Source of the DNA: Bryobacterales bacterium
GTDB lineage: Bacteria; Acidobacteriota; Terriglobia; Bryobacterales; UBA6623
Direction of reading: 5' to 3'
Length of the DNA stretch: 64,000 nt
Assembly (NCBI GenBank): GCA_022826925.1
Contig: JAJDTX010000011.1
Location: 1 to 64,000 of the forward strand
The notes under the pieces are model-generated. The model did no database searches. It was not told where the DNA came from and was given only the letters and a program-made list of their open reading frames with translations. The position numbers and the translations under genes were made by a program. Below, in pieces: positions 1-64,000 of the stretch. Each line of letters starts with the position of its first letter. The first letter of the stretch is position 1.

Positions 1-95
1 CCGGCAGTTCCGACCCCACGCCCCTGCAGAAGGCTCTGCAGCGCTTCGATCGCGAGATCGACCGCCTCTGGGAGGGCCAGCCGATCGCCGCGTGA
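1..95 (+). CDS. 3' end of an unidentified gene (partial)
   Basis: A reading frame enters from the left edge (first full codon at position 3) and stops with TGA at 93-95. The last 30 residues include LQKALQRFDREIDRLWEGQP, a charged, probably helical tail. That composition and the clean frame suggest real coding sequence, but 30 residues are too few to name a family. It converges on the truncated receptor fragment that ends at 122. Confidence 0.45.
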   Translation, partial: GSSDPTPLQKALQRFDREIDRLWEGQPIAA

Positions 96-121
96 ACTTG
101 ACTCATCCGTAAACGCTACGC

Positions 122-685
122 TTAGACAAGGAATCTAGTGCGCCCGCCGCCAATGGAGATGTTTCCGTTACGCGACCGGTATGCGCCCGGAACAAGGTTG
201 ACCAAATTGAAGATGTTGCGTCCGGCAAGGGGCAGCTCCATCATCTGCTCGATTTGCACCGCCGAGCCCACGGCGCCGGACGTGGTCTGGACCTGCACCT
301 GGGCGGCGCTGACCTCGACTGTCTCGGTCACGGCGCCGATCTCAAGTGCGAATGACTGTTGGATTTCGGAACCGACGTTGAGCCGGAGTCCCAGCACTTC
401 CGCGCGCTTGAACCCGTCGGATTCGGCAGCGATGTTGTACTCGCCGAAGAGCATGTTCGGCATGTAATACACGCCGTTGATGCCCGTCTCCGTCGTCGTG
501 ACGACACCCGTTTTCGCGTTGGCGATCTCCACCTTCGCCCCTGGTATCACCGCTCCCGTTTCATCAGTGACGGTTCCATTGATGGTTCCGCGGTCTGCCT
601 GGCCCCACAAGGCCAGCGGGATCGATATCAAGAGCGCTACGTAGCAGAGTACGCTGCACCGATTGAAGCTGTGTCGCACGTGCAT
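122..685 (-). pseudogene. Oar-like TonB-dependent receptor, N-terminal fragment only
   Basis: The 187-residue product starts with a signal peptide (LCYVALLISIPLALWGQ). A carboxypeptidase-regulatory (CarboxypepD_reg) domain follows, with GTINGTVTDETGAVIPGAKV at about residues 34-53. The start of a TonB plug domain (LPLAGRNIFNLVNLVPGA) comes next. The ATG at 683-685 is chosen because AAGGAG lies five bases upstream (691-696). Full acidobacterial receptors of this type run to about 1000 residues with an outer-membrane barrel. Here translation stops right after the conserved GGGRTR segment, and the space where the barrel should be holds the end of an opposing gene. The promoter-side half is intact, so this is a truncation by rearrangement rather than a simple frameshift. 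A secreted plug fragment is probably not functional. Confidence 0.75.
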
Positions 686-1020
686 AAGTTCTCCTTCGCT
701 GCGGGCTTCGCTGCCCATGCGCCCAGTGATTGCCGGCAGGCGGTGGACACAACCCTGCGTGCGAACCCCCGCGACACTGCGGCCAGTGCGCTGTATGGAC
801 CCCTTTCTGCTCCGCTCGCGATTTCCTCGGCGGCCATGCTATCACCAGTGCCGGTGGCGCCGCAACACTTTCCGAGCAGGAATGGCCAGTTCCGAGCAGA
901 ATCGGCGCTTCGGCTTTCAGCAAGCCTTGCAGCTTAGCCCCTCGTGGCAAGGAGGCTCTTCTGAACCCTCTGGCGCAGGCGCCTCAGGGCATTGCGGGCG
1001 CGCGCTGACGCGAGCCCAGG
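686..1020. other. intergenic stretch, no gene seen
   Basis: About 335 bases lie between the receptor fragment and the lectin gene, both on the minus strand. Open frames here show no recognisable family. It probably holds the receptor promoter and the lectin 3' end. The only structure I see is the imperfect hairpin at 966-989. Confidence 0.4.
966..989 (-). terminator. possible hairpin terminator after the lectin gene
   Basis: The stretch folds as CCCT-ct-GGCGC-ag-GCGCC-tc-AGGG, with inner and outer arms pairing and two mismatches between them. It lies 31-54 bases past the lectin stop. No T-tract follows, so intrinsic termination is uncertain. Confidence 0.25.
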
Positions 1021-1548
1021 TCAATCCGAATTCGGCAGCTTCCATTTGGACAGCGACTCTTCGACCGATTCACACAATTCCAATGTCAGGTCGCGCCGGA
1101 GATGGCTCGGGCCTCCGGTAGGCTGTCCGACACCCTCCGCTACCGCCAAGCACACGCTTCCCGATGCCAATCGAATCTTGCCGACGCTGTCGAACGAGAA
1201 GCGCTGCGATGGCGACGAGTCACACGGCTTGAGGAAGACTTGGGCTCCGGGTTGGTCCGCTTCCGCAGAAGCGCAGCGGTCATAGGCTGGCATGTAAAGC
1301 TGCCCCGATGACGGCTTGTTGATCGCAAACATCTCGTCCGCCGCGCCGGGCTTGCAGGTGTGCGCCATGAGGGGAGCGTTGAGATTGAGACGATTTCCAA
1401 ACCCTGGGACGTCGACGCAGTAGCGCTCGGGCTCGTCGAGGGGGTCGACCAGTTCGATCAGGCCCTCGGCCTGGCCTAGCACCGGAAACGCCAACGCCGC
1501 GATGAGGGGGATTCGTGCAAGCACCGGGAAACATTCTAGCGCCACCAC
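1021..1548 (-). CDS. secreted ricin-type (beta-trefoil) lectin-domain protein
   Basis: About 175 residues. A signal peptide (FPVLARIPLIAALAFPVLGQ) is followed by a cysteine-rich domain with weak three-fold repetition. Pairs such as YCVDVPG/TCKPG, RCASAE/KPCDSS and VCLAVAEG/LELCES alternate with QxW-like positions (SQRFSF, SKWKL). This pattern is typical of ricin B-like carbohydrate-binding domains, so an exported sugar-binding role is inferred. No catalytic domain is attached. The start is uncertain: GTG at 1548 or 1545 gives a normal signal peptide, while an upstream ATG at 1596 would overlap the start of the divergent PQQ gene. A lone secreted lectin domain next to a PQQ-propeller protein fits saccharide handling in the periplasm. 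Confidence 0.6.
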   Translation of the reverse strand: MVALECFPVLARIPLIAALAFPVLGQAEGLIELVDPLDEPERYCVDVPGFGNRLNLNAPLMAHTCKPGAADEMFAINKPSSGQLYMPAYDRCASAEADQPGAQVFLKPCDSSPSQRFSFDSVGKIRLASGSVCLAVAEGVGQPTGGPSHLRRDLTLELCESVEESLSKWKLPNSD

Positions 1549-1590
1549 AACGGGACGACTCCTCAGGCTGGCAGCTGTCCGAGCGCTTGA

Positions 1591-1596
1591 TACCAT
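1591..1596 (+). promoter_or_regulatory. TANNNT (-10-like) element TACCAT
   Basis: TACCAT lies seven bases before an in-frame ATG at 1604 of the PQQ gene. No TTGACA-like box stands 16-18 bases upstream. It is part of the recurring short-leader signature described in the findings. Confidence 0.3.
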
Positions 1597-2908
1597 GTTT
1601 GGCATGCAACGGCTGCTGATAGCGCTCGTGGCCATCGCCGGACTGGCTGCCGCCAATGACAGCTGGCCGCAGTGGCGCGGCCCCAATCTCGACGGCACGA
1701 GCACTTCCACTGGACTGCCCGTTCGCTGGAGCACCTCCGAGAACGTCGCCTGGCGCACCAAGCTGCCGAGTTGGGCGGCCGCGACGCCGATCATCTGGGG
1801 CGATACCGTCTTCGTGACATCCGCGGAGACGGGCTCGAGCCTGAACCGGCCCAACTCCCGCCTGTTCGAAGGCGGTGACGCAGATCGGGACCGGCTCTAC
1901 CTGATCGCGATCAGCCGCCAGACCGGCAAGGTCCGCTGGCAGCAGTCCATCGGTCGCGGAAACCGCATCGGCAACAAGCAGAACATGGCGTCACCATCGC
2001 CAGTCACAGATGGCGAGCATGTCTGGGTGGCCAATGGAAACGGCGAACTGCGTTGCTTCGACTTCGCCGGCCGCCAGGTCTGGCTGCGCGACCTGCAGGC
2101 CGACTATGGCAAGTTCGGTGTCCAATTCGGCTACGGATCCTCTCCCCTGCTCCACCAAGGCGTGCTGTACCTGCAGAACTTGCAAGGCATGTTCACGGAC
2201 GATCCATCGTACGTGCTGGCGATCGACGCCAAGTCCGGAAAGACGCTGTGGAAGGTGGACCGGCCGACCGATGGCCTACACGAGACGCCCGATTCGTACT
2301 CGACTGCCACGCTAGCCAAGGTGGGGGAGAAGTTCATTCTGATCGTCTCGGGCGCAGGGTACGTCACCGGACACGATCTCACGACCGGAAAGGAGATTTG
2401 GCGGGGCGGCGGGTTGAACCCGAACAACGCTCGGAACTATCGCACTATCGCTTCGTCGCTCGTGGTCGGAGACATCGTGCTGGTCCCCTCCCGGAGGAGG
2501 CCGTTCATCGCATTCCGCACCGACGGGCGCGGGGACGTGACCGAGTCCAAGAAGCTCTGGTCTACGGACTACGGTCCCGACGTGCCGACGCCGACAAGCG
2601 ATGGAGAGCGGCTCTACATCATCGACGACAGGGGTATAGCGCTCAACCTGAAAGTGAGCGACGGCAGCACGATCTGGGATCGCACCCGAATCGAGCCGGG
2701 CACCTACTCGGCGTCGCCCCTGCTGGCTGACGGCAAGATCTACGCCATCAGCGAGGAAGGAACAACCACCGTCCTCAAAGCTGGCGACGAGTTCGAAATC
2801 TTGGCCGTGAATCGCCTTGACGACTACACCCTGGCGTCACCCGCGGCAGTCGGGAATCAGATCTTTATCCGGACTGCCGAGTACCTATACTGCATCGGCA
2901 AGCCGTAG
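1595..2908 (+). CDS. exported PQQ-binding-like beta-propeller protein
   Basis: 437 residues from ATG 1595; an in-frame ATG at 1604 is an equally good start and fits the TACCAT element better. A signal peptide (RLLIALVAIAGLAAA) precedes WPQWRGPNLDGTS, the usual N-terminal signature of exported PQQ-like (PF13360-type) proteins. Repeating blades follow, with motifs such as YLIAISRQTGKVRWQQ, LAIDAKSGKTLWKV and LNLKVSDGSTIWDR. Length and layout match the 400-450 residue outer-membrane-biogenesis/BamB-like PQQ proteins common in Planctomycetes and Acidobacteriota. Whether it binds PQQ as a redox cofactor or is only a scaffold cannot be told. It is divergent from the lectin gene and convergent with the large cytochrome lipoprotein. 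Confidence 0.85.
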   Translation: MFGMQRLLIALVAIAGLAAANDSWPQWRGPNLDGTSTSTGLPVRWSTSENVAWRTKLPSWAAATPIIWGDTVFVTSAETGSSLNRPNSRLFEGGDADRDRLYLIAISRQTGKVRWQQSIGRGNRIGNKQNMASPSPVTDGEHVWVANGNGELRCFDFAGRQVWLRDLQADYGKFGVQFGYGSSPLLHQGVLYLQNLQGMFTDDPSYVLAIDAKSGKTLWKVDRPTDGLHETPDSYSTATLAKVGEKFILIVSGAGYVTGHDLTTGKEIWRGGGLNPNNARNYRTIASSLVVGDIVLVPSRRRPFIAFRTDGRGDVTESKKLWSTDYGPDVPTPTSDGERLYIIDDRGIALNLKVSDGSTIWDRTRIEPGTYSASPLLADGKIYAISEEGTTTVLKAGDEFEILAVNRLDDYTLASPAAVGNQIFIRTAEYLYCIGKP

Positions 2909-2991
2909 CCGGCGCACTGCCAGAGCGTCCGCGCGGCAGACGGCGCAGAAGTCCCCGCGCGGACTCCGAACACTGGCCGCAGGCTGGGCGA

Positions 2992-5814
2992 TCAGCTGCC
3001 GCTCTCGTCCGACGCGGCTTCTTGGAGCAGCCGGAACAGCCCCGCCGTTTGCCGCATCTGGAACTCGTCCAGCAGACCCTCCGGCATGATCGAAACGTCT
3101 GACTCGCGCATGTCGACGATGTCTTCGCGCTGAATCGAGACCGGCCTGTCCAGATCCGGGATCAGGATCGTGACGCTGGCCTCGTCCTCTTCCAAGATCA
3201 GCGCCGAATACACATCGTCCTTGGTCTCGATACGCCAAGAACCGTATTGGTCCGAGATCTCCCGCGAAGGCCACAGCACGGCCTCGAGCATGTCGCGCCG
3301 TGTGAAGCGGTTGCTAATCGTGGTCAGATCGGGACCGTAATCCTCGCCGAGCTCACCCAGGCGGTGGCACTTCGCACACGCCTTCTCGTACACCTCCACG
3401 CCTTGCTCCCGGGTAGCCATCGTGGTCATCGGGTCGTACATCATGTACTCGAAGATTTCCTGCTCGCTGTACAGGTTGGTGCCGGTCTTGCGCGCAAACA
3501 CGTTGGGCTGGACATGGCCATCTCGCCGGCGCAGGCTGGCCAGCAGGGCCTCGTCATCGACCGGGGCGTACTCGGGAATGGCAGCGTAGGCCGCTTGGCG
3601 CTCCTGCTCGTCGAAGAACTCCAGCGATGACTCGAAGAGTCGGTTGATGAAGCCTGGAAAGCTGGCCCCGCCACGCCAGTCCTTCGCCTTTCGGAACCAC
3701 GCCAGAAGCGTTTGCTTCTGCTCCGGCGACCAGCCGCTCTTGATCTCGCGGAGACAGTAGACGTAGTGAATCTGCAACTGCTGGTCGCCCTCGCCAGCCG
3801 GAATCTGGGCCAAGATGGGGCCAATCGCCTCGGGTCGGTTGGCGTAGGCCATTGTGCGGGCGTATTCCCGGTTCAAGCCCTCGTCGGGCGCGGGAAAGCG
3901 CGCGGAAACGATTTCGTAGATCTGGTCACGCAGGCTCTTGCGGCATCCGCCGTCGATCTCAAGGCAAGCAAGGTGAAACACTCTCAGCAGCCCTAGCTCG
4001 TCTACGGCGTCCAATGCATCGGACTTGAGCATCGACAGGGTCTTCTCGAACACCGCTTCCAGCTCGATCTGGCTCTGAGCGGTGCGCACCAGCGCCAGCA
4101 TGCCGCTAGCGGCGGCTGTCGGGTCGGATTCCTCAACGACCAAGTCCTTCCAAGAGTCGCGTGGCGTGGCCTCGGTCGCCACGCGCCCGGACCAGCGCAC
4201 GAAACGGTCCGGATCGCCAAGAAGGGAATAGAGGAGCGAGGCATCGGCGAAGGCCGGATCTCCCATGCGCAGCAGGGCCTCGACCGCCCGCCGGCGCACG
4301 AGAGCGTCCCCGTCCGCCAGACCCTCCGCCGCGAGGGTCTTGGCGCGGTCGCTGCCGTGCTGGCCGACCACGTACATGGCGGCGGCCCGTAGCGACGGGT
4401 GTTCACTCTCAAACGCGCTCCGGATCAGCAGCGCATCTGGCTTCGGCCCGTAGCGCTGCAGCAGATGCAGCGCTTGCGCCCGGTCGCGAGCCTCAGCGGT
4501 GTCATCTCGCACCAACGCTTGTAGGGCTGCGGCCCATGCATCGCCCATCGCGTTCTTCTGCTGCTGGAAATAGGCGTGGCTAAAGGCCGACAAAGGCTGT
4601 GGCTGGCGAACTACGGACAAGATCCCGGAAACGGGTCGGTAGCCATCGTTGGCGCGGTGCCCCTTGTATGCCACGCGGAAGAACCCGCCTTGGGTCATCC
4701 GCCCGCCCATGGTGAAGTAGACCAGGCCGTCCGGACCGACAGCCACATCGGTGACGTTCAGAGGCTCGCCGTAGATGAAGTCCGTTGCCGGCTCGGCCGG
4801 CTCATAGGTCGCGCCGCTGCGCTTGAACTTTGAGAGCACGACCCGGCCCCGTGACCAGTCGCCCTGCAGGAAGGCGTCGAAGTACTCAGGGGGGTAGGCG
4901 TAGCTGTGATAGAACTCCACGCCCACCGGCGAGCCGCGCCCCAAGTCGTCCACCGGCGGCAAAGAATCTAGGAAATAGGGCGGGAACTTGCCGGACCCAG
5001 TGCGCCAGCCATAGTCTGCCGATGGAATGCCATGCACGGATCGGACTTCGCGATACCACGGCAGGTTGATGTCCCACTCCATGTCGGAGTCGAACGTGAA
5101 CGCCTCGCCGGCGAAATCGTAGGCGTGGTTGTAAGGGTTGCGGAAGCCGCCGAACTGCAGCGAGTACGACGTGCCGTCGTCTTCGATCCGGAACAGCGCG
5201 CCCCCGGGAGCCCTCCGGCCGGCGGCGTGCCCGCGAGAATCCATGTAGCGGTTCAGAAGCTGCGACTCCTTGTAGCCTCGCAACGGGGAGTCAGCCGCGA
5301 TGCGGTCGGCGGGCACGAAGGTATGGTTGCCCACCAGGACGGAAATCGACCCGTCCGGAGCGCGCCGGATATCGTGGGGGCCGTGCTCGCCTATCCGGCC
5401 CGTGTATCCCACGAGGATTTCCCGCGAGTCCGCGACACCATCGCCGTCAGCGTCCGGCAGACGGAAGAGGTAGGCTTCGCGATCCTCAGGGTTTGTGCAG
5501 TTGGCGTAAAGCGTCGAGCCATCGAACCAAATGCCCTGGCAGTTCTCGACCTGATCACTGATGACCTGCTGCGTCTCGAGCGTGCCGTCACCATCGCTGT
5601 CCAGCAAGCGCACTGGATGGCTGCGCTCCTTGGAAACGACCGGCAGTCCCTTGGAATCGAACGTGACCTGGATCAGGGAGCCTATCTCGACGTCGTCGGC
5701 CAGCGTCTCCACCACGAATCCGGGCGGGACCTGGTACGGCCCCTCCAGAATCGGCTCGGACACCTGGCAACTCCAGATGGCTGCAGCGGATAGGAGGCAG
5801 GCCAGCTTGCGCAT
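2992..5814 (-). CDS. sorbosone-dehydrogenase-like lipoprotein with HEAT repeats and C-terminal haem c domain
   Basis: 940 residues. The N-terminus (LSAAAIWSCQ) looks like a lipoprotein signal with the modified cysteine at residue 16. Residues about 25-400 form a six-bladed glucose/sorbosone dehydrogenase-type propeller (VPPGFVVETLADDVEIGSLI, LLDSDGDGTLE, LPDADGDGVADSREILVGY). Residues about 420-650 carry HEAT-like helical repeats. The end is a Pirellula/Verrucomicrobium-type haem-binding domain with CAKCH at 813-817 and GPDLTTI shortly after. The family is thought to oxidise sugars in the periplasm and pass electrons to the covalent haem; the substrate is unknown. A TACACT element lies ten bases before the ATG. 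The gene stands alone between the PQQ gene and ctaA. Confidence 0.85.
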   Translation of the reverse strand: MRKLACLLSAAAIWSCQVSEPILEGPYQVPPGFVVETLADDVEIGSLIQVTFDSKGLPVVSKERSHPVRLLDSDGDGTLETQQVISDQVENCQGIWFDGSTLYANCTNPEDREAYLFRLPDADGDGVADSREILVGYTGRIGEHGPHDIRRAPDGSISVLVGNHTFVPADRIAADSPLRGYKESQLLNRYMDSRGHAAGRRAPGGALFRIEDDGTSYSLQFGGFRNPYNHAYDFAGEAFTFDSDMEWDINLPWYREVRSVHGIPSADYGWRTGSGKFPPYFLDSLPPVDDLGRGSPVGVEFYHSYAYPPEYFDAFLQGDWSRGRVVLSKFKRSGATYEPAEPATDFIYGEPLNVTDVAVGPDGLVYFTMGGRMTQGGFFRVAYKGHRANDGYRPVSGILSVVRQPQPLSAFSHAYFQQQKNAMGDAWAAALQALVRDDTAEARDRAQALHLLQRYGPKPDALLIRSAFESEHPSLRAAAMYVVGQHGSDRAKTLAAEGLADGDALVRRRAVEALLRMGDPAFADASLLYSLLGDPDRFVRWSGRVATEATPRDSWKDLVVEESDPTAAASGMLALVRTAQSQIELEAVFEKTLSMLKSDALDAVDELGLLRVFHLACLEIDGGCRKSLRDQIYEIVSARFPAPDEGLNREYARTMAYANRPEAIGPILAQIPAGEGDQQLQIHYVYCLREIKSGWSPEQKQTLLAWFRKAKDWRGGASFPGFINRLFESSLEFFDEQERQAAYAAIPEYAPVDDEALLASLRRRDGHVQPNVFARKTGTNLYSEQEIFEYMMYDPMTTMATREQGVEVYEKACAKCHRLGELGEDYGPDLTTISNRFTRRDMLEAVLWPSREISDQYGSWRIETKDDVYSALILEEDEASVTILIPDLDRPVSIQREDIVDMRESDVSIMPEGLLDEFQMRQTAGLFRLLQEAASDESGS

Positions 5815-5824
5815 TCCACGAACC

Positions 5825-5830
5825 AGTGTA
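5825..5830 (-). promoter_or_regulatory. TANNNT element TACACT before the sorbosone-dehydrogenase-like gene
   Basis: TACACT on the minus strand is followed by ten bases and the ATG at 5814. No purine-rich Shine-Dalgarno sequence is visible in those ten bases. Confidence 0.3.
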
Positions 5831-6077
5831 GCGACGGCCGATCATTGGCCTTCGATCTTCGCGACGCCTCTGCGAAGGAGAGCATTGCGGCGCAAACGAA
5901 TGATCTTGCCTGACGCACGATACGGCGACATTTGCGGGCCGAACCGCGAGGTCCGACGATCAGCCGTCGGCGCGCACCGACCCCGAGAGGGGCGTGTCGC
6001 TACAGTGCTTTGACGATCTCGCCAGAGCGAGTCTCGTCGGCAAGGCCAGTCGGCGAGTTGATCGTTCGACAGCGGTG

Positions 6078-7004
6078 TCAGGAAGTTGCAAGCGGTGGGT
6101 GGCGCAACCGATGGCCCAGCGATGCGCCCGTCAGGATGAGCGCGACCCACAAGGCCTGAGCAGCCAGCAGGTGCACGATCTGCAACCACCCGGGCGCGGA
6201 CAGGCCGATGTTGAAGAAACCCACCGCCACCTCGGCTGCCACCAGATACATCGCCGCGCGCGCCCAGAGATTCTTCTCAGATTCGCCGTTCAGCAGCCAG
6301 ATCAAGTACGCCGCCGCGATGATTGCGACGCCCGGGTGCAGCACTCGCAGCCGCACGAGAAAGTGATTGCTGGCTGACAGGTCATCGCGGATCTCTGCCA
6401 ACAACCCCGCTCCCACTGTCACCTCACGCGGGAACAGCGTGTCTCCAAGTGCCGTGACAGCTCCGCTCATAGCCGCCAGAACCACCAGGACCAGCGCCGC
6501 CGCAAACGCAAGCCTCCGCCGACTCATGAACGATGGCTGCCAATCCTGCCCCGAGCGCCATGCTGCGAGCGACGCGAACGCGGTCAATGCCAGCGTGTTG
6601 GTCAGGTGGAGGGCGATGACGACCGCCCGGGCGGCCGAGTCGTCGTCCGCGACGAGCTCTGCCAGCACCAAGCCCGCCCCGATCGCGCCTTCAAAAACAA
6701 CGAACAACAGCGTCAACGCGACGGCTCGGGTAACCGGGCCCCAGCGGAAGCGCACCCAGGCCCAGGCCAGCAAGGCGAGCCCGAAGACACCGCACAACCC
6801 ACTGGTGAGGCGGTGCGTGAATTCGATCAGCGTGGCGGCAGTGGGGTCGGTCGGGACGACCTCTCCGTGACACGTGGGCCAGTTGCTGCCGCAGCCGTCG
6901 CCAGAGTGGCTGATCCGCACCCATGCGCCGAACAGGATGACGGCGACCAAGTAGCCAAGGAACAGCCACGCGGCGAGAGTGAAGCGCCCGTCGCGCCGCT
7001 GCAC
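6078..7004 (-). CDS. ctaA: haem A synthase (COX15/CtaA family)
   Basis: 308 residues with eight predicted membrane helices. It converts haem O to haem A for aa3-type cytochrome oxidase in the inner membrane. Visible signatures are GAWVRISHSGDGCGSNWPTC in the first periplasmic loop, which carries the family cysteine pair, and the paired helix histidines in EFTHRLTSG, IALHLTNT, VLHPGVAI and QIVHLLAAQ. Length and helix number match bacterial CtaA. It starts four bases after the pyruvate carboxylase stop on the same strand, so it is probably co-transcribed. No cytochrome oxidase subunits or ctaB are in the window. Its presence indicates a haem-aa3 terminal oxidase elsewhere. Confidence 0.92.
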   Translation of the reverse strand: MQRRDGRFTLAAWLFLGYLVAVILFGAWVRISHSGDGCGSNWPTCHGEVVPTDPTAATLIEFTHRLTSGLCGVFGLALLAWAWVRFRWGPVTRAVALTLLFVVFEGAIGAGLVLAELVADDDSAARAVVIALHLTNTLALTAFASLAAWRSGQDWQPSFMSRRRLAFAAALVLVVLAAMSGAVTALGDTLFPREVTVGAGLLAEIRDDLSASNHFLVRLRVLHPGVAIIAAAYLIWLLNGESEKNLWARAAMYLVAAEVAVGFFNIGLSAPGWLQIVHLLAAQALWVALILTGASLGHRLRHPPLATS

Positions 7005-7008
7005 CGGC

Positions 7009-10000
7009 TCAAGACCTCAGCACGAGCAGCAGGTCCTTGGACTGCACCTGGCTACCGGCGGTGACCGCGATCTCCTTGACCGTGCCCGCTGTGGGCGAGT
7101 AGATGGTGCTCTGCATCTTCATTGCCTCGAGCGTGAGCAGCTTGGAGTTGGCCTCGACCTCGTCGCCGACCTCCACGAACAGCCCCGTGACCAGACCTGG
7201 AGTCGGTGCCCCCACATGGTCGGGATTGCCGCTGGCTGCCTTGCGCGCCGCCGGGCGGTCGGCTTGCAGCGAGTGGTCGCGCACGCGCACCTCGCGCGGC
7301 TGGCCATTGAGTTCGAAGAACACCCTGCGCGTGCCGTCAGGCCGTGGCGCGCCACAAGTGAGGAACTTGACGATGAGCCGCTTGCCCGGCTCGATGTCGA
7401 ACACGCACTCTTCGGCTGAGTCCAAGCCGTAGAAGAACACCGGCGTGGGCAGGACTCCTACCTCGGCAAACTTGCGCCGGGTCTCGGCAAACTTGGCAAA
7501 CACATCCGGATAGAGCAGCAAGCTCAGCGCATCGGTCTTCTTGGCCTTGCGGCCGAGCAACCTGCCGGCCTCGGCCGTGGCGGCGTCGATGTCGGCGGCA
7601 GGCAGCTTCTCGCCCGCCCTTCCCTCGATCGGCTGCTTGCGACACAGCAGGATCTCGCGGACCTCCGGCGGCCATCCGCCCGGAGGCTCGCCCAGCGAGC
7701 CGCGCATCATGTCGATCACGGAGTCAGGGAAGCCGACGTTATGCTTTCGAGGCAGTCTGCGGACTTCGTCGCAGGTCATTCCCTTGGCCAGCAGGAACAG
7801 TGCCAGATCTCCGACGACCTTGCTGGAGGGAGTCACCTTGACGATGTCGCCAAGCAGCTGGTTGACGTCGGCATACATCTGCTCCACATCGCGCCAGCGC
7901 TGCGCCAGCCCCATGGCTGCGGCCTGCTGTTGCAGGTTCGTGAACTGCCCGCCGGGAATCTCGTGCGTATACAGCCGCGCGCTGCCCGATTTCGGCGCGT
8001 TGTCGAACGGCAGGTAGTACGTGCGCACCGTCTCCCAGTACAGCGAGCAGTCGCCCAGCGCCCGCATGTCGAGGCCAGTGTCCCGGGGCGTTCCCTTCAG
8101 CGTCCCGACCAAGGTGTTCAGATTCGGCTGGCTCGTCGATCCCGACAGAGCCGCGACAGCGGCGTCCACCACGTCGACTCCCGCCTCGGACGCCTTCAAT
8201 AAGGTCGCCGCGTTCAGGCCGCTCGAGTCGTGCGTGTGGAAGTGGACCGGCAGGCCCAGCTCGCCGCGCAACACTTTGACGAGATCGTAGGCGGCGTACG
8301 GCCGGCAGAGGCCGGCCATATCCTTGATGCCAAGCATGTGCGCGCCCATTTCCTTGAGCTGCTTGGCAAGCTCCAGATAGTAATTCAGGCTGTACTTGGG
8401 CCGCTGAGGATCGAGGATGTCGCCGGTGTAGCAAATCGCCGGCTCGCAGATCGCACCGGTGCCCTGCACAGCGTCCATGGCCACGCGCATGTTCCCGACA
8501 TCATTCAGAGAATCGAAGATGCGGAATACGTCAATGCCCTCGCGTGCGGCTTCGATCGTGAACTCGCGCACGACGTTGTCGGGGTAGCTCGTATAGCCCA
8601 CTGCATTTGACGCGCGCAGCAGCATCTGGAAGCAGATGTTGGGCACGGCCCGGCGCAGCGCGCGCAACCGCTCCCAAGGATCCTCGTAGAGGAATCGCAG
8701 CGACGAATCGAAGGTCGCCCCGCCCCACATTTCCAGGCTGAATAAATCGGGCAGCCGCTTGGCTACTGCGGGAGCGGTGGCCATCAGGTCGTGCGTCCGC
8801 ACGCGGGTCGCGAGCAACGACTGGTGCGCATCGCGGAACGTCGTGTCGGTGATCAGCAAGCGCTTCTGCGCGTGAACCCACTCGCAGAATTTCTCGGGCC
8901 CGAGTTCCAGCAGCCTTTGGCGCGTGCCGGGCTCGATTTCCAAGCCCGGATCGACAGGCACCTCCGGAGGCGGCTCGAACCGCTCGGGACGCTCCTTGCC
9001 CGCTACGGTGGCATTGCCGTTGACGATCGTGTCGCCGATATAGCTGAGCAAGCGATTGGCGCGGTCGCGGGCGGGACGGAAGCGGAACAGCTCCGGGGTT
9101 TCCTCCAAGAACCCGGTGGTGACCTCGCCAGCCTGGAAGCTGGCGTGGTTGACGACATTCTGCAGGAACTGGATGTTCGTCTTCACACCCCGGATCCGGA
9201 ACTCCCGCAATGCCCGGTCGGCCCGGGCACAAGCTCCGGGCAGTGTCGAGTCCCACGCGGTGAGCTTGACCAACAGCGAGTCGTAAAACGGGCTCAGGAC
9301 GGCGCCGGGATAGGCGGTGCCGTCCAAGCGGATTCCCAGGCCGGCAGCTGTGCGATAGGCCTGCAACCGCCCGTAATCGGGCGAGAATCCGTCGGAAGGA
9401 TCCTCCGTCGTAATCCGGCACTGAATGGCGAAACCGCGCCGCTGGATCTCGTCTTGGCGCGGGACGTTGAGCGGGTTCTCGTGCAGACGGCATCCCTGCG
9501 CGATCAGGATCTGCGAGCGCACGATGTCAATGCCCGTGATGGTCTCGGTGACGGTGTGCTCCACTTGGACCCGCGGATTGACCTCGATGAAGTACCAGTC
9601 CCCTGAGTCGGCGTCCACCAAGAACTCCACCGTGCCCGCGTTGCGGTACTTCACCGCCCCGGCTACTCGGATCGCCGCCGCGCAAATCTCGTCGCGCAGC
9701 CCGTCCGGCAGATTGGCGGCGGGCGCGAGTTCGACCACCTTTTGATGCCGCCGCTGGACAGAGCAATCGCGCTCCCAGAGGTGGACGACCGATCCGTGCG
9801 TGTCGGCGAGGATCTGCACTTCGATGTGCCGCGCCCGAGAAATGTACTTCTCCAAGAACACGGAACCGTCGCCGAACGTCCGCTGGGCCTCGGTTCGGGC
9901 CTCTTCCAGCCGCTCGGCAAGCTCCTCCGGGCCATGCACGACACGCATTCCGCGCCCGCCCCCGCCAAAGGAGGCCTTCACGATGAGCGGATATCCGATC

Positions 10001-10449
10001 GCTTCTGCCGCCAGTCGCGCTTGTCGCGGGTCGTCCGGCGCCAGACCGGTGCCGGGAATGATCGGCACGCCCGCTTGTTCCGCGATCTTGCGCGCCTCGG
10101 TCTTGTCCCCCAACCGGTCCAACAGCTCGGGCGGCGGTCCCACAAACGTGATGCCCGCCTCGGCGCAGGCCCGGGCGAACTCGCTGTTCTCGGAGAGGAA
10201 ACCGTACCCAGGATGAATCGCGTCAATGCCGCGATCCTTCGCCAGAGCGACGATCCCCTCGATGTCGAGATAGGCTGCGACCGGACCCTTGTCGCCGCCT
10301 ACTTCGTAGGCTTCGTCTGCCTTAAAGCGGTGCAGGCTGAGACGGTCCTCGTTGGAATAGATGGTGGCGGTGCGCAGTCCGAGTTCGGTTGCCGCGCGCA
10401 TGATGCGGGTTGCGATCTCGCCGCGGTTGGCCGCAAGCAGCTTCTGCAT
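7009..10449 (-). CDS. pyc: pyruvate carboxylase
   Basis: 1146 residues from the ATG giving MQKLLAANRGEIA, the conserved family start; an ATG three codons upstream is less likely. The domain order is biotin carboxylase (about 1-450, with GYGFLSENSEFA and the Gly-rich SFGGGGRGM), carboxyltransferase (about 530-800, with DTTFRDAHQSLLATRVRT and MWGGATFD), an allosteric linker, and the biotinyl domain at the end with EAMKMQ as the biotin site. It makes oxaloacetate from pyruvate with ATP and bicarbonate in the cytoplasm, replenishing the citrate cycle and feeding gluconeogenesis. The length is normal and no motif is missing. It leads a likely two-gene transcript with ctaA. Confidence 0.97.
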   Translation of the reverse strand: MQKLLAANRGEIATRIMRAATELGLRTATIYSNEDRLSLHRFKADEAYEVGGDKGPVAAYLDIEGIVALAKDRGIDAIHPGYGFLSENSEFARACAEAGITFVGPPPELLDRLGDKTEARKIAEQAGVPIIPGTGLAPDDPRQARLAAEAIGYPLIVKASFGGGGRGMRVVHGPEELAERLEEARTEAQRTFGDGSVFLEKYISRARHIEVQILADTHGSVVHLWERDCSVQRRHQKVVELAPAANLPDGLRDEICAAAIRVAGAVKYRNAGTVEFLVDADSGDWYFIEVNPRVQVEHTVTETITGIDIVRSQILIAQGCRLHENPLNVPRQDEIQRRGFAIQCRITTEDPSDGFSPDYGRLQAYRTAAGLGIRLDGTAYPGAVLSPFYDSLLVKLTAWDSTLPGACARADRALREFRIRGVKTNIQFLQNVVNHASFQAGEVTTGFLEETPELFRFRPARDRANRLLSYIGDTIVNGNATVAGKERPERFEPPPEVPVDPGLEIEPGTRQRLLELGPEKFCEWVHAQKRLLITDTTFRDAHQSLLATRVRTHDLMATAPAVAKRLPDLFSLEMWGGATFDSSLRFLYEDPWERLRALRRAVPNICFQMLLRASNAVGYTSYPDNVVREFTIEAAREGIDVFRIFDSLNDVGNMRVAMDAVQGTGAICEPAICYTGDILDPQRPKYSLNYYLELAKQLKEMGAHMLGIKDMAGLCRPYAAYDLVKVLRGELGLPVHFHTHDSSGLNAATLLKASEAGVDVVDAAVAALSGSTSQPNLNTLVGTLKGTPRDTGLDMRALGDCSLYWETVRTYYLPFDNAPKSGSARLYTHEIPGGQFTNLQQQAAAMGLAQRWRDVEQMYADVNQLLGDIVKVTPSSKVVGDLALFLLAKGMTCDEVRRLPRKHNVGFPDSVIDMMRGSLGEPPGGWPPEVREILLCRKQPIEGRAGEKLPAADIDAATAEAGRLLGRKAKKTDALSLLLYPDVFAKFAETRRKFAEVGVLPTPVFFYGLDSAEECVFDIEPGKRLIVKFLTCGAPRPDGTRRVFFELNGQPREVRVRDHSLQADRPAARKAASGNPDHVGAPTPGLVTGLFVEVGDEVEANSKLLTLEAMKMQSTIYSPTAGTVKEIAVTAGSQVQSKDLLLVLRS

Positions 10450-10576
10450 CGGTCTCAAGTCCTAGGCTAGCAATGATGACGCGGGCGCTCGCCGCCCTCC
10501 CGTCAGCACTCCAAGGCCGTTGCTGTCAACCACCCGCGGATTGTCAGGAACGGTGGACCGTTCAACTCTCGGCAGC

Positions 10577-12322
10577 TCAAGCCGGGACCTTCACATGGAC
10601 GGTCAGGATATCGATGTCGTTGTATTGCTGGTGGCGAACAGAAGACGCCAGGTGTCGAAGCAGCCGGAGCGAGACCTCGCGCTCTACCGAGGCATCATCG
10701 CCGATGTCTCCGAGCACGGCCAGCTGGTCCTGAATATTGTCGTCCCCGCGGGCTGCAACAAGCTCTAGGACCGCTCCGGCACTGTCCCGGTGGGCGAATA
10801 GCCGTAGGCGACGACGCGCAACTCTCGCCCGGTCATCCGCCGGTTGGACAAGAATCTCCAAGCACTCTTCACCGATGGCCTCCAAACGATCCGCCATGTC
10901 GGCGCCCCATCCCGCGGCAGCCGCAAAGGAGCGGAGAAACTCCCTGATCTTTGGCAGAGCCGACGGTTCGAGCGCGGCGTCCATCTTGCTGCGCCGGGAT
11001 TTCGTCAACTCTACGAAAAGGGCCATCAAGATGGCTGCCAGCCCACCCGTCGTCATCGCGTTGGAGAATAGGCCGCCGGCGAACGCGGCAGCCTGCTCCG
11101 GGAAGATCATCTCGCTTTCGAAACCGAGACCTATCCAGAAGGACACGCCGACGATCAGTCCCTTGCGGTATTCGAGCCCGTCCTGGATTAGCACCTTGAT
11201 GCCCACGAGGAAAAGCATCGCCATCAGTACCCCGATGTACCCTCCGACGACCGGCCCGGGTATCGCCAGCACAGCGGCGAGCGCTTTGGGAAAGAACGCC
11301 AGAAGGACGAACATCGCCCCGGTGGCGACTCCCACGCTGCGCGCCGCGACCCCAGTGAGCTCGGCCAGAGCCGCGCTCACCGAGAGGGCCGAGTTGGGCA
11401 CAGTGCCTGCGAGCCCGCATAGCAGGTTAGTGATCCCATCGACGTTTACCGCTCCCTGAACCGCGCGAAAGTCCACCGCTCGCTTCTGTCGCCACGACAC
11501 GCTCTGCACGGCCACGCTACTGCTGATCGAACGAAGGGTCGTGATCAGCATCACCAGCAGGAATGGCGGAACAAGCGACCAGAAGGCCGGACCGAAGTCC
11601 AGATCGATGCCGGGCCACGCCACCGAGGGAAGCCCTAGCCAGCGGGCGTCGGCGATGCGTCCGAAGTCATAGAGCCCGAAAAGACCGCCTAAGACGGAGC
11701 CCGCGACCACGCCGATGACGGGTGCCCACAGGCGGACCACACCTTGGCCCTTCAGCGCGATCACAACGATGACTAGCACGGTTACGATCGCGCACAAGGG
11801 TGCGACGTGTGCAGGACTCCCGGCAGGAACCTCGTCCAGCATTCCGAACACTGATGGCATGGCGGTGACCGGAACCAGCATGAGAACCGCTCCCGACACG
11901 GTCGGCGTTAGGATCCGCCGGAAGAGCGCGAGCCGGGCGGAAAGCAGGAACTGGAAAAGCGAGGCAACAACGACCAGAGTCACCAGCAACGCGACCCCAC
12001 CACTCTTGATCGCATCGATGGAGGGTCCGATGAACGCCGCGGAGCTGCTCATGATAATGACGTAACCCGCGCCGATTCGCCCAATGCGGTTCGCTTGCAA
12101 CAGCGTGGCGGCCCCGCAGATCGCGACCGCCGCAGTAACCGCCCATGACAAATGGGCTTCACTGGCGCCGCCGGCGCGCATTACGACCGTCGGGATCAGA
12201 ATAGGTACGGAAACCATGAGGGCCGTGAGTTGCAGACCGAGCCCGAGCGCGAGGGGCAGCGGAATCTTGTCGTCGGCCTGGTAGCGAAGTCCTTGTTCGT
12301 GCGTCGGATCTTTAGTGGTCAT
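10577..12322 (-). CDS. NCS2-type nucleobase (uracil/xanthine) permease with a C-terminal regulatory-like domain
   Basis: 581 residues starting MTTKDPTHEQG; longer starts exist but add no conserved sequence. Residues about 20-445 form the permease with some 12-14 membrane helices. NCS2 features include QLTALMVSVPILIP early, GYVIIMSSSAAFIGPS, and FRAVQGAVNVDGITNLLCGL, which is the loop usually called the QNxGxxxxT region. Residues about 454-581 are soluble. EAIGEECLEILVQ and a closing LRLLRHLASSVR segment resemble the fold of RsbW-like GHKL ATPases, but the Asn of the N-box is Ile and the G1 box is poor. Such an extension is not part of ordinary UraA-type permeases, which are about 430 residues. 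It stands alone; the substrate is inferred from family only. Confidence 0.75.
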   Translation of the reverse strand: MTTKDPTHEQGLRYQADDKIPLPLALGLGLQLTALMVSVPILIPTVVMRAGGASEAHLSWAVTAAVAICGAATLLQANRIGRIGAGYVIIMSSSAAFIGPSIDAIKSGGVALLVTLVVVASLFQFLLSARLALFRRILTPTVSGAVLMLVPVTAMPSVFGMLDEVPAGSPAHVAPLCAIVTVLVIVVIALKGQGVVRLWAPVIGVVAGSVLGGLFGLYDFGRIADARWLGLPSVAWPGIDLDFGPAFWSLVPPFLLVMLITTLRSISSSVAVQSVSWRQKRAVDFRAVQGAVNVDGITNLLCGLAGTVPNSALSVSAALAELTGVAARSVGVATGAMFVLLAFFPKALAAVLAIPGPVVGGYIGVLMAMLFLVGIKVLIQDGLEYRKGLIVGVSFWIGLGFESEMIFPEQAAAFAGGLFSNAMTTGGLAAILMALFVELTKSRRSKMDAALEPSALPKIREFLRSFAAAAGWGADMADRLEAIGEECLEILVQPADDRARVARRRLRLFAHRDSAGAVLELVAARGDDNIQDQLAVLGDIGDDASVEREVSLRLLRHLASSVRHQQYNDIDILTVHVKVPA

Positions 12323-12507
12323 GTCGGGACGAACCCCATCAGACGCCATCGATGCGGCCTGCAACGCGAGACTTCATCTATTGTCCACTCACCGGACTTC
12401 CATGCCAGGAAAAGCTGCTCATGCGCCTCTTCTATCCTCTTGGGCGGCGGGGAACAGCGAAAGGCGCATCATTGCAGCAGGGCAGCGAGACACGAGGTGC
12501 ATGCACG

Positions 12508-12544
12508 GATCGCGGGCTTACGATCGCGGGTAGAATCGTAGAAT
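12508..12544 (+). promoter_or_regulatory. direct repeats and two TAGAAT boxes before the metallophosphoesterase gene
   Basis: GATCGCGGG occurs at 12508-12516 and 12522-12530, 14 bases apart. TAGAAT follows at 12531-12536 and again at 12539-12544. The second TAGAAT lies seven bases before an in-frame TTG (12552) and 28 bases before the ATG at 12573. This looks like a promoter with a possible repeated binding site; the regulator is unknown. Confidence 0.35.
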
Positions 12545-12572
12545 CCGCCGATTGTCCGGAACGGAAATCCCT

Positions 12573-13409
12573 ATGCGTTTATGGGCGCTTTCTGACCTGC
12601 ATGTGTCCCATCCGGAAAACCGGGTAGCCCTTGAGGGTCTTCCTGCCTTTCCCGACGACTGGCTGATCTTGGGAGGGGATGTTACCACCGGGATGCATCG
12701 TCTTGACTGGTGTTTTCGGCGCCTGACAGCGAAGTTCCGCAAAGTCGTCTGGGTTCCCGGAAACCACGAGCTTTGGACAAGTCCCGATGCGGCTTCCAGG
12801 CTTGGTGGTGTCGCGCTCTACGAGCGGCTCGTTGAAATCGCTCGCCTCCACGACGTTCTCACTCCAGAGGATCCTTACGCGGTGGTTCAACATCGCAGCG
12901 GCCCGGTTCTGATCGTGCCGCTGTTCCTGCTTTACGACTACAGTTTTCGGCCCAAGCACGTCCAGCGTGACGAGGTAGTTCGGTGGGCCCGGGAAACCGG
13001 CTCTGTTTGCTCCGACGAACTCGTGCTGAAGCCTGACCCGTTTCCGGATCGGGAATCGTGGTGCGCCGCTCGCTGCAAGGACGCCGCCGCTAGGCTCGCG
13101 TCCTATCCGGCGGATCTTCCTAAGGTCCTGATCAATCACTTTCCGCTGGAAGAACAGCACGCCGTGCTGCCACGTATCCCCCGCTTCACACCATGGTGCG
13201 GGACCCGCCGCACGCATGGCTGGCACCGCCACTTCAACGCGTGTGCGGTGGTGTACGGCCACCTGCACATCCGGGGCACGCAATGGCTCGACGGTGTGCC
13301 CTTTCAGGAAGTCTCCCTAGGATATCCGCACCAGTGGGACCGCCGACAAGGGGTCGGAGCGTACCTGCGGGAAGTGGCCATGGCGCCCCGGGGCGTAACC
13401 AGCCGATGA
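12573..13409 (+). CDS. calcineurin-like metallophosphoesterase, PptH-like by context
   Basis: 278 residues starting MRLWALSDLHVSHPEN. An in-frame TTG at 12552 is an alternative start. Metal-site motifs are D8-x-H10 (SDLH), D36 (LGGD), GNHE at 63-66, the later INHFPL and GHLHI. This is a complete set for a two-metal phosphoesterase. Its last codons overlap the ATG of the following phosphopantetheinyl transferase by four bases (ATGA), so the two are translationally coupled. In Mycobacterium tuberculosis the gene beside pptT is Rv2795c (PptH), which removes phosphopantetheine from carrier proteins. The same order and similar N-terminus suggest the same job here. That assignment is inference; an unrelated phosphatase cannot be excluded. 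Confidence 0.8.
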   Translation: MRLWALSDLHVSHPENRVALEGLPAFPDDWLILGGDVTTGMHRLDWCFRRLTAKFRKVVWVPGNHELWTSPDAASRLGGVALYERLVEIARLHDVLTPEDPYAVVQHRSGPVLIVPLFLLYDYSFRPKHVQRDEVVRWARETGSVCSDELVLKPDPFPDRESWCAARCKDAAARLASYPADLPKVLINHFPLEEQHAVLPRIPRFTPWCGTRRTHGWHRHFNACAVVYGHLHIRGTQWLDGVPFQEVSLGYPHQWDRRQGVGAYLREVAMAPRGVTSR

Positions 13410-14137
13410 CCCCCCCTAACGCTTGGTGGAGTCCTTGGCGGGAGTCCGAAAGCTTGCTCATCCTGCATGTCGACCTAAGGCCAAGCCCCGACCGCGAAGA
13501 GCAGGCTCTTGCCCTGCTCGACGAACAAGAGCAGGAGCGTTGGAAACAGTTCGCGAGCAACGACGCTCGGCGTCGGTACACGCTTTGCCGCGGTGCGCTT
13601 CGGGCCAACCTCTGCGATCGGCTGGGGTGTCCGAACCAGGAACTGTCCTTCGGCTATCTCGAGCACGGCAAGCCGTTTGCGAAGGTTAACGGAGCACCGT
13701 CAGGCGAGAGCTTCAATCTGAGCCACAGCGGCCAGCACGGACTGATCGGATTCTCGAGTCAGGACGGGCTTGGCGTAGATCTGGAGGTGCGCGCTCCCGG
13801 CAGGGATTTCGACGGCATCGGCAGCAGCGTTTACGGTCCGACGGAGCAGGGCGCGCTGTCCGCGGCCAGCGGGGACGACAAGGCGGATGTCTTCTACCGG
13901 TTTTGGAGCCTGAAGGAAGCGCTCATCAAGGCCCTGGGCACCGGATTCTCGCTAAATCCATCACGCTTCGAGGTACCGGGGCCGATGATCGAGGGCGAAC
14001 GCTCCGGTGTGTTTCGCTTTCCGCACCTACCGTCGGAGCCGTTCTGGCTGGAGGATCTGGGAGAGCCCCGGTTCGCTGCCGCGAGCGCCTGCCGGTTGAC
14101 AGTGGGAGATGCTGGTCCGAGCGGAGGACTCCGCTAG
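13406..14137 (+). CDS. 4'-phosphopantetheinyl transferase (Sfp/Gsp/HetI type)
   Basis: 243 residues. It transfers phosphopantetheine from coenzyme A to a serine of acyl- or peptidyl-carrier proteins. Motifs are NLSHSG at 104-109, GVDLE at 123-127 (the Mg-binding Asp and Glu) and WSLKEALIKALGTG at 167-180. Together these are the complete Sfp-type signature. The ATG sits inside the stop of the upstream metallophosphoesterase (ATGA overlap), which fixes the start. The two form a likely load-and-strip pair for carrier proteins. No polyketide, peptide-synthetase or acyl-carrier genes are in the window, so its partner carrier protein is unknown. The last residues run to within 155 bases of the DUF1592 gene. 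Confidence 0.92.
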   Translation: MTPPNAWWSPWRESESLLILHVDLRPSPDREEQALALLDEQEQERWKQFASNDARRRYTLCRGALRANLCDRLGCPNQELSFGYLEHGKPFAKVNGAPSGESFNLSHSGQHGLIGFSSQDGLGVDLEVRAPGRDFDGIGSSVYGPTEQGALSAASGDDKADVFYRFWSLKEALIKALGTGFSLNPSRFEVPGPMIEGERSGVFRFPHLPSEPFWLEDLGEPRFAAASACRLTVGDAGPSGGLR

Positions 14138-14288
14138 CAGCCAGCGGAAGAAACCGTCGCAGCGTTCGAGAGCTGATGCATCCGCCAAGGTGGCTCCGCA
14201 CACACACGACGGCCGCCCGCCCTGCCGGCAGGACACTGCCGTTGCCCGCTGCCACCGAGCGCAATCCCCGCGGGGTGGCGGTCCCCAA

Positions 14289-14294
14289 TACAAT
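14289..14294 (+). promoter_or_regulatory. TANNNT element TACAAT before the DUF1592 gene
   Basis: TACAAT overlaps the annotated ATG (14293) and stands exactly seven bases before an in-frame GTG at 14302. The GTG start still gives a full signal peptide (VVARLLVIAATLCFQAVAG). The same arrangement recurs at 34339. Confidence 0.4.
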
Positions 14295-16641
14295 GACGAC
14301 TGTGGTTGCAAGGCTGCTAGTTATCGCTGCGACCCTATGCTTCCAAGCCGTTGCTGGCGACTTCGACGACCTTGTGCAGCCCTTGCTCTCGAAGCACTGC
14401 ATCGCCTGCCATGGGCAGCAGATGCAGATGGCAGAACTGCGCTTGGACCAATTCCAGAGCGAGCCCGACGCGCTACGCTATCCCGGCATCTGGGATGACG
14501 TGCTGCGCATGACCACGCTCGGCAAGATGCCGCCTCCCGGGAGCCTCGCGCCAACGCAATCGGAACTGGAATCTTTGGCTGAGTGGATCGAGAGCAACCG
14601 CTCGACCATGGAGCTTCACCGCAGCACGCAGGCACGGCGCGTCACAGCGCGCCGCTTGAACCGGGCGGAATACAACAACACCGTGCGAGATTTGCTGGGA
14701 ATCGAAGGCCGGCCGGCGGACGCATTCCCGGTTGACGACTCCGGCTACGGATTCGACAACATCGCCGACGTGCTCTCGATTTCCCCGCTGTTGATGGAGA
14801 AGTACGTCGCAGCGGCAGGCAAGTTAGCTCGCGCAACCGTGTGGGACAAACCCCGCGCGGCCGAACCGACGAGGTTCCGCATCCAAGCATCGCGCGACGA
14901 GTCGAACTCGGCCGCTATCGGCCGAATCTCACCCTTCGCCGCGGACGGGTCCATCCGCCTTAGCTTCGAGTTCCCCGCCTCCGGCTTCTACGAGTTCGCA
15001 TTCGGCGCGATCGACAGGCGCCAGCGATCAGAGGAAGACGGCCGCTACCTGCCCGACATGGAACCGCCGCCCCCCAGGCTGATGACGATGCGCCTAGACG
15101 GCTCGCGGATGGCGACGAAAGCCGTCGAGGCGGCTCAGTACTTCGACCGCAGCGAGCGCGTCACGCACCGGATCGAGCCCGGAAACATGGACATATGGGT
15201 GGGATTCATCGATCAAGCTGGCAATCCGATGGACCCAAACACGGAATATTCGCAGCGCAAGCTGTGGGTGGATTACCTGGAGATCAACGGTCCTTTCGAC
15301 GCCGAGCCGCTTCCCCTGCCCGCAAGCCATCGTCGCTTGCTGGTGTGCCGGCCAGATGGCGAAGAACCGTGGGAGCCGTGCGCGCGCCGGATCATCGAGC
15401 GCTTGACCCTGAGATCGTACCGGCGTCCACCCACACAGCCGGAGATGCAGAGTCTGATGACGCTGGCCTCGCGTTCGATGCGCGACGGCGAGAGCTTCGA
15501 GGGAATGATTCAGACTGTCCTGCAAACAGTGTTGGTGTCCCCGCAATTCCTGTTCCGCATTGAGCGCAGCCCGGAGCAGGCTTCGGACCAGCGGGCTCGG
15601 GAACTGGACGACTTCGAGTTGGCCTCGCGCCTGTCGTACTTCCTCTGGAGCAGCATGCCGGACGATGCCCTCTTCGACGCTGCGGCTGACGGCAGCCTGC
15701 GGTCCGCCGAGGCATTGCGGCGCCAGGCGCGGCGAATGCTGGCCGACCCGCGATCGTCCGCTCTGGTTAAGAACTTCGCCGGCCAGTGGCTGCAGTTGCG
15801 CAACTTGATGCAGGCCCAGCCGGACGCCGAGCGCTTCCCGGCGTTCGACGAAGAGCTGCGCGAATCCATGCTCAGGGAGTCGGAGCTGTTCTTCGACAGC
15901 GTCGTGCGCGAAGATCGCAGCATCCTCGACTTTCTCGACAGCGACTTCACGTTTGTCAACGAAGCCCTAGCCCGACACTATGGGATAGGCGATGTCTCCG
16001 GAGACGAATTCCGCCGCATACAGCTCCCCAACGAGCAACGAGGCGGACTGCTCGGGCAGGCGAGCTTGCTGACCATTTCGTCCTACCCGACCCGCACGTC
16101 GCCGGTGTTGCGCGGGCTGTGGGTGCTAGAAAACCTCCTCGGGCAGAGTCCGCCGCCGCCACCTCCAGACGTGCCCGAGCTCGAAGTCCAAGAGGGTCCG
16201 TTGGTCGGCACGCTGCGCGAGCAACTCGAGGCGCACCGCTCTAACGCGGGTTGCATGTCGTGCCACCGCGTTATGGACGCGATCGGGTTCGGCTTGGAGA
16301 ACTACGACGCAACGGGCAGGTGGAGGGAACGGGAAGGAGACCTGCCGCTCGACACGTCTGGCACCCTGCCCGGGGACCACTCTTTTCAATCACCCGCAGA
16401 ACTGCGAAAGATCTTGGTCAGCACCGAAGCGCAGTCATTCAGCCGCACGCTAGCCAAGAAGCTCCTCACCTATGCGTTGGGACGGGGCGTCGACCGGCAC
16501 GATAACCCAGCAGTTGACGAGATCCAGCGACAGCTGGTCGATGCTGGGTACCGGTTTTCCGCTCTCGTAGAAGCCATCGTGAGCTCGGAGCCCTTCCGTC
16601 TGACAGCGCCTGACCGGACGGTTGCTGGCGAAGATCTTTGA
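14293..16641 (+). CDS. exported cytochrome-domain protein of the DUF1587/DUF1595/DUF1592/DUF1588/DUF1585 family
   Basis: 782 residues from ATG 14293, or 779 from GTG 14302. A signal peptide is followed by a PSCyt1-like haem site (CIACH) and then GKMPPPGS. Next come DUF1587 (RLNRAEYNNTVRDLLG), DUF1595 (ERLTLRSYRRPPTQPEM), DUF1592 (ASRLSYFLWSSMPDDALFDA), DUF1588 with a second CxxCH (GCMSCHRVMDAIGFGLENYD) and DUF1585 (LLTYALGRGVDR). All modules are present in the usual order. The family is periplasmic in Planctomycetes and Acidobacteriota. Its reaction is unknown, though two covalent haems suggest electron transfer linked to polymer or sugar oxidation. The usual DUF1552 partner does not follow; a CbiB gene on the other strand does. 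Confidence 0.88.
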   Translation: MTTVVARLLVIAATLCFQAVAGDFDDLVQPLLSKHCIACHGQQMQMAELRLDQFQSEPDALRYPGIWDDVLRMTTLGKMPPPGSLAPTQSELESLAEWIESNRSTMELHRSTQARRVTARRLNRAEYNNTVRDLLGIEGRPADAFPVDDSGYGFDNIADVLSISPLLMEKYVAAAGKLARATVWDKPRAAEPTRFRIQASRDESNSAAIGRISPFAADGSIRLSFEFPASGFYEFAFGAIDRRQRSEEDGRYLPDMEPPPPRLMTMRLDGSRMATKAVEAAQYFDRSERVTHRIEPGNMDIWVGFIDQAGNPMDPNTEYSQRKLWVDYLEINGPFDAEPLPLPASHRRLLVCRPDGEEPWEPCARRIIERLTLRSYRRPPTQPEMQSLMTLASRSMRDGESFEGMIQTVLQTVLVSPQFLFRIERSPEQASDQRARELDDFELASRLSYFLWSSMPDDALFDAAADGSLRSAEALRRQARRMLADPRSSALVKNFAGQWLQLRNLMQAQPDAERFPAFDEELRESMLRESELFFDSVVREDRSILDFLDSDFTFVNEALARHYGIGDVSGDEFRRIQLPNEQRGGLLGQASLLTISSYPTRTSPVLRGLWVLENLLGQSPPPPPPDVPELEVQEGPLVGTLREQLEAHRSNAGCMSCHRVMDAIGFGLENYDATGRWREREGDLPLDTSGTLPGDHSFQSPAELRKILVSTEAQSFSRTLAKKLLTYALGRGVDRHDNPAVDEIQRQLVDAGYRFSALVEAIVSSEPFRLTAPDRTVAGEDL

Positions 16642-16740
16642 AGATCGGACCGTGAGCCGATGGTGCCGTCCGGGCTCATTCAAATGCCTGGCGTGTTGTT
16701 GTCACGGGAGCGCCAAATCACCGCCGAGCCAGCCCTGTCG

Positions 16741-17715
16741 CTATCCCGCGGATCCGGTGCCCAGCAGCCACCACGCCACTAGGCCCACGGTCATCGCGGC
16801 CGCCAAGAGCGCGACGCGCCTGGCGAGCCGATAGTCGGCTGATGCACCAGCCGGCGGGTCTGCAGGATCGCCCAGCCAAGTCTCCGTCACCAGATCCCCG
16901 GCCAGCCAGATCGGACCGGCGAGCCGGCGCTGAATCGCACCTGCGACCGCACCCTCGCTCCAGCCTGGATTCGGACCGGGAACGACGCTGTGCTGGCTCC
17001 AAGCGATGCGAAACGCCTTCGCGGCCGACGCCCGCGGAACGAGCAGCGCCGCTAGCCCGATCAGCAGCCAAGCGAGCCGGGCAGGTGCAAACACGAGAAG
17101 ATCGTCGGATCGCGCTGCACACCAGCCGAAGAGTCGGTAACGGTCGCTCTTGTATCCAACCATGGAATCCATGGTGCTGACCGCCTTGAACAGCACGAGT
17201 CCCGGCAAGCCGGCGACCGCGTACCAAAAGACCGGAGCGATGAAGCCGTCCACGACGTTCTCCGCCAAGCTCTCCACCGCAGCGCGCCGGCATGCCGGAA
17301 CGTCCATGCGGGCCGTGTCGCGGCCGACAAGCTTGGCAACGGCCTGGCGAGCGGCTGCGAGATCGCCACCGGACGAGTCAACCTTGTCACAGTGACGGAG
17401 AAGGTCTCCCAGGGCAAGAAGGGCATAGACGCAAAGGAAGTGGAACGCCGTTCCGGCAATTGCATGCCATGCCTCCAGCGCTACGAGCAGCGCCCAGACT
17501 CCCCCGGTCCACAAGCATCCGACCAATGCAACCAAGGCACATCCGCCCACACGGCCGTCGGCACCCAGTCCGCGCAGAAAGCGCTCAATCGCAGAGACCG
17601 AGCGCCCTATCAAGCGCACTGGATGCCCGCGCCAGGCTGGATCCCCGACAGCGAAGTCCAAGGCTGCGGCTGCAACTAGGAGGCCGCCTACCGGAGGCGG
17701 CATGGTCAAGCCCAC
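16741..17715 (-). CDS. cbiB: adenosylcobinamide-phosphate synthase (CbiB/CobD family)
   Basis: 324 residues, several membrane helices. It joins adenosylcobyric acid to an aminopropanol linker in the inner membrane. Signatures are DFAVGDPAWRGHPVRLIG near the start, RRAAVESLAENVVDGFIAPV, TMDSMVGYKSDRY and PGPNPGWSEGAVAGAI. All of these are conserved in CbiB. The start overlaps the cbiZ stop by ten bases, or a second ATG four codons in just avoids it. Both arrangements indicate co-transcription with cbiZ. No corrin-ring synthesis genes lie nearby, so the pair most likely rebuilds imported corrinoids. Confidence 0.93.
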   Translation of the reverse strand: MGLTMPPPVGGLLVAAAALDFAVGDPAWRGHPVRLIGRSVSAIERFLRGLGADGRVGGCALVALVGCLWTGGVWALLVALEAWHAIAGTAFHFLCVYALLALGDLLRHCDKVDSSGGDLAAARQAVAKLVGRDTARMDVPACRRAAVESLAENVVDGFIAPVFWYAVAGLPGLVLFKAVSTMDSMVGYKSDRYRLFGWCAARSDDLLVFAPARLAWLLIGLAALLVPRASAAKAFRIAWSQHSVVPGPNPGWSEGAVAGAIQRRLAGPIWLAGDLVTETWLGDPADPPAGASADYRLARRVALLAAAMTVGLVAWWLLGTGSAG

Positions 17716-18854
17716 TTCGCCTTCCAGCCCAGAGCCACCGCGCGGAGAATCAGTTCCAGCGGGTCCTCATCCCGGCAGTCCAATGCCGTGTAGATGGCGG
17801 GCCAGTTCTGCGGCCTCGCGGCCACAGAGCATGCTAGGCAGGCAGCCTGCTGCCGCACGGCCTCTCCGACGGCGGCTTCCGGCAGTGTGCCGCATCTGAC
17901 GCGGTCCAGCACGGCCGCCAGCGCGTGAGCGGACGCACCGACACCGGGTTCGTAGAAAACAGCCTGCTGGTTGTCGGCCAGGAGCGCAAACTCGCGCTCG
18001 GAGAGCTCGCTTCGCAGATGCTCCAGCACGCGCTCCTGAGTCAGGCCAAAGCGGTCCAGCGCGTGGAAAAACCCGCGGGAGTAGGACGGCTCGAGCCCGT
18101 TCTGCCAGCGCAGCGCCTCTTTGACAGCCTCCTTGACAGCGACACCGATGATCTCGCCGGCCTTCACGTGGGAACTGGTCGACTCCTTAGGCCTTCCTCG
18201 GGACTTGAGAGGATGGGCCAGGCAGAACTGATCCGTGCCGGTGCCGGTCGCGATAGAGGAGGAGGCAAGGCTTGGCACAGCGAGTTCGGCCAGTGCGGCC
18301 GATTTGGCCTCCGTCATGGTTACGACGGCGCTGGCCAGGGCCGAAGGGGAAAGAGAGAAGTCGAGAACGAGGATTATGTTGATCGTCCCTTCGTACCGCG
18401 ACGCTTCGGCCCAGCCATCCTCTGTTTCGACCCACCGAGCTGGATCCCCGGCCGTCGTCGCGTTTCCCTTGACGCCTGCCGACACGAAGGCATCCGCCCG
18501 CAGGTCCCCGAACTCGCGGTGGCGATGGGTAACGCACGCCATGCTCGCCGCGGTTCCCATCAAGGCTGTCTGATCCGGGTCGATCCCTAGCTCGGCACAG
18601 ACCTCGCGGTTGTAGCGAGCGAGGCCCATTTCAGCGATCAGCGCTTGCCTCTCGGTGTCCCCACGCCCCTCGCAGCTTTGGTGGTTGGCGAGAAACCGGA
18701 CGCCCTCCTGTTCGCCCCCGCAGTGTGCCGAGGTGCTCAGAACTCGGTGAGGCGATTTCAACTCGACAAGGAAATAGCGGCCAAGCCGGCGAGCCGAGAA
18801 CTGGTCGCTGTCCCACAGTGTCTCGGCTAGCTGGGAGAGTTCGGAGACGGGCAT
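17706..18854 (-). CDS. cbiZ: adenosylcobinamide amidohydrolase (CbiZ family)
   Basis: 382 residues. CbiZ hydrolyses adenosylcobinamide, and in some bacteria pseudocobalamin, to adenosylcobyric acid, which CbiB can then use. Visible family features include STSAHCGGEQEGVRFLANHQ near the start, the TAASMACVTHRH segment, and FVSAGVKGNATTAGDPA followed by GTINIILVLDFSLSP and TEAKSAALAEL. A C-terminal extension from about residue 255 to the end is longer than in the shortest archaeal CbiZ proteins. It sits 63 bases downstream of anmK on the same strand and overlaps cbiB. I looked for a cobalamin riboswitch in those 63 bases and did not find room for one. Confidence 0.88.
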   Translation of the reverse strand: MPVSELSQLAETLWDSDQFSARRLGRYFLVELKSPHRVLSTSAHCGGEQEGVRFLANHQSCEGRGDTERQALIAEMGLARYNREVCAELGIDPDQTALMGTAASMACVTHRHREFGDLRADAFVSAGVKGNATTAGDPARWVETEDGWAEASRYEGTINIILVLDFSLSPSALASAVVTMTEAKSAALAELAVPSLASSSIATGTGTDQFCLAHPLKSRGRPKESTSSHVKAGEIIGVAVKEAVKEALRWQNGLEPSYSRGFFHALDRFGLTQERVLEHLRSELSEREFALLADNQQAVFYEPGVGASAHALAAVLDRVRCGTLPEAAVGEAVRQQAACLACSVAARPQNWPAIYTALDCRDEDPLELILRAVALGWKAKWA

Positions 18855-18917
18855 GAGTCGCGAGTCCCGATTATCGCCAACACCGGAGCGAGGGTCCGCC
18901 GCTAGGAACCGGGCCGG

Positions 18918-20078
18918 CTAGTCGGCCGGGATTCCGCTGGGCTGGGAGATCTTGCCGAGGACGACTGGCCTGTCCGCCCCTGTGGCAGATGGCAGGTTGG
19001 CGGGCCGTCCGTGGTAGGACTCGTAGGCAAGCACGGCGAACGCGATCGCTTCCTTAGCGCCTGTGGGAACGCCGAGATCATCGGTGGGTCCGACACGCGT
19101 GTCCGCTAGGCCGTCCCTAAGCGGCGCCATGACGGCAGGGTTGCGCCATCCCCCGCCTGAGACAAGCAGTTGCTCCACCGGCATGACAGGTCGCACCCAG
19201 CGCTCCAAGCCGAGCAGGATGCTGCGCGCGGTCAAGTCAGCTGCGGTGGCCATGGCGTCTGCAGGGGCAAGACCGCGGTCCAAGATGCGCTTGGCGAAGC
19301 GCTTCCCGAAATGCTCCCGGCCGGTGCTCTTCGGGGCCGGCAGCGCATACCACGGATCGGCAAGCAGCTCGTCGACGAAGGCCTCGTCGGCGTGGCCGCT
19401 CAGGGCCATCCTTCCATCGCAGTCGTAGCGCTGCTCTCCGTCCGTGAAGTGCGCGATCAATTGATCCATGACCATGTTTCCCGGACCGGTATCGAACGCG
19501 ACAACTGCCCGGGCATCCTGGCCGGCTGGCAGTGCGGAAAGGTTCGCGATGCCACCGATGTTCAGCACGACGCGACTGGTCACAGCGCTCCTGAAGAGCA
19601 AGTAGTCGACATAGGGCACCAACGGGGCGCCGATTCCGCCCGCGGCGATATCGGAGGGCCTGAAGTCCGACACCACGGGCACGCCGCAGGCCCGGGCGAT
19701 GCAAGCGGCCTCGCCGATCTGGAGCGTGCTCGCGATTTCGAAACCGTGCCAGCGTTCCCGCTCGCCTTGGTGATAGATGGTCTGGCCGTGCGATCCCACT
19801 AGTCCCAGTTGGCTTACCGCCACCGCAGCGCGGTCGCAGGCCTCGATCACGGCTTGTCCGAACAATTCTCCCAGCAGGAAATCGAGCTGGCTGATCTGCG
19901 AAGTCGCGACGACGGCGTCCGAAACAGCCAACACCTCGTCCCGGACCGGGTCAGGGAATGGGAATTCGTGATATGAGACCAAGCGGCAGCGAAGCGCTGC
20001 AGCCTCTCCGCTAAGCTCGACCAAGGCGACGTCGATGCCGTCCACGGACGTCCCGCTCATGATTCCCGCAACAAGCAT
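18918..20078 (-). CDS. anmK: anhydro-N-acetylmuramic acid kinase
   Basis: 386 residues. It phosphorylates and opens 1,6-anhydro-MurNAc released from the cell's own peptidoglycan, giving MurNAc-6-phosphate for recycling in the cytoplasm. The start MLVAGIMSGTSVDGIDVALV is the conserved ATP-site opening of the family. Further motifs are GSHGQTIYHQ, NIGGIANLS, FDTGPGNMVMD and LVSGGGWRNPAVM. The length is typical. No MurQ, AmpD or NagZ gene is in the window. It may share a transcript with cbiZ and cbiB, though the functions are unrelated. Confidence 0.95.
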   Translation of the reverse strand: MLVAGIMSGTSVDGIDVALVELSGEAAALRCRLVSYHEFPFPDPVRDEVLAVSDAVVATSQISQLDFLLGELFGQAVIEACDRAAVAVSQLGLVGSHGQTIYHQGERERWHGFEIASTLQIGEAACIARACGVPVVSDFRPSDIAAGGIGAPLVPYVDYLLFRSAVTSRVVLNIGGIANLSALPAGQDARAVVAFDTGPGNMVMDQLIAHFTDGEQRYDCDGRMALSGHADEAFVDELLADPWYALPAPKSTGREHFGKRFAKRILDRGLAPADAMATAADLTARSILLGLERWVRPVMPVEQLLVSGGGWRNPAVMAPLRDGLADTRVGPTDDLGVPTGAKEAIAFAVLAYESYHGRPANLPSATGADRPVVLGKISQPSGIPAD

Positions 20079-20134
20079 CGAACTTCGTGTCAGCGATTGG
20101 AGGTCGAGGGCCAGCCAAGCTCCAGTTCAGGACT

Positions 20135-20683
20135 TCAATCGCCTACGGCGACATTCGCCAAGGCGTCAAGCAATTCATCATCCTCAGAGACTTCGCGCAG
20201 GACATCGGCTATCACGTGGGACTCGAACCCTGCCCTCGCCAGCGCGCTGTATAGGCGATTCAGCTCCCGCCGTCCATTGATTTTGACGCCTGCGAGGTCT
20301 TGCCCCAGCTTGCGCCGCAGAAAGTTTCGCGCAAGCTCCGTCTCATTTGCTTCTTCGTACACTTCTTCGACGACCCGCTCGGCTGTGGACGCTTCCACCC
20401 CACGTCGACGCAGCTCGTCCAGCACCCGCTTGTGGCCGACTAGGGCGTAGTCCCGGCGGAATTCGGAATGGGACTCAGCCACTAGCTCGTCATCCACGTA
20501 GCCGTTGTCCCGGAGCCTGGAAATCACGGCTTCAACGGCACCCTCCTCGGCGGACCGCCGGGCCAGCTTCGCGCGCAACTCGGCCGAGGTATGCGGGCAC
20601 CTCCCGAGCGCTCTCAGCGCGTACTCGTAGAGGTCTTCGGGGGCTAGCTTGTTGGATGTTCGGGACACGCCAGCCATCGGCAT
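20135..20683 (-). CDS. recX: regulatory protein RecX
   Basis: 182 residues (180 if the second ATG is used). RecX binds RecA filaments and limits their activity in recombination and SOS induction. The protein shows the three-helix RecX repeats: LYEYALRALGRCPHTSAELRA, DNGYVDDELVAES and the later RRELNRLYSALARAGFESHV. The length fits. recA is not in the window. TAAGCT lies five bases before the first ATG. The gene is divergent from the nucleoside transporter gene across about 115 bases. Confidence 0.88.
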   Translation of the reverse strand: MPMAGVSRTSNKLAPEDLYEYALRALGRCPHTSAELRAKLARRSAEEGAVEAVISRLRDNGYVDDELVAESHSEFRRDYALVGHKRVLDELRRRGVEASTAERVVEEVYEEANETELARNFLRRKLGQDLAGVKINGRRELNRLYSALARAGFESHVIADVLREVSEDDELLDALANVAVGD

Positions 20684-20688
20684 CCCTT

Positions 20689-20694
20689 AGCTTA
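20689..20694 (-). promoter_or_regulatory. TANNNT element TAAGCT before recX
   Basis: TAAGCT is followed by AAGGG and the ATG at 20683, or lies 11 bases before the second ATG at 20677. AAGGG could also serve as a weak Shine-Dalgarno site for the second ATG, so the interpretation is open. Confidence 0.25.
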
Positions 20695-20786
20695 CGCGCA
20701 GCCAGTGGCAGGTGCCCGCCGCCGGCATCCCCTTCTCCGGTGCACTCTCCCCGCGGAGCAGTCATGCCCCCGTGCAGGCCGCCACC

Positions 20787-20792
20787 TACAAT
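20787..20792 (+). promoter_or_regulatory. TANNNT element TACAAT before the nucleoside transporter gene
   Basis: TACAAT is followed by six bases (AGGGCG) and the ATG at 20799. A transcript starting the usual distance from a -10 box would begin at or within a few bases of the ATG. Confidence 0.4.
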
Positions 20793-20798
20793 AGGGCG

Positions 20799-22148
20799 AT
20801 GCTCAGCGGCATGGGAACGCGCCTCGGCGCGATGATGTTCCTGCAATTCTTCGTGTGGGGGGCTTGGTACGTCGGGGCGCCCCTGTACCTCGTCAAGATC
20901 GGGTTCAGCGGCGACGATCTCGGTTGGACATACGCTGTTGGGCCGCTGGCGTGCATCATCTCGCCGTTCTTCGTAGGGATGGTCGCCGATCGCTTCTTCG
21001 CGACGGAGAAGATCCTGTGCGCCCTGCATATACTCGCCGGTGGCTGCATGTTCCTGGCAGCCGCGCTGATGGACCCGGCGGCACCGGCGTCGCCTTCCAC
21101 GATCAACGTCGTGTTTCTGGCGCATACGCTGTGCTACTTCCCTACCCTCGCCCTGACGAACTCCCTCGCCCTGCACCACGTCACCGACTCGCAGACACAA
21201 TTCCCGCGCATCCGTGTCTTCGGCACCATCGGCTGGATCGCCGCCGGGTTCGCACTGGCGTGGATCGGCTGGGGCGATCAGCTCCAGATGTTCCAGTTGA
21301 CCGGAGCCGCTGGCGTGCTCATGGGCCTGTATAGCCTCACGCTCCCGCACACCCCTCCGCCCTCGGCGGGCAAGGCCACTTCCCTACGGGCGTTGGCGGG
21401 CGCGGATGCATTTGAATTGTTCCGCAAGCCGTCGTTCGCGATCTTCATGCTCAGCACCTTCCTGATTTGCATCCCGCTGGCCTTCTATTTCCAGCTGGCT
21501 GCCAAGGCCGTCCAACTGGCCGGTATCTCGGATGTCACGCAAGCCATGAGCTACGGGCAGATCTCGGAGATTGTGTTCATGCTGCTGATGCCGCTGTTTT
21601 TCCGGCGGCTGGGCGTGAAGTGGATGCTGGCCATCGGAATGCTGGCCTGGCTGCTGCGGTACGCGCTGTTCGCTCTCGGCACGGCGGATGCCGTGGTGTG
21701 GATGATGTACGCCGGGATCATCCTCCACGGCATCTGTTACGACTTCCTGTTCGTGACCGGCCAGATCTATACCGACATGGCCGCACGCAAGGAGATCCGG
21801 GCCCAAGCGCAGGGCATGCTGGTGCTGTTCACGCTGGGTTTGGGGATGCTCATCGGCGCCCGGGTGGCGGGCGTTTGGGAAGAGCGCAACACACCCCAGG
21901 AATCGCGCACCTTGAGCGCCGAAGTGCAGGAATTGGGCACCGAACTGGCGCGGCTGCAGGCGTCTGGTGCACCTGAAGCCGAAGTCCAGGCCTTGCAGTC
22001 TGAGCAGCGTTCCAAGCTTGACGAGGCGCAGGGCTTGATCGACTGGCAGGCGATTTGGGCGCTGCCAGCTGGGCTGTCAGCATTGGTACTGGCACTTTTC
22101 GTGGCGATCTTTCGAGATCGCGAAGCCTCAGCGGAAGCTAGCGGCTGA
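20799..22148 (+). CDS. MFS transporter, nucleoside:H+ symporter (NupG-like) family
   Basis: 449 residues with 12 predicted membrane helices. The opening LGAMMFLQFFVWGAWYV, FPRIRVFGTIGWIAAGFALA and LHGICYDFLFVTGQIY match the Nuc_H_symport family, which imports nucleosides in the inner membrane. A soluble, probably coiled-coil insert of about 60 residues (SAEVQELGTELARLQASG) separates helices 11 and 12. I recall similar inserts in Planctomycetes homologues. The ATG at 20799 places the first helix correctly. With the NCS2-type permease at 10.6 kb it makes two nucleobase or nucleoside importers in the window. Confidence 0.85.
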   Translation: MLSGMGTRLGAMMFLQFFVWGAWYVGAPLYLVKIGFSGDDLGWTYAVGPLACIISPFFVGMVADRFFATEKILCALHILAGGCMFLAAALMDPAAPASPSTINVVFLAHTLCYFPTLALTNSLALHHVTDSQTQFPRIRVFGTIGWIAAGFALAWIGWGDQLQMFQLTGAAGVLMGLYSLTLPHTPPPSAGKATSLRALAGADAFELFRKPSFAIFMLSTFLICIPLAFYFQLAAKAVQLAGISDVTQAMSYGQISEIVFMLLMPLFFRRLGVKWMLAIGMLAWLLRYALFALGTADAVVWMMYAGIILHGICYDFLFVTGQIYTDMAARKEIRAQAQGMLVLFTLGLGMLIGARVAGVWEERNTPQESRTLSAEVQELGTELARLQASGAPEAEVQALQSEQRSKLDEAQGLIDWQAIWALPAGLSALVLALFVAIFRDREASAEASG

Positions 22149-22207
22149 CAGCCGAGACCTCAGCACTGACAGGCCTGCCGACCCCCATCCTGGGCGGCCG
22201 AAAGAAA

Positions 22208-22630
22208 CTAGCGGCACTGTCGGCAAGTCGGCTTGACAGTGGTCGCGCCGACCCGAGCGGAACCGCTACGAGCTGGCTCCAGCCTGTCCGCCAAGGCACG
22301 CGCAGCGTCACTCGCCAAGCGTGCGACATGTTTGGACTCGTTCGGCAGGCCGCCCAGCGCGGCTTCGACCTTGCCGGCGTCTATCTTGCGTAGCTCTGGG
22401 CCCGACACTCCCGAGATCAGGTCCGTCAGCACGGAACCGGCGGCGATAGACGCAGTGCAGCCTCGCACCTTGAAGCGCACCTCGCGCACGACGCCGTCCG
22501 CTACTTCCGCCGAGAGCGTCAGGATGTCGCCGCAGATCGGATTCTCCACACGCACAGTGATGGCGGGCGGATCCAGCGAACCAATGCGACGGGGGTTCCT
22601 GAAGTGATCTAGCAGGGTCTCGCTAAACAC
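22208..22630 (-). CDS. IscU/SufU-like Fe-S scaffold lacking the third cysteine
   Basis: 140 residues from a GTG start. It resembles the N-terminal scaffold domain of IscU, SufU and NifU: LLDHFRNPRRIG, then NPICGD with Cys33 and RGCTASIAAGS with Cys58. The third cluster ligand region of IscU (HCSxLAxDA) reads KHVARLASDA here, so His101 is kept but the cysteine is Val102. The C-terminus carries a new pair, Cys136 and Cys139 (TCRQCR). Scaffold function is therefore uncertain. It could be a divergent assembly or repair factor, or the tail cysteines could substitute. It lies 11 bases after a membrane-protein gene on the same strand. No cysteine desulfurase gene is in the window. Confidence 0.8.
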   Translation of the reverse strand: MFSETLLDHFRNPRRIGSLDPPAITVRVENPICGDILTLSAEVADGVVREVRFKVRGCTASIAAGSVLTDLISGVSGPELRKIDAGKVEAALGGLPNESKHVARLASDAARALADRLEPARSGSARVGATTVKPTCRQCR

Positions 22631-22641
22631 AGACGGCTCGC

Positions 22642-23142
22642 CTACTCCGCGGCAAGGCGGATCTCTGTCTTGCGGCTCTTGGTATCGACAGTTCGAAACA
22701 CAAGCTCCTGGCGCACGTCCAGTTTGTGCTTGGGGATCTCGAACCGAGCGGCGGTCAGGCCGCGAAACAATTCTCCAGGCGCGATATAGCGGTCATCCAG
22801 CAGCGGCTCGTCCTTCATTCCGCCCAGTGCCGGGTAGTACTTGAAGAGCTGCTCGACATCGAATACGCTCAGGATCCGGCCCTGCCTGATGTTGCCCGCC
22901 TCGTCCACCACCTCGATCTCGCGGTAGTTGATCGCAATGTCGTAGTTCGACGTGTTCGTAGCCTCGAAGTTGACGATGGCCACGGAGCTCTTGGCGTCCA
23001 TTCCCAACGTCCGCACCTCCGTGATCCGACCGTCTAAACGCGGTGTCGCCCCCCAGTTGTAGGTGATGATGGCGCCGGCTACTAGCAACGCTCCCAGCAG
23101 TCCGCCGCCTGCGGTCGTGCGCGTCCACTGCATGCGACACAT
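22642..23142 (-). CDS. membrane-anchored protein of unknown function
   Basis: 166 residues. One N-terminal membrane anchor (GGGLLGALLVAGAIITYNWG) is followed by a periplasmic beta-rich domain (VAIVNFEATNTSNYDIAINY, FRGLTAARFEIP). The pattern of a helix plus an immunoglobulin-like domain, with wording such as NFEATNTSNYD, resembles DUF4352-like or LEA-14-like extracellular domains. I do not recognise a specific family. It is followed closely by the scaffold gene and is probably co-transcribed with it. The start could be the first or the second methionine (MCRM). Confidence 0.6.
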   Translation of the reverse strand: MCRMQWTRTTAGGGLLGALLVAGAIITYNWGATPRLDGRITEVRTLGMDAKSSVAIVNFEATNTSNYDIAINYREIEVVDEAGNIRQGRILSVFDVEQLFKYYPALGGMKDEPLLDDRYIAPGELFRGLTAARFEIPKHKLDVRQELVFRTVDTKSRKTEIRLAAE

Positions 23143-23392
23143 CCGAGCGCAGGGCCCAGTCCCCCGCTCTGCGTCTATGGTTGCACACAGTGTTGTTCGG
23201 CCAGTCGTGTCGGGCAGATTTGACTCGTGCGATCGCTATTGTTCCGCCGGCGTATCACACCGACAATGAACGCAAGCGACCGACAAGACCGCCCCGCTGC
23301 TGGGATGCTCCGGAAGCTTCGGCGACCTCTTGCGACCACCTGCTTCGGGCGCTAAGCTTGCCAGTAACGGAGACGACGGGTGCCGGCTACGG

Positions 23393-26300
23393 ATGGCAGG
23401 CGCCAGCATAAGAAGCGACTCTTTCGTGTTCCGAGCCCTTTTCATCGCAACGCTCCTCCCTGGTGCGGCCCTCTTCGCGGCGCCTGACCGACCAGAGCAA
23501 CACTCGACCGAGATCTTGGAGCGGCGCTGCATCCAGTGCCACGGCCCGAGCACCCAACAAGGCCAGTTGGATCTTTCCACCCGCGCCGGCGCGCTCCAAG
23601 GCGGCACGAGGGGACCGGCCCTCGCGCCGGGCGATCCCGCAAAAAGCCTGCTGATCGCTCGAATTCTGGCCGACGAGATGCCCCCCGGGTCTCCGCTCCC
23701 AGCTGACGAAAGACAGGAGTTGCGCGAATGGGTCGCAGCGGGGGCGGGATGGCCGGAAGCGATGGCAGAGCGCCGCGCCGGACTGGACTGGTGGTCGCTG
23801 CAGCCGCTCAGCGAACCAGCGCCCTTGACCTCCGGATCCGCGCCGACCGACTGGCAGGCCAGCGCGATCGACCGGCGGGTTTTCTCCAGGCTTGCCGCTG
23901 CGGGCCTGCGCCCAGCACCGCCAGCCGGGCGGAGGGACCTGATTCGCCGGGTTTCCTATACGCTGATCGGTCTGCCACCCGAACCTGCCCAGATCGAGGC
24001 GTTTCTGCACGATGTCTCACCCGACGCTTACGAGAAGCTCGTGGATCGCTTGCTGGCGTCGCCGCACTACGGCGAGCGCTGGGCGCGACACTGGCTGGAC
24101 TTGGTCCGGTTCGCCGAGAGCGAGGGATTCGAGCGGGACCTGCCGCGCGAGCACTCCTGGCCGTATCGCGACTACCTGATCCGCAGTTTCAACGACGACA
24201 AGCCCTACCGCCAGTTCGCGATCGAGCAGCTGGCGGGCGACGTGGCCGAACCGGTCACCCACGACTCGATCGTGGCGACGACGATGCTCACCCTAGGCCC
24301 GGTCGATGCCGTGGGCCTGACTTCGGCCCTTGGGGACGAGCGAGCCCTGATCCGAGAGGACTTGCTCGAGGACATGTTGGGCACGATCACCCAAGCCTTC
24401 TTGGGCCTCACCGTGAATTGCGCACGCTGTCACGATCACAAGTTCGACCCGATCACGCAGGAAGAGTACTACCAGATGAAATCGGCGTTCCAAGCCGTGT
24501 GGCCCCCGACCCGGCCAGTGCCTGAAGCCGGCCTGGACATCTTCCTGCCACATGGCAGGCCACTGTTGACACCGCTGGAGAAGCAGGACCGCGACCAGCG
24601 CATGGCCGGGATCGAGCGCCGCCTTGAGCGGATCGACTCGGAGCTCGGAAGCCTGTACCGCAGCGTGCGGCCAGCAGATGGAGCCAGCGGCGCGCCCGCC
24701 CCTCTGGCGCGCTGGACGTTTGATGTCGACGGCCGTTCGGACTTCGCACCGTTGCACTTGCGCTTCATAGGCAGTGCCGAGGCGCACTCTGGCACATTCC
24801 GAAAGGTCCCCGGCCGCGACGAGTCTTCAGAGCTGCCGCAAGCGGACCAGGACGATCCGGGAATCGTTCCCAACTTCGGCGTTAGTGCGCTGATTGAAGG
24901 CGATATCGCAGAGAAGACTCTCGAGGCTTGGCTCGAGGTCGACAGCATTCCCGAAAAGGCCCAAACGGTCATGGAGATTCGCAGTCTCAGCGGCTATCGC
25001 GGAGCCTCGGTCGATGGAATCCGCTTCGTGCCCGGCGACTCCCCTCGCTGGGAGAATTACTCGATCGGCCGCTTCCGATCGCAGGATTCGGGCGGGCCGG
25101 ACGAGGCGCTCGAGCCCGGCACGCGCGTCCATGTTGCCATCTCCTATCGTCAAGACGGCACCATTACGGTGTTCCGAGATGGCGAGTTGCACGGGAAGCC
25201 GTACTTGCCGGACACCTCGGTGCCGGCCGGCCGCCTACAGATCTACCGCAGCGACGACGCCTTGTTGCGATTCGAGGCGAACCAGCACTTTCGGATCTCG
25301 GAGGCGCGCCTGTACGACGAGGCACTGTCTGGGGACCAAGTCGCGGCGTCCTACGCAGCCGGCATAGAGAATTTCGACGCCGCTCAATTGCGGGACCGAA
25401 TGCCGCACTCAGAGCGCGAGCTGATCGCGACGCTCGAAGGCGAGCGCGAGCGGTTGGCGACCGAACTGAAGGGCCTTCCGAAACCCAAGTTGGCCTATGC
25501 CGCAGCAATCCGTCCGAGCGAGCCGACGCACGTCCTGCTCCAGGGCAAGGTTGACCAAGTTGGCAGGCAGGTCGGCCCGGCAGGCCTATCGTGCGTCCAA
25601 GGCTTGCAGGCAGGCCTCGACCTAGCCCCGCGGGCCGACGAAGGGGAACGGCGCCTAGCGATGGCGGAGTGGATTGCGAATCCGTCCAACCCACTCTTCG
25701 CCCGCGCCATCGTCAACCGGGTCTGGCAGCAGCACTTCGGACACGGCTTCGTGACCAACCCCAGCGACCTGGGCTTCAACGGCGGCCAGCCCACTCATCC
25801 GGAACTACTGGACTGGCTCGCTTCCGACTTCGTTCGGCAGGGCTGGAGCCTGAAGGCTCTCCACAAGCGCATCCTGATGTCGCAGGCGTTCCGGCAATCC
25901 TCGCGATTCGACCCAAACGCCGCCGCCCAAGATGCCGACAACCGCCTGTTGTGGAGGTTCCTCCCGCGCCGTCTGGACGCGGAATCGGTGCGCGACAGCA
26001 TGCTGGCGGCAAGCGGGGACCTCAATCGCGCATTCAACGGACCTAGCTTCCGCCCCTTCGAATACGGCGATGCGCGCGGCTCTCTCAAGCGGTACCTGCT
26101 CACGCACGCCGACACGCCGGACCACCGCCGTCGCACCGTGTACCGGATGAACATCATTACGGCGGGAGACCCAATGCTGGAGGCGCTGGACTGCCCGCTG
26201 CCTGCGGTCAAGACGCCGCAAAGGCGCTCCACGACTACAGCCCTGCAAGCGCTGAGCCTGATGAACAGCGCTTTCGTCCAGCAACGGGTGGAGGGCTTTA

Positions 26301-26485
26301 GTGCACGGCTTCGCCGAGAAGCGCCGCAACTCGACGGGCGTATCCGGCACGCGTTCGCCCTAGCATACGGACGCTCCCCGGACAGGCGCGAGATGGCAGC
26401 CAGCAGGCGGCTTGTCCAAGATCACGGTTTGGAGTCCCTGTGCTGGGGGCTCTTAAACTCCAGCGAGTTCCTTTATGTTCGCTAG
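23393..26485 (+). CDS. exported PSCyt1/DUF1549-LamG-DUF1553 cytochrome-domain protein
   Basis: 1030 residues. A signal peptide (FRALFIATLLPGAALFAAP) leads into a PSCyt1 haem domain (CIQCH, then DEMPPGSPLP). DUF1549 follows (LIRRVSYTLIGLPPEPAQIE, GERWARHWLDLVRFAES, NCARCHDHKFDP). A concanavalin/LamG-like domain occupies about 450-650 (LARWTFDVDGRSDFAPLHLR), and DUF1553 lies at the end (IANPSNPLFARAIVNRVWQQ, FLPRRLDAESVRDSMLAASG). Two CxxCH motifs are present. The LamG domain suggests contact with a polysaccharide or surface. It overlaps the DUF1501 gene by 11 bases, the classic pairing of these families. The reaction is unknown; export to the periplasm is clear. Confidence 0.88.
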   Translation: MAGASIRSDSFVFRALFIATLLPGAALFAAPDRPEQHSTEILERRCIQCHGPSTQQGQLDLSTRAGALQGGTRGPALAPGDPAKSLLIARILADEMPPGSPLPADERQELREWVAAGAGWPEAMAERRAGLDWWSLQPLSEPAPLTSGSAPTDWQASAIDRRVFSRLAAAGLRPAPPAGRRDLIRRVSYTLIGLPPEPAQIEAFLHDVSPDAYEKLVDRLLASPHYGERWARHWLDLVRFAESEGFERDLPREHSWPYRDYLIRSFNDDKPYRQFAIEQLAGDVAEPVTHDSIVATTMLTLGPVDAVGLTSALGDERALIREDLLEDMLGTITQAFLGLTVNCARCHDHKFDPITQEEYYQMKSAFQAVWPPTRPVPEAGLDIFLPHGRPLLTPLEKQDRDQRMAGIERRLERIDSELGSLYRSVRPADGASGAPAPLARWTFDVDGRSDFAPLHLRFIGSAEAHSGTFRKVPGRDESSELPQADQDDPGIVPNFGVSALIEGDIAEKTLEAWLEVDSIPEKAQTVMEIRSLSGYRGASVDGIRFVPGDSPRWENYSIGRFRSQDSGGPDEALEPGTRVHVAISYRQDGTITVFRDGELHGKPYLPDTSVPAGRLQIYRSDDALLRFEANQHFRISEARLYDEALSGDQVAASYAAGIENFDAAQLRDRMPHSERELIATLEGERERLATELKGLPKPKLAYAAAIRPSEPTHVLLQGKVDQVGRQVGPAGLSCVQGLQAGLDLAPRADEGERRLAMAEWIANPSNPLFARAIVNRVWQQHFGHGFVTNPSDLGFNGGQPTHPELLDWLASDFVRQGWSLKALHKRILMSQAFRQSSRFDPNAAAQDADNRLLWRFLPRRLDAESVRDSMLAASGDLNRAFNGPSFRPFEYGDARGSLKRYLLTHADTPDHRRRTVYRMNIITAGDPMLEALDCPLPAVKTPQRRSTTTALQALSLMNSAFVQQRVEGFSARLRREAPQLDGRIRHAFALAYGRSPDRREMAASRRLVQDHGLESLCWGLLNSSEFLYVR

Positions 26486-27881
26486 GCCCTCTCGCAGGCA
26501 GCTGCTGCTGGACGCCGCAGGCGGTTTCGGCTGGCTCGCGCTGGCGGCCATGCTGCCGTCTCACGCTTTGAAGCCTGCTGCAGCGTCTCCGACCTTGAGT
26601 GGTCTGCCGCATTTCAAGCCCCGCGCCAAGCGAGTGATCCAGATCTTCGCCGTCGGCGGCATGAGCCACCTAGACACTTTCGACTTCAAGCCGGAATTGC
26701 ACAAGCGGGATGGCAAGCCGTATGCGATGCCGACGTTCTTCGGCCAGGGCGGAAGTCTCAGGGCCTGCCCTTGGGAGTTCCGCAGGCACGGCCAGAGCGG
26801 CCTGTGGGTCAGCAGCCTGCTGCCGCACCTTGCCGAGCAAGCCGATCGACTCACGCTGCTGCGCAGCATGGTCGCCAAGAGCGCCAACCACATGCCCGCC
26901 GTGGCGCAGATGAACACCGGCTTCATTCTGACCGGCTTTCCGGCGATGGGGGCATGGGTGACGTACGGACTCGGCACAGAGAACCAAGACCTGCCCGCCT
27001 TCGTGGTGCTGCCCGACCCGAACAGCCACCCGTGGGGCGGGTCGGCGCAGTGGACCAACGGATTCCTCCCCGCGACCGTGCAGGGCACGGCGTTGCGCAC
27101 CCATGGCGACGGGGATCCGGTGCCCGATCTGACCACGCCCGACACTGTCCCCGCAACTGCCCGCAGAGGTGCGGCTGCGTGGCTGAGGGAGATGAACCGC
27201 AGCTACGCCGACGCACACCCCGGCGACTCGAGCCTCCAAGCGAGGATCCGCAGCTACGAGGTTGCCGCGAAGATGCAGCTCAGCGTGCCGGAAATCGCTG
27301 ATCTGGATCGGGAATCGGAAGCCACGCGCCGCCTTTACGGGCACGGCGAGGAGGCCACGCAGGATCTGGCCAAGAACTGCCTCTTGGCACGTCGCTTGGT
27401 GGAGCGCGGCGTGCGATTCGTGCAAATTTACCACGGTGGCTCGGGAAAGAACTGGGATGCCCACTCCAGCTTGGTCAAGAATCACGAGGAGATGGCGCGC
27501 GAGTACGACCGGCCGGTCGCGGGCCTGTTGGCGGACCTGCAGGGCCGGGGCCTTCTGGAGGACACGCTCGTCCTCGGCGTCACAGAATTCGGCCGAACCC
27601 CGGTATCGCAAGGGACCGGCAACGGCGCGGGCCGCGACCACCACCCCAGTTGCTTCACCTGTTGGGTGGCCGGCGGCGGCCTGGCCGCCGGACGGGCCTA
27701 CGGTGCATCCGACGAACTGGGTTACGAGCCGGCCTCGGATCCAGTGACGATCTACGACTTACACGCGACAGCGCTGCACCTGCTCGGCTTGGACCACGAG
27801 CGGCTGACGTTCTATCACAACGGCATCAACCGCCGCCTTACGGACGTGCATGGTCACGTGGTCCAGGGACTGGTCGGCTGA
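26475..27881 (+). CDS. DUF1501 protein with twin-arginine signal
   Basis: 468 residues. The N-terminus SRRQLLLDAAGGFGWLALAA is a Tat signal. The body shows the alkaline-phosphatase/sulfatase-like fold typical of DUF1501: AVGGMSHLDTFDFKP, LPHLAEQADRLTLLRSM, FVQIYHGGSGKNWDAH and LVLGVTEFGRTP, then GRDHHPSCFTCWVAGGG. Homologues are predicted metal-dependent periplasmic enzymes partnered with DUF1549/DUF1553 proteins. The gene begins 11 bases inside the upstream gene, so coupling is near certain. The reaction is unknown. Confidence 0.9.
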   Translation: MFARPSRRQLLLDAAGGFGWLALAAMLPSHALKPAAASPTLSGLPHFKPRAKRVIQIFAVGGMSHLDTFDFKPELHKRDGKPYAMPTFFGQGGSLRACPWEFRRHGQSGLWVSSLLPHLAEQADRLTLLRSMVAKSANHMPAVAQMNTGFILTGFPAMGAWVTYGLGTENQDLPAFVVLPDPNSHPWGGSAQWTNGFLPATVQGTALRTHGDGDPVPDLTTPDTVPATARRGAAAWLREMNRSYADAHPGDSSLQARIRSYEVAAKMQLSVPEIADLDRESEATRRLYGHGEEATQDLAKNCLLARRLVERGVRFVQIYHGGSGKNWDAHSSLVKNHEEMAREYDRPVAGLLADLQGRGLLEDTLVLGVTEFGRTPVSQGTGNGAGRDHHPSCFTCWVAGGGLAAGRAYGASDELGYEPASDPVTIYDLHATALHLLGLDHERLTFYHNGINRRLTDVHGHVVQGLVG

Positions 27882-27935
27882 CCGCTGGCCGGCTTAGCTG
27901 CAGCATCTGGCCGGAGGACACCCCGTTCGCCGCGG

Positions 27936-28352
27936 CTAGGCATCGGGGTCGAGGTTTGCGAATACGGCCGTCTTCCAGCCCGTATGCACGGTGAACCCAC
28001 ATCCTTCGAAGAAGCCCGGCTCGCTCGTCACGGCAAAGAGCTGCCTTACCCTGCGCTCGATTCCCCGCCGTCGACAGGCATCGACCAGCTGCGCAGCAAG
28101 GCCCTTGCCACGAAAATCTGGGTGGATCGCCAAGCTCCGCACCTCCGCTAACCGGCGTGAATACACCTGCAGCGCGCAACAGCCGATGATTGAGCCATTG
28201 CTCTCGGCCACGAAGAAAGACGAGATTCGAGGGAGCTCGTCTTGAACCAACTCGTCGGGATACAACCCTATCAGTCGCCGGATGGCCGGCAGTTCGCCCG
28301 CTTGGGCCGGGCGGACTGCGACGTGCTCTTCCCCGTGTCCCGGCGCGTCCAA
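27936..28352 (-). CDS. GNAT acetyltransferase, ArgA/N-acetylglutamate-synthase-like
   Basis: About 138 residues. Family features are FFVAESNGSIIGCCALQVYS, LAEVRSLAIHPDFRGKGLAA (the acetyl-CoA loop, R/Q-x-x-G-x-G/A) and FFEGCGFT near the end. This wording is typical of small ArgA-type proteins that make N-acetylglutamate for arginine synthesis. No other arginine genes are here, so the substrate is inferred. The start is uncertain: TTG at 28352 fits the domain, whereas the ATG at 28493 would overlap the neighbouring gene's 3' end and adds low-complexity residues. Confidence 0.7.
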   Translation of the reverse strand: MDAPGHGEEHVAVRPAQAGELPAIRRLIGLYPDELVQDELPRISSFFVAESNGSIIGCCALQVYSRRLAEVRSLAIHPDFRGKGLAAQLVDACRRRGIERRVRQLFAVTSEPGFFEGCGFTVHTGWKTAVFANLDPDA

Positions 28353-28425
28353 GTCGTCACCGCCGCCCGCACCGGGCCGATCCGAGTTCGGCTCTCGCTG
28401 TGTCAAGCTCGCTCCGCTGAGGCCG

Positions 28426-30519
28426 CTAGGATGCCGCGAACAGTTCGTCCGGCTCGAAGACCGGGCGTTCGCAAACGTAGTCGCGGCAGACATAGGCGGT
28501 TGGCCGGCCGTCGATCATCCCGCGTCCCGCCAGCAGGGGGATCCTCTCGGTGGCAGGAATCCCCTCCCCTTCGGACACGACGATGACCATATTGGGCCGA
28601 AACTCGGCGCGGGCCCTGGCCAGCAAAGCTCGCGTGCGTTCGTCCTGCCTGGGCCCGATAATAGCCACCTCGTCCCAGCCTTGGTGCCACGCGTCCAACG
28701 CGCTTAACAAGCGCTCTTGCTGGAACACCGCGCGCAGCGACGAATCGATGAACAAGCGCAAGATAGCGCCAGCCTTCTCGCGGTAGTCAGTGCGTCCGAT
28801 CAGAATGGCCAGCTTCTGCAGGGACAGGGCCATCACCGAATTCGACGACGGCGTGGCGCCGTCCTGCAGCGTCTTGCTGCGCAAGAGCAGATCCTCGTGG
28901 TCTTCCGCTGTGAGGAAGAAGCCGTCATCGGCGCTGTCCCAATAGTGGTCGATCAGCGTGTCGGTTAAGCGCTCGGCCTCAAGCAGGTAGCGTGGGTCGC
29001 CGTTCCATTCGTACAGCGCCAGCAGCCCCTCGATCAAGAAGGCGTAGTCGGTGCTGTAGGCTCGCAGCCGCGCATGCCCCTTGCCGTAGGTTGCCAGCAA
29101 CCGGTCGCCGCTGCGGATGCGCGCCAGTGCGAAGTCCGCCGCTCGCGCCGCAGCCTCGCCGTAGCGGGGCCGGTCCAAGACAGCCGCGACCCGTGCCAAG
29201 GCGGTGATCATCAGCCCGTTCCAGCCAGTCAGAACCTTGTCGTCGAGACCGGGCCTCACCCGCTGTTCCCGCAGCGTGAACAACGACTGCCGGGACCGTG
29301 CCAAGCTCGCCTCGACGTCGGCAACCGGCACCGAATCCAAGCGGGCCAGGACCTCGGCGGAGCGCACCACCTGAAGCACGTTCTTCGGCCCGCCCGGCAC
29401 GTGCGCGTCGCCGGGATGCATCCAGTTGCCGTGCTCCGAGACGTCATAGTGGGAAGCGAATAGCCGGGCATCGGCCTCTGGGAGCACGCTGCCGATCTGA
29501 TCTCGGGTCCAGATGTAGAACTTGCCTTCCTGCCCTTCGCTGTCAGCGTCCTCGCTGGAATAGAACGCGCCCTCGGGGCTGCACAGCTCGCGCAGCACGT
29601 AGTCGCAGATCCCGCACGCGCGGCTGGCGAAAAGGTCTTTCTTGCCCGGATCTTGCGCTGCCTGCCAGGCGTCCACCAGCACGGAGGCCACCAGCGCCTG
29701 GTCGTACAGCATCTTCTCGAAGTGCGGCACGAGCCAGCCGGGATCGGTTGCGTAGCGGTGCAGGCCGCCGCCGAGATGGTCGTAGATTCCTCCTAGGCAG
29801 ATGCGCTCCAAGGTCACTTCGACCACGTCGCGATACTGCACTTGCCCAGCGGACCGGAACGCTCGCAGCAGCAATTCCAGAGACAGGCTCTGGGGAAACT
29901 TGTTCGTTCCGCTGGCGATACCGCCGCGGCTATGGTCGAAAGCGCGGTAGACGGCCGCCCCGGCTCGCTCGACCGTGTCGGCGCCGGGGAACTGGCCATC
30001 CCCAGATCGCTCGCCCAGCATCTGACTCAGAGCGTCGGTTACCCTGCCAGCGTCGTGAACCAGCGTGGCCTGCTCGGCCTGCCATTTTTGCTGGAGGAAG
30101 CGCAGCACGGTCTGGAAGCCGGGCCGGCCATGGGCATCGTCCTTGGGAAAGTATGTGCCCGCGAATACTGGCTTCTGGTCCGGCGCGAGAAACACGCTCA
30201 TGGGCCAGCCTCCGTGCCCGCCCGAGAACAGCATCGTGGCGGCCATGTAGATCTCGTCCAGGTCGGGACGCTCCTCCCGATCCACCTTGATCGAAACGTA
30301 ATCGCGGTTTAGGATCGCCGCGACAGACTCGTCCTCGAAGGACTCGTGCTCCATCACGTGGCACCAATGGCAGGCGGCGTAGCCGATGCTGAGGAAGATC
30401 AGCTTGTTCTCGCGCCGCGCCTTCTCGAGCGCCTCTTCGCCCCACGGGTGCCAATCGACCGGATTGCCGGCGTGCTGCAAAAGGTACGGGCTAGTCTCGC
30501 CAGCGAGTCGGTTGGGCAT
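28426..30519 (-). CDS. YyaL/SSP411-type protein: DUF255 thioredoxin domain plus (alpha/alpha)6 barrel
   Basis: 697 residues starting [20 protein letters not shown], the highly conserved family start. Residues about 1-170 form a thioredoxin-like DUF255 domain with the CxxC site in [13 protein letters not shown]. The rest is a six-hairpin glycosidase-like barrel ([33 protein letters not shown]). Relatives include Bacillus YyaL and human SPATA20. The function is unclear, possibly redox-linked saccharide or protein handling, in the cytoplasm. TACGCT lies nine bases before the ATG. Length and motifs are complete. Confidence 0.92.
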
Positions 30520-30528
30520 CGTCTTCCA

Positions 30529-30534
30529 AGCGTA
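30529..30534 (-). promoter_or_regulatory. TANNNT element TACGCT before the DUF255 gene
   Basis: TACGCT is followed by nine bases (TGGAAGACG) and the ATG at 30519. GGAAG in the spacer might act as a weak ribosome site, so this example is less clear than others. Confidence 0.25.
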
Positions 30535-30584
30535 CCCGTGACGAGCGTCCGCCGGACAGTGCCGCTTCAGATCTCCGCTGGGAG

Positions 30585-31364
30585 CTAGAAGGACAGCCCC
30601 AAGACAATCTCGACGTGGTTGCGCAGCGTATTGGCCAATCCGATTTCGAAGGTCTTCTGCTGCCAACGCATGTAGCGACCCTCGACGCTCAGCTTGAGGT
30701 TGACGTCGTCGATCAGCTCGAAGCCGATCCCGCCGATCAGCGCCATCGTCTGGTTCGTCACCACGTCGGGGGTAATCGTCACGAACTCGCTCTCCCCGCC
30801 ATCGATATCGGCAATCTCACGCGTGGCCTTGGCATTGCGCACCATGCGCATGCCGACGCCGCCCGAGAAAAACGGGCGCGCCCGCTGGCGCGGACCGTTG
30901 AGGTAGTAGCGGGCCAAGACCGGGACATCCCAGTGATTGCCCTCAGTCACGATGAACTCGTTCGAGAGAAGCTGGCGCCCGCGCGTGGGCGTCTCCCGGC
31001 GCTCGACCCGCGTGCCGGTCTTGAAGCGAACGCTGTGCGCGATCAGGTCCACCGTCAGGCCCCAGCGCGGCAACAGGTTGAATTGCGCTCCAGCACCAAC
31101 GCCCCACGCATCCTGCTGCGGCTCGGAAGTGGTCTTGAACAGCGTCGGGGGATTGGTGGTCGTGCTGGTAAATTCGTGCGAACCCTCAGTGATCTGAGCG
31201 GTGATGTGGTAGCCCAAGCGGACCCCGAAGGAGAACCGCTCGAACTCGGTGCGGGGATTGCGCCGCTGTTGCGACTGGTCCTGCTGGCCGAGCAGGCCGA
31301 CAGGGCACAAGCCCAGCGCCGCCACCGCCAGCAAGGCGCGAATGCATCTGCTGCTACGCATCAT
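30585..31364 (-). CDS. outer-membrane beta-barrel protein
   Basis: 259 residues. The signal peptide is [19 protein letters not shown]. The remainder alternates short strands and turns ([56 protein letters not shown]) and ends in an aromatic residue (IVLGLSF), the usual C-terminal signal for barrel insertion. It resembles porin-family or OmpA-like eight-strand barrels common as lone genes in Acidobacteriota. Ligand and function are unknown. Two adjacent ATGs (MM) make the start ambiguous by one codon. Confidence 0.8.
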
Positions 31365-31410
31365 TCGTTGAAAAGACCCCTCTAGTCAGATTCGCACAGA
31401 AGCCCGCAGT

Positions 31411-32184
31411 TCAATTCAGGTCCGCGATCACGGGAGCGTGGTCGGAGGCTGTCAGGCCGTCCACCTTCTTGCGGTAGTCGCGATCCACGCGCGCTGCTGC
31501 GAGCCGATCGGCGATGGCCTGTGTGCCGAGCAGGAAGTCGATCCTCAATCCGTGGTTGCGGTAGAACGAACCGGCGCGATAGTCCCACCAAGAGAACATT
31601 TTCTCGCCGGGATGATGGTGGCGAAACAAGTCGATCAGCCCCCATTCTAGCAAGTACGCAAAACGGCCACGCTCGGATTCGGTGTGGAAGATGCTTCCGA
31701 CCAGTTGCTCCTCGTCCCACGAGTCGAGCGCTTCGGGCACGATGTTGAAGTCGCCGCACAGGACAGCCTGGTCGCCAGGCGAGTGGCCCTCGTCGAAGTG
31801 CTGCGCGAGCGTGTCCAGCCAAGCCAGCTTGCGCTCGAAATCGGCGTGTTCGAGGCTCTTGCCGTTGGGTACGTATACGGTCGTGAAGCGCAGTCCCGCC
31901 ACGTCCGCCGTGAGCAGGCGCGAGCCGAAGTCTTCCTGGCCCGGCAGGCCCACCTGCCGCACTTGCGCTTCCTGCCGGCTCAAGATCGCCACTCCGTTCC
32001 AAGCCTTCTGGCCGTGTGTGATCGAGTGGTAGCCGGCCGCCTCGAACTCGGCCGTCGGGAACTGCTCGTCGAGCATCTTCAGTTCTTGCAGGCCGACGAC
32101 GTCAGGCTGCCTGGCGCGCAGCCAGTGCAGGACGTATTCAAGCCGGGCACGAAGGCCGTTGATATTCCAAGTGGCGATGCGCAA
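31411..32184 (-). CDS. xthA: exodeoxyribonuclease III
   Basis: 257 residues, TTG start (the frame reads M-RIATWNINGLRARL from the first codon). It cuts DNA at abasic sites and degrades 3' ends in base-excision repair. Motifs are NINGLRARL, LQELKML (metal Glu), GDFNIVPEALDSW, LRIDFLLGTQ and SDHAPVIADL (catalytic His). All match the XthA/ExoA branch of the exonuclease-endonuclease-phosphatase family. The length is typical. No purine-rich ribosome site is obvious before the TTG. Confidence 0.95.
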   Translation of the reverse strand: MRIATWNINGLRARLEYVLHWLRARQPDVVGLQELKMLDEQFPTAEFEAAGYHSITHGQKAWNGVAILSRQEAQVRQVGLPGQEDFGSRLLTADVAGLRFTTVYVPNGKSLEHADFERKLAWLDTLAQHFDEGHSPGDQAVLCGDFNIVPEALDSWDEEQLVGSIFHTESERGRFAYLLEWGLIDLFRHHHPGEKMFSWWDYRAGSFYRNHGLRIDFLLGTQAIADRLAAARVDRDYRKKVDGLTASDHAPVIADLN

Positions 32185-32234
32185 TTTCTTATTCCAGCAC
32201 GGCCTGGCGCCCGTCGAGGCCCGGCGCCGCGCGC

Positions 32235-33392
32235 CTAGCCGACGCTCTCCCAGCGCCGGCTCGCGAACGCCTTGGCCGCTGCGTCCAAGACCTCTTGGTT
32301 GCGCACGCCGTCGCCGAAGTCGGGATGTGTCGGCTCGCCCGCTGCGACCGCCTGGATCCAGTCATAGATGGTATGCGTGAAGCTGTGCTCGTAGCCGATC
32401 AGGTGCCCGTCGAACCACCAGTTGTCGGCATACGGGTGCTTGCCCAGCGAGCAAGCGATGATCTCGTGGAAACCCTGCACATCCCCGGCATCTTCCACAG
32501 AGTAGAAGCGCAGGTTGTTGAGGTTCTCTAGATCGAAGCTGAGCGAACCCCTGCTGCCGTTGATCTCGAAGGTGTTGTGGTTCTTCCTGCCAGGCGCGAA
32601 GCGCGACGCCTCGATGGTGCCGATCGCGCCGTTCTCGAACCGCACGCACAGCGCGGCTGCGTCGTCGACCGTGACGTCGGCCATCTCCTGGGAGCCGGCC
32701 GCGGCGGGGCGCTGCTTGATAAAGGTCTCTTCGGTGCCCGCCAGTTCGGCAATCTCGCCGCACAGGTAGCGTCCCAAGTCGATCACGTGCGCACCCAGAT
32801 CGCCGAGCGCGCCGCTGCCGGCCTGCTTGGCATCGAAGCGCCACACGAGCTCCAAGCCGGGCGTCGTGGCCCAGTCTTGCAGGTAGCGAGCCCGGAAATG
32901 GTAGATGTCGCCGATGCGGCCGTCTTCCACCATCCGCTTGGCCAGCGCCACTGCCGGAACGCGCCTGTAGTTGTGCATGACGAGGTGGCGCACGCCCGCG
33001 CTCTCCACGGCGGCAAGCATCTGCTTGGCTTCGTCCAGGGTGTTGGCCAGCGGCTTCTCGCAGATGACGTGCTTGCCGGCCTGAGCGGCGGCCACGGCCA
33101 TGGCGCAGTGCATGTGGCCGGGCGTGACCACGTCAACGATGTCAATGTCGTCGCGCGCCACGACCGCTTGCCAGTCAGTGGAAGCCTCTTGCCAGCCGAA
33201 GGCGTCGCGCGCCTGTTCGGTCTCATCGGGGTTGCGCCCGCAGATCACGACCTGCTCGAGCCGGGGAGCGTCCGCGAAGTACATGTTGACATTGCGGTAG
33301 CCCTGGCTGTGGGCCTTGCCCATGAACTTCGTGCCGAGCAACGCCACGCGGTAGCTGGGACGGGATGTGGATGTCTGTTCCTTGGGTTTCAA
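32235..33392 (-). CDS. Gfo/Idh/MocA-family NAD(P)-dependent oxidoreductase (cytoplasmic)
   Basis: 385 residues, TTG start preceded by GGAGAGAG. The Rossmann fold opens YRVALLGTKFMGKAHSQGYR, the nucleotide region continues with DIVDVVTPGHMHCAMAVAAA, and AGKHVICEKPLA carries the family EKP catalytic lysine. GALGDLGAHVIDLGRYLCG is the conserved substrate-domain helix. There is no signal peptide, unlike the family member at 41975. The family oxidises or dehydrates sugars and inositols. The substrate is not evident, but relatives near polysaccharide genes act on hexuronates or ketosugars. Confidence 0.88.
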   Translation of the reverse strand: MKPKEQTSTSRPSYRVALLGTKFMGKAHSQGYRNVNMYFADAPRLEQVVICGRNPDETEQARDAFGWQEASTDWQAVVARDDIDIVDVVTPGHMHCAMAVAAAQAGKHVICEKPLANTLDEAKQMLAAVESAGVRHLVMHNYRRVPAVALAKRMVEDGRIGDIYHFRARYLQDWATTPGLELVWRFDAKQAGSGALGDLGAHVIDLGRYLCGEIAELAGTEETFIKQRPAAAGSQEMADVTVDDAAALCVRFENGAIGTIEASRFAPGRKNHNTFEINGSRGSLSFDLENLNNLRFYSVEDAGDVQGFHEIIACSLGKHPYADNWWFDGHLIGYEHSFTHTIYDWIQAVAAGEPTHPDFGDGVRNQEVLDAAAKAFASRRWESVG

Positions 33393-33431
33393 ACCGCTCT
33401 CTCCGATTGCTGATGATGACTGGCCCGCGGC

Positions 33432-33953
33432 TCAGAGGAACATTTCCTCGTCGGCGGAGATTCGGGCCGGGTCGCGCTGGCGCCCGCTGGCGAGGTTGCG
33501 CATGGCGGCGGACAGTCCCGCCCCGATGGCGCGCAGCTGGGTGGCCGGCACGCGCACGGCCTGGTTGAACGACTCCGTGGCGGCGTTGAAGCGCTCCAGC
33601 GTGGTCTGCACGGTGGCGTCGACGCTCTCCGCGTTGCGCTGCGCGATATCAGCCAAGCTGGCGAGCGAGGCTTCGACCTGCATGGATTGCTTTTGCAAGT
33701 TCGCCGTCAGGCTGTTCAGGCGCGAGAGCAGTTCGCCCGACTGCTCGGCGAAGTTCCGCACGGTCTCCTGGGCCTCGGCGGCTACCGGCTGCCACTCGTC
33801 GAAGAATTCTGCGGAGCGAGCCTCGGCCCGCCTAATGGCCTTCCAAGCGCCGTAAGCACAGCAGGCCATGGCCACCATGGCGACCGCCACAACGCCGGCG
33901 AATGCCGCGATGGCCAGCACCAGCGGCTGAGCGTCTCCTAGCCCCTGCATCAA
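33432..33953 (-). CDS. DUF948-like single-span membrane protein with coiled coil
   Basis: 173 residues (172 from the second start codon, an ATG). One N-terminal helix (LAIAAFAGVVAVAMVAMACC) is followed by a long heptad-rich region (LLSRLNSLTANLQKQSMQVE, LADIAQRNAESVDATVQ). DUF948 proteins of this layout are envelope or stress-associated; the role is unknown. It is followed by a YtxH protein on the same strand, a common pairing. The polypeptide ends in an acidic tail. Confidence 0.65.
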   Translation of the reverse strand: MMQGLGDAQPLVLAIAAFAGVVAVAMVAMACCAYGAWKAIRRAEARSAEFFDEWQPVAAEAQETVRNFAEQSGELLSRLNSLTANLQKQSMQVEASLASLADIAQRNAESVDATVQTTLERFNAATESFNQAVRVPATQLRAIGAGLSAAMRNLASGRQRDPARISADEEMFL

Positions 33954-33986
33954 CGGCCCCGTCTAAAGCGCAAGTCTGCCAGCCAC

Positions 33987-34214
33987 TTAGCCCAGATCGC
34001 CCACTACGCGGCGGTACGCCGACACGCCCGCATCTACGGCCGATTCGATGTGCTCGCGCTGAGACTCGACCAGCTCCCGTCCTTTTCCCACCACCGTGTC
34101 GGCGGTGTCGCGCAGGGCCTCGCGGGTCTCTTCGCCCCGCTTCGGGGCCACTACCAAGCCGACGATGGCACCTAGGCCAAGGCCGATGACGAAGCATGGA
34201 AGTTGATTGCTCAT
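33987..34214 (-). CDS. YtxH-like small membrane protein
   Basis: 75 residues. The start at 34214 is chosen because GAGGTGAT lies just upstream. One glycine-rich membrane helix (FVIGLGLGAIVGLVVAPKRG) is followed by RGEETREALRDTADTVVGKG, the YtxH signature. A further amphipathic helix follows. YtxH proteins are general stress-associated membrane proteins of unknown mechanism. It pairs with the DUF948-like gene downstream. Confidence 0.75.
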   Translation of the reverse strand: MSNQLPCFVIGLGLGAIVGLVVAPKRGEETREALRDTADTVVGKGRELVESQREHIESAVDAGVSAYRRVVGDLG

Positions 34215-34338
34215 TATGGGATCACCTCGCGGCAACCGGCCAGATAAGGCTAGTATACCGTCACTTACTCAGACGCACGGAACGCCCGATCCGGTTCAAT
34301 TCTGGCCGCGATGGTTGAGTGAATCCAGAGAATCGCAC

Positions 34339-34344
34339 TACAAT
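34339..34344 (+). promoter_or_regulatory. TANNNT element TACAAT with possible -35 TTGAGT
   Basis: TTGAGT at 34315-34320 and TACAAT at 34339-34344 are 18 bases apart. TACAAT lies seven bases before an in-frame GTG at 34352 and overlaps the annotated ATG at 34343. This is the best promoter-like pair in the set. Confidence 0.4.
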
Positions 34345-35737
34345 GTTGCCGGTGCGATCCGCTATCCGAATTCTGGGCCCAATCCTCGCCTTAGCCACCA
34401 GTCTGTCGGCTCTGGGCGCGGCCGAGCCTGCCAGCTATTACGACGAGGTCCGCCCGCTGCTGCAGGTGCATTGCTCTGGATGCCACCAGCCGGCCAACAA
34501 GCTCAGCGGCCTGGACATCACCACCTACGAGGGCATTCTCAAGGGCGGCTCCAAGCACGGCAGCGCGCTTGTGAAGGGCTCTCCCGACAGCAGCACGCTG
34601 GTCAGCTTGGTGACCGGAAAGTTGGAGCCCCGGATGCCGATGGGGGGTGCGCAACTGGCTCCCGAGGCAATCGATCTGCTGACCCGCTGGGTGCGCGAGG
34701 GGGCCGAGGACGACACGCCCGCCGAGGCCAAGGCGCCCCAAGCTCCCACGGAGCCGCCGGAGTATGCCCAGGCCCCCACGATCACGGGCATGGCGTTCTC
34801 GCCCAACGGCGAAACGCTGGCCGTGGGCGGCTTCAAGGAGATCCTGCTGCACGAGGTCGATGGCTCGGGTATCGAGGCACGCCTGTTAGGCCGCTCGGAC
34901 AAGATTCATTCCATTCACTTCTCGGCCGATGGCAAGCGCTTGGTAGCGATCGGCGGCACGCCGGCGCGGTTCGGCGAGCTGCAGGTCTGGGACCTGGAGT
35001 CGCGAGAACTGGTCCGGTCGGTGACTTCCACGGCCGACACGCTGTTCGCGGGCGACCTGTCGCCGGATGGCAAGCACGCGGTCTTTGGTGCCGCCGACAA
35101 GAACGTTCGGATGGTTGCGGTGGAGACCGGCGAGGAGATCTACAAGGCCGGCCACCACGAGGACTGGGTGCTGCAGGTGGTCTTCGGGATTGATGGCAAG
35201 CGGATCGTGTCGGTCGGCCGCGACCGCGCCGCCAAGCTGGCCGATGCCGCCACCGGCGCGTTCCAAGAGAACGTCAACTTCTTGCGGGACAAGCTGTACG
35301 CGGTGGCCCGGCATCCGCGAAGGGACTACGTGCTGGTGGGCGGCGAGGACAGGGTTCCGTACCTGTATACGATGGACCGGCCGCGCGCCCTCAAGATCGC
35401 CGACGACTCTACCTTGGTCCGCAAGTATGAAGAGCAGGACGGCAAGATTTTCGCGCTGGCGTTCAGCCCGGACGGCTCGCTGGCGGCGGTCGGCGGTGTC
35501 GCGGGCGAGGTGCCCGTGTACGACACTGAGACCGGCCAGCGCGTCTCCTCTTGCAGGGGCCATGACGGCGGGATTTTCGTGATCGCGTTCCACCCGGATG
35601 GCAAGCGGCTGGCCACGGGCGGATTCGACGGCGTAGTGCGGATCTTCGAAGCCAGCAGCGGCGAGGAAATACGATCGTTCGTACCGGTCCCTCTCCAGCA
35701 GGCCGAGAGCGCAAGCGACGGCCAAGACGCGGGATGA
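34343..35737 (+). CDS. exported cytochrome-domain/WD40 beta-propeller protein
   Basis: 464 residues from ATG 34343; GTG 34352 is an alternative that keeps the signal peptide (IRILGPILALATSLSALGA). A PSCyt1-like haem domain comes first (VRPLLQVHCSGCHQPANKLS). Six or seven WD40 repeats follow, each with an FSPDGxxLA-type strand: MAFSPNGETLAVGG, IHFSADGKRLV, LAFSPDGSLAAVGG, IAFHPDGKRLATGG. The protein is periplasmic. It leads a three-gene cluster with the PPC protein (four bases later) and the DUF1549/DUF1553 protein. In Planctomycetes this trio often travels with a DUF1501 gene, which is missing here. Confidence 0.88.
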   Translation: MLPVRSAIRILGPILALATSLSALGAAEPASYYDEVRPLLQVHCSGCHQPANKLSGLDITTYEGILKGGSKHGSALVKGSPDSSTLVSLVTGKLEPRMPMGGAQLAPEAIDLLTRWVREGAEDDTPAEAKAPQAPTEPPEYAQAPTITGMAFSPNGETLAVGGFKEILLHEVDGSGIEARLLGRSDKIHSIHFSADGKRLVAIGGTPARFGELQVWDLESRELVRSVTSTADTLFAGDLSPDGKHAVFGAADKNVRMVAVETGEEIYKAGHHEDWVLQVVFGIDGKRIVSVGRDRAAKLADAATGAFQENVNFLRDKLYAVARHPRRDYVLVGGEDRVPYLYTMDRPRALKIADDSTLVRKYEEQDGKIFALAFSPDGSLAAVGGVAGEVPVYDTETGQRVSSCRGHDGGIFVIAFHPDGKRLATGGFDGVVRIFEASSGEEIRSFVPVPLQQAESASDGQDAG

Positions 35738-35741
35738 TCCG

Positions 35742-38117
35742 ATGCTGCCTGCACACCTCGGAGGCGGAGCAGCGGCGATGCTGCTCGCGCTCTCGCTCCA
35801 GGCAAGCCCCACTCTCACCAGCGTGACCCCGCCAGGCGGTCAGCGTGGCGCTGCCGTACGCCTGGTCCTGAAGGGCAACGGCCTGGGCGAGAAGATCAAG
35901 ATCCACACCGAAATCCCCGGATCGCTCACCGAGCTCAGCGCGGAGGGTCCGGGCAGGCAGTTTCTGTTGGAAATCGATTCTGACGCGCCGCCCGGAGCGT
36001 ACCCGCTGTCCGTGGAGACCGCCGGCGGTCGCACCAACACGTGGTTGTTCAGCGTCTCAAGATTCCCGGAGTTTGCCGAAACCGAGTCCGCGCGTCCGCG
36101 CGCGCCGCGCAACGACGATGCTGCCCGTGCTCAACTAGTGGCGACGCCCGCGGTGATCAGCGGCACTCTGGGCGAAGCCGACCGTGATCTCTACAAGGTC
36201 GCGCTCGAGGCGGGCGAGAGGCTCGGACTAGAAGTCGAAGCCCGCCGGCTCGGGTCCGCCATCGACCCCGTGCTGTCCGTCCGCTCAGAGGCCGGACGCC
36301 CGGTTGCGCGCGCCAATGACTCGCCCGGCGCCGGCGGCGACGCCCGCCTTACATTTGCCGCTCCCGAGACGGGAACCTACTTCGTCGAGGTGCGCGACGC
36401 CCGCTTCAGCAAGCAACGCCGCAACTTCTACCGCCTGCTGGCGGGCCAGCTGGAGTTTGCCGATACCATCTTCCCCCTGGGCTGGCGCGGCGGCGAGACG
36501 ATAGACGTCGAACTTTCGGGCGGCACCCTTTCCGCCCCCGAGACTGTCAGCGTTGATAGCGACCATGCTGCTTTGCCGAATCAAAGGGGCGGATTGCCGC
36601 TGCCCTTCCTGCGAGGCGAGCGACCCGAGACACTCGAGCCGAGGGGCAGGAAGCGCCGCCGGCTCACCGAGGGCACGGTTGTTAACGGCCGCGTCAGCCG
36701 CCCGGGCGAGATCGACAGCTACAGGCTCCAGGTCCGCCCTGGCGAGGAGTGGATGATCGAAACGCAGGCGGCCATCCTTGGCACGTCGCAGCTGTACACG
36801 CTGCTGGCCCTGTATGACCAAGACGGCGAGAAGATCGCCTCCGCCGGCGATCAGCCGCCGGAGGAGCTGCTGTCGAACATCTCGACTCGGGCCGAGACAC
36901 TGGGAGATCCGGCAATCGGCCTGCGCATACCCGATGGCGTAACGGAACTGCGGGTCACGGTCGAAGACTTGCTCGGGCGTGGCGGCCCTGGCTATGGTTA
37001 TCGGCTGGCGGCCCAGCGCCAGCCGGCGGACTTCATGGTCCGGCTGGACGACACGCAGATCAATATCCCGCAGGGCGGCACGACCAGCGTCTCACTGACG
37101 ATGGATCGCCGCGGCTACGACGGCGCCGTAGAGATCATCGCCACAGGCCTGCCGCCCGGCGTGATCGTCGAAGGTGGCAACATACCCGCCGAATTCGGCG
37201 GCATGACCACGCAACGGCAGTCCCTGCGAGGCCGCCTCATGCTATCGGCCGCCGAAGACGCGGAGCCCGGCTCAATCTCCCTGTCGCTGCACGCGGAAGG
37301 CCGCACGGAAGACGGCCGACTGATCCGGCGCCCGGTTCGCACGTCGACGGTGGTCACGCCGGTGGCTGGGGAGAAGCAGCGCCCAGTCCGAATTCCCGGC
37401 CGCTCCGGCGAGATCGACGCCGTGGTGGCCGGTCCGGGGGCTGCCACCATCAAGGTCCTTTCCGAGCGCTCCTTGCGCCTGATCCAAGGGATTCGCCACG
37501 AAATCCGCTGGGCCTACGAGACGCACGCACCAAGCGTGAGGCCCGTGACAGCCGTCCGTGTGACCAATTCCCCGTCCGTCGCGAACTTGAGAATCCTCGG
37601 CGGAGCTCTGATCAAGCCCGGGGACAAGCAGGGCTCGTTCGAGATGAACACGACAATGGGCACGCCCGAGATGCGCTTCGACCTGGTTCTCCAAGCACGG
37701 GTACGGCACGCTGGAGCGGATCTGACAATCTATTCCGAAGCGATCACTGTTGACGTCGTGCAGGGCTACGATGTCCGAATACCGGACGCGCCGGTGGCGG
37801 TCTCCCCTGGCGGGGACTTCGAAATCTCCGGAACCTTCTCGCGCGAGCCGGAATTCGACTCGGATGTCGAACTCGAGATGGTCAATCTGCCGGTAGGCGT
37901 CGCCTGCGCAACGAGCAAGATCACCGGCAGTCCAGAAACCTTCTCCCTGGCCTGCAATGCAGCCTCTGAGGTCGAGCCGGGAGAGTATTTGGTGGAGCTA
38001 GCGCCCAAGTCGGTGATGGCAGGGCGCGACAAGGAAGCAGTGCCCTACAACATCCCACCCGTCGAAGCCGTGCTCGTCGTGGAGGAAAACAATACTACAA
38101 TTGCAGGTGCAGGCTAA
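35742..38117 (+). CDS. large exported protein with PPC-like domains
   Basis: 791 residues. A short signal region (AAAMLLALSLQA) leads into an IPT/TIG-like opening (PTLTSVTPPGGQRGAAVRLV). Bacterial pre-peptidase C-terminal (PPC)-like beta domains follow (VISGTLGEADRDLYKVALEA with GTYFVEVRDA, and GRVSRPGEIDSYRLQVRPGE). The C-terminal half has further Ig-like strands. No catalytic motif or haem site is visible. The gene starts four bases after the WD40 gene and its end overlaps the leader of the next gene, so all three are one operon. It is probably a structural or binding partner of the cytochrome proteins in the periplasm. Confidence 0.78.
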   Translation: MLPAHLGGGAAAMLLALSLQASPTLTSVTPPGGQRGAAVRLVLKGNGLGEKIKIHTEIPGSLTELSAEGPGRQFLLEIDSDAPPGAYPLSVETAGGRTNTWLFSVSRFPEFAETESARPRAPRNDDAARAQLVATPAVISGTLGEADRDLYKVALEAGERLGLEVEARRLGSAIDPVLSVRSEAGRPVARANDSPGAGGDARLTFAAPETGTYFVEVRDARFSKQRRNFYRLLAGQLEFADTIFPLGWRGGETIDVELSGGTLSAPETVSVDSDHAALPNQRGGLPLPFLRGERPETLEPRGRKRRRLTEGTVVNGRVSRPGEIDSYRLQVRPGEEWMIETQAAILGTSQLYTLLALYDQDGEKIASAGDQPPEELLSNISTRAETLGDPAIGLRIPDGVTELRVTVEDLLGRGGPGYGYRLAAQRQPADFMVRLDDTQINIPQGGTTSVSLTMDRRGYDGAVEIIATGLPPGVIVEGGNIPAEFGGMTTQRQSLRGRLMLSAAEDAEPGSISLSLHAEGRTEDGRLIRRPVRTSTVVTPVAGEKQRPVRIPGRSGEIDAVVAGPGAATIKVLSERSLRLIQGIRHEIRWAYETHAPSVRPVTAVRVTNSPSVANLRILGGALIKPGDKQGSFEMNTTMGTPEMRFDLVLQARVRHAGADLTIYSEAITVDVVQGYDVRIPDAPVAVSPGGDFEISGTFSREPEFDSDVELEMVNLPVGVACATSKITGSPETFSLACNAASEVEPGEYLVELAPKSVMAGRDKEAVPYNIPPVEAVLVVEENNTTIAGAG

Positions 38118-38136
38118 GCGCCGGGAGTTGATCACA

Positions 38137-40329
38137 ATGACGAAAGCCTACGCATTGATCGCCGTACCGGCCCTGCTTGCCGCCTCAGCCGCGCCCGTAT
38201 CGGCGGCAACTGCGGACGAGCGTCGGGTCACCTTCCTGCGGGACGTGATGCCGGTGCTCAACTATACCGGCTGCACGGCCGGAGCGTGCCACGGCGCGGC
38301 CAAGGGCAAAAACGGCTTCAAGCTGTCGCTACGCGGCTACGATGCCGAGTTCGATTACCGTGCCCTCTTGTTCGAGGTCTCGGGCCGGCGCTTCAACCGG
38401 GCGGTGCCAGCCGCCAGCCTGATGTTGGCCAAGCCGACCATGCGCGTGCCGCACGAGGGCGGCTTGCGTTTTGAGGAAGGGTCGGATCCTTTCAATACCA
38501 TCGTCGAGTGGATATCGCAGGGGGCGCCGTTCGGCGACCCGCAAGTCGACGCGGTGACCAAGCTGGACGTGCAGCCGACGGAGATCTTCCTCGAAGAGCC
38601 GGGCGAGTCCCAAGCGCTCACGGTTGTGGCCCACTACGGTGACGGCTCCTCACACGACGTCTCGAAGCTCGCCGTGCTTCAAAGCAATTCGACCAGCACC
38701 GCCAAGATCGACGAATCCGGGGCGGTGCTCGGCGAGCGCATCGGCGAAGCGGCGATTATGGTGCGCTACGAGGGTAAGTTCGTCACGGTGCCGTTAACGG
38801 TGCTCAACCCGGCCCCGGGATTCACGTGGAACGATCCGCCCGTCAACAACTACATCGACGAACACATCGACGCCAAGCTCAAGCGGCTGCACATCCAGCC
38901 TTCGGAGCTGTCTAGCGACGCAGCGTTCGCACGGCGCGTCTACTTGGACCTGACGGGCATTCCGCCGACGCCCGAACAGGCGCGCGCCTTCATCGAAGAT
39001 CCAGACTCGACCCGTGCCAAGCGCCGGCGGCTGATCGACGACTTGGTGGGCAGCCCTGCCTACGTGGATCATTGGTCCCTGAAATGGGGCGACCTGCTGC
39101 AATCCAACCGCAAGCACCTCGGCGAGAAGGGCATGTGGGCGTTCCGCCAGTGGATCCGCGACGCCATCGCCTACAACCAGCCCTACGACGAGTTCGTGCG
39201 CGAGCTGCTCACCTCGGTGGGCAGCACTTACCAGTCTCCGGCCTCGAACTTCTACCGGGTCAACGACGATCCGAAACTGGCGATGGAGACGACGACCCAG
39301 CTGTTCCTCGGCGTCCGCATGGTCTGCGCCCAGTGCCACGACCACCCGTTCGAACGCTGGACGCAGAACCAGTACTTCCAGCTGGCGGCGTTTTTCGCGG
39401 CGGTGGGCATGAAGCCCGGCTTCGACAGCGACGAGCAAATCGTTTATCTCAAGCGGGACAACAACGAGTTCCTGCATCCGAAGACGAACAAGGCGGTCGA
39501 GCCCGAGTACCTGCTCGCTTCGGCAGGCACGCCCGAAATCGGCTCCTTCGGCGACAGCCGCGAAGCTCTGGCGCTCTGGCTGACCTCGGACAAGAATCCG
39601 TATTTCGCCAAGGCGATCGTAAACCGCGTGTGGAGCTATTTCTTCGGACGGGGAATCATCGAGCCAGTAGATGACATCCGCGGTTCCAACCCGCCGATCA
39701 ATCCCGCCCTGCTGGACGCACTCGAAGCAGATTTCGTCGCCAGCGGTTTCGACTTGCAGCACCTAATCAAGACCATCGTCAGCTCGCGCACCTACCAGGC
39801 GACGATGGAGACCAACGAGTGGAACACAACCGACGAGATCAACTTCTCGCACTTCCAGCCCCGCCGGCTCACGGCCGAGTCCCTGCTGGATGCGATGACC
39901 ATCGCGACCGGCTCCCGCCCGGACTTTCCGGAAGTGCCGGAGGATTTCAGCGCCCAGCAGCTGCCCGACCCGCACGTGGACACGGGAGGCTTCCTGAACA
40001 TGTTCGGCCGGCCCGAGCGCGAGTCTCCCTGCGAGTGCGAGCGCCGCAACGACCTCAGCCTGCCGCTGGCGATGAGCTTGGTCAACGGGCCGACGCTGGC
40101 GGACGCTATCGCCAATCCCGAGGGCCGCATCGCCAAGGCGATCGTCGCGGGTCGCGGCGACCGCGAATTGATCGAAGAGCTGTACCTCGCGTCGCTCGGA
40201 CGGATGCCGACGCCGACAGAACTGGACGCGGCCGTGACCTACTTCGGCAGCTCGCCCGGTCGCGCAGCGAAGGCCCAAGACCTGCTTTGGGCGTTGGTCA
40301 ACTCGAACGCGTTCCTGTTCAACCGCTAG
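38137..40329 (+). CDS. exported DUF1549-DUF1553 protein with Ig-like domain and CX4CH site
   Basis: 730 residues. The ATG at 38137 is preferred for its signal peptide (LIAVPALLAASAAPVSA) and the GGGAG upstream. The first cysteine motif is CTAGACH, a CX4CH rather than CX2CH spacing, inside the conserved GxCxAGxCHG stretch of this subfamily. A Big2/Ig-like domain (LDVQPTEIFLEEPGESQALT) follows. DUF1549 comes next (VYLDLTGIPPTPEQARAFIE, VCAQCHDHPFERW), then DUF1553 (KNPYFAKAIVNRVWSYFFGR, FQPRRLTAESLLDAMTIATG). It ends the operon. The reaction is unknown. Confidence 0.88.
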   Translation: MTKAYALIAVPALLAASAAPVSAATADERRVTFLRDVMPVLNYTGCTAGACHGAAKGKNGFKLSLRGYDAEFDYRALLFEVSGRRFNRAVPAASLMLAKPTMRVPHEGGLRFEEGSDPFNTIVEWISQGAPFGDPQVDAVTKLDVQPTEIFLEEPGESQALTVVAHYGDGSSHDVSKLAVLQSNSTSTAKIDESGAVLGERIGEAAIMVRYEGKFVTVPLTVLNPAPGFTWNDPPVNNYIDEHIDAKLKRLHIQPSELSSDAAFARRVYLDLTGIPPTPEQARAFIEDPDSTRAKRRRLIDDLVGSPAYVDHWSLKWGDLLQSNRKHLGEKGMWAFRQWIRDAIAYNQPYDEFVRELLTSVGSTYQSPASNFYRVNDDPKLAMETTTQLFLGVRMVCAQCHDHPFERWTQNQYFQLAAFFAAVGMKPGFDSDEQIVYLKRDNNEFLHPKTNKAVEPEYLLASAGTPEIGSFGDSREALALWLTSDKNPYFAKAIVNRVWSYFFGRGIIEPVDDIRGSNPPINPALLDALEADFVASGFDLQHLIKTIVSSRTYQATMETNEWNTTDEINFSHFQPRRLTAESLLDAMTIATGSRPDFPEVPEDFSAQQLPDPHVDTGGFLNMFGRPERESPCECERRNDLSLPLAMSLVNGPTLADAIANPEGRIAKAIVAGRGDRELIEELYLASLGRMPTPTELDAAVTYFGSSPGRAAKAQDLLWALVNSNAFLFNR

Positions 40330-40330
40330 C

Positions 40331-40367
40331 GTCGTGTAACGGAATTCCGGGTAGACGAGCGCACGAC
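40331..40367 (+). terminator. possible composite hairpin after the DUF1549/DUF1553 operon
   Basis: GTCGTG (40331-40336) pairs with CACGAC (40362-40367), enclosing the perfect palindrome CGGAATTCCG at 40340-40349. It starts one base after the stop codon. There is no clear T-tract, so it is only a candidate. Confidence 0.25.
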
Positions 40368-40442
40368 CCTGCTTTAGGGGGCTCGTATGCGAAAGTGCTC
40401 AGGCACGCTAACGCCCGCATTCTTCGGGGCGAACGGGATTGT

Positions 40443-40448
40443 TAGAGT
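40443..40448 (+). promoter_or_regulatory. TANNNT element TAGAGT before the GNAT gene
   Basis: TAGAGT is followed by six bases (GAACCA) and the ATG at 40455. No Shine-Dalgarno sequence fits in the spacer. Confidence 0.4.
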
Positions 40449-40454
40449 GAACCA

Positions 40455-40907
40455 ATGCCCGGTCTTACGATTCGCCAGCTCACAGCCCATGACGAGCCAG
40501 AGTGGCGGCGTCTGTGGTCGCTATATCTTGACTTTTATGAGACATCCGTGCCAGAAATCGTCTACCGAACCACGTTCGCACGCTTGCTTTCGGGCGAGCC
40601 GAACGAGTTTCGTGGCCTGATCGCGACCCGCGGCGACCGGTCAGTGGGAATCGCGCACTACCTCTGCCACCGGCACTGCTGGCGAGTGGAAAACGTTTGC
40701 TATCTGCAAGACCTGTATGTGGATGCCAGTGATCGAGGAACCGGTGTGGGGAGGGCACTGATCGAGGGTGTCTACGCGGCGGCCGATGCGGCCGGTTCCC
40801 CGGCGGTTTACTGGACGACGCAGCACTTCAACTCCGTAGGCCGTCGCCTTTATGACCGCATCGGAGAGCTTACACCCTTCATAAAGTACGCCCGGCGGGC
40901 TTCCTGA
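40455..40907 (+). CDS. GNAT-family N-acetyltransferase
   Basis: 150 residues. It starts MPGLTIRQLTAHDEPEWRRL, typical of GNAT proteins. The acetyl-CoA site is CYLQDLYVDASDRGTGVGRA (R-G-x-G-x-G/A) followed by ALIEGV, and the C-terminal strand is VYWTTQHFNSVGRRLYDRIG. The substrate is unknown; similar small GNATs acetylate amines or antibiotics. It appears monocistronic. Confidence 0.9.
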   Translation: MPGLTIRQLTAHDEPEWRRLWSLYLDFYETSVPEIVYRTTFARLLSGEPNEFRGLIATRGDRSVGIAHYLCHRHCWRVENVCYLQDLYVDASDRGTGVGRALIEGVYAAADAAGSPAVYWTTQHFNSVGRRLYDRIGELTPFIKYARRAS

Positions 40908-40911
40908 CCCG

Positions 40912-41092
40912 AGGGTTGGCGGATCAAGCCGTCTACTGGCAAGAACGCCCAGGGTTCCGGCGCCAGGACTCGCCGAACGTGCGGACGAGTTTGCATGGTA
41001 TCGGAGCGAATCCTCGGCATGGCCTCTGGGAATCCCCAAATCAATGGCCTCGCCTCCACTTGGCAGCCGGTGCACATCGAGTGGCTGGCCAC
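40912..41092 (-). pseudogene. possible decayed SRAP (YedK/HMCES-like) remnant
   Basis: A short minus-strand frame encodes PLIWGF, then RIRSDTMQTRPHVRRV, then AFLPVDGLIR. These follow in the order of the SRAP signatures WGL(I/V)P, (A)R(S/A)ETVxxxPxFR and (L/V)PADGFYEW, but with the spacing reduced and the catalytic N-terminal Cys and the EW residues not recognisable. The resemblance is by eye only and could be chance. This otherwise gene-free stretch of about 300 bases shows nothing else. Confidence 0.2.
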
Positions 41093-41203
41093 TCCAAGCT
41101 TGGTGAGCTGCCATGACGCTGCCGTGATGCAGCGAATCTAACGCCGAGACCTGCCAGTGGATGCCCCTGTGGTACGCGCTCGTCGACACAACCACGGTTG
41201 GAC

Positions 41204-41839
41204 TCAATCCAGTCTCTTCACCTCAAGGTTTCGATAGAAGACAGGCCAACCCTCGGACTGTAGGCAAATGTTGCCTTCGCTAGGTTCGATGTCGTGTCCC
41301 TGGTTCATCTTCTTCCCGTTGAGCTTTACAGTCACGATCCCGTCGAGGGACTGGATCTCGATGCTCTCCCACTCGCCGAATGGCCTGCGGTTCTCGAAGA
41401 CCGGGCCGCGGTGTGCACCGCTGACGCTGCCGCCACGGACACCGAACAGGCTGCCGGCTTCACCGTAGTGGCCCTGCACTTCGAGAGATTTCGGCCAGAC
41501 ATCCTCAACCGTCCGTGCGTGAATGAAATAGCCGGCGTTGGGGTACGTCGGAGGCTGCTGGGTCCAGCCTTCCTTCTGGAACCTCCACTCGGCCCGGAAG
41601 ATAAAGTCGCGGTAGGTCTGCTTACTGCGTAAGAATCCGTTCGGCTTGCCGGTACAAGCTATGACTCCGTCCTTTACGGACCACGTATCACGCGCTGACC
41701 CTTCCACCGTCCAGTGCTCGCTCAGATCGGCTACGGGCGACAGCGACACGAACCCCTCCGACTGTGCCACCGCCGCTGTGACAGCCGCGGACAGCGCCAA
41801 GGGAATCCACGCAAACCGCATAACTCGCCTCGCGTGCAT
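41204..41839 (-). CDS. exported DUF1080 (3-keto-disaccharide hydrolase-like) protein
   Basis: 211 residues from ATG 41839 (GGGGGG lies just upstream); ATG 41821 is also possible. A signal peptide (FAWIPLALSAAVTAAVAQ) is followed by the DUF1080 concanavalin-like fold: EHWTVEGSARDTWSVKDGVI, FIFRAEWRFQKEG, NAGYFIHARTV, SLEVQGHYGEAGSLFGVRGG, and WESIEIQSLDGIVTVKLNGK. PF06439 members act on 3-keto-glycosides in the periplasm. It is divergent from a Tat-exported Gfo/Idh/MocA oxidoreductase, a frequent partner that could make or use 3-keto sugars. Confidence 0.88.
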   Translation of the reverse strand: MHARRVMRFAWIPLALSAAVTAAVAQSEGFVSLSPVADLSEHWTVEGSARDTWSVKDGVIACTGKPNGFLRSKQTYRDFIFRAEWRFQKEGWTQQPPTYPNAGYFIHARTVEDVWPKSLEVQGHYGEAGSLFGVRGGSVSGAHRGPVFENRRPFGEWESIEIQSLDGIVTVKLNGKKMNQGHDIEPSEGNICLQSEGWPVFYRNLEVKRLD

Positions 41840-41974
41840 GAATCCCCCCGACCTCGGATAGTACACCTTCCCGGCATCTGGAGGAGCGTACGAAAAGGCC
41901 CTTGGCCGAACCCCGGCATGCTACGCTGACCACCGCCCGAAACCCGACGATCCGTCGACCTAAGGGAGAGCTCA

Positions 41975-43138
41975 ATGAGTACCAGCACGTTGGTTCGCCG
42001 TCGTCTACTGCAGGGGGCGGCCGTAGCGGCGGCAGCAAGCGTCGTGCGCGCCCAAGGCGACCCTTTGCGCTTCGGAATGATCGGCGTCGGCAAGCGGGGC
42101 AACGCCCACTTGACCCGCTTGGTCGAACGGTCCGACGTCACGGTGGGGGCCGTTTGCGACATCGATCCTTCCGCCAGAGATGCCGCGCAGAGCGCCGCCC
42201 AGGCCGACGATCCTCGTTCCTACGCCGACTACAGGGAGTTGCTCCGCCAAGAGGATATCGAGGCCGTTCTCATCGCCACGCCTTGCTACCTGCACGCGGA
42301 GATGTCCGCTGCGGCACTCGAGGCTGGCAAGCATGTCTTTTGCGAGAAGCCGCTTGCCATATCGGCGGACCAAGTCAAACTCGTGCTGGACGCCGCCCGC
42401 AAGTCCAACGCGGTGTTTCAGATCGGGCAACAGTCCCGCAGCTCGCCCCACATGCAGGGCGTCGTGCGCGAGATCCACGAAAGCGGCCTCATCGGAACCC
42501 CGCTCGTGATCAAGGCCCAGCGCCACAGCACCCCCTCGAGACCGGGCACGCGGCGCGACGGCGGCAGCGGCCAGCAACGGCGCTTCCCCGGCTGGTACAA
42601 CGACGTGAAGCTGTCCGGCGACCTGATCGTCGAGAACGCCATTCACAACCTCGACGTCTGCAACTGGCTGGCTGGCAGCCATCCGGTCAGCGTCTACGGT
42701 CACGGCAAGCGCTACCTCCCCGAGCCAATGCCCGCTGGCACGGTGATGATGGACGGCTTCAGCGTCGAGTACATCTACAACAACGACATGCACCTCGACT
42801 ACAGCCAGCTCTACCTACACCCTCGTGCGCTGAAGATACTCCCGAACGGCATGTGGTTCGTGATCTACGGCGACAAGGGCACGATCGAGCTGGACTACAG
42901 TTCCTGGACCTTCTACGACATCTACGGGGACTCCGAGCCCGTCGAGCACAAGGGTGTCGAGGGCCTCGACCTCACCGAAGAGGCTCATAACGACTTCGTG
43001 CGGGCGGTCCGCGAGAACCGCCGGCCGATCGCCGACATCGAAGTCGCCGCCACCGCGGCCCTCACCAGCATCATGGGGAGGGAGGCCATCTACCAGCAGC
43101 GCATGGTCACTTGGGACGAGATGGGCGTCGCGCTCTGA
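41975..43138 (+). CDS. Tat-exported Gfo/Idh/MocA-family oxidoreductase
   Basis: 387 residues with GGGAGAG before the ATG. The N-terminus VRRRLLQGAAVAAAASVVRA is a twin-arginine signal. The Rossmann fold opens LRFGMIGVGKRGNAHLTRLV, and HVFCEKPLAISADQVKLVLD carries the EKP lysine. DLIVENAIHNLDVCNWLAG is the conserved second-domain helix. Export by Tat means it folds with its NAD(P) cofactor before crossing, like glucose-fructose oxidoreductase. Divergent from the DUF1080 gene, it likely takes part in periplasmic sugar oxidation. The substrate is unknown. Confidence 0.88.
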   Translation: MSTSTLVRRRLLQGAAVAAAASVVRAQGDPLRFGMIGVGKRGNAHLTRLVERSDVTVGAVCDIDPSARDAAQSAAQADDPRSYADYRELLRQEDIEAVLIATPCYLHAEMSAAALEAGKHVFCEKPLAISADQVKLVLDAARKSNAVFQIGQQSRSSPHMQGVVREIHESGLIGTPLVIKAQRHSTPSRPGTRRDGGSGQQRRFPGWYNDVKLSGDLIVENAIHNLDVCNWLAGSHPVSVYGHGKRYLPEPMPAGTVMMDGFSVEYIYNNDMHLDYSQLYLHPRALKILPNGMWFVIYGDKGTIELDYSSWTFYDIYGDSEPVEHKGVEGLDLTEEAHNDFVRAVRENRRPIADIEVAATAALTSIMGREAIYQQRMVTWDEMGVAL

Positions 43139-43465
43139 CTGCTCCCGAGCCCGCCTGGCCCCCCGATCACCCCCGTCGGGCACTCCCGGGCTCCGCGCAA
43201 GCCGGTCAACGCTTCCAGCGGTAGAAGGCCGGGGAGGCAGGGGGTCGAAAATGTCGGAGCCGATATGAGCTGGTCGATGGAAAGGCCCTTGCAGCTGGCT
43301 TCGTCGGATTCCGAATGGCCGCGCTTGCGACACCAGTTCATGCCATACCCATCAAGACCATTCCAGAATCCTATATCAAGTCAGATCCGTAACTTACAGA
43401 TATCCTTATGGGATTGTTCGACGATCCCCTCCGGCCACCTAGATTAAGTTAAAATTAAATATGGA
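43139..43465. other. gene-free convergent interval with an AT-rich tract
   Basis: About 327 bases separate two convergent genes. The first two thirds look ordinary. From about 43360 the composition turns AT-rich, ending in TTAAGTTAAAATTAA at 43444-43458, directly past the stop of the Fe-S oxidoreductase gene. No stem is obvious before it, so a terminator cannot be claimed. A 60-codon frame at 43265-43447 has no family features and I do not call it. Confidence 0.4.
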
Positions 43466-45370
43466 TCACGAAACGGTGGCAGGCCCCGGTTCGGGCGTCG
43501 GTAATGCTTCCGCGACCAATTCGGCGACGTCAACAACACGAACGTCCTCCGCGCCGGCCTGTCCTGCGGCGTCCTTGAGCATGATTGGGCAATAAGGGCA
43601 TGCGACTGCGATCGTGTCTGCACCAGTCTGCTGCGCCTCCTCAAAGCGCTTGTAGTTGACCCGGCCGCCCGGCAATTCGACACTGTCGTCGGCAATGTAG
43701 AGTTGAGCGCCGCCCGCCCCACAGCAGAACGTTTGGGCGGCATGGTGGCGCATCTCAACGACCTCCGCACCGGCGGCTTGCAGAACCTCGCGAGGCTCAT
43801 CCACCACTCCCCGTCCACGCGCCAGGTAGCAGGGATCATGAAATGTGACCTTGCTAGCGGATGGCTCCATTGGCAAGGATTCGACCAATTTCGCGAGCAG
43901 CTCGGAGTGATGCACCACCTCGATGCCAAGTTGCGCGAAATCCTCCGACTGGCGGTAGTCCACGTCAAACATGCGAGCGCAGTGCGGGTCGCATGTCACG
44001 AGCTTGCGCACGCCCTTGGAGCGGAACTCAGAGACCAATCGCTCGGAGAGTTCCATGTACAGGTACTCGTTGCCGGCGCGGCGGGCCGGCTCGCCACAGC
44101 AAGTCTCGGAAGCGAGCACTCCCCACGAGACTCCTGCGCTGTCGAGGATCCGCTGCATCGCCTTGACGACCTGCTGGCCGTGGGGGTCGTAACTGCAGCC
44201 GCAGCCCAGCCACAACAGCCACTCGGTTTCCGGTTCGTGGATCGGCAGGCCAGCCGACTCCAAGAGCTTGCGCCGCACCTGTTGCGAGGCGCCCCATGCG
44301 TTGTGCGGGGAGCGCTCCATCGTTGTGAACATGTCCGACAGCTTGTCGTTGGAGGTTCTCCCCTCGCTGACCAATCCGCGTCGCAAGTCTAGGATCTTCA
44401 AGCCGACGTGCTCGATGCCCACCGGGCAGGCTTGCTCGCAGGCACCGCATGTGAAGCACTGGTAGAGATCCTCCTCGCTGATCCAGGCCTCGCCGCTGGC
44501 CACCGCCTCAGCGTCCGCGGCAATGACTTCCCCGCCCGCTAGCAAGCCGCGCTGAAGTTGGAGCACGATCTGCTTCGGATCGAGGGAGCCGCCGATCAAG
44601 TTGGCCGGGCAGCTGTCCGTGCAGCGCCCGCACTCCACGCAAGAATTGACGTCTAGGACATCTTTCTGAGAAAGGTCCGCGAACGCCAGCATGCCGAAGT
44701 CATCGTCATCCTCGTCTCGCAGCGCGCGCATGGGACTGGTGACCTCGCCTCGGAAGAAGATCGCCACCGGCCCCAGCACGAGATGCAAGTGCTTGGAATT
44801 CGGTATCAGCCACAGCATGCCGAGCAGAGCCGCCGTGTGCAGCCACCAGTTCGCCTTCCAAGCGTCCGAGCCGGCCTCCAGCAAGCGCCAATCCGCCAGA
44901 TACGTCACCATCAGCCCGACGATCAACAAGGCGACCAAGGCCGAAGTCAGCGACAGGTGCTCTCCCAGTGCCTTCGGACGCAGGACGAAGCGCCGGAAGC
45001 TCAGACCCACGATGCCCGCCAGCACTGCCACGGCCCACGCGCCGGCGAAGGCTGAATACCACGAATGCCCCGAAGCCGGCGGCTCGAATCCGCCCAAGCC
45101 AGTGGCAAAGTGCTCGATGCTGACCCACGCGAAGGCAAAGAACCCCCACATCACCAACGCGTGCAGCACGCCAGCCGCGGGCCGCTCGCGAATCACCCGA
45201 GTTTGCAGCATGACCTCCGCGAACACGGTCCAAAGCCGCGCCGGCAGGCGGTCGAATGCCAGGTTGCGCTCCTTGGCGCGAAGCATCGGAGCCAAGCGCC
45301 TGGCAACTGTCCGGCAGAAGTAGCCGAGGCTCGCCAAGGTCGCAAAGACTAGGACACCGATTTCGAGCAC
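43466..45370 (-). CDS. EMO-like membrane Fe-S oxidoreductase (NarI-like plus HdrD-like CCG domains)
   Basis: 634 residues, GTG start. Residues about 1-230 hold five or six membrane helices with haem-binding-type histidines, like NarI. Two 4Fe-4S clusters follow (SCVECGRCTDSCP and QCFTCGACEQACP). Two cysteine-rich CCG domains come last (LGCGCSYD...ETCCGEPARRAGN and FHDPCYLARGRG...FCCGAGGAQ). The layout matches FadF/HdrD-related electron-transfer-flavoprotein:(mena)quinone oxidoreductases that take electrons from acyl-CoA dehydrogenases to the quinone pool. No etfAB genes are in the window. TATGAT lies eight bases before the GTG. The divergent sulfatase starts only 44 bases away. Confidence 0.85.
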   Translation of the reverse strand: MLEIGVLVFATLASLGYFCRTVARRLAPMLRAKERNLAFDRLPARLWTVFAEVMLQTRVIRERPAAGVLHALVMWGFFAFAWVSIEHFATGLGGFEPPASGHSWYSAFAGAWAVAVLAGIVGLSFRRFVLRPKALGEHLSLTSALVALLIVGLMVTYLADWRLLEAGSDAWKANWWLHTAALLGMLWLIPNSKHLHLVLGPVAIFFRGEVTSPMRALRDEDDDDFGMLAFADLSQKDVLDVNSCVECGRCTDSCPANLIGGSLDPKQIVLQLQRGLLAGGEVIAADAEAVASGEAWISEEDLYQCFTCGACEQACPVGIEHVGLKILDLRRGLVSEGRTSNDKLSDMFTTMERSPHNAWGASQQVRRKLLESAGLPIHEPETEWLLWLGCGCSYDPHGQQVVKAMQRILDSAGVSWGVLASETCCGEPARRAGNEYLYMELSERLVSEFRSKGVRKLVTCDPHCARMFDVDYRQSEDFAQLGIEVVHHSELLAKLVESLPMEPSASKVTFHDPCYLARGRGVVDEPREVLQAAGAEVVEMRHHAAQTFCCGAGGAQLYIADDSVELPGGRVNYKRFEEAQQTGADTIAVACPYCPIMLKDAAGQAGAEDVRVVDVAELVAEALPTPEPGPATVS

Positions 45371-45378
45371 AGCATAGG

Positions 45379-45384
45379 ATCATA
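45379..45384 (-). promoter_or_regulatory. TANNNT element TATGAT before the EMO-like gene
   Basis: TATGAT (five of six bases as TATAAT) is followed by eight bases and the GTG at 45370. It sits within a 44-base divergent interval that also holds TATACT for the opposite gene, so both transcripts must have very short leaders. Confidence 0.5.
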
Positions 45385-45399
45385 ACGCGCCAGCGGGCG

Positions 45400-45405
45400 T
45401 ATACT
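45400..45405 (+). promoter_or_regulatory. TANNNT element TATACT before the sulfatase gene
   Basis: TATACT is followed by nine bases (GGCAGCGCC) and the ATG at 45415. It is back to back with the TATGAT element of the EMO-like gene. Confidence 0.5.
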
Positions 45406-45414
45406 GGCAGCGCC

Positions 45415-46911
45415 ATGCGGACTACTCGACGCACCTTCCTAGCCGGAGCCAGCGGGCTGGGCGCGCTGGGCGCATGCGGAACGCTGCCCGGCCCGCGCAA
45501 CGCAACCCCTCCCAACATCCTGTTCTTTTTCCCGGACCAGCACCGCTCTGACTGGGTGCAGTGGAACAGCGCCGTGCCGGTCCCGACGCCCAATCTCGAG
45601 AGCCTGTTCCGGCGCGGACTGTCGTTCCCGAACGCCGTGGTCGATTCCCCGGTCTGCGGGCCGTCGCGCGCCTGCCTGGCTTCGGGCAGTGTATACGAGC
45701 GGTGCGGAGTTACGAACAATAGCGACAACTTCCCAGTGACCCGCAGGACCTACTACAAGGCATTGCGTGACAGCGGATATCACGTGATGGGCTGCGGCAA
45801 GTTGGACCTTCACAAGGGGGATTATTCGTGGGGTCTTGACGGCAGGGGCAGCATGGAAGCGTGGGGCTTCTCGGACATGATCGACAACGGCGGCAAGGGC
45901 GGCGCGGCAACCGCCTATCGCAGAGAACCGGTCGGTCCGAAGGACCCGTACTATGCGTACCTCGACTCCCTCGAACCGCCACTGGGCGGAACATGGGCGA
46001 ATGAGCTGGAACGATTGGGACGGGTCAAGTGGAACCAGATCGACAAGAGCAAGCCCGGCCCGGAGTTGGACGATCTGCTGAGCCGCGAGACGTGGTGGGG
46101 CGAAACAGATCCGGTCGCAGTCCCCGACGAGGCCTACTGCGACAACTGGATCGCCCGGAACGGCTTGGAGCTCTTGGACCGAGCACCCGACGGCAAGCCG
46201 TGGCACCTCGTGCTGAACTTCGTGGGCCCACATCCGCCCATGGACATCACGCACAGCATGGCGAACAGCTATCGCGGACCGGACCGCGTGGTCGATGGCT
46301 TCGAGCAGCCGCACAACTACCCGGGGCCGATTCCCCCGGAGCAGCACGTCCGCATCCGGCAGAACTACGCAGCCATGATCGAGAACATCGACCGCTGGCT
46401 GGGGGTGTTCGTCGACACCCTCAAGCAGCGCGGAGACTACGAGAACACCCTGATCGTCTACTCCAGCGACCACGGAGAGATGCTTGGGGACCACGGACTG
46501 TGGGGCAAGGGCTTCCCACACCAGCCATCCGCGGGGGTGCCACTGTGCATTGCGGGGCCGGGCGTGCGCCAAGGGAGCGAGAGCGATGCGATGGCGAGCC
46601 TGATCGACGTCACCGCCACATTCATGGACTACGCCGAGGCGGGGACGCTGGAATACCAAGACGGCCAATCGTTGCGGCCACTGCTGGGGAGCGCAACAGA
46701 ACACCACCGGGACTACTCGCGGTCGGCGCTGACCATTAGAGACGGACCGTGGCGATTCGTGCAAGACCAACGCTACAAGCTGGTCGAGGGATTCGGCCAA
46801 GAGCCCCGGCAATTGTTCGACCGCGAAGCGGACCCGTTCGAAGACGAAAACATCGCCGAATCCAACCCCGCGGAGGTCGAGCGCCTCTCCGAGCTATTCG
46901 TGGAAGCCTGA
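45415..46911 (+). CDS. Tat-exported sulfatase (lipoprotein)
   Basis: 498 residues. TRRTFLAGASGLGALGAC is a Tat signal ending in a lipobox. The formylglycine site is CGPSR in SPVCGPSRACLASGS. Other sulfatase parts are NILFFFPDQHR near the start, the CGKLDL stretch where many family members have GKWHLG, and YSSDHGEMLGDHGLWGKG. These cover the metal-binding and active-site residues of S1 sulfatases. It removes sulfate esters, probably from a polysaccharide, outside the cytoplasm. A formylglycine-generating enzyme is needed but is not in the window. The exact S1 subfamily cannot be given by eye. Confidence 0.9.
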   Translation: MRTTRRTFLAGASGLGALGACGTLPGPRNATPPNILFFFPDQHRSDWVQWNSAVPVPTPNLESLFRRGLSFPNAVVDSPVCGPSRACLASGSVYERCGVTNNSDNFPVTRRTYYKALRDSGYHVMGCGKLDLHKGDYSWGLDGRGSMEAWGFSDMIDNGGKGGAATAYRREPVGPKDPYYAYLDSLEPPLGGTWANELERLGRVKWNQIDKSKPGPELDDLLSRETWWGETDPVAVPDEAYCDNWIARNGLELLDRAPDGKPWHLVLNFVGPHPPMDITHSMANSYRGPDRVVDGFEQPHNYPGPIPPEQHVRIRQNYAAMIENIDRWLGVFVDTLKQRGDYENTLIVYSSDHGEMLGDHGLWGKGFPHQPSAGVPLCIAGPGVRQGSESDAMASLIDVTATFMDYAEAGTLEYQDGQSLRPLLGSATEHHRDYSRSALTIRDGPWRFVQDQRYKLVEGFGQEPRQLFDREADPFEDENIAESNPAEVERLSELFVEA

Positions 46912-46991
46912 AATCATCGAGCCGAGCCGACAGTCCTGACGGAGAGTGGCTTCGAAGGGCCCGCCTCGCGACCCTTCTCCGGCAGGACTGC

Positions 46992-48620
46992 CTAGCCGAA
47001 GCCGATCCAACCGGCTCCGATGGCAATCGCCAGCAAAATCCCCGCCGGCGATACGACGGCAAGGATCAGCCCGCAGACCCAAAGCCAGGCCGTCGTAGGC
47101 CCGCTGGGAACTATTCGCGCGTCGACTTTGTGGTAGCGCAAATAGAGCGTGCCCAAGCCGAGCACGGGATACATCACGGCGGCAATCAGGCTACTCGTCA
47201 CGAGCAACATCTGGGGCGGGTTCTCGAAGAGCCAATAGGCGATGCAGTACAACAGGAGCGCCACTACGACGAAGATCCGTATGTACCGAAGCCGGACAGA
47301 ATAGTCGGATGTATCGATCAACCCGATCAATCCCATCACATCGGCGAGCATTCGGCTGGCGCCCGCAGCGCCAGACAGCACGGTGCTCACCAAGACGAAG
47401 AAGGCCCCGACCATAAACAGCCCGGCGGCCTGCGGCCCGAGACCGTCGGTGAAAATCGAACTCAGCACAGAGAGCGTCTCGCGACCGTCTGGATCCAGCC
47501 CCTGCGCATTCAGGATCGCGGCGCCCAAGATATAGAAGCAAATCGTGCTGGCGGTGTAGACAACCATTGTCACGGCCGCATCGGTGTACATCACGCGAAT
47601 CCAGCCGCGCGCCCGACGGGCCCAGGCCGGGCCGGGCTCAGGTTCGCCAGCCGAGCGGGCGTAGCCTTTCTCCACGCACCAATAGGTGTAATTCCACATC
47701 TCGCCGAACGCCACGCCCGTGCCCGAGTACATGGCCAAGGCAGTCAGAACAAGCGTTGTCGTCAGTTCCGGCGGCAGGCCGAGCGACAGCCCGCCCGCCA
47801 GATCCGACAACCCGACAGCGAAATCTGTCCGATGCAGCATACCCGTGCAAACAACGGTGACTAGAGTGAACGACGAGACCAAGATCACCAGTAGCCTCTC
47901 CAGCGAGGCGTACGTACCGACTATCAGCAGCGCGCCGCACACCAAGGCGAGCAAGATCGACCAGTATCGAGCTCCGCCCTCGCCAAGCAGCCCGGGAAAC
48001 ACCATCTCGAGCACCTGCCCAGCCCCGCCGAGAATGGCGGCCGAGTTCACGAAGATCAACAGTTTCGTTCCCAACCAGAGCCAAGTGAACCAATTCATGG
48101 TCGGCCGAGTCTGACTCTCGGGCCGGGGTGTGGGCCGACGTTTGCGAACGGCCCTGGTGAGGGAAGCGCCAGCGAAGCTAACCGCAATGACCCCAGCGCC
48201 GAGACCGCACGCCGCAGCTGTCGTACGCGCTTCTGCATCGAGGTTCACAAACGTCGCCAAGGCGACGACGCAAGCGGCCATAAACCACCCCATCCAGGGA
48301 AGCGTCAGCCACGCCGGGCGTCTCCCGCGCGGTCCGGGCAGGTCGTTGAAGATCCGCAGGAATGTCTGTCCGCTGGCGATCGTGTAGCGCGCCAACTCGG
48401 CCTGCACGACCATCTTGACCAAGCAGGACAGCAATACGAACCACAACAATCCGAAGCCGGCAACAGCTCCGAGCTTGGTCGTGATGATCAGTTCGCCAGA
48501 CCCGACCACCGACCCTGCGAGGATCATGCCGGGACCAAGGTGACGCAGAGTCTTGCGAAAGCCGCGTGGCGGCTCCTTGAATTCGCTTGCGGCCCGAGAA
48601 TACGGATCGGCGATCGCCAT
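46992..48620 (-). CDS. Nramp-superfamily transporter lacking the usual metal motif
   Basis: 542 residues with about 11-12 membrane helices. The first helix reads LGPGMILAGSVVGSGELIIT, where canonical Nramp proteins have the metal-binding DPGN. The sixth-helix region (TALAMYSGTGVAFGEMWNYT) shows no MPH motif. The SGELI pattern belongs to a branch common in Planctomycetes and Acidobacteriota that databases call Nramp family by similarity. The substrate is therefore open: metal ions, protons or something else. The gene stands between a sulfatase (convergent) and the M81 peptidase gene 36 bases upstream on the same strand, so it may share that transcript. Confidence 0.75.
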   Translation of the reverse strand: MAIADPYSRAASEFKEPPRGFRKTLRHLGPGMILAGSVVGSGELIITTKLGAVAGFGLLWFVLLSCLVKMVVQAELARYTIASGQTFLRIFNDLPGPRGRRPAWLTLPWMGWFMAACVVALATFVNLDAEARTTAAACGLGAGVIAVSFAGASLTRAVRKRRPTPRPESQTRPTMNWFTWLWLGTKLLIFVNSAAILGGAGQVLEMVFPGLLGEGGARYWSILLALVCGALLIVGTYASLERLLVILVSSFTLVTVVCTGMLHRTDFAVGLSDLAGGLSLGLPPELTTTLVLTALAMYSGTGVAFGEMWNYTYWCVEKGYARSAGEPEPGPAWARRARGWIRVMYTDAAVTMVVYTASTICFYILGAAILNAQGLDPDGRETLSVLSSIFTDGLGPQAAGLFMVGAFFVLVSTVLSGAAGASRMLADVMGLIGLIDTSDYSVRLRYIRIFVVVALLLYCIAYWLFENPPQMLLVTSSLIAAVMYPVLGLGTLYLRYHKVDARIVPSGPTTAWLWVCGLILAVVSPAGILLAIAIGAGWIGFG

Positions 48621-48656
48621 GAGTAGCTACGAGCAGGCTCAAGCCTAGCGCAAGTC

Positions 48657-50180
48657 TCAGAGCCCAGTCCGCTCCCGCTTGGAGCGGTCGCGCCCGTAGA
48701 TTTCGACACTGATGGGTAACTCGTCCGGCGTTTCGTCCAGAGGAAAGATCGGGCGAGGACACTTCGCATGCCCAAGGGTGCGCAAGTTGGCGCTGGTCGC
48801 GCCGGGCGCATCGACGCTGACCAGGAACGAGCACCACTGCTGATACATATGCGGCTCGCAGTGCGGTGACTTCACGACGACGAGGTCGAACGCCCGAGGG
48901 TCCTGTCCGTGCGCCAGGAACAGAGCCCGGTCGTAGAGGTTGACAGCCCGGCTCGTGACGACGAAGACGCGGCGACCGCTCTCCAGCACGGCCGTCGGGC
49001 CGGCGTGGCATTCGCTGTGGAACGATTCGCTCCTGAATCTGCCGTCCGACAAGAGCTTGACGCGCCCCTCGACCGGAAGGGGACGGAACCGGAGGCGATC
49101 GAGAGAGCCTCCGAGCGTGGTCCGCACCGTCCCTCCGACCCCTGCCGCAAACGCCTGCTCCACAGCAGGTGCATCCACCATCGGTGCAAGCAGACGCCCG
49201 GGAAAGCCCGCCTGCTCGGCCGCGTGGATGACCGAATTGCCATCCCCCGAAGCGCCCGAACTGGTTGCGTCGGCAGCGTCCATCAGTACGGCGGTACCCG
49301 CAGTTTCGGCCGCCAGGGCCACGGCCTCGTCCAAGCCGGTCAATTTCGCCTGCATGCCGTGGCGGCGCGCCCAAATCTGGCGCGCAAGCCTGATGGCTTG
49401 GCCAACGGCAAGCTGCGGGTCACCGTTCGCCACCGCGAAGCTGTTCGACCGCAGGTCGGGCACATCGGTGAACGGATTGCCGATGATCACGCCCGCCGAG
49501 AGCCCGGCAGGCAGCCTCTCGAACTCCTCGGCCTCTCGGATGACCTGGCCGAAGGTCCCGGTCTTGGTAATCAACTCGTCGCCGCGCGCGAGCATCGGAA
49601 TTCGCACGCGCGCCGTTATGGGACGGGCCGTTCCCGAAAGGACCGCCAAGAGCAGCTTCGCGGCCCGCGCCCCGGTCTGTCTGAAGTCCACGTGCGGGTA
49701 GGTGTGGTAGGCGACGATTGCATCGCTGCACTCCAGCATGCGATTCGTCAAGATTGCGTGGAGATCCAGCGAGACGACGATCGGAACGTCGTCTCCGAGA
49801 ATCTTCCGGCTCTCGCTGAGCAGAAAGCCCTCGGGGTCGTCTTCGCCCTCGGCGGCCATCGCGCCGTGCAACGAGAAGTAGGCCCCGTCCACTTCGTCGG
49901 CGTCGGCCAAGCTCTCCAGAAACTCGCTGGCGATGCGCGAAAAGTCGGGCGCAGCGAGCAATCCCCCCGACGCGATTGCCTTGGCGCTGTAGGTTGGGGC
50001 CAACACACACTGCTCGCGGTCACCGAATACCTCGAGCGCGCCGCCCACTTCTTCCTGCGCCGAGACGTGGTAGTCCAGCAGTTCCGCGCCGCGCCGAATC
50101 ACGAAATCCGCGTAGGTGCTCGCAGCGGCAGCGAACGTCGCGACCTCTTGCTTGCATTCGGCGATCACCACTCGCGGCAC
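48657..50180 (-). CDS. M81-family metallopeptidase (MlrC/microcystinase C-like)
   Basis: 507 residues, GTG start preceded at six bases by CATAAT. The family is zinc-dependent and named for MlrC, which finishes microcystin degradation; most members act on other peptides or amides. Motifs are SLDLHAILTNRM (Asp-x-His), VAYHTYPHVDFRQTG (His), GVIIGNPFTDVPD, the DAADATSSGASGDG stretch, and KSPHCEPHMYQ. These match the DUF1485/MlrC N- and C-terminal domains at normal length. It has no signal peptide. The transporter gene downstream could import or export its substrate, which is inference from position only. Confidence 0.88.
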   Translation of the reverse strand: MPRVVIAECKQEVATFAAAASTYADFVIRRGAELLDYHVSAQEEVGGALEVFGDREQCVLAPTYSAKAIASGGLLAAPDFSRIASEFLESLADADEVDGAYFSLHGAMAAEGEDDPEGFLLSESRKILGDDVPIVVSLDLHAILTNRMLECSDAIVAYHTYPHVDFRQTGARAAKLLLAVLSGTARPITARVRIPMLARGDELITKTGTFGQVIREAEEFERLPAGLSAGVIIGNPFTDVPDLRSNSFAVANGDPQLAVGQAIRLARQIWARRHGMQAKLTGLDEAVALAAETAGTAVLMDAADATSSGASGDGNSVIHAAEQAGFPGRLLAPMVDAPAVEQAFAAGVGGTVRTTLGGSLDRLRFRPLPVEGRVKLLSDGRFRSESFHSECHAGPTAVLESGRRVFVVTSRAVNLYDRALFLAHGQDPRAFDLVVVKSPHCEPHMYQQWCSFLVSVDAPGATSANLRTLGHAKCPRPIFPLDETPDELPISVEIYGRDRSKRERTGL

Positions 50181-50186
50181 GAGTCG

Positions 50187-50192
50187 ATTATG
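50187..50192 (-). promoter_or_regulatory. -10-like element CATAAT before the M81 peptidase gene
   Basis: CATAAT (five of six bases as TATAAT) is followed by six bases and the GTG at 50180. Its first base departs from TANNNT but the spacing fits the set. Confidence 0.35.
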
Positions 50193-50458
50193 GCGGAAGC
50201 CGCGGCGCGCGCTTTACCTTGGCGGGACCAGCCGAGCGGCTTTCGACTGCTCGCTGGCCGAAGGGTCGCAGCCAGCGGTGCGAGCAGGCTGATGTCAGTC
50301 GGCCCTCGATTCCCTCCAGAACGGAGTGTGAGAGCCCACGGCTCCCTCCCCGGCCTAACGGCACCCGAGGCCCGTCGGGTTCCGCAAATGCCCGGAAGAA
50401 TCGATGGTTGCAATGGCCGAGTAGCCCCGGCCAGCCAGCGCCGAGTCTCGGGCCTAAA

Positions 50459-50959
50459 ATGAAACAAAGCGTGGACTCTGAGGGTAGCGCGCAAGATCGA
50501 ATCGAGCCACGCCGGCGGTGGCTGGGAGCGGCTGTGCTCGGCAGTCTCGCCGCAACCTTCGGCACGCTTACCGGGTTCGCCGTAGCATTCCTGCTGCCGG
50601 CGAGGCGCAGAACCCGGACGCAGCGCGTGTTCCTAGGATTCGCCTCTGCATTCGCCCCGGGGCTCAGCCGCGTCTTCGAATTGCCGTCAGGCGACCATCT
50701 CGTCGTCACCTGCGGCCACAGCGAGGAGACGCCGGGCGGACTGGCATTTCGAGGGTACTCGGACCGCTGCCCGCATCTCGGCTGCCGGGTACATTACGAC
50801 GACGGCGCAGATCAGTACATCTGCCCGTGCCACGCGGGCGTGTTCAGTGCAGATGGCGAGGGGGTTTCCGGCCCTCCCGCCCAAGCCGGCCAGCGGCTGC
50901 AAGCCTATCACTTGGAAGTCGACGGAAACTCGCTGTATGCGGTCGTGAATACGGGATGA
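50459..50959 (+). CDS. Rieske iron-sulfur protein of a cytochrome bc-type complex
   Basis: 166 residues. A twin-arginine-like start (RRRWLGAAVLGSLAATFG) forms an uncleaved membrane anchor. The 2Fe-2S site is C104-P-H106 and C122-P-C124-H125, with Cys109 and Cys124 placed for the disulfide seen in bc1 and b6f Rieske proteins. This marks it as a quinol-oxidising rather than a dioxygenase-type Rieske. Its stop overlaps the cytochrome b start by four bases (ATGA). With the following cytochrome b and octahaem cytochrome it forms a three-gene respiratory operon. About 280 bases upstream are free of recognisable genes. Confidence 0.93.
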   Translation: MKQSVDSEGSAQDRIEPRRRWLGAAVLGSLAATFGTLTGFAVAFLLPARRRTRTQRVFLGFASAFAPGLSRVFELPSGDHLVVTCGHSEETPGGLAFRGYSDRCPHLGCRVHYDDGADQYICPCHAGVFSADGEGVSGPPAQAGQRLQAYHLEVDGNSLYAVVNTG

Positions 50960-52014
50960 GGCATTTGCTGGGCACTCCCGCGCAGTGGCTGCGTTCACGG
51001 TTCCCGGTGGACCAGGAAGCCCTCACGGCGATCGGGAGCGAGCCCATTCCCGGACACCTCAGGCGCTGGTGGTGGTGCATCGGCGGAACCCCCGCGTACC
51101 TGTTCCTGGTTCAGATCGCGAGCGGCATCCTGCTGACCTTCTACTACGTTCCCAGCCCGGAATTCGCCTACGACAGCGTTGCGGCGATCAGCAGCGAGGT
51201 TCGGTTCGGAAGCTACCTGCGCAGCATCCACAAATGGTCTTCGCACCTGATGATCATCGCGATGCTGCTCCACATGCTGCGGGTGTTCTTCACAGGAGCG
51301 TACAGGCCCCCTCGCGAACTGAACTGGATGGTCGGTTGCGGCTTGCTGCTGCTGACTCTCGGCGCCGGCTTCACCGGGTACTCCCTGGTGTGGGAGCAGC
51401 TCTCCTACTGGGGCGCCACCGTGGCCGCGAACATCCTCTCTGCAGTTCCGATCTTGGGGGATCAGCTGGCGGCATTCTTGCGCGGCGGCGATACCGTCGG
51501 CCAAAACATGCTCACGCGCCTCTTCGTGCTCCACATCGGGGCGATCCCAACGCTGATGATCGGCTGCCTCGCGATCCATGTCTACTTGGTCCGCGCCCAC
51601 GGCGTCTCGGAGCTGGGCTCGCCCAACACCTCCGATTCCGAGCCTTTTCCCTTCTTTCCCAACCACTTCCTCACGGAAGTCGCGTTGGCGCTGTTCTTGA
51701 TGTTCTTCCTGACATGCCTGGCGCTGATCTTCCCGGCGGATCTCGGCGAAAGAGCCAATGCGTTGGAGACACCGGAGCATATCAAGCCCGAGTGGTACTT
51801 CTTCTGGGCGTTTCGCTGGCTCAAGCTGATGCCGGACCAAGTGGCAGTAGTCACGCAGGGGCTGTTCCTGCTGCTGATCGTGCTATGGCCCGTGATCGAC
51901 GGCCGGATCCGCAAGCGCCATCCGGAGAGCGAGATCAGCATGGCGGTCGGCGGGGCGGCGGTAGTGCTGCTGCTGGCGCTGACGGTATGGGAAGCCTTGT
52001 ATCTGATGACGTAG
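50956..52014 (+). CDS. cytochrome b, fused b6/subunit-IV type
   Basis: 352 residues. The first half is b6-like (SIHKWSSHLMIIAMLLHMLR and RPPRELNW). Haem-ligand histidines are His92/His106 and His193/His208; the 15-residue step in the second pair is the b6f-type spacing. The second half matches subunit IV with PEWY at 278-281, the quinol-oxidation motif. The cysteine that binds haem c(n) in b6 appears to be Leu here (PAYLFLVQ). The start codon lies within the Rieske stop. No cytochrome c1 or f gene follows; the next gene is an octahaem cytochrome 16 bases later, which probably takes the electrons. Confidence 0.93.
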   Translation: MRHLLGTPAQWLRSRFPVDQEALTAIGSEPIPGHLRRWWWCIGGTPAYLFLVQIASGILLTFYYVPSPEFAYDSVAAISSEVRFGSYLRSIHKWSSHLMIIAMLLHMLRVFFTGAYRPPRELNWMVGCGLLLLTLGAGFTGYSLVWEQLSYWGATVAANILSAVPILGDQLAAFLRGGDTVGQNMLTRLFVLHIGAIPTLMIGCLAIHVYLVRAHGVSELGSPNTSDSEPFPFFPNHFLTEVALALFLMFFLTCLALIFPADLGERANALETPEHIKPEWYFFWAFRWLKLMPDQVAVVTQGLFLLLIVLWPVIDGRIRKRHPESEISMAVGGAAVVLLLALTVWEALYLMT

Positions 52015-52030
52015 GAGGATTGATACCACC

Positions 52031-53506
52031 GTGACCTTGGAACGAAAGCAGACGCTGATCATCGGTCTCGCCGCGCTATTCATGATCTCGCTCTTGATCG
52101 TGGCTTGGGTGGAAGGGGGCCGCAGCCGGATTGTCCGGGCGCCCGACGCCGTGGTAACCAGCGAAAACGCCGACTGCGTCGCTTGCCATCGCGTCAAGTC
52201 CCCCGGCATCGTCGGCCAGTGGGAGATCAGCGAGCACGCCAAATCGGGTATCGGCTGCTTGCAATGTCACCAAGCCCAGCCGGGCGACATCGATGCCTAC
52301 GAGCACGAGGGATCGCTGGTTTCGACAATCGTGACGCCGCCCGATTGCGCCGAGTGCCACGCTCAGGAGACAGCCGAATTCGACGCCAGCCACCACTCCC
52401 GCGGCGGCGAGATCCTAGGCAGCCTGGACAACGTCCTAGCCGAGGTGGTCGAGGGGTTCGTACGCTTTGACGACGCCGGCAACAAGATTGATACTTCGGC
52501 CGCGGCGGTGAGCGGCTGCCTGCAGTGCCACGGCTCGGAGGTGAAGGTCTTGGCGGACGGCAAGCTGGACCCAGCAACATGGCCGAACACAGGCATCGGG
52601 CGCATCAATCCGGACGGCTCGCGCGGCTCGTGCACGGCTTGCCACCTGCGCCACGACTTTTCGCGGGCGCAAGCCCGGGCACCGGAGAACTGCGGACGCT
52701 GCCACCTTGGCCCGGACCACCCGCAGCTCGAGGTCTACCAAGCCTCCAAGCACGGAATCGCGTTCGAGGCGAACCGAGACCGCTTCGAGCCGATGATGGA
52801 GGAAAAGGAGTGGATTCCCGGCCACCACTTCGAGCAAGGCCCGACCTGCACGAGCTGCCACATGAGCGCGACGCGGGATCTGCCCCTGACGCACGATGTC
52901 GGAGAGCGGATTTCTTGGACACTGCGACCTCCGGTATCGGAGAAGATCGACGCCGCCGCGATCCAACAAGGCGAGCAGGTCAAGAGTTGGGAGGATCGCA
53001 GGCGCGACATGCGCAACGTCTGCGAAAGCTGCCACGGCCCGGAATGGGTCGGCAACTGGTACAAGCAGTACGACGACCTAGTGGAACTCTACAACGAAAA
53101 GTTCGGCCGGCCGTCGACCGAGCTCTTCCGGATGGCTCGCTCAAGCGGGCTTCTCACCAGCGTCGAATTCGACGAAGAGCTGGAGTTCACCTACTTCTTC
53201 CTGTGGCACCACGAGGGGCGTCGGGCCAGGCACGGAGCGGCGATGATGGCCCCTGACTACACGCAGTGGCACGGCATGTACGAAGTGGCTCACCGCTTCT
53301 ACATGGAGCTCGTGCCCCAGTTGCGCGAACTGATCGAGCACAATCGGACAGGCCCGCGAGCCGCAGCGGCGAGGCGACTCGAAGCCAAGCTGGACTCGAT
53401 CCTGGAATCGGAGATGCATCGCTGGTTCTTGGGCCAGACAAGCGATGCCGAGAAAGCGGCGCGAGAGGCAGCCAGGGAAGCGTTTAGCCGAAGATACTCC
53501 CGCTGA
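52031..53506 (+). CDS. membrane-anchored octahaem cytochrome c, HAO-like
   Basis: 491 residues with AGGAGG in front of the start region. One N-terminal helix (LIIGLAALFMISLLIVAW) anchors it facing the periplasm. Eight CxxCH sites begin at residues 49, 76, 106, 163, 201, 221, 273 and 331, followed by a helical C-terminus (LYNEKFGRP, LWHHEGRRARHG, PDYTQWHGMYEVAHRFY). Number, spacing and this tail match the hydroxylamine-oxidoreductase (HAO) family. In oxidising HAOs a tyrosine in this tail region crosslinks to haem 4; Tyr410 is the candidate here. The protein may oxidise or reduce a nitrogen compound, or only pass electrons from the bc-type complex. Which of these applies is not visible. Confidence 0.88.
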   Translation: MTLERKQTLIIGLAALFMISLLIVAWVEGGRSRIVRAPDAVVTSENADCVACHRVKSPGIVGQWEISEHAKSGIGCLQCHQAQPGDIDAYEHEGSLVSTIVTPPDCAECHAQETAEFDASHHSRGGEILGSLDNVLAEVVEGFVRFDDAGNKIDTSAAAVSGCLQCHGSEVKVLADGKLDPATWPNTGIGRINPDGSRGSCTACHLRHDFSRAQARAPENCGRCHLGPDHPQLEVYQASKHGIAFEANRDRFEPMMEEKEWIPGHHFEQGPTCTSCHMSATRDLPLTHDVGERISWTLRPPVSEKIDAAAIQQGEQVKSWEDRRRDMRNVCESCHGPEWVGNWYKQYDDLVELYNEKFGRPSTELFRMARSSGLLTSVEFDEELEFTYFFLWHHEGRRARHGAAMMAPDYTQWHGMYEVAHRFYMELVPQLRELIEHNRTGPRAAAARRLEAKLDSILESEMHRWFLGQTSDAEKAAREAAREAFSRRYSR

Positions 53507-53824
53507 TCAGTCAGCTCCGCAGAAGCGACTTGCTCGCGTGGGGCTCCGTCCGCGCGACGGCAAACAGCCGCCGCCCGGCCGGCGAGCCCCGTCAACACAG
53601 AGCCAGATTGGATCTCAGCCTGCAGCCGCCAAGCTGCTTTCCGGTCCTTTGCATGCGCCGCGCTACAGCCGCTCGCGACGAAGGCCGACTGCGGCCGAAG
53701 TCGATATACTCCTTGGATCGGCCAAGATGCTGTCAACCGGTCATCGGAATTCCGCTCGGAACTTGCTTGCGGGATCCGATCTTGCCGATAGCATGCGATT
53801 TTGCACTTTCGTCTGGGAGAACCC
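53507..53824. other. gene-free interval after the respiratory operon
   Basis: About 318 bases. GGGGCTC (53540-53546) and GAGCCCC (53584-53590) form a seven-base inverted repeat around an inner CGTC/GACG stem, starting 34 bases past the octahaem stop; this may end the operon transcript. TATACT at 53705-53710 could be a -10 for the mannonate dehydratase gene, but no matching -35 is seen. No coding sequence is convincing. Confidence 0.4.
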
Positions 53825-54841
53825 ATGATCGACCTCGACCAGCTTCCGATGCGCGTCGGCCTCGGCCAGTTCCAGGAAATCACGCCCGAACGCCTGCAGT
53901 TCATTAAGCAGTGCGGCTGCGACGACTTTCAGCTCAACACTCCCACCCTGCCAGGACGAGAGCGCTGGGAGTATGAGGATCTCGCCCGCTTGGTGGCCCA
54001 AGCGAAAGACGCACGGCTGCGCCTGATCGCCATCGAGAACGTGCCTCGAGAGTTCTACGACCGCATCATGCTTGGCCAGCCGGGTCGCGAGGCGCAGTTC
54101 GAGAACATGGCCTACACGATCCGGAACGTCGCCCGAGCCGGCATTCCAATCCTCGGCTATGCCTTCATGCCGGCGGGCGTGTGGCGAACCGCCCGCACCA
54201 CGCCGGTCCGCGGCGGAGCCGAGGCGACGTCGTTCAAGTTCGAGATCGCGAAGGCAGTCAGGCCGGGTGATGGCCAGAGCCACTCGATCTGGCTGGGGTC
54301 GCCTGCCGAGCGTGAATATCCCGAAGAGGAGATCTGGGAAAACTACCGCTGGTTCATGGAGCGCATCCTGCCGGTCTGCGAAGAGATCGGCCTGCGGCTG
54401 GCGCTGCATCCGGACGACCCGCCGGTGCCGGCGCTCGGAGGGGTTGGCAGAATCTTCAGGAACTTCGAGAACTTCCGGCGCGCCATGGAGGAGTTTGACA
54501 GCCCCATGCACGGACTGGACTTCTGCCACGGGTGCTGGTCCGAGATGCGAGCGGGCGAGGGAGTGCTGGACGCGATCCGCTACTTCGGCGAGCGAGGGAA
54601 AATCTTCTACGTCCACTTCCGAGACGTGCAGGGTCCGGTCGAGGACTTCACCGAGTGCTTCTTGGGCGACGGCAACTGCGATCCGGTCGAAACGATGCGC
54701 GCACTGAAGCAGGTCGGCTTTCGCGGGTTCATCCTGCCGGACCATGTCCCGCGGATGGTAGGCGATGATGATTGGTGCCACCGCGGCCGGGCTTGGACGG
54801 TGGGCTACATTCAGGCCCTGATTGCATCCGTGAGGGCTTGA
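53825..54841 (+). CDS. uxuA: mannonate dehydratase
   Basis: 338 residues; the ATG at 53825 has GGGAGA six bases upstream. It dehydrates D-mannonate to 2-keto-3-deoxygluconate in glucuronate breakdown. UxuA-family features are MRVGLGQFQEITPERLQFIK, the AIENVPREFYDRI stretch, ILGYAFMPAGVWRT, LALHPDDPP (metal site), GLDFCHGCWSEM and the closing PDHVPRM. It is at the short end of the family. No UxuB or KdgK lies nearby. The sulfatases that follow suggest a pathway for sulfated uronate polymers, which is inference from position. Confidence 0.9.
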   Translation: MIDLDQLPMRVGLGQFQEITPERLQFIKQCGCDDFQLNTPTLPGRERWEYEDLARLVAQAKDARLRLIAIENVPREFYDRIMLGQPGREAQFENMAYTIRNVARAGIPILGYAFMPAGVWRTARTTPVRGGAEATSFKFEIAKAVRPGDGQSHSIWLGSPAEREYPEEEIWENYRWFMERILPVCEEIGLRLALHPDDPPVPALGGVGRIFRNFENFRRAMEEFDSPMHGLDFCHGCWSEMRAGEGVLDAIRYFGERGKIFYVHFRDVQGPVEDFTECFLGDGNCDPVETMRALKQVGFRGFILPDHVPRMVGDDDWCHRGRAWTVGYIQALIASVRA

Positions 54842-54924
54842 TCCGCGCAGGAGTCACGCTGCCATCAGTTTGTATTGGCACGAGTCCGGTTCGTTTGAGA
54901 CACTGGCCGAGGTCTGCTGATCCC

Positions 54925-56430
54925 ATGAAACTGCTGAGATTCGCGCTGCCAATCCTTTGGCTTGGCCCCGCGCTTTGCCAAAGCGACAAGCCTAACCTCG
55001 TGATCGTGTTCGCCGACGACCTCGGTTACGGCGACGCTCAGGTCTACAACCCGGACTCCAAGGTCCCCACGCCGCACATCGATGCCCTTGCGGAGCGCGG
55101 CATGCGCTTCACGGACGCTCACACGGCCTCGTCGGTGTGCACGCCGTCCCGCTACGGCCTGCTCACGGGCCGGTATCCCTGGCGATCGCGCCTGCCCACC
55201 GGAATTGTCAACAGCTGGGGCGGAGCGGTCATCGACAAGGATCGCCTGACTCTCGGCAAGGCCCTCCAAGCGCTCGGCTACAAGACCGCGTGCATCGGCA
55301 AGTGGCACCTCGGGTGGGATTGGCCGCGCATCGAAGGCGGCTATCTGTCCGACGAACTGGAGGGCGTGAATGTGGGCCGCGACTACGAACCGTACGGACG
55401 GCGAGTAGATTTCTCGAGACCGGTACTGGAAGGCCCGATCACCCGCGGCTTCGACTACTACTTCGGCGACGACGTGCCGAATTTCCCGCCGTATGCATTC
55501 ATCGAGAACGATCGCGTCATCGGCGAACCCACGGATCGCATGCCTGCCCAGAAGGGCCAGCGCAGCGGCCCGATGCTGCCGGGCTGGGATCTCTGGGCCG
55601 CACAGCCGACCATTACAGCGCGGGCGCTGCAATGGCTCGAAGCGCGGGCGGCGGACCCGAAGACGCCGTTCTTCCTCTACATGCCGCTGCTCGGGCCGCA
55701 CACTCCTATCGTGCCCAACGCCGCGAATCACGGCTCCAGCGAGGCGGGGCCGTACGGCGACTGGGTGCATCAGATGGATTCCATACTGGGCAAGGTCGTC
55801 GAGGTTCTCGAGCGCACGGGTGCGATCCGGAACACCATCGTGCTGTTCACATCTGACAACGGATCTCCGGCTCGCAGCGGAATCGGAGCCTTTGGCGCCA
55901 CCTCGACCGTGACCGAGCTGTACTCCCATGTCCCGAACGCGCCGTGGCGAGGCCTCAAGGCCGACGCTTGGGAAGCCGGCCACCGCGTTCCGTTCGTGAT
56001 GCGCTGGGACGGCCAGATCCAAGCCGGCAGCGTCTCTGATCGCACTGTCTGCCTGACCGATGTCTTCGCCACCATCAGCGAGGTCGCGGGCTTTGAGATG
56101 CCCCAGGACTCTGGCGAGGACAGCTTCAGCCTGGCACCGCTGCTGTTCGGCAAAGGAGCGTACCTGCGTAAACAGACGGTGCACCACAGCCTGCGCGGCG
56201 TGTTCGCGATCCGCAAGGGGAACTGGAAGCTAATCCTGGGGGATGGCAGTGGAGGCTTTTCCGCACCAGCCGGAAGGGTGCTACAGCCAGACGCCGACAA
56301 TGGGATGCAACTGTACCTGTTGAGCGAGGATCCCAACGAGCGACGAAACCTCGCAACTGCCCGTCCTCACGTCAAGGCGGACCTGCTCTCCGAACTGGCC
56401 CGCATCCAAGAAGCGGGGCGCTCCAGATAG
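54925..56430 (+). CDS. exported sulfatase (arylsulfatase-like)
   Basis: 501 residues. The signal peptide is LLRFALPILWLGPALC. PNLVIVFADDLGYGDAQVYN gives the metal-binding aspartates, CTPSR in SSVCTPSRYGLLTGRYPWR is the formylglycine site, and GKWHLGWDWP and FTSDNGSPA complete the active site. This is the most canonical of the three sulfatases in the window. It follows uxuA by 83 bases on the same strand, so they may be co-transcribed. The cysteine at the end of the signal (ALCQSD) could also be a lipobox, but the preceding residues fit weakly. Confidence 0.93.
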   Translation: MKLLRFALPILWLGPALCQSDKPNLVIVFADDLGYGDAQVYNPDSKVPTPHIDALAERGMRFTDAHTASSVCTPSRYGLLTGRYPWRSRLPTGIVNSWGGAVIDKDRLTLGKALQALGYKTACIGKWHLGWDWPRIEGGYLSDELEGVNVGRDYEPYGRRVDFSRPVLEGPITRGFDYYFGDDVPNFPPYAFIENDRVIGEPTDRMPAQKGQRSGPMLPGWDLWAAQPTITARALQWLEARAADPKTPFFLYMPLLGPHTPIVPNAANHGSSEAGPYGDWVHQMDSILGKVVEVLERTGAIRNTIVLFTSDNGSPARSGIGAFGATSTVTELYSHVPNAPWRGLKADAWEAGHRVPFVMRWDGQIQAGSVSDRTVCLTDVFATISEVAGFEMPQDSGEDSFSLAPLLFGKGAYLRKQTVHHSLRGVFAIRKGNWKLILGDGSGGFSAPAGRVLQPDADNGMQLYLLSEDPNERRNLATARPHVKADLLSELARIQEAGRSR

Positions 56431-56486
56431 GTAGAGACCGCATCCATCGGGACTCCACGCTTGGCAGGCGAGCCCGGTTGATTGGC

Positions 56487-56492
56487 TAAACT
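56487..56492 (+). promoter_or_regulatory. TANNNT element TAAACT before the M50 peptidase gene
   Basis: TAAACT is followed by nine bases (GGGCCTCTT) and the ATG at 56502. No Shine-Dalgarno sequence is present in the spacer. Confidence 0.4.
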
Positions 56493-56501
56493 GGGCCTCT
56501 T

Positions 56502-57188
56502 ATGGACCCGCAGATGCTGGCCCTTGGGGGCCTGTGGTACGTAGCGTTCCTGCTGTCGCTCACGTGCCACGAAGCCGCCCATGCGCTGGCCGCGTTGTGG
56601 GGCGGCGACGACACGGCTGCCGCCGGCGGCCAAGTGACGCTGAACCCCATCCCGCACGTCCGTAGGGAGCCGATCGGCACCATTGCGGCCCCCCTGATCA
56701 CGTTCGCCCTCAGCAACTGGATGCTCGGATGGGCTTCCGCGCCGTACAGCCCGGTGTGGGAGCACCGCTACCCGCGCAGGGCTGGCTGGATGGCACTGGC
56801 CGGGCCTGGTGCAAACCTGTTACTTACCCTGCTGGCGGCAATCTTGATCAACCTGGGTATCGCAGCGGGAGTGTTCAGCATCCCGGCTTCGATCACGTTC
56901 TTCGCCGTAGTTGAAGGCAGCGGGGACTACGCGCCTATCGCTCAGTTCCTCAGCATCTTGTTCACTCAAAACCTGCTTCTGATGACGTTCAACCTGCTGC
57001 CAGTCCACCCGCTGGACGGGAACACGGTGATTGCACTGTTCGTTCCCGAGAACTCGGCGCGACGATGGTTCGACCTCACAAGGGACCACACGTTCGGATT
57101 CTTGGGCCTAGTGTTGGCGTGGTATGTATTCGGAGAGATATTCTGGCCCGTCCTGAGGGTTGCGATCCGGCTGCTGTATTGGGTCTAG
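56502..57188 (+). CDS. M50-family (site-2-protease-type) membrane peptidase
   Basis: 228 residues with five or six membrane helices. The zinc site is H-E-A-A-H in LTCHEAAHALAALWGGD, and the third ligand is in NLLPVHPLDGNTV. LAGPGANLLLTLLAAIL is the usual middle helix. The short form without PDZ or CBS domains is the SpoIVFB/Rip-like or YwhC-like minimal type. The substrate could be an anti-sigma factor or a signal-peptide remnant; none is nearby. It appears monocistronic. Confidence 0.9.
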   Translation: MDPQMLALGGLWYVAFLLSLTCHEAAHALAALWGGDDTAAAGGQVTLNPIPHVRREPIGTIAAPLITFALSNWMLGWASAPYSPVWEHRYPRRAGWMALAGPGANLLLTLLAAILINLGIAAGVFSIPASITFFAVVEGSGDYAPIAQFLSILFTQNLLLMTFNLLPVHPLDGNTVIALFVPENSARRWFDLTRDHTFGFLGLVLAWYVFGEIFWPVLRVAIRLLYWV

Positions 57189-57368
57189 ATTTGCCCGGCT
57201 GTCATCTGCGGCTCTTGGAAGCAGTGCGAATGCTGATCCGTCGGAGAGATAAACGGACACTAAGGGACGGCGTTAGATCTCAGGCTCGATTCTCGCGAAC
57301 CCAGCCAAGCATGAGCATACTGTCGGGAACGGCTTCTGCAGGTTCGAGTCTGGCGTTCAACCTAGGTC

Positions 57369-57551
57369 TTACTGCACAGCCTCTCGTTTGGTGAACCCCT
57401 CAAACAGGCCTTCGAGTCGAGCCATGCGCTCGCGCAAGTCTGCAATATCGCGATGGACATCGCGCCCAAGTGCCCTCTGCTCGGAGATCACCCATCCGAG
57501 CATCGCGAACAGGCCTCCCGCAAGAAGCGCTTGAATTGCGGTTGCCGTCAT
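57369..57551 (-). CDS. 60-residue membrane peptide with coiled coil
   Basis: One membrane helix (AIQALLAGGLFAMLGWVI) is followed by a heptad-rich, charged tail (IADLRERMARLEGLFEGF). I do not recognise a named family; small proteins of this form are common near membranes. The ATG at 57551 has GGAATCGAG just before it. A perfect palindrome lies directly upstream of that site. The protein is probably an inner-membrane peptide that oligomerises through its tail. Confidence 0.5.
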   Translation of the reverse strand: MTATAIQALLAGGLFAMLGWVISEQRALGRDVHRDIADLRERMARLEGLFEGFTKREAVQ

Positions 57552-57972
57552 CTCGATTCCGGTACTCAGAGTACCACGTGTCGGCATCGATCATCGCCTA
57601 GTGACGCTGACCAATGCGACATCAGTCTGGACGACAGGGCGACATGAGCCAATGATGAACGCCCGTATGCCGCATGTCAGGCGGCTGAATGTTCCGGGGC
57701 CAGAACAACGGAATGCAGCCGCTGGACGATCTCATGCCACCATCGAGGCTAGGATCAAGGGTGCGGATCGCAATTGCTGGGTGCGGACCCGAATCTTTGC
57801 CGATCAGTGTCTGGTGTTTTTGCGCATTACGACACGCCTCGCTGCCACAGAAGCACCGAGCATCAGGCCAAGCAGCTTATCGGGCGGACCTGATCAATCG
57901 GAGGTCAATCCGCTGGCGCGGCGCGAAACATCGTCCTCACACAGAGAACAGCCTCTAGAACCAGTCGAAGCG
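57552..57972. other. gene-free interval of about 420 bases
   Basis: Apart from the palindrome at 57561-57575, I see nothing with recognisable coding features. Frames on both strands lack family motifs. The composition is slightly less GC-rich than the neighbouring genes in the part from about 57600 to 57840. Confidence 0.35.
57561..57575. promoter_or_regulatory. perfect palindrome GGTACTCAGAGTACC
   Basis: Seven-base arms GGTACTC and GAGTACC flank a single A. It ends nine bases before the start codon of the 60-residue membrane peptide on the minus strand, adjoining the ribosome site. It could be an operator for a dimeric repressor or a small hairpin that hides the ribosome site. Confidence 0.45.
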
Positions 57973-59520
57973 CTAGTAGTCAGGCCCGGCATCGGGCGGC
58001 TTCGGAAACTGTCGGATCGCAGAGTACCGGACGTACTCGTCCCAGATCTCTCCCCTGCCTGTGGCGCGCGCGTCCCCGGTCTTGACCAAGTATGCGGCAA
58101 GCTCGTCGCGCAAGGCTTCGAGCAAGCCCGCGTGCTCGGGCGCTTCGGCGAGGTTGTCCAAGCAGCCGGGATCGGCGGCAAGGTCGAACAGCTCCTCTGC
58201 GGGACGCTTTCCCACCGCCAGCTCCAGATAGTGCCCTACGCCTTCCTCGTCCCTGCCCTCGATCAGACGTGTCAGCGTCGGCGAGGCATCTATGTCGTGA
58301 TACGCCTGGTGCATCTCTTCCAAGCCGCGCCCGTCGGCACGGTACTTCTGCGGAGCGCCGGCCGGCCAACGCAGCGGCTTGAAGTTGCGGATATACAAGT
58401 GTTCCGGGGTCCGCATCGATCGCTGCGGATAAGTCAGATTGTTCCAGCGTGACGACGAGTGGCGCTCGCGCCCGGAGTACGCGCGCGTGCGACTCGAGTC
58501 CACCATGCCATCCTCCTGGGACTCCAAGATGTCGCGAATGCTCCGCCCTGCGAGAGCGCTCGCTCCCCCCGGGTGGGCCACGCTGGCAACATCAAGGATC
58601 GTCGCCGTCAGGTCCACGAACTGCACCAGGTCGTCGATGGTCCGGCCGCCGCGGCCCGGTCCGGCCCATCGCACGGCCAGCGGCATGTGGATGCCGTAGT
58701 CGTACAGGTTCGCCTTGGCTCGCGGGAACGCCATCCCATTGTCGGCGGTAAAGATCACCAGCGTGTTGTCGAGTTCTCCGTGTTCGGCGAGGAAGTCCAA
58801 GATCCGGCCCACGTGCGAGTCGAACCATTCGATCTCGACAGCATAGTCCAGCAGGTCCTCGCGAATTTCGGGCGTGTCCGGCAGGAATGGCGGCACCTCC
58901 GCATCTTCCAGGCGTTTGCCCGCAGCCTTCCACGAGCCCTGCTCGAAGCGACGGTGCGCCTCGCTGCCGCCGACCCAAAAACTGAATGGCTGGCCAGGTT
59001 CCCTCGACTCGAAGAACGCCTCGAAATTGCCAGCATAGTCCCAGTCCCTGATCCCTTCATAAGGCGGGTCCAGCGTCCGATCCGTGAACGGGGGGCCTGC
59101 CGGATTGCGCGTCCGCCCCGACTTCTCCCAGCGGCCTGGGCCCCACGGCTTGCCGGTGTAACCGATTGCGTAGCCAGCCTCTTCCAGCAGGTCCTGATAC
59201 GAAACGTAGGTCGTTGGAAACGAGCTTGCGTGCGTGCCCGCCTGCTCGATCATCCAGATGTGCCGGCCGGTCAGGAACGCTGCGCGGGTCGGGCTGCAGC
59301 CCGGCGCCGGAGCGTAGGCGTTGCGGAACAGCGCGCCTTCCGCCGCCACGCGATCGAAGGCCGGCGTGTTGACCATCTCGGAGCCCGCCGCGGAGACGTG
59401 CGGATAGGAAACGTCGTCCCAGATCGCGAATAGGATGTTCGGCCGGCTGGACGAAGACTGGCTGGCACAGCCAGCAGCCGTCAAGCAGGCAACCACCGGC
59501 ACCAGAGCGCGTAGAGTCAT
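57973..59520 (-). CDS. sulfatase lipoprotein, divergent type
   Basis: 515 residues. LVPVVACLTAAGCASQ is a lipoprotein signal. RPNILFAIWDDVSYPHVSAA begins the sulfatase fold, CSPTR in APGCSPTRAAFLTGR is the formylglycine site, and IFTADNGMAFPRAK holds later metal ligands. The usual GKWHLG is replaced by TGKPWGPG, which points to a subfamily different from the sulfatase at 54925. TAAACT lies seven bases before the ATG. It is probably outer-membrane- or periplasm-anchored and acts on a sulfated sugar polymer. Confidence 0.9.
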   Translation of the reverse strand: MTLRALVPVVACLTAAGCASQSSSSRPNILFAIWDDVSYPHVSAAGSEMVNTPAFDRVAAEGALFRNAYAPAPGCSPTRAAFLTGRHIWMIEQAGTHASSFPTTYVSYQDLLEEAGYAIGYTGKPWGPGRWEKSGRTRNPAGPPFTDRTLDPPYEGIRDWDYAGNFEAFFESREPGQPFSFWVGGSEAHRRFEQGSWKAAGKRLEDAEVPPFLPDTPEIREDLLDYAVEIEWFDSHVGRILDFLAEHGELDNTLVIFTADNGMAFPRAKANLYDYGIHMPLAVRWAGPGRGGRTIDDLVQFVDLTATILDVASVAHPGGASALAGRSIRDILESQEDGMVDSSRTRAYSGRERHSSSRWNNLTYPQRSMRTPEHLYIRNFKPLRWPAGAPQKYRADGRGLEEMHQAYHDIDASPTLTRLIEGRDEEGVGHYLELAVGKRPAEELFDLAADPGCLDNLAEAPEHAGLLEALRDELAAYLVKTGDARATGRGEIWDEYVRYSAIRQFPKPPDAGPDY

Positions 59521-59527
59521 CGAAAGC

Positions 59528-59533
59528 AGTTTA
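59528..59533 (-). promoter_or_regulatory. TANNNT element TAAACT before the divergent sulfatase gene
   Basis: TAAACT is followed by seven bases (GCTTTCG) and the ATG at 59520. The same hexamer precedes the M50 gene at 56487. Confidence 0.45.
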
Positions 59534-59583
59534 GCCGAACGCTCATGCTGGAGTAGCACCTCCTCAGCGGCCCCAAGAAACCC

Positions 59584-59589
59584 TATAGT
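59584..59589 (+). promoter_or_regulatory. TANNNT element TATAGT before the TPR gene
   Basis: TATAGT is followed by eight bases (GGAATTCA) and the GTG start at 59598. No ribosome site fits comfortably in the spacer. Confidence 0.45.
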
Positions 59590-59597
59590 GGAATTCA

Positions 59598-60887
59598 GTG
59601 GCATCGATTCGTCTGGGACTGGCCGCTGTGACACTGACTCTGGGTGCGCTCGCTGGCAGTGCGCAGGACGACGGGCCTCCGGCGGAAGAGCTGGTCCGGC
59701 GAGGGTTGATGGCGCTGCAAGCGCGCGATCTGCCGACCGCCCAAGAGTACCTCGAACGGGCCGTTGAGAGAGATTCGGGCGAGCCGCGCGGCTGGATCGG
59801 GCTCGCGCAGACCTATTCCATGCTCAACCTGCACACGCAGGCTTCGAGGCATGCCGCGGAGGCGGCCCGCCTCGGGGGCGAGGATCCTCTCATCCAGCAC
59901 GCGCTGTCCATGTTTCACACCAACTATGGCAACTGGGCCGAAGCGGCGGCCTGGGAAGAGAAGTTCGCGCGCCATTCGGAAGAGAACCTCGATGCCTACC
60001 TGCGGACAGTTTCGCTCTATCTGCAGGCGGAAATGCCGAAGCGCGCGGCCGAGGTCGCCGAGGCCGCGCTCCAACACGGGGAGTCAGCCTCCCTGCACAA
60101 CGCCCTCGGCAAGGCCTACACGATGTCGGGCGACCTCGAGAAAGGGCTGGATCACCTGCAGCTGGCCGTCGCTCAGGAGCCCTACGAGGAATCGCTGCAC
60201 TACGATCTAGGCTATTTTCATCTGCGGCAGCAAGACTTCACGTCCGCCAGAGCGGCGTTTGAGGCGGGTCGCAAGTACTTCGACAAGAGCCCGGCCCTGG
60301 AAATCGGCCTCGGCATCGCCGCTTACGGCCGGCGCAGCTTCAAGGACTCCGTGGACCACTTCCTGCGTGCCGCCTCGCTCGCGCCGGGGCTCGAGCAGCC
60401 GCACGCCTTCCTCGGGCGCTTGCTACAGCACGCCTCGGATCGCATGGACGAAGTCGTCGAGCGGATGAAGGCGTTCCACAGCGACCACTCCAAGAACCAT
60501 TTCGGGCCGTTCTTGTACGGACAGGCCCTGCTGGCCAAGTTGGGAGCGAGCAAGGATGAGACGGCCATGGCCGAGATCGAGTCCCTGCTGCGCGAGTCAC
60601 TCGAGCGCAACGAGGAGTACTGGGAATCGCACTATGAGCTGGGCGTTCTGCTGGAGAAGAAGCGCGACTTCCCAGAGGCCGAGAAACATCTCAGGCGAGC
60701 AGTCACGCTCAACCCCGACTCGTCCAAGCCTCACTATCGGCTGGCCCGCGTATACCAGCGCTTGGGCAAGGCTAGAGAAGCCAAGCGCGAGCGCGAATTG
60801 CACAAGCAGATTGCCGAGCGGGAGCGGCAAGCGATGCAGGCAGGAGGCCTGCCGGAAGGATTCGCCGCTGGCGGCGTGACGCCCTAG
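59598..60887 (+). CDS. exported tetratricopeptide-repeat protein
   Basis: 429 residues, GTG start. A signal peptide (IRLGLAAVTLTLGALAGSA) precedes about nine TPR units. Examples are ALQARDLPTAQEYLERAVER, NALGKAYTMSGDLEKGLDHL, LGYFHLRQQDFTSARAAFEA and KRDFPEAEKHLRRAVTLNP. TPR arrays bind other proteins, so this is likely a periplasmic scaffold; no enzyme domain is visible. Its stop overlaps the ribB stop on the opposite strand in the shared tetramer CTAG. Confidence 0.88.
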   Translation: MASIRLGLAAVTLTLGALAGSAQDDGPPAEELVRRGLMALQARDLPTAQEYLERAVERDSGEPRGWIGLAQTYSMLNLHTQASRHAAEAARLGGEDPLIQHALSMFHTNYGNWAEAAAWEEKFARHSEENLDAYLRTVSLYLQAEMPKRAAEVAEAALQHGESASLHNALGKAYTMSGDLEKGLDHLQLAVAQEPYEESLHYDLGYFHLRQQDFTSARAAFEAGRKYFDKSPALEIGLGIAAYGRRSFKDSVDHFLRAASLAPGLEQPHAFLGRLLQHASDRMDEVVERMKAFHSDHSKNHFGPFLYGQALLAKLGASKDETAMAEIESLLRESLERNEEYWESHYELGVLLEKKRDFPEAEKHLRRAVTLNPDSSKPHYRLARVYQRLGKAREAKRERELHKQIAERERQAMQAGGLPEGFAAGGVTP

Positions 60888-62038
60888 GCCTTGGCGCGGA
60901 TGCGCGCGGAGGCAGCGCGGATCGGCAGCTGTTCAACGATCTGGATTCCGAAGCCCTCCAGCCCGGCTACTCGGCGCGGCCTGTTGGTGAGCAGCCGGAT
61001 TCGTTGCAAGCCGAGATCCTTGAGGATCTGAGCCCCGAGCCCGACGCGGTACTGCGAGCGCGAGCCGCGGCCGGCAGCGGCATCGGGAGCGAGCTGGGGA
61101 TGCGGCTGGATCTCGCCGCCGCCGGGAACCTTCTCCAAGCCGAAACCAAGCGCCCGATGGTGCAGGTAGACCAATGCGCCGCAGCCCTCTTCGGAAATCA
61201 TCCTGAGCGAGTCATGGACCTGGCGGTAGCCGGGATTGGCCTTCGAACCGAACACGTCGCCGAACAGGTCATGGGAGTGCATCCGCACCAACGCAGATTC
61301 GGCAGATTTGATGTCGCCCATGACCAGTGCCAGATGCACCTCGTCGTCGAGGTCGGTGCCGTAGGCGAAGACCTGGAACTCGCCGAACTCGGTGTCGATC
61401 ACACCGCGACCGACCCGATGCACGCAGGTCTCGTGCTCGAGCCGATAGCGGATCAGGCTCGCCACTGTCAGCATCTTCAGGCCGTGGGTCTTGCAAAACT
61501 CGAGCAAGTCGGGCACTCGGGCCATGGTGCCGTCGTCCTTCATGATTTCGCAGATCACGCCAGCCGGGATCAGGCCGGCCAGGCGGGCCAAGTCCACCGC
61601 AGCCTCCGTCTGTCCGGCCCTGACCAACACGCCCCCGCGCCGGGCGCGCAAGGTCTGAACGTGCCCTGGGCGGGCGAGGTCGATTGCCCGCGTGGCCGGA
61701 TCGATGGCCACCCGAATGGTGTGAGCCCGGTCCGCCGCCGAGATGCCGGTGGTCACCCCTTCCGCGGCATCGATCGGCTCGCTGAAGGCAGTGCCGAACA
61801 TCGAAGTGTTCCGCTGCGAAACGAGAGGGATCGCGAGGTGGTCGAGACGCTGCTCGGTCAGGGCCAGGCAGATCAGGCCCCGGCCGTGGGTGGCCATGAA
61901 GTTGATCGCCTCCGGCGTCGCATGTTCGGCACAGAGGGTAAGATCGCCCTCGTTCTCGCGGTCGGAATCGTCGACGACCACGATCAGTCGCCCTTGGCGC
62001 AGCTCCTCCAGAGCCTCTTCGACGGATACGAAGGCCAC
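60884..62038 (-). CDS. ribB: 3,4-dihydroxy-2-butanone-4-phosphate synthase with a degenerate GTP cyclohydrolase II domain
   Basis: 384 residues, GTG start preceded at six bases by TAAGAT. Residues 1-205 are a complete Rib[14 protein letters not shown] at 23-35 (the usual third residue is Glu), [10 protein letters not shown], and [14 protein letters not shown] followed by [17 protein letters not shown]. It makes the four-carbon riboflavin precursor from ribulose-5-phosphate. Residues about 206-384 keep the GTP cyclohydrolase II fold ([15 protein letters not shown]), but the three zinc cysteines are Asp257, Ala267 and Pro269. The catalytic GRGIGL loop is also changed ([10 protein letters not shown]). 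The second activity is therefore probably lost, as in RibBX-type proteins. A separate RibA must exist elsewhere. Confidence 0.9.
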
Positions 62039-62444
62039 GGTTCGATCTTATCAGGGGAAGGTTTCCGACGAATCCGCGAGGCGGCGACCGCCACGCTACG
62101 GGAACGGCAGAGACGATTCTGACGGAACGGCACCGATCGCGGATCGGAAGCTACGGCCCGAGCACTCGCAAGTCCAGAAGCGGCCACGAGCGTGCCGAGT
62201 TTGGAGGGTCGGCCATGTCGCGGTCCGGAGCCGACAGCTGGAACCGCGCCCCTGGCGCGCTTGGGCAGAGCGGAACGAGCGCTCGCGACCACCGGGCCGG
62301 GGGCATCAGGAGCCTGCGGCCGCACTGCTGAGGGCGGTGCGGACACCGTGCTACGCTTGGAATTCGAGGTGCCGGACGAAGCCGTCCGGAGCCCCCTTGC
62401 CGAGCCCGGCCTGGGCTCTGCTGCTCTCCACGCGAGGAAGATCA
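62039..62444. other. divergent ribB-eno intergenic region with three hairpins
   Basis: About 406 bases without a convincing gene. On the eno side, three inverted repeats follow one another. CCGCAC/GTGCGG pairs across 62320-62342. CCGGACG/CGTCCGG at 62372-62389 has seven paired bases around AAGC. GAGCCC/GGGCTC at 62402-62418 has six paired bases around GGCCT. The last ends 26 bases before the eno ATG. I searched for an FMN riboswitch before ribB and do not see its conserved core; the ribB leader looks too short for one. Confidence 0.4.
62045..62050 (-). promoter_or_regulatory. TANNNT element TAAGAT before ribB
   Basis: TAAGAT is followed by six bases (CGAACC) and the GTG at 62038, which fits a leaderless transcript. 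Such a transcript would leave no room for a riboswitch. Confidence 0.45.
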
Positions 62445-63731
62445 ATGTCAGCCATCACCAACCTGAGGGCCTTGGAAATCTTGGACTCCCGGGGCAACCC
62501 CACGCTCCAGGTCGCCGCCGAGCTAGCGTCCGGCGCCAAGGGCTCCGCACGTGTTCCCTCGGGCGCATCCACGGGCATCAACGAAGCGGTCGAATTGCGG
62601 GACGGAGACAGGGGGCGCTATGCAGGCAAAGGGGTCCTTAACGCCCGGAACAATGTCAACGGCGAGATCCTAGCCGCGCTGCGGGGCTTCGAGGCCTCGG
62701 ACCAGCGAGCGATCGACGCAAAGCTGATCGCCCTGGACGGCACAGACAACAAGGGCCGCTTGGGCGCGAACGCGGTTCTCGGCGTGTCGATGGCCGTGGC
62801 CCATGCCATGGCCGCCGAACAGGGTCGGCCGCTGTATCAAAGGCTCGCCGAACGCGACCGCTACACGCTCCCTGTTCCGATGTTCAACATCATGAACGGC
62901 GGCCAGCACGCGGACAACAACGTCGACATTCAAGAGTTCATGATCCTGCCGATCGGGCTCGGCACCTTCTCAGAGGCTTTGCGGGCCGCGACCGAGACCT
63001 TCCACGCCCTGAAGGGCATCCTCAAGTCCAAGGGCTACGGCACGGCAGTGGGCGACGAGGGCGGGTTCGCGCCGGAGCTGAAATCTAACGAAGAACCCAT
63101 GGAATTGTTGGTGGATGCCATTTCCAAGGCAGGCTACGAGCCGGGAGAGGAGATGTTCATCGGCCTCGACGCCGCCGCGAGCGAGTTCTGCACCAACGGA
63201 GAATACATCTTCGACCAATCCGACGGCAGTCGCCACAATGCGGGCGAGATGGCCTCGATGTGGTCCGACTGGTCCGCCAAGTATCCGTTGATCTCCCTAG
63301 AGGACGGTTTCTCGGAGGTCGATCACGATGGTTGGAGAATCGGCACCGAGCGGCTAGCCAGCCAGCTGCAGCTCGTCGGGGACGATCTCTTCGTGACCAA
63401 TCCGGGGATCTTCCAATCCGGGATCTCTGACGGCCTGGGCAACTCGATACTGATCAAGCTCAATCAGATCGGCACTGTCACCGAGACGCTGGACTGCATT
63501 CAACTTGCACGCGACAACAACTACACCTTCATCATTTCGCACAGATCCGGCGAGACATCAGACACGACCATTGCAGACCTAGCGGTCGCCTGTGGCGGGG
63601 GCCAGATCAAGACCGGATCCACCTGTCGCAGCGACCGAGTCGCGAAGTATAACCGCCTGCTGGAGATCGAGTCCGAACTGGGGTCGCGCGCCGCCTATGC
63701 CGGCAAGGCAGCGTTCGAGTCTTGGCTCTGA
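62445..63731 (+). CDS. eno: enolase
   Basis: 428 residues. It interconverts 2-phosphoglycerate and phosphoenolpyruvate in glycolysis. GAGGAAG lies seven bases before the ATG, one of the clear Shine-Dalgarno sites in the window. Motifs are [88 protein letters not shown] and [18 protein letters not shown]. All catalytic and Mg-binding positions look intact and the length is normal. The three hairpins in its leader may influence expression. Confidence 0.98.
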
Positions 63732-63790
63732 GTCAGCACGCACGGCGAGGCCATGCGCGCTCGAAAGGCGCCGCAGGAGGCCTAGCGTCC

Positions 63791-63808
63791 GCTCCGCCCG
63801 GACGGAGC
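63791..63808 (+). terminator. possible hairpin after eno
   Basis: GCTCCG and CGGAGC pair around CCCGGA, 60 bases past the eno stop. There is no T-tract and the sequence is very GC-rich, so this may be chance. Confidence 0.2.
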
Positions 63809-63883
63809 TGGCGGCGCGCGCGGAGCGGGCGCGGATGATGCCCGCCCTAGATTGTGAAACAATGAAAGTTCTTGGAGAAGCGA

Positions 63884-64000
63884 GTGAATTCGGACGTCCC
63901 AGAGTTGCCTAGCAACTCCGCCGAAGATGGTCCCGCGCCAGCGTTGCCAGGGCCGCCGAGCGACGGCCCCGCAGAGGAAGTGCCGCCGGCTGCTGCAGAC
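63884..64000 (+). CDS. 5' end of an unidentified gene (partial)
   Basis: A GTG at 63884 has GGAGAAG just upstream and opens a frame without stops to the right edge (39 codons). The product begins MNSDVPELPSNSAEDGPAPA and continues Pro/Ala/Glu-rich. Such a disordered acidic N-terminus precedes many proteins, so no family can be assigned. A septum-formation initiator (FtsB) often follows eno in other bacteria, but nothing here supports or excludes it. Confidence 0.5.
   Translation, partial: MNSDVPELPSNSAEDGPAPALPGPPSDGPAEEVPPAAAD

Follow-up and report, generated by a model that had tools for sequence, protein, structure and literature searches.

A gene trio for a Rieske protein, a fused cytochrome b and an octahaem cytochrome: a putative menaquinol-oxidising, nitrogen-oxide-reducing complex in a Bryobacterales bacterium

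Three adjoining genes of a Bryobacterales bacterium (GCA_022826925.1) probably encode a single membrane complex: menaquinol would be oxidised by its Rieske/cytochrome b pair, and nitrite, NO or hydroxylamine reduced by its octahaem cytochrome c. They are located at 50459-53506 of the window, the whole 64,000-nucleotide stretch of DNA analysed (positions 1 to 64,000 of contig JAJDTX010000011.1). The features of the locus are the following:

48657-50180, strand opposite to the trio: flanking ORF, M81 metallopeptidase
50459..50959, + strand: Rieske [2Fe-2S] protein, disulfide type, 166 aa (PF00355)
50956..52014, + strand: fused cytochrome b6/subunit IV, 352 aa (PF00033, PF13631, PF00032)
51076..51078, + strand: codon of cytochrome b Cys41, aligned with the Cys of the b6-type YCLGG
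52031..53506, + strand: octahaem cytochrome c, HAO superfamily, 491 aa, GTG start (PF13447, eight CxxCH)
52037..52132, + strand: predicted membrane-anchor helix of the octahaem protein, residues 3-34, ending in AWVEGG
52715..52720, + strand: octahaem Asp229-His230, at the alignment positions of Asp267-His268 in Nitrosomonas HAO (1fgj)
53267..53269, + strand: octahaem Trp413, in the alignment column of Tyr467, the cross-link residue of Nitrosomonas HAO (1fgj)
53801-54841, + strand: flanking ORF, UxuA-like TIM barrel

The tight packing of the trio described in the first-pass annotation is borne out, coordinates included: the ATG of the cytochrome b gene lies on the Rieske TGA (an ATGA overlap), and 16 bases separate the cytochrome b ORF from the octahaem ORF. 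The claimed lack of cytochrome c1 or f also holds, as neither gene is found among the ORFs beside the trio, a metallopeptidase and a TIM barrel, and the octahaem cytochrome is the only c-type protein there. Neither an NAD(P) oxidoreductase gene nor nap genes adjoin the trio among these same ORFs. The Rieske protein is of the disulfide type, as had been proposed, with a PF00355 score of 31.8 bits (cut-off 20.3) and the cluster motifs CPHLGC...CPCHAGVF. The cytochrome b is likewise the fused b6/subunit IV protein expected: its three profiles all score above cut-off, the PEWY motif is at residue 278, and the four haem ligands are His 92/106/193/208, the last two of them separated by 14 residues. 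Such a Rieske protein, the four histidines and PEWY are the features expected of Rieske/cytochrome b complexes. Cys41, the b6f-type cysteine, occupies a column that we take to be the haem cn site; it is also present in loci L001-L005, and this position is Ala in L009-L011, L016, L036, L037, L127 and L128.

The Rieske cluster-binding box departs from the usual CPCHGSxY, with Gly for Ser and Phe for Tyr. This potential-raising Ser/Tyr pair is missing from all 21 distinct trio Rieske proteins compared, and a low redox potential is predicted for them. Sequence is a weak guide to this value, since anammox Kustd1480 is reported to keep a high potential, +335 mV, without the Tyr (PMC12954380).

The third protein belongs to the HAO superfamily by its eight CxxCH motifs (first Cys at residues 49, 76, 106, 163, 201, 221, 273 and 331), its PF13447 (Multi-haem_cyto) score of 81.6 bits against a cut-off of 21.9, and its HAO fold. 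These motifs, the PDYTQWHG segment with Tyr410 and the HAO-like character had all been recognised in the first reading. The active-site pair of HAO is kept almost throughout the family, Asp in 240/241 and His in 241/241 aligned sequences. Conversely, the idea that Tyr410 is the cross-link tyrosine was rejected on alignment: Tyr467 of HAO falls on Trp413, three residues further on, and the column is Trp in 241/241 sequences. Because the cross-link Tyr is missing, the protein looks reductive, like the HAOr (eHao-type) enzymes, and it falls outside the oxidative (P460) HAO, HOX and HDH. It is predicted to reduce nitrite, NO or hydroxylamine.

Oxidation of hydroxylamine or hydrazine, with electrons entering the quinone pool by way of the Rieske/cytochrome b pair, appears very improbable. 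It would agree with the superfamily fold and with the names of several homologues, labelled hydroxylamine oxidoreductase or dehydrogenase in their source records, but oxidative forms are reported to carry the cross-link Tyr (PMC12758564) where Trp is invariant here, and reverse flow through the pair would be uphill.

Among solved structures, that of the Ignicoccus hospitalis octahaem cytochrome (4qo5) is nearest to the window protein by both sequence and fold. Its cross-link column also lacks Tyr (Phe by alignment), but it has Val where the window protein has the active-site His; we know of no link between this cytochrome and a Rieske/cytochrome b pair. Nitrosomonas HAO shares the superfamily and the Asp/His pair, and differs by its Tyr467 and by the N-terminal anchor predicted in the window protein.

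The three-gene order looked for in a survey of homologue neighbourhoods is found, with all three genes, in 11 of 80 homologous loci spread over six phyla, which excludes chance. The octahaem protein does not need this partner, as 68 of the 80 loci have no Rieske/cytochrome b match (seven of these with less than 1.1 kb upstream). The octahaems linked to Rieske/cytochrome b do not form one clade (AU p 0.00012). Both observations count against the preferred reading. The anchor motif follows the partner genes: it is present in 12/12 loci with Rieske/cytochrome b genes and in 0/58 without. In further loci the counts are 3/6 with (trio-type) and 0/22 without, and the three trio-type loci that the motif misses count against the preferred reading. 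The trio loci include L009-L011, three Nitrospinaceae MAG loci whose trio has a fused cytochrome b.

In the proposed mechanism, the Rieske/cytochrome b pair would oxidise menaquinol through a Q-cycle and the Rieske protein would pass electrons directly to the predicted membrane-anchored octahaem protein, where nitrite, nitric oxide or hydroxylamine would be reduced, with ammonium as the most likely product. The octahaem would thus stand in for cytochrome c1/f and act as terminal reductase, and therefore nitrogen-oxide reduction would conserve energy here. We infer complex formation, the Rieske-to-octahaem path, proton translocation by the Q-cycle, substrate and product from sequence-level features: the three proteins and their kept order, the N-terminal hydrophobic segment that tracks Rieske/cytochrome b, the Asp/His pair, the missing cross-link tyrosine and Rieske Ser/Tyr, and the menaquinone-pathway genes of the host genome. 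The broader joint reading has about an even chance of being right; it envisages a self-contained three-subunit complex, with a reductase in place of c1/f and the anchor as mark of the Rieske/cytochrome b-linked mode, carrying out Q-cycle-driven electrogenic ammonification from menaquinol in at least six phyla. The first-pass proposal that the octahaem replaces c1/f or is a quinol-driven enzyme survives in part: the conserved neighbourhood, the Asp/His pair and the co-occurring anchor favour it, and the Tyr410 cross-link has fallen away.

In the usual view, nitrite ammonification in the periplasm draws its electrons from quinol dehydrogenases without energy conservation, and NapC- or NrfH-fed reduction is electroneutral. 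The quinol dehydrogenases feeding Nap and Tor are likewise described as conserving no energy (PMC6195509). If the proposal is true, building the reductase into a Rieske/cytochrome b complex would make this step energy-conserving in many uncultured lineages, where the genes are at best labelled "multiheme c-type cytochrome" or "hydroxylamine oxidoreductase". Three features, the anchor motif, the Rieske box and Trp in the cross-link position, provide simple sequence rules by which this mode can be distinguished, and they argue against annotating such genes as hydroxylamine-oxidising. With the same-order trio in at least six phyla, the putative energy-saving nitrite respiration is easy to test.

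The octahaem may instead serve as an electron relay only, replacing c1/f without catalysis and handing electrons to another periplasmic acceptor (a soluble cytochrome, the chain of the aa3 oxidase or a NirK donor), a reading that we regard as unlikely. A further c-type cytochrome gene lies upstream in trio loci L005, L010 and L016 and could encode the true electron acceptor there, which counts against the preferred reading; the monohaem cytochrome c genes of L005 and L010 favour a relay, as do the NirK and single aa3-type oxidase of the host and the multihaem cytochromes that anammox complexes are described to use in the cytochrome f position (PMC12954380). It is opposed by the near-invariant Asp/His pair, by family members away from Rieske/cytochrome b that adjoin other electron-donor modules (NapC/NirT or NrfD-type), and by a second Rieske/cytochrome b pair (L095) in the host genome.

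The host had been considered an organism not known for nitrogen-oxide respiration, but its genome has a NirK above the curated cut-off, and the host is thus not foreign to nitrogen oxides. Since its one haem-copper oxidase is aa3-type (CtaD-like), no NO reductase of that superfamily was found beside NirK. None of the three molybdopterin proteins in the genome (two Fdh-like, one Qrc-like) reaches the NapA or NarG cut-off, which counts against the preferred reading as regards nitrite supply, and the NrfA and Hcp families have no match there. These gaps would suit another substrate, such as sulfite or tetrathionate, or detoxification of NO or nitrite rather than energy-conserving respiration. This explanation seems decidedly unlikely, as the Amt and nap genes that adjoin relatives or lie close to them (NapA/NapB downstream in L003) point to nitrate, nitrite and ammonium, and a Q-cycle donor would be odd for pure detoxification.

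Similar arrangements are in print. In Caldithrix abyssi, a Rieske protein (Cabys_2558), a cytochrome b (2557) and an eHao (2556) adjoin, a likeness drawn from gene descriptions, and the authors proposed direct or NapM-mediated electron transfer (PMC5317091). Those genes are described as part of a nap cluster that includes NapM and NapGH, whereas the window trio stands alone, without adjoining nap genes and hence not of this type, in a host with an aa3-type oxidase gene and no molybdopterin protein at the NapA cut-off. The first-pass statement that anammox bacteria encode Rieske/cytochrome b complexes with HAO-like subunits proved correct: in Kuste4569-4574, multihaem cytochromes replace cytochrome f, and a b6-like cytochrome b and a Rieske protein accompany an HAO-like octahaem (PMC12954380). 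As described, cytochrome b6 and subunit IV of this complex are split, it contains one more multihaem cytochrome and an NAD(P) oxidoreductase, and its Rieske protein keeps Ser and Tyr (+303 mV). The window trio, with its fused cytochrome b, Gly/Phe Rieske box, sole multihaem protein and no adjoining NAD(P) oxidoreductase, is not of the Kuste4569-4574 type. Nitrospina gracilis also combines a Rieske protein, a b6-type cytochrome b and an octahaem in one operon, with a split cytochrome b and an octahaem not specified as HAO-like in the description (PMC3578206). Given these three precedents, the trio is a variant of a known arrangement and less novel than earlier assumed. By description, a Parcubacterium carries a putative HAO and a PetAB-type complex on one scaffold, but PetAB has a tetrahaem gene as its neighbour, and the HAO, with nine haems, lies next to a NapC/NrfH-type gene; the authors speculate on hydroxylamine oxidation (PMC5220378).

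The first-pass annotation had described a tightly packed Rieske/cytochrome b/octahaem operon adjoined by neither a cytochrome c1 nor a cytochrome f gene. The ORFs and their Pfam assignments bear this out:

50459-50959, + strand: Rieske ORF (Pfam Rieske, over cut-off)
50956-52014, + strand: cytochrome b ORF (Pfam Cytochrome_B and Cytochrom_B_C, over cut-off)
52031-53506, + strand: octahaem ORF (Pfam Multi-haem_cyto, over cut-off)

The start of cytochrome b overlaps the Rieske end as ATGA, and the octahaem ORF starts 16 bases beyond cytochrome b. The latter possesses His 92, 106, 193 and 208 (second pair 14 residues apart), PEWY at 278, and a Cys41 that aligns with the b6 Cys of YCLGG. The flanking ORFs encode a UxuA-like TIM barrel and, on the opposite strand, an M81 metallopeptidase, so the trio has neither a c1 nor an f gene beside it. 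The overall reading of that annotation holds in part: the trio is real and conserved, but the idea that Tyr410 of the octahaem protein might be the cross-link tyrosine is wrong. By eye, three sulfatase-like ORFs flank the region (45256-46911, +; 54772-56430, +; 57973-59634, -).

A scan of GTDB genomes yielded at least 555 stretches encoding an octahaem relative. Among the best 80, the neighbour survey suggested earlier finds the three genes in the same order and strand at 11 loci (L001-L005, L009-L011, L016, L036 and L037); at one more locus, L013, the contig starts inside cytochrome b. The hosts of the trio among these 80 are assigned by their records to Acidobacteriota, Spirochaetota, Nitrospinota, KSB1, Planctomycetota (Ca. 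Anammoxibacter) and Poribacteria. Neither a Rieske nor a cytochrome b match is present at 68 of the 80, and seven of these 68 have less than 1.1 kb of upstream sequence. Of 11 same-genus genomes listed, five (own included) encode an octahaem 97-100% identical, four a 36-39% relative, and two none; cytochrome b and Rieske genes adjoin all five orthologues (window, L097-L100). More widely, a match occurs in 14 of 150 related genomes (1e-20) and in 65 of 396 phylum-sample genomes (1e-100). To note, the second octahaem (36-39% identical) at same-genus loci L104, L106, L107 and L108, which lack the trio, has an N-terminal hydrophobic segment; in L104 and L106 it precedes a hydrophobic protein of 278 residues, and neither Pfam nor NCBIfam gives a match for the L104 copy at the thresholds applied.

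In octahaems adjoined by Rieske/cytochrome b genes (the partner), a hydrophobic segment opens the protein and leads into a motif resembling (A/G)W(V/I)EGG, without a signal-peptidase AxA, while most of those without partner look like secreted proteins. In 70 of the best 80 loci (those where the script found a long ORF, 10 being dropped), the motif, defined after viewing this set, is found in 12/12 octahaems with a partner versus 0/58 without, and AxA in 0/12 versus 37/58. A second sample of 29 phylum-search loci (L111-L139) was reduced to 28, L111 being L003 again; here the motif occurs in 3/6 loci with cytochrome b versus 0/22 without (Fisher p 0.0061), and a segment of mean hydropathy >=2.5, a cut chosen afterwards, in 6/6 versus 0/22. 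The AlphaFold2 octahaem model (mean pLDDT 84.5, pTM 0.75) exhibits a helix at residues 3-34. The c-type subunit of bc1 and b6f is also tied to its complex by one helix, and the anchored octahaem would therefore fit the place of that subunit.

Across 11 loci, counting the window but neither L004 nor L013, octahaem distances correlate with those of cytochrome b and Rieske (r 0.91 and 0.80; Mantel p 0.0001). Genes that travel together should show this, and by itself it is no proof of contact. In a quick ML tree built from 83 rows, the 13 partner-linked octahaems, window included, form three lineages, and all three lie outside a clade that unites 56 of the others. The partner label needs four changes, and a single clade of linked octahaems is rejected (p 0.00012). 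L007 and L008 lie inside the acidobacterial lineage and lack both partner and anchor motif.

The Rieske potential is described as being raised by two residues close to the cluster, a Ser and a Tyr (PMC12954380). The window protein and 11 other trio Rieske proteins have Gly or Ala and Phe at these positions, as do 13 further ones (four from loci counted before), hence 21 of 21 distinct proteins. These replacements predict a low-potential complex suited to menaquinol, tentatively, because a Rieske protein lacking only the Tyr is reported still at +335 mV (PMC12954380). The second Rieske protein of the host genome (L095), adjoining a second cytochrome b, keeps CPCHGSGY.

The host genome (5.97 Mb, 93% complete) encodes two cytochromes b, two MqnA/D-family genes, a single PF13447 gene, that of the window, and one haem-copper oxidase, which is CtaD-like, so that no NO reductase of the haem-copper superfamily was found at this completeness. 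Its order is probably Bryobacterales, judging by 97-98% identity to P0001 and L004. NrfA, Hcp and any molybdopterin protein reaching the NapA or NarG cut-off are likewise absent from the 93% complete genome; by best match, two of its three molybdopterin proteins are formate-dehydrogenase-like and one is Qrc-like, each below the cut-off for that match. Another locus of the genome does encode a copper nitrite reductase of the NirK type (G000:C3:10564-11541, L148; 470 bits, cut-off 296.3). Locus L092 of this acidobacterium carries a Qrc-like set (QrcA-, QrcB- and QrcC-like), all below curated cut-offs.

Other octahaem genes have different neighbours. In Vibrio, Photobacterium, Shewanella and at loci like theirs, a tetrahaem gene lies downstream; the one tested (L020) belongs to the Pfam NapC/NirT family, below narrower NCBIfam cut-offs. 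Upstream, L052 (Verrucomicrobiota) and L071 (Acidobacteriota) encode a membrane protein of the NrfD family together with a 4Fe-4S protein, and L046 also has an NrfD-family protein; those of L052 and L046 exceed the DsrP cut-off. Downstream, L021 (Methylococcaceae) has a gene for a nine-haem protein that includes a b561 domain, and L059 (Thiomargarita) one for an Amt ammonium transporter; in L025 an Amt gene lies two genes upstream. In L003, NapA (1002.5 bits, cut-off 930.55) and a NapB-like gene directly follow the trio; NapA exceeds its cut-off in two of six trio genomes searched. From the representatives tested, one reductase with exchangeable electron-donor modules would best explain this variety.

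Several precedents are in print. Rieske, cytochrome b and eHao genes are described as adjacent within a nap cluster of Caldithrix abyssi, direct electron transfer being one option named (PMC5317091). Kuenenia Kuste4569-4574 contains an HAO-like octahaem; nitrite reduction is proposed and the subunits are said to comigrate (PMC12954380). Nitrospina gracilis is reported to have a bc-like operon that includes an octahaem, and to encode at another site a second cytochrome b, which is unsplit (PMC3578206); in a Parcubacterium, HAO-like and cytochrome b/Rieske genes share one scaffold (PMC5220378). Phycisphaerae octahaem HAO-like genes are interpreted as nitrite reductases (PMC11266412), and periplasmic nitrate and TMAO reduction in C. 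jejuni is stated to need QcrABC and to be electrogenic, with an H+/2e- of 2 (PMC6195509). The kind is therefore already known as a proposal; the variant seen here is its minimal, anchored, cross-phylum form of predicted low potential. Judged from sequence, the trio probably functions as a quinol:nitrogen-oxide oxidoreductase, whose mechanism we infer.

Within the octahaem, a His-His pair at residues 393-394 is invariant in 75/75 family rows and absent in six HAO-type paralogues (L081-L086), and may mark a subfamily-specific site.
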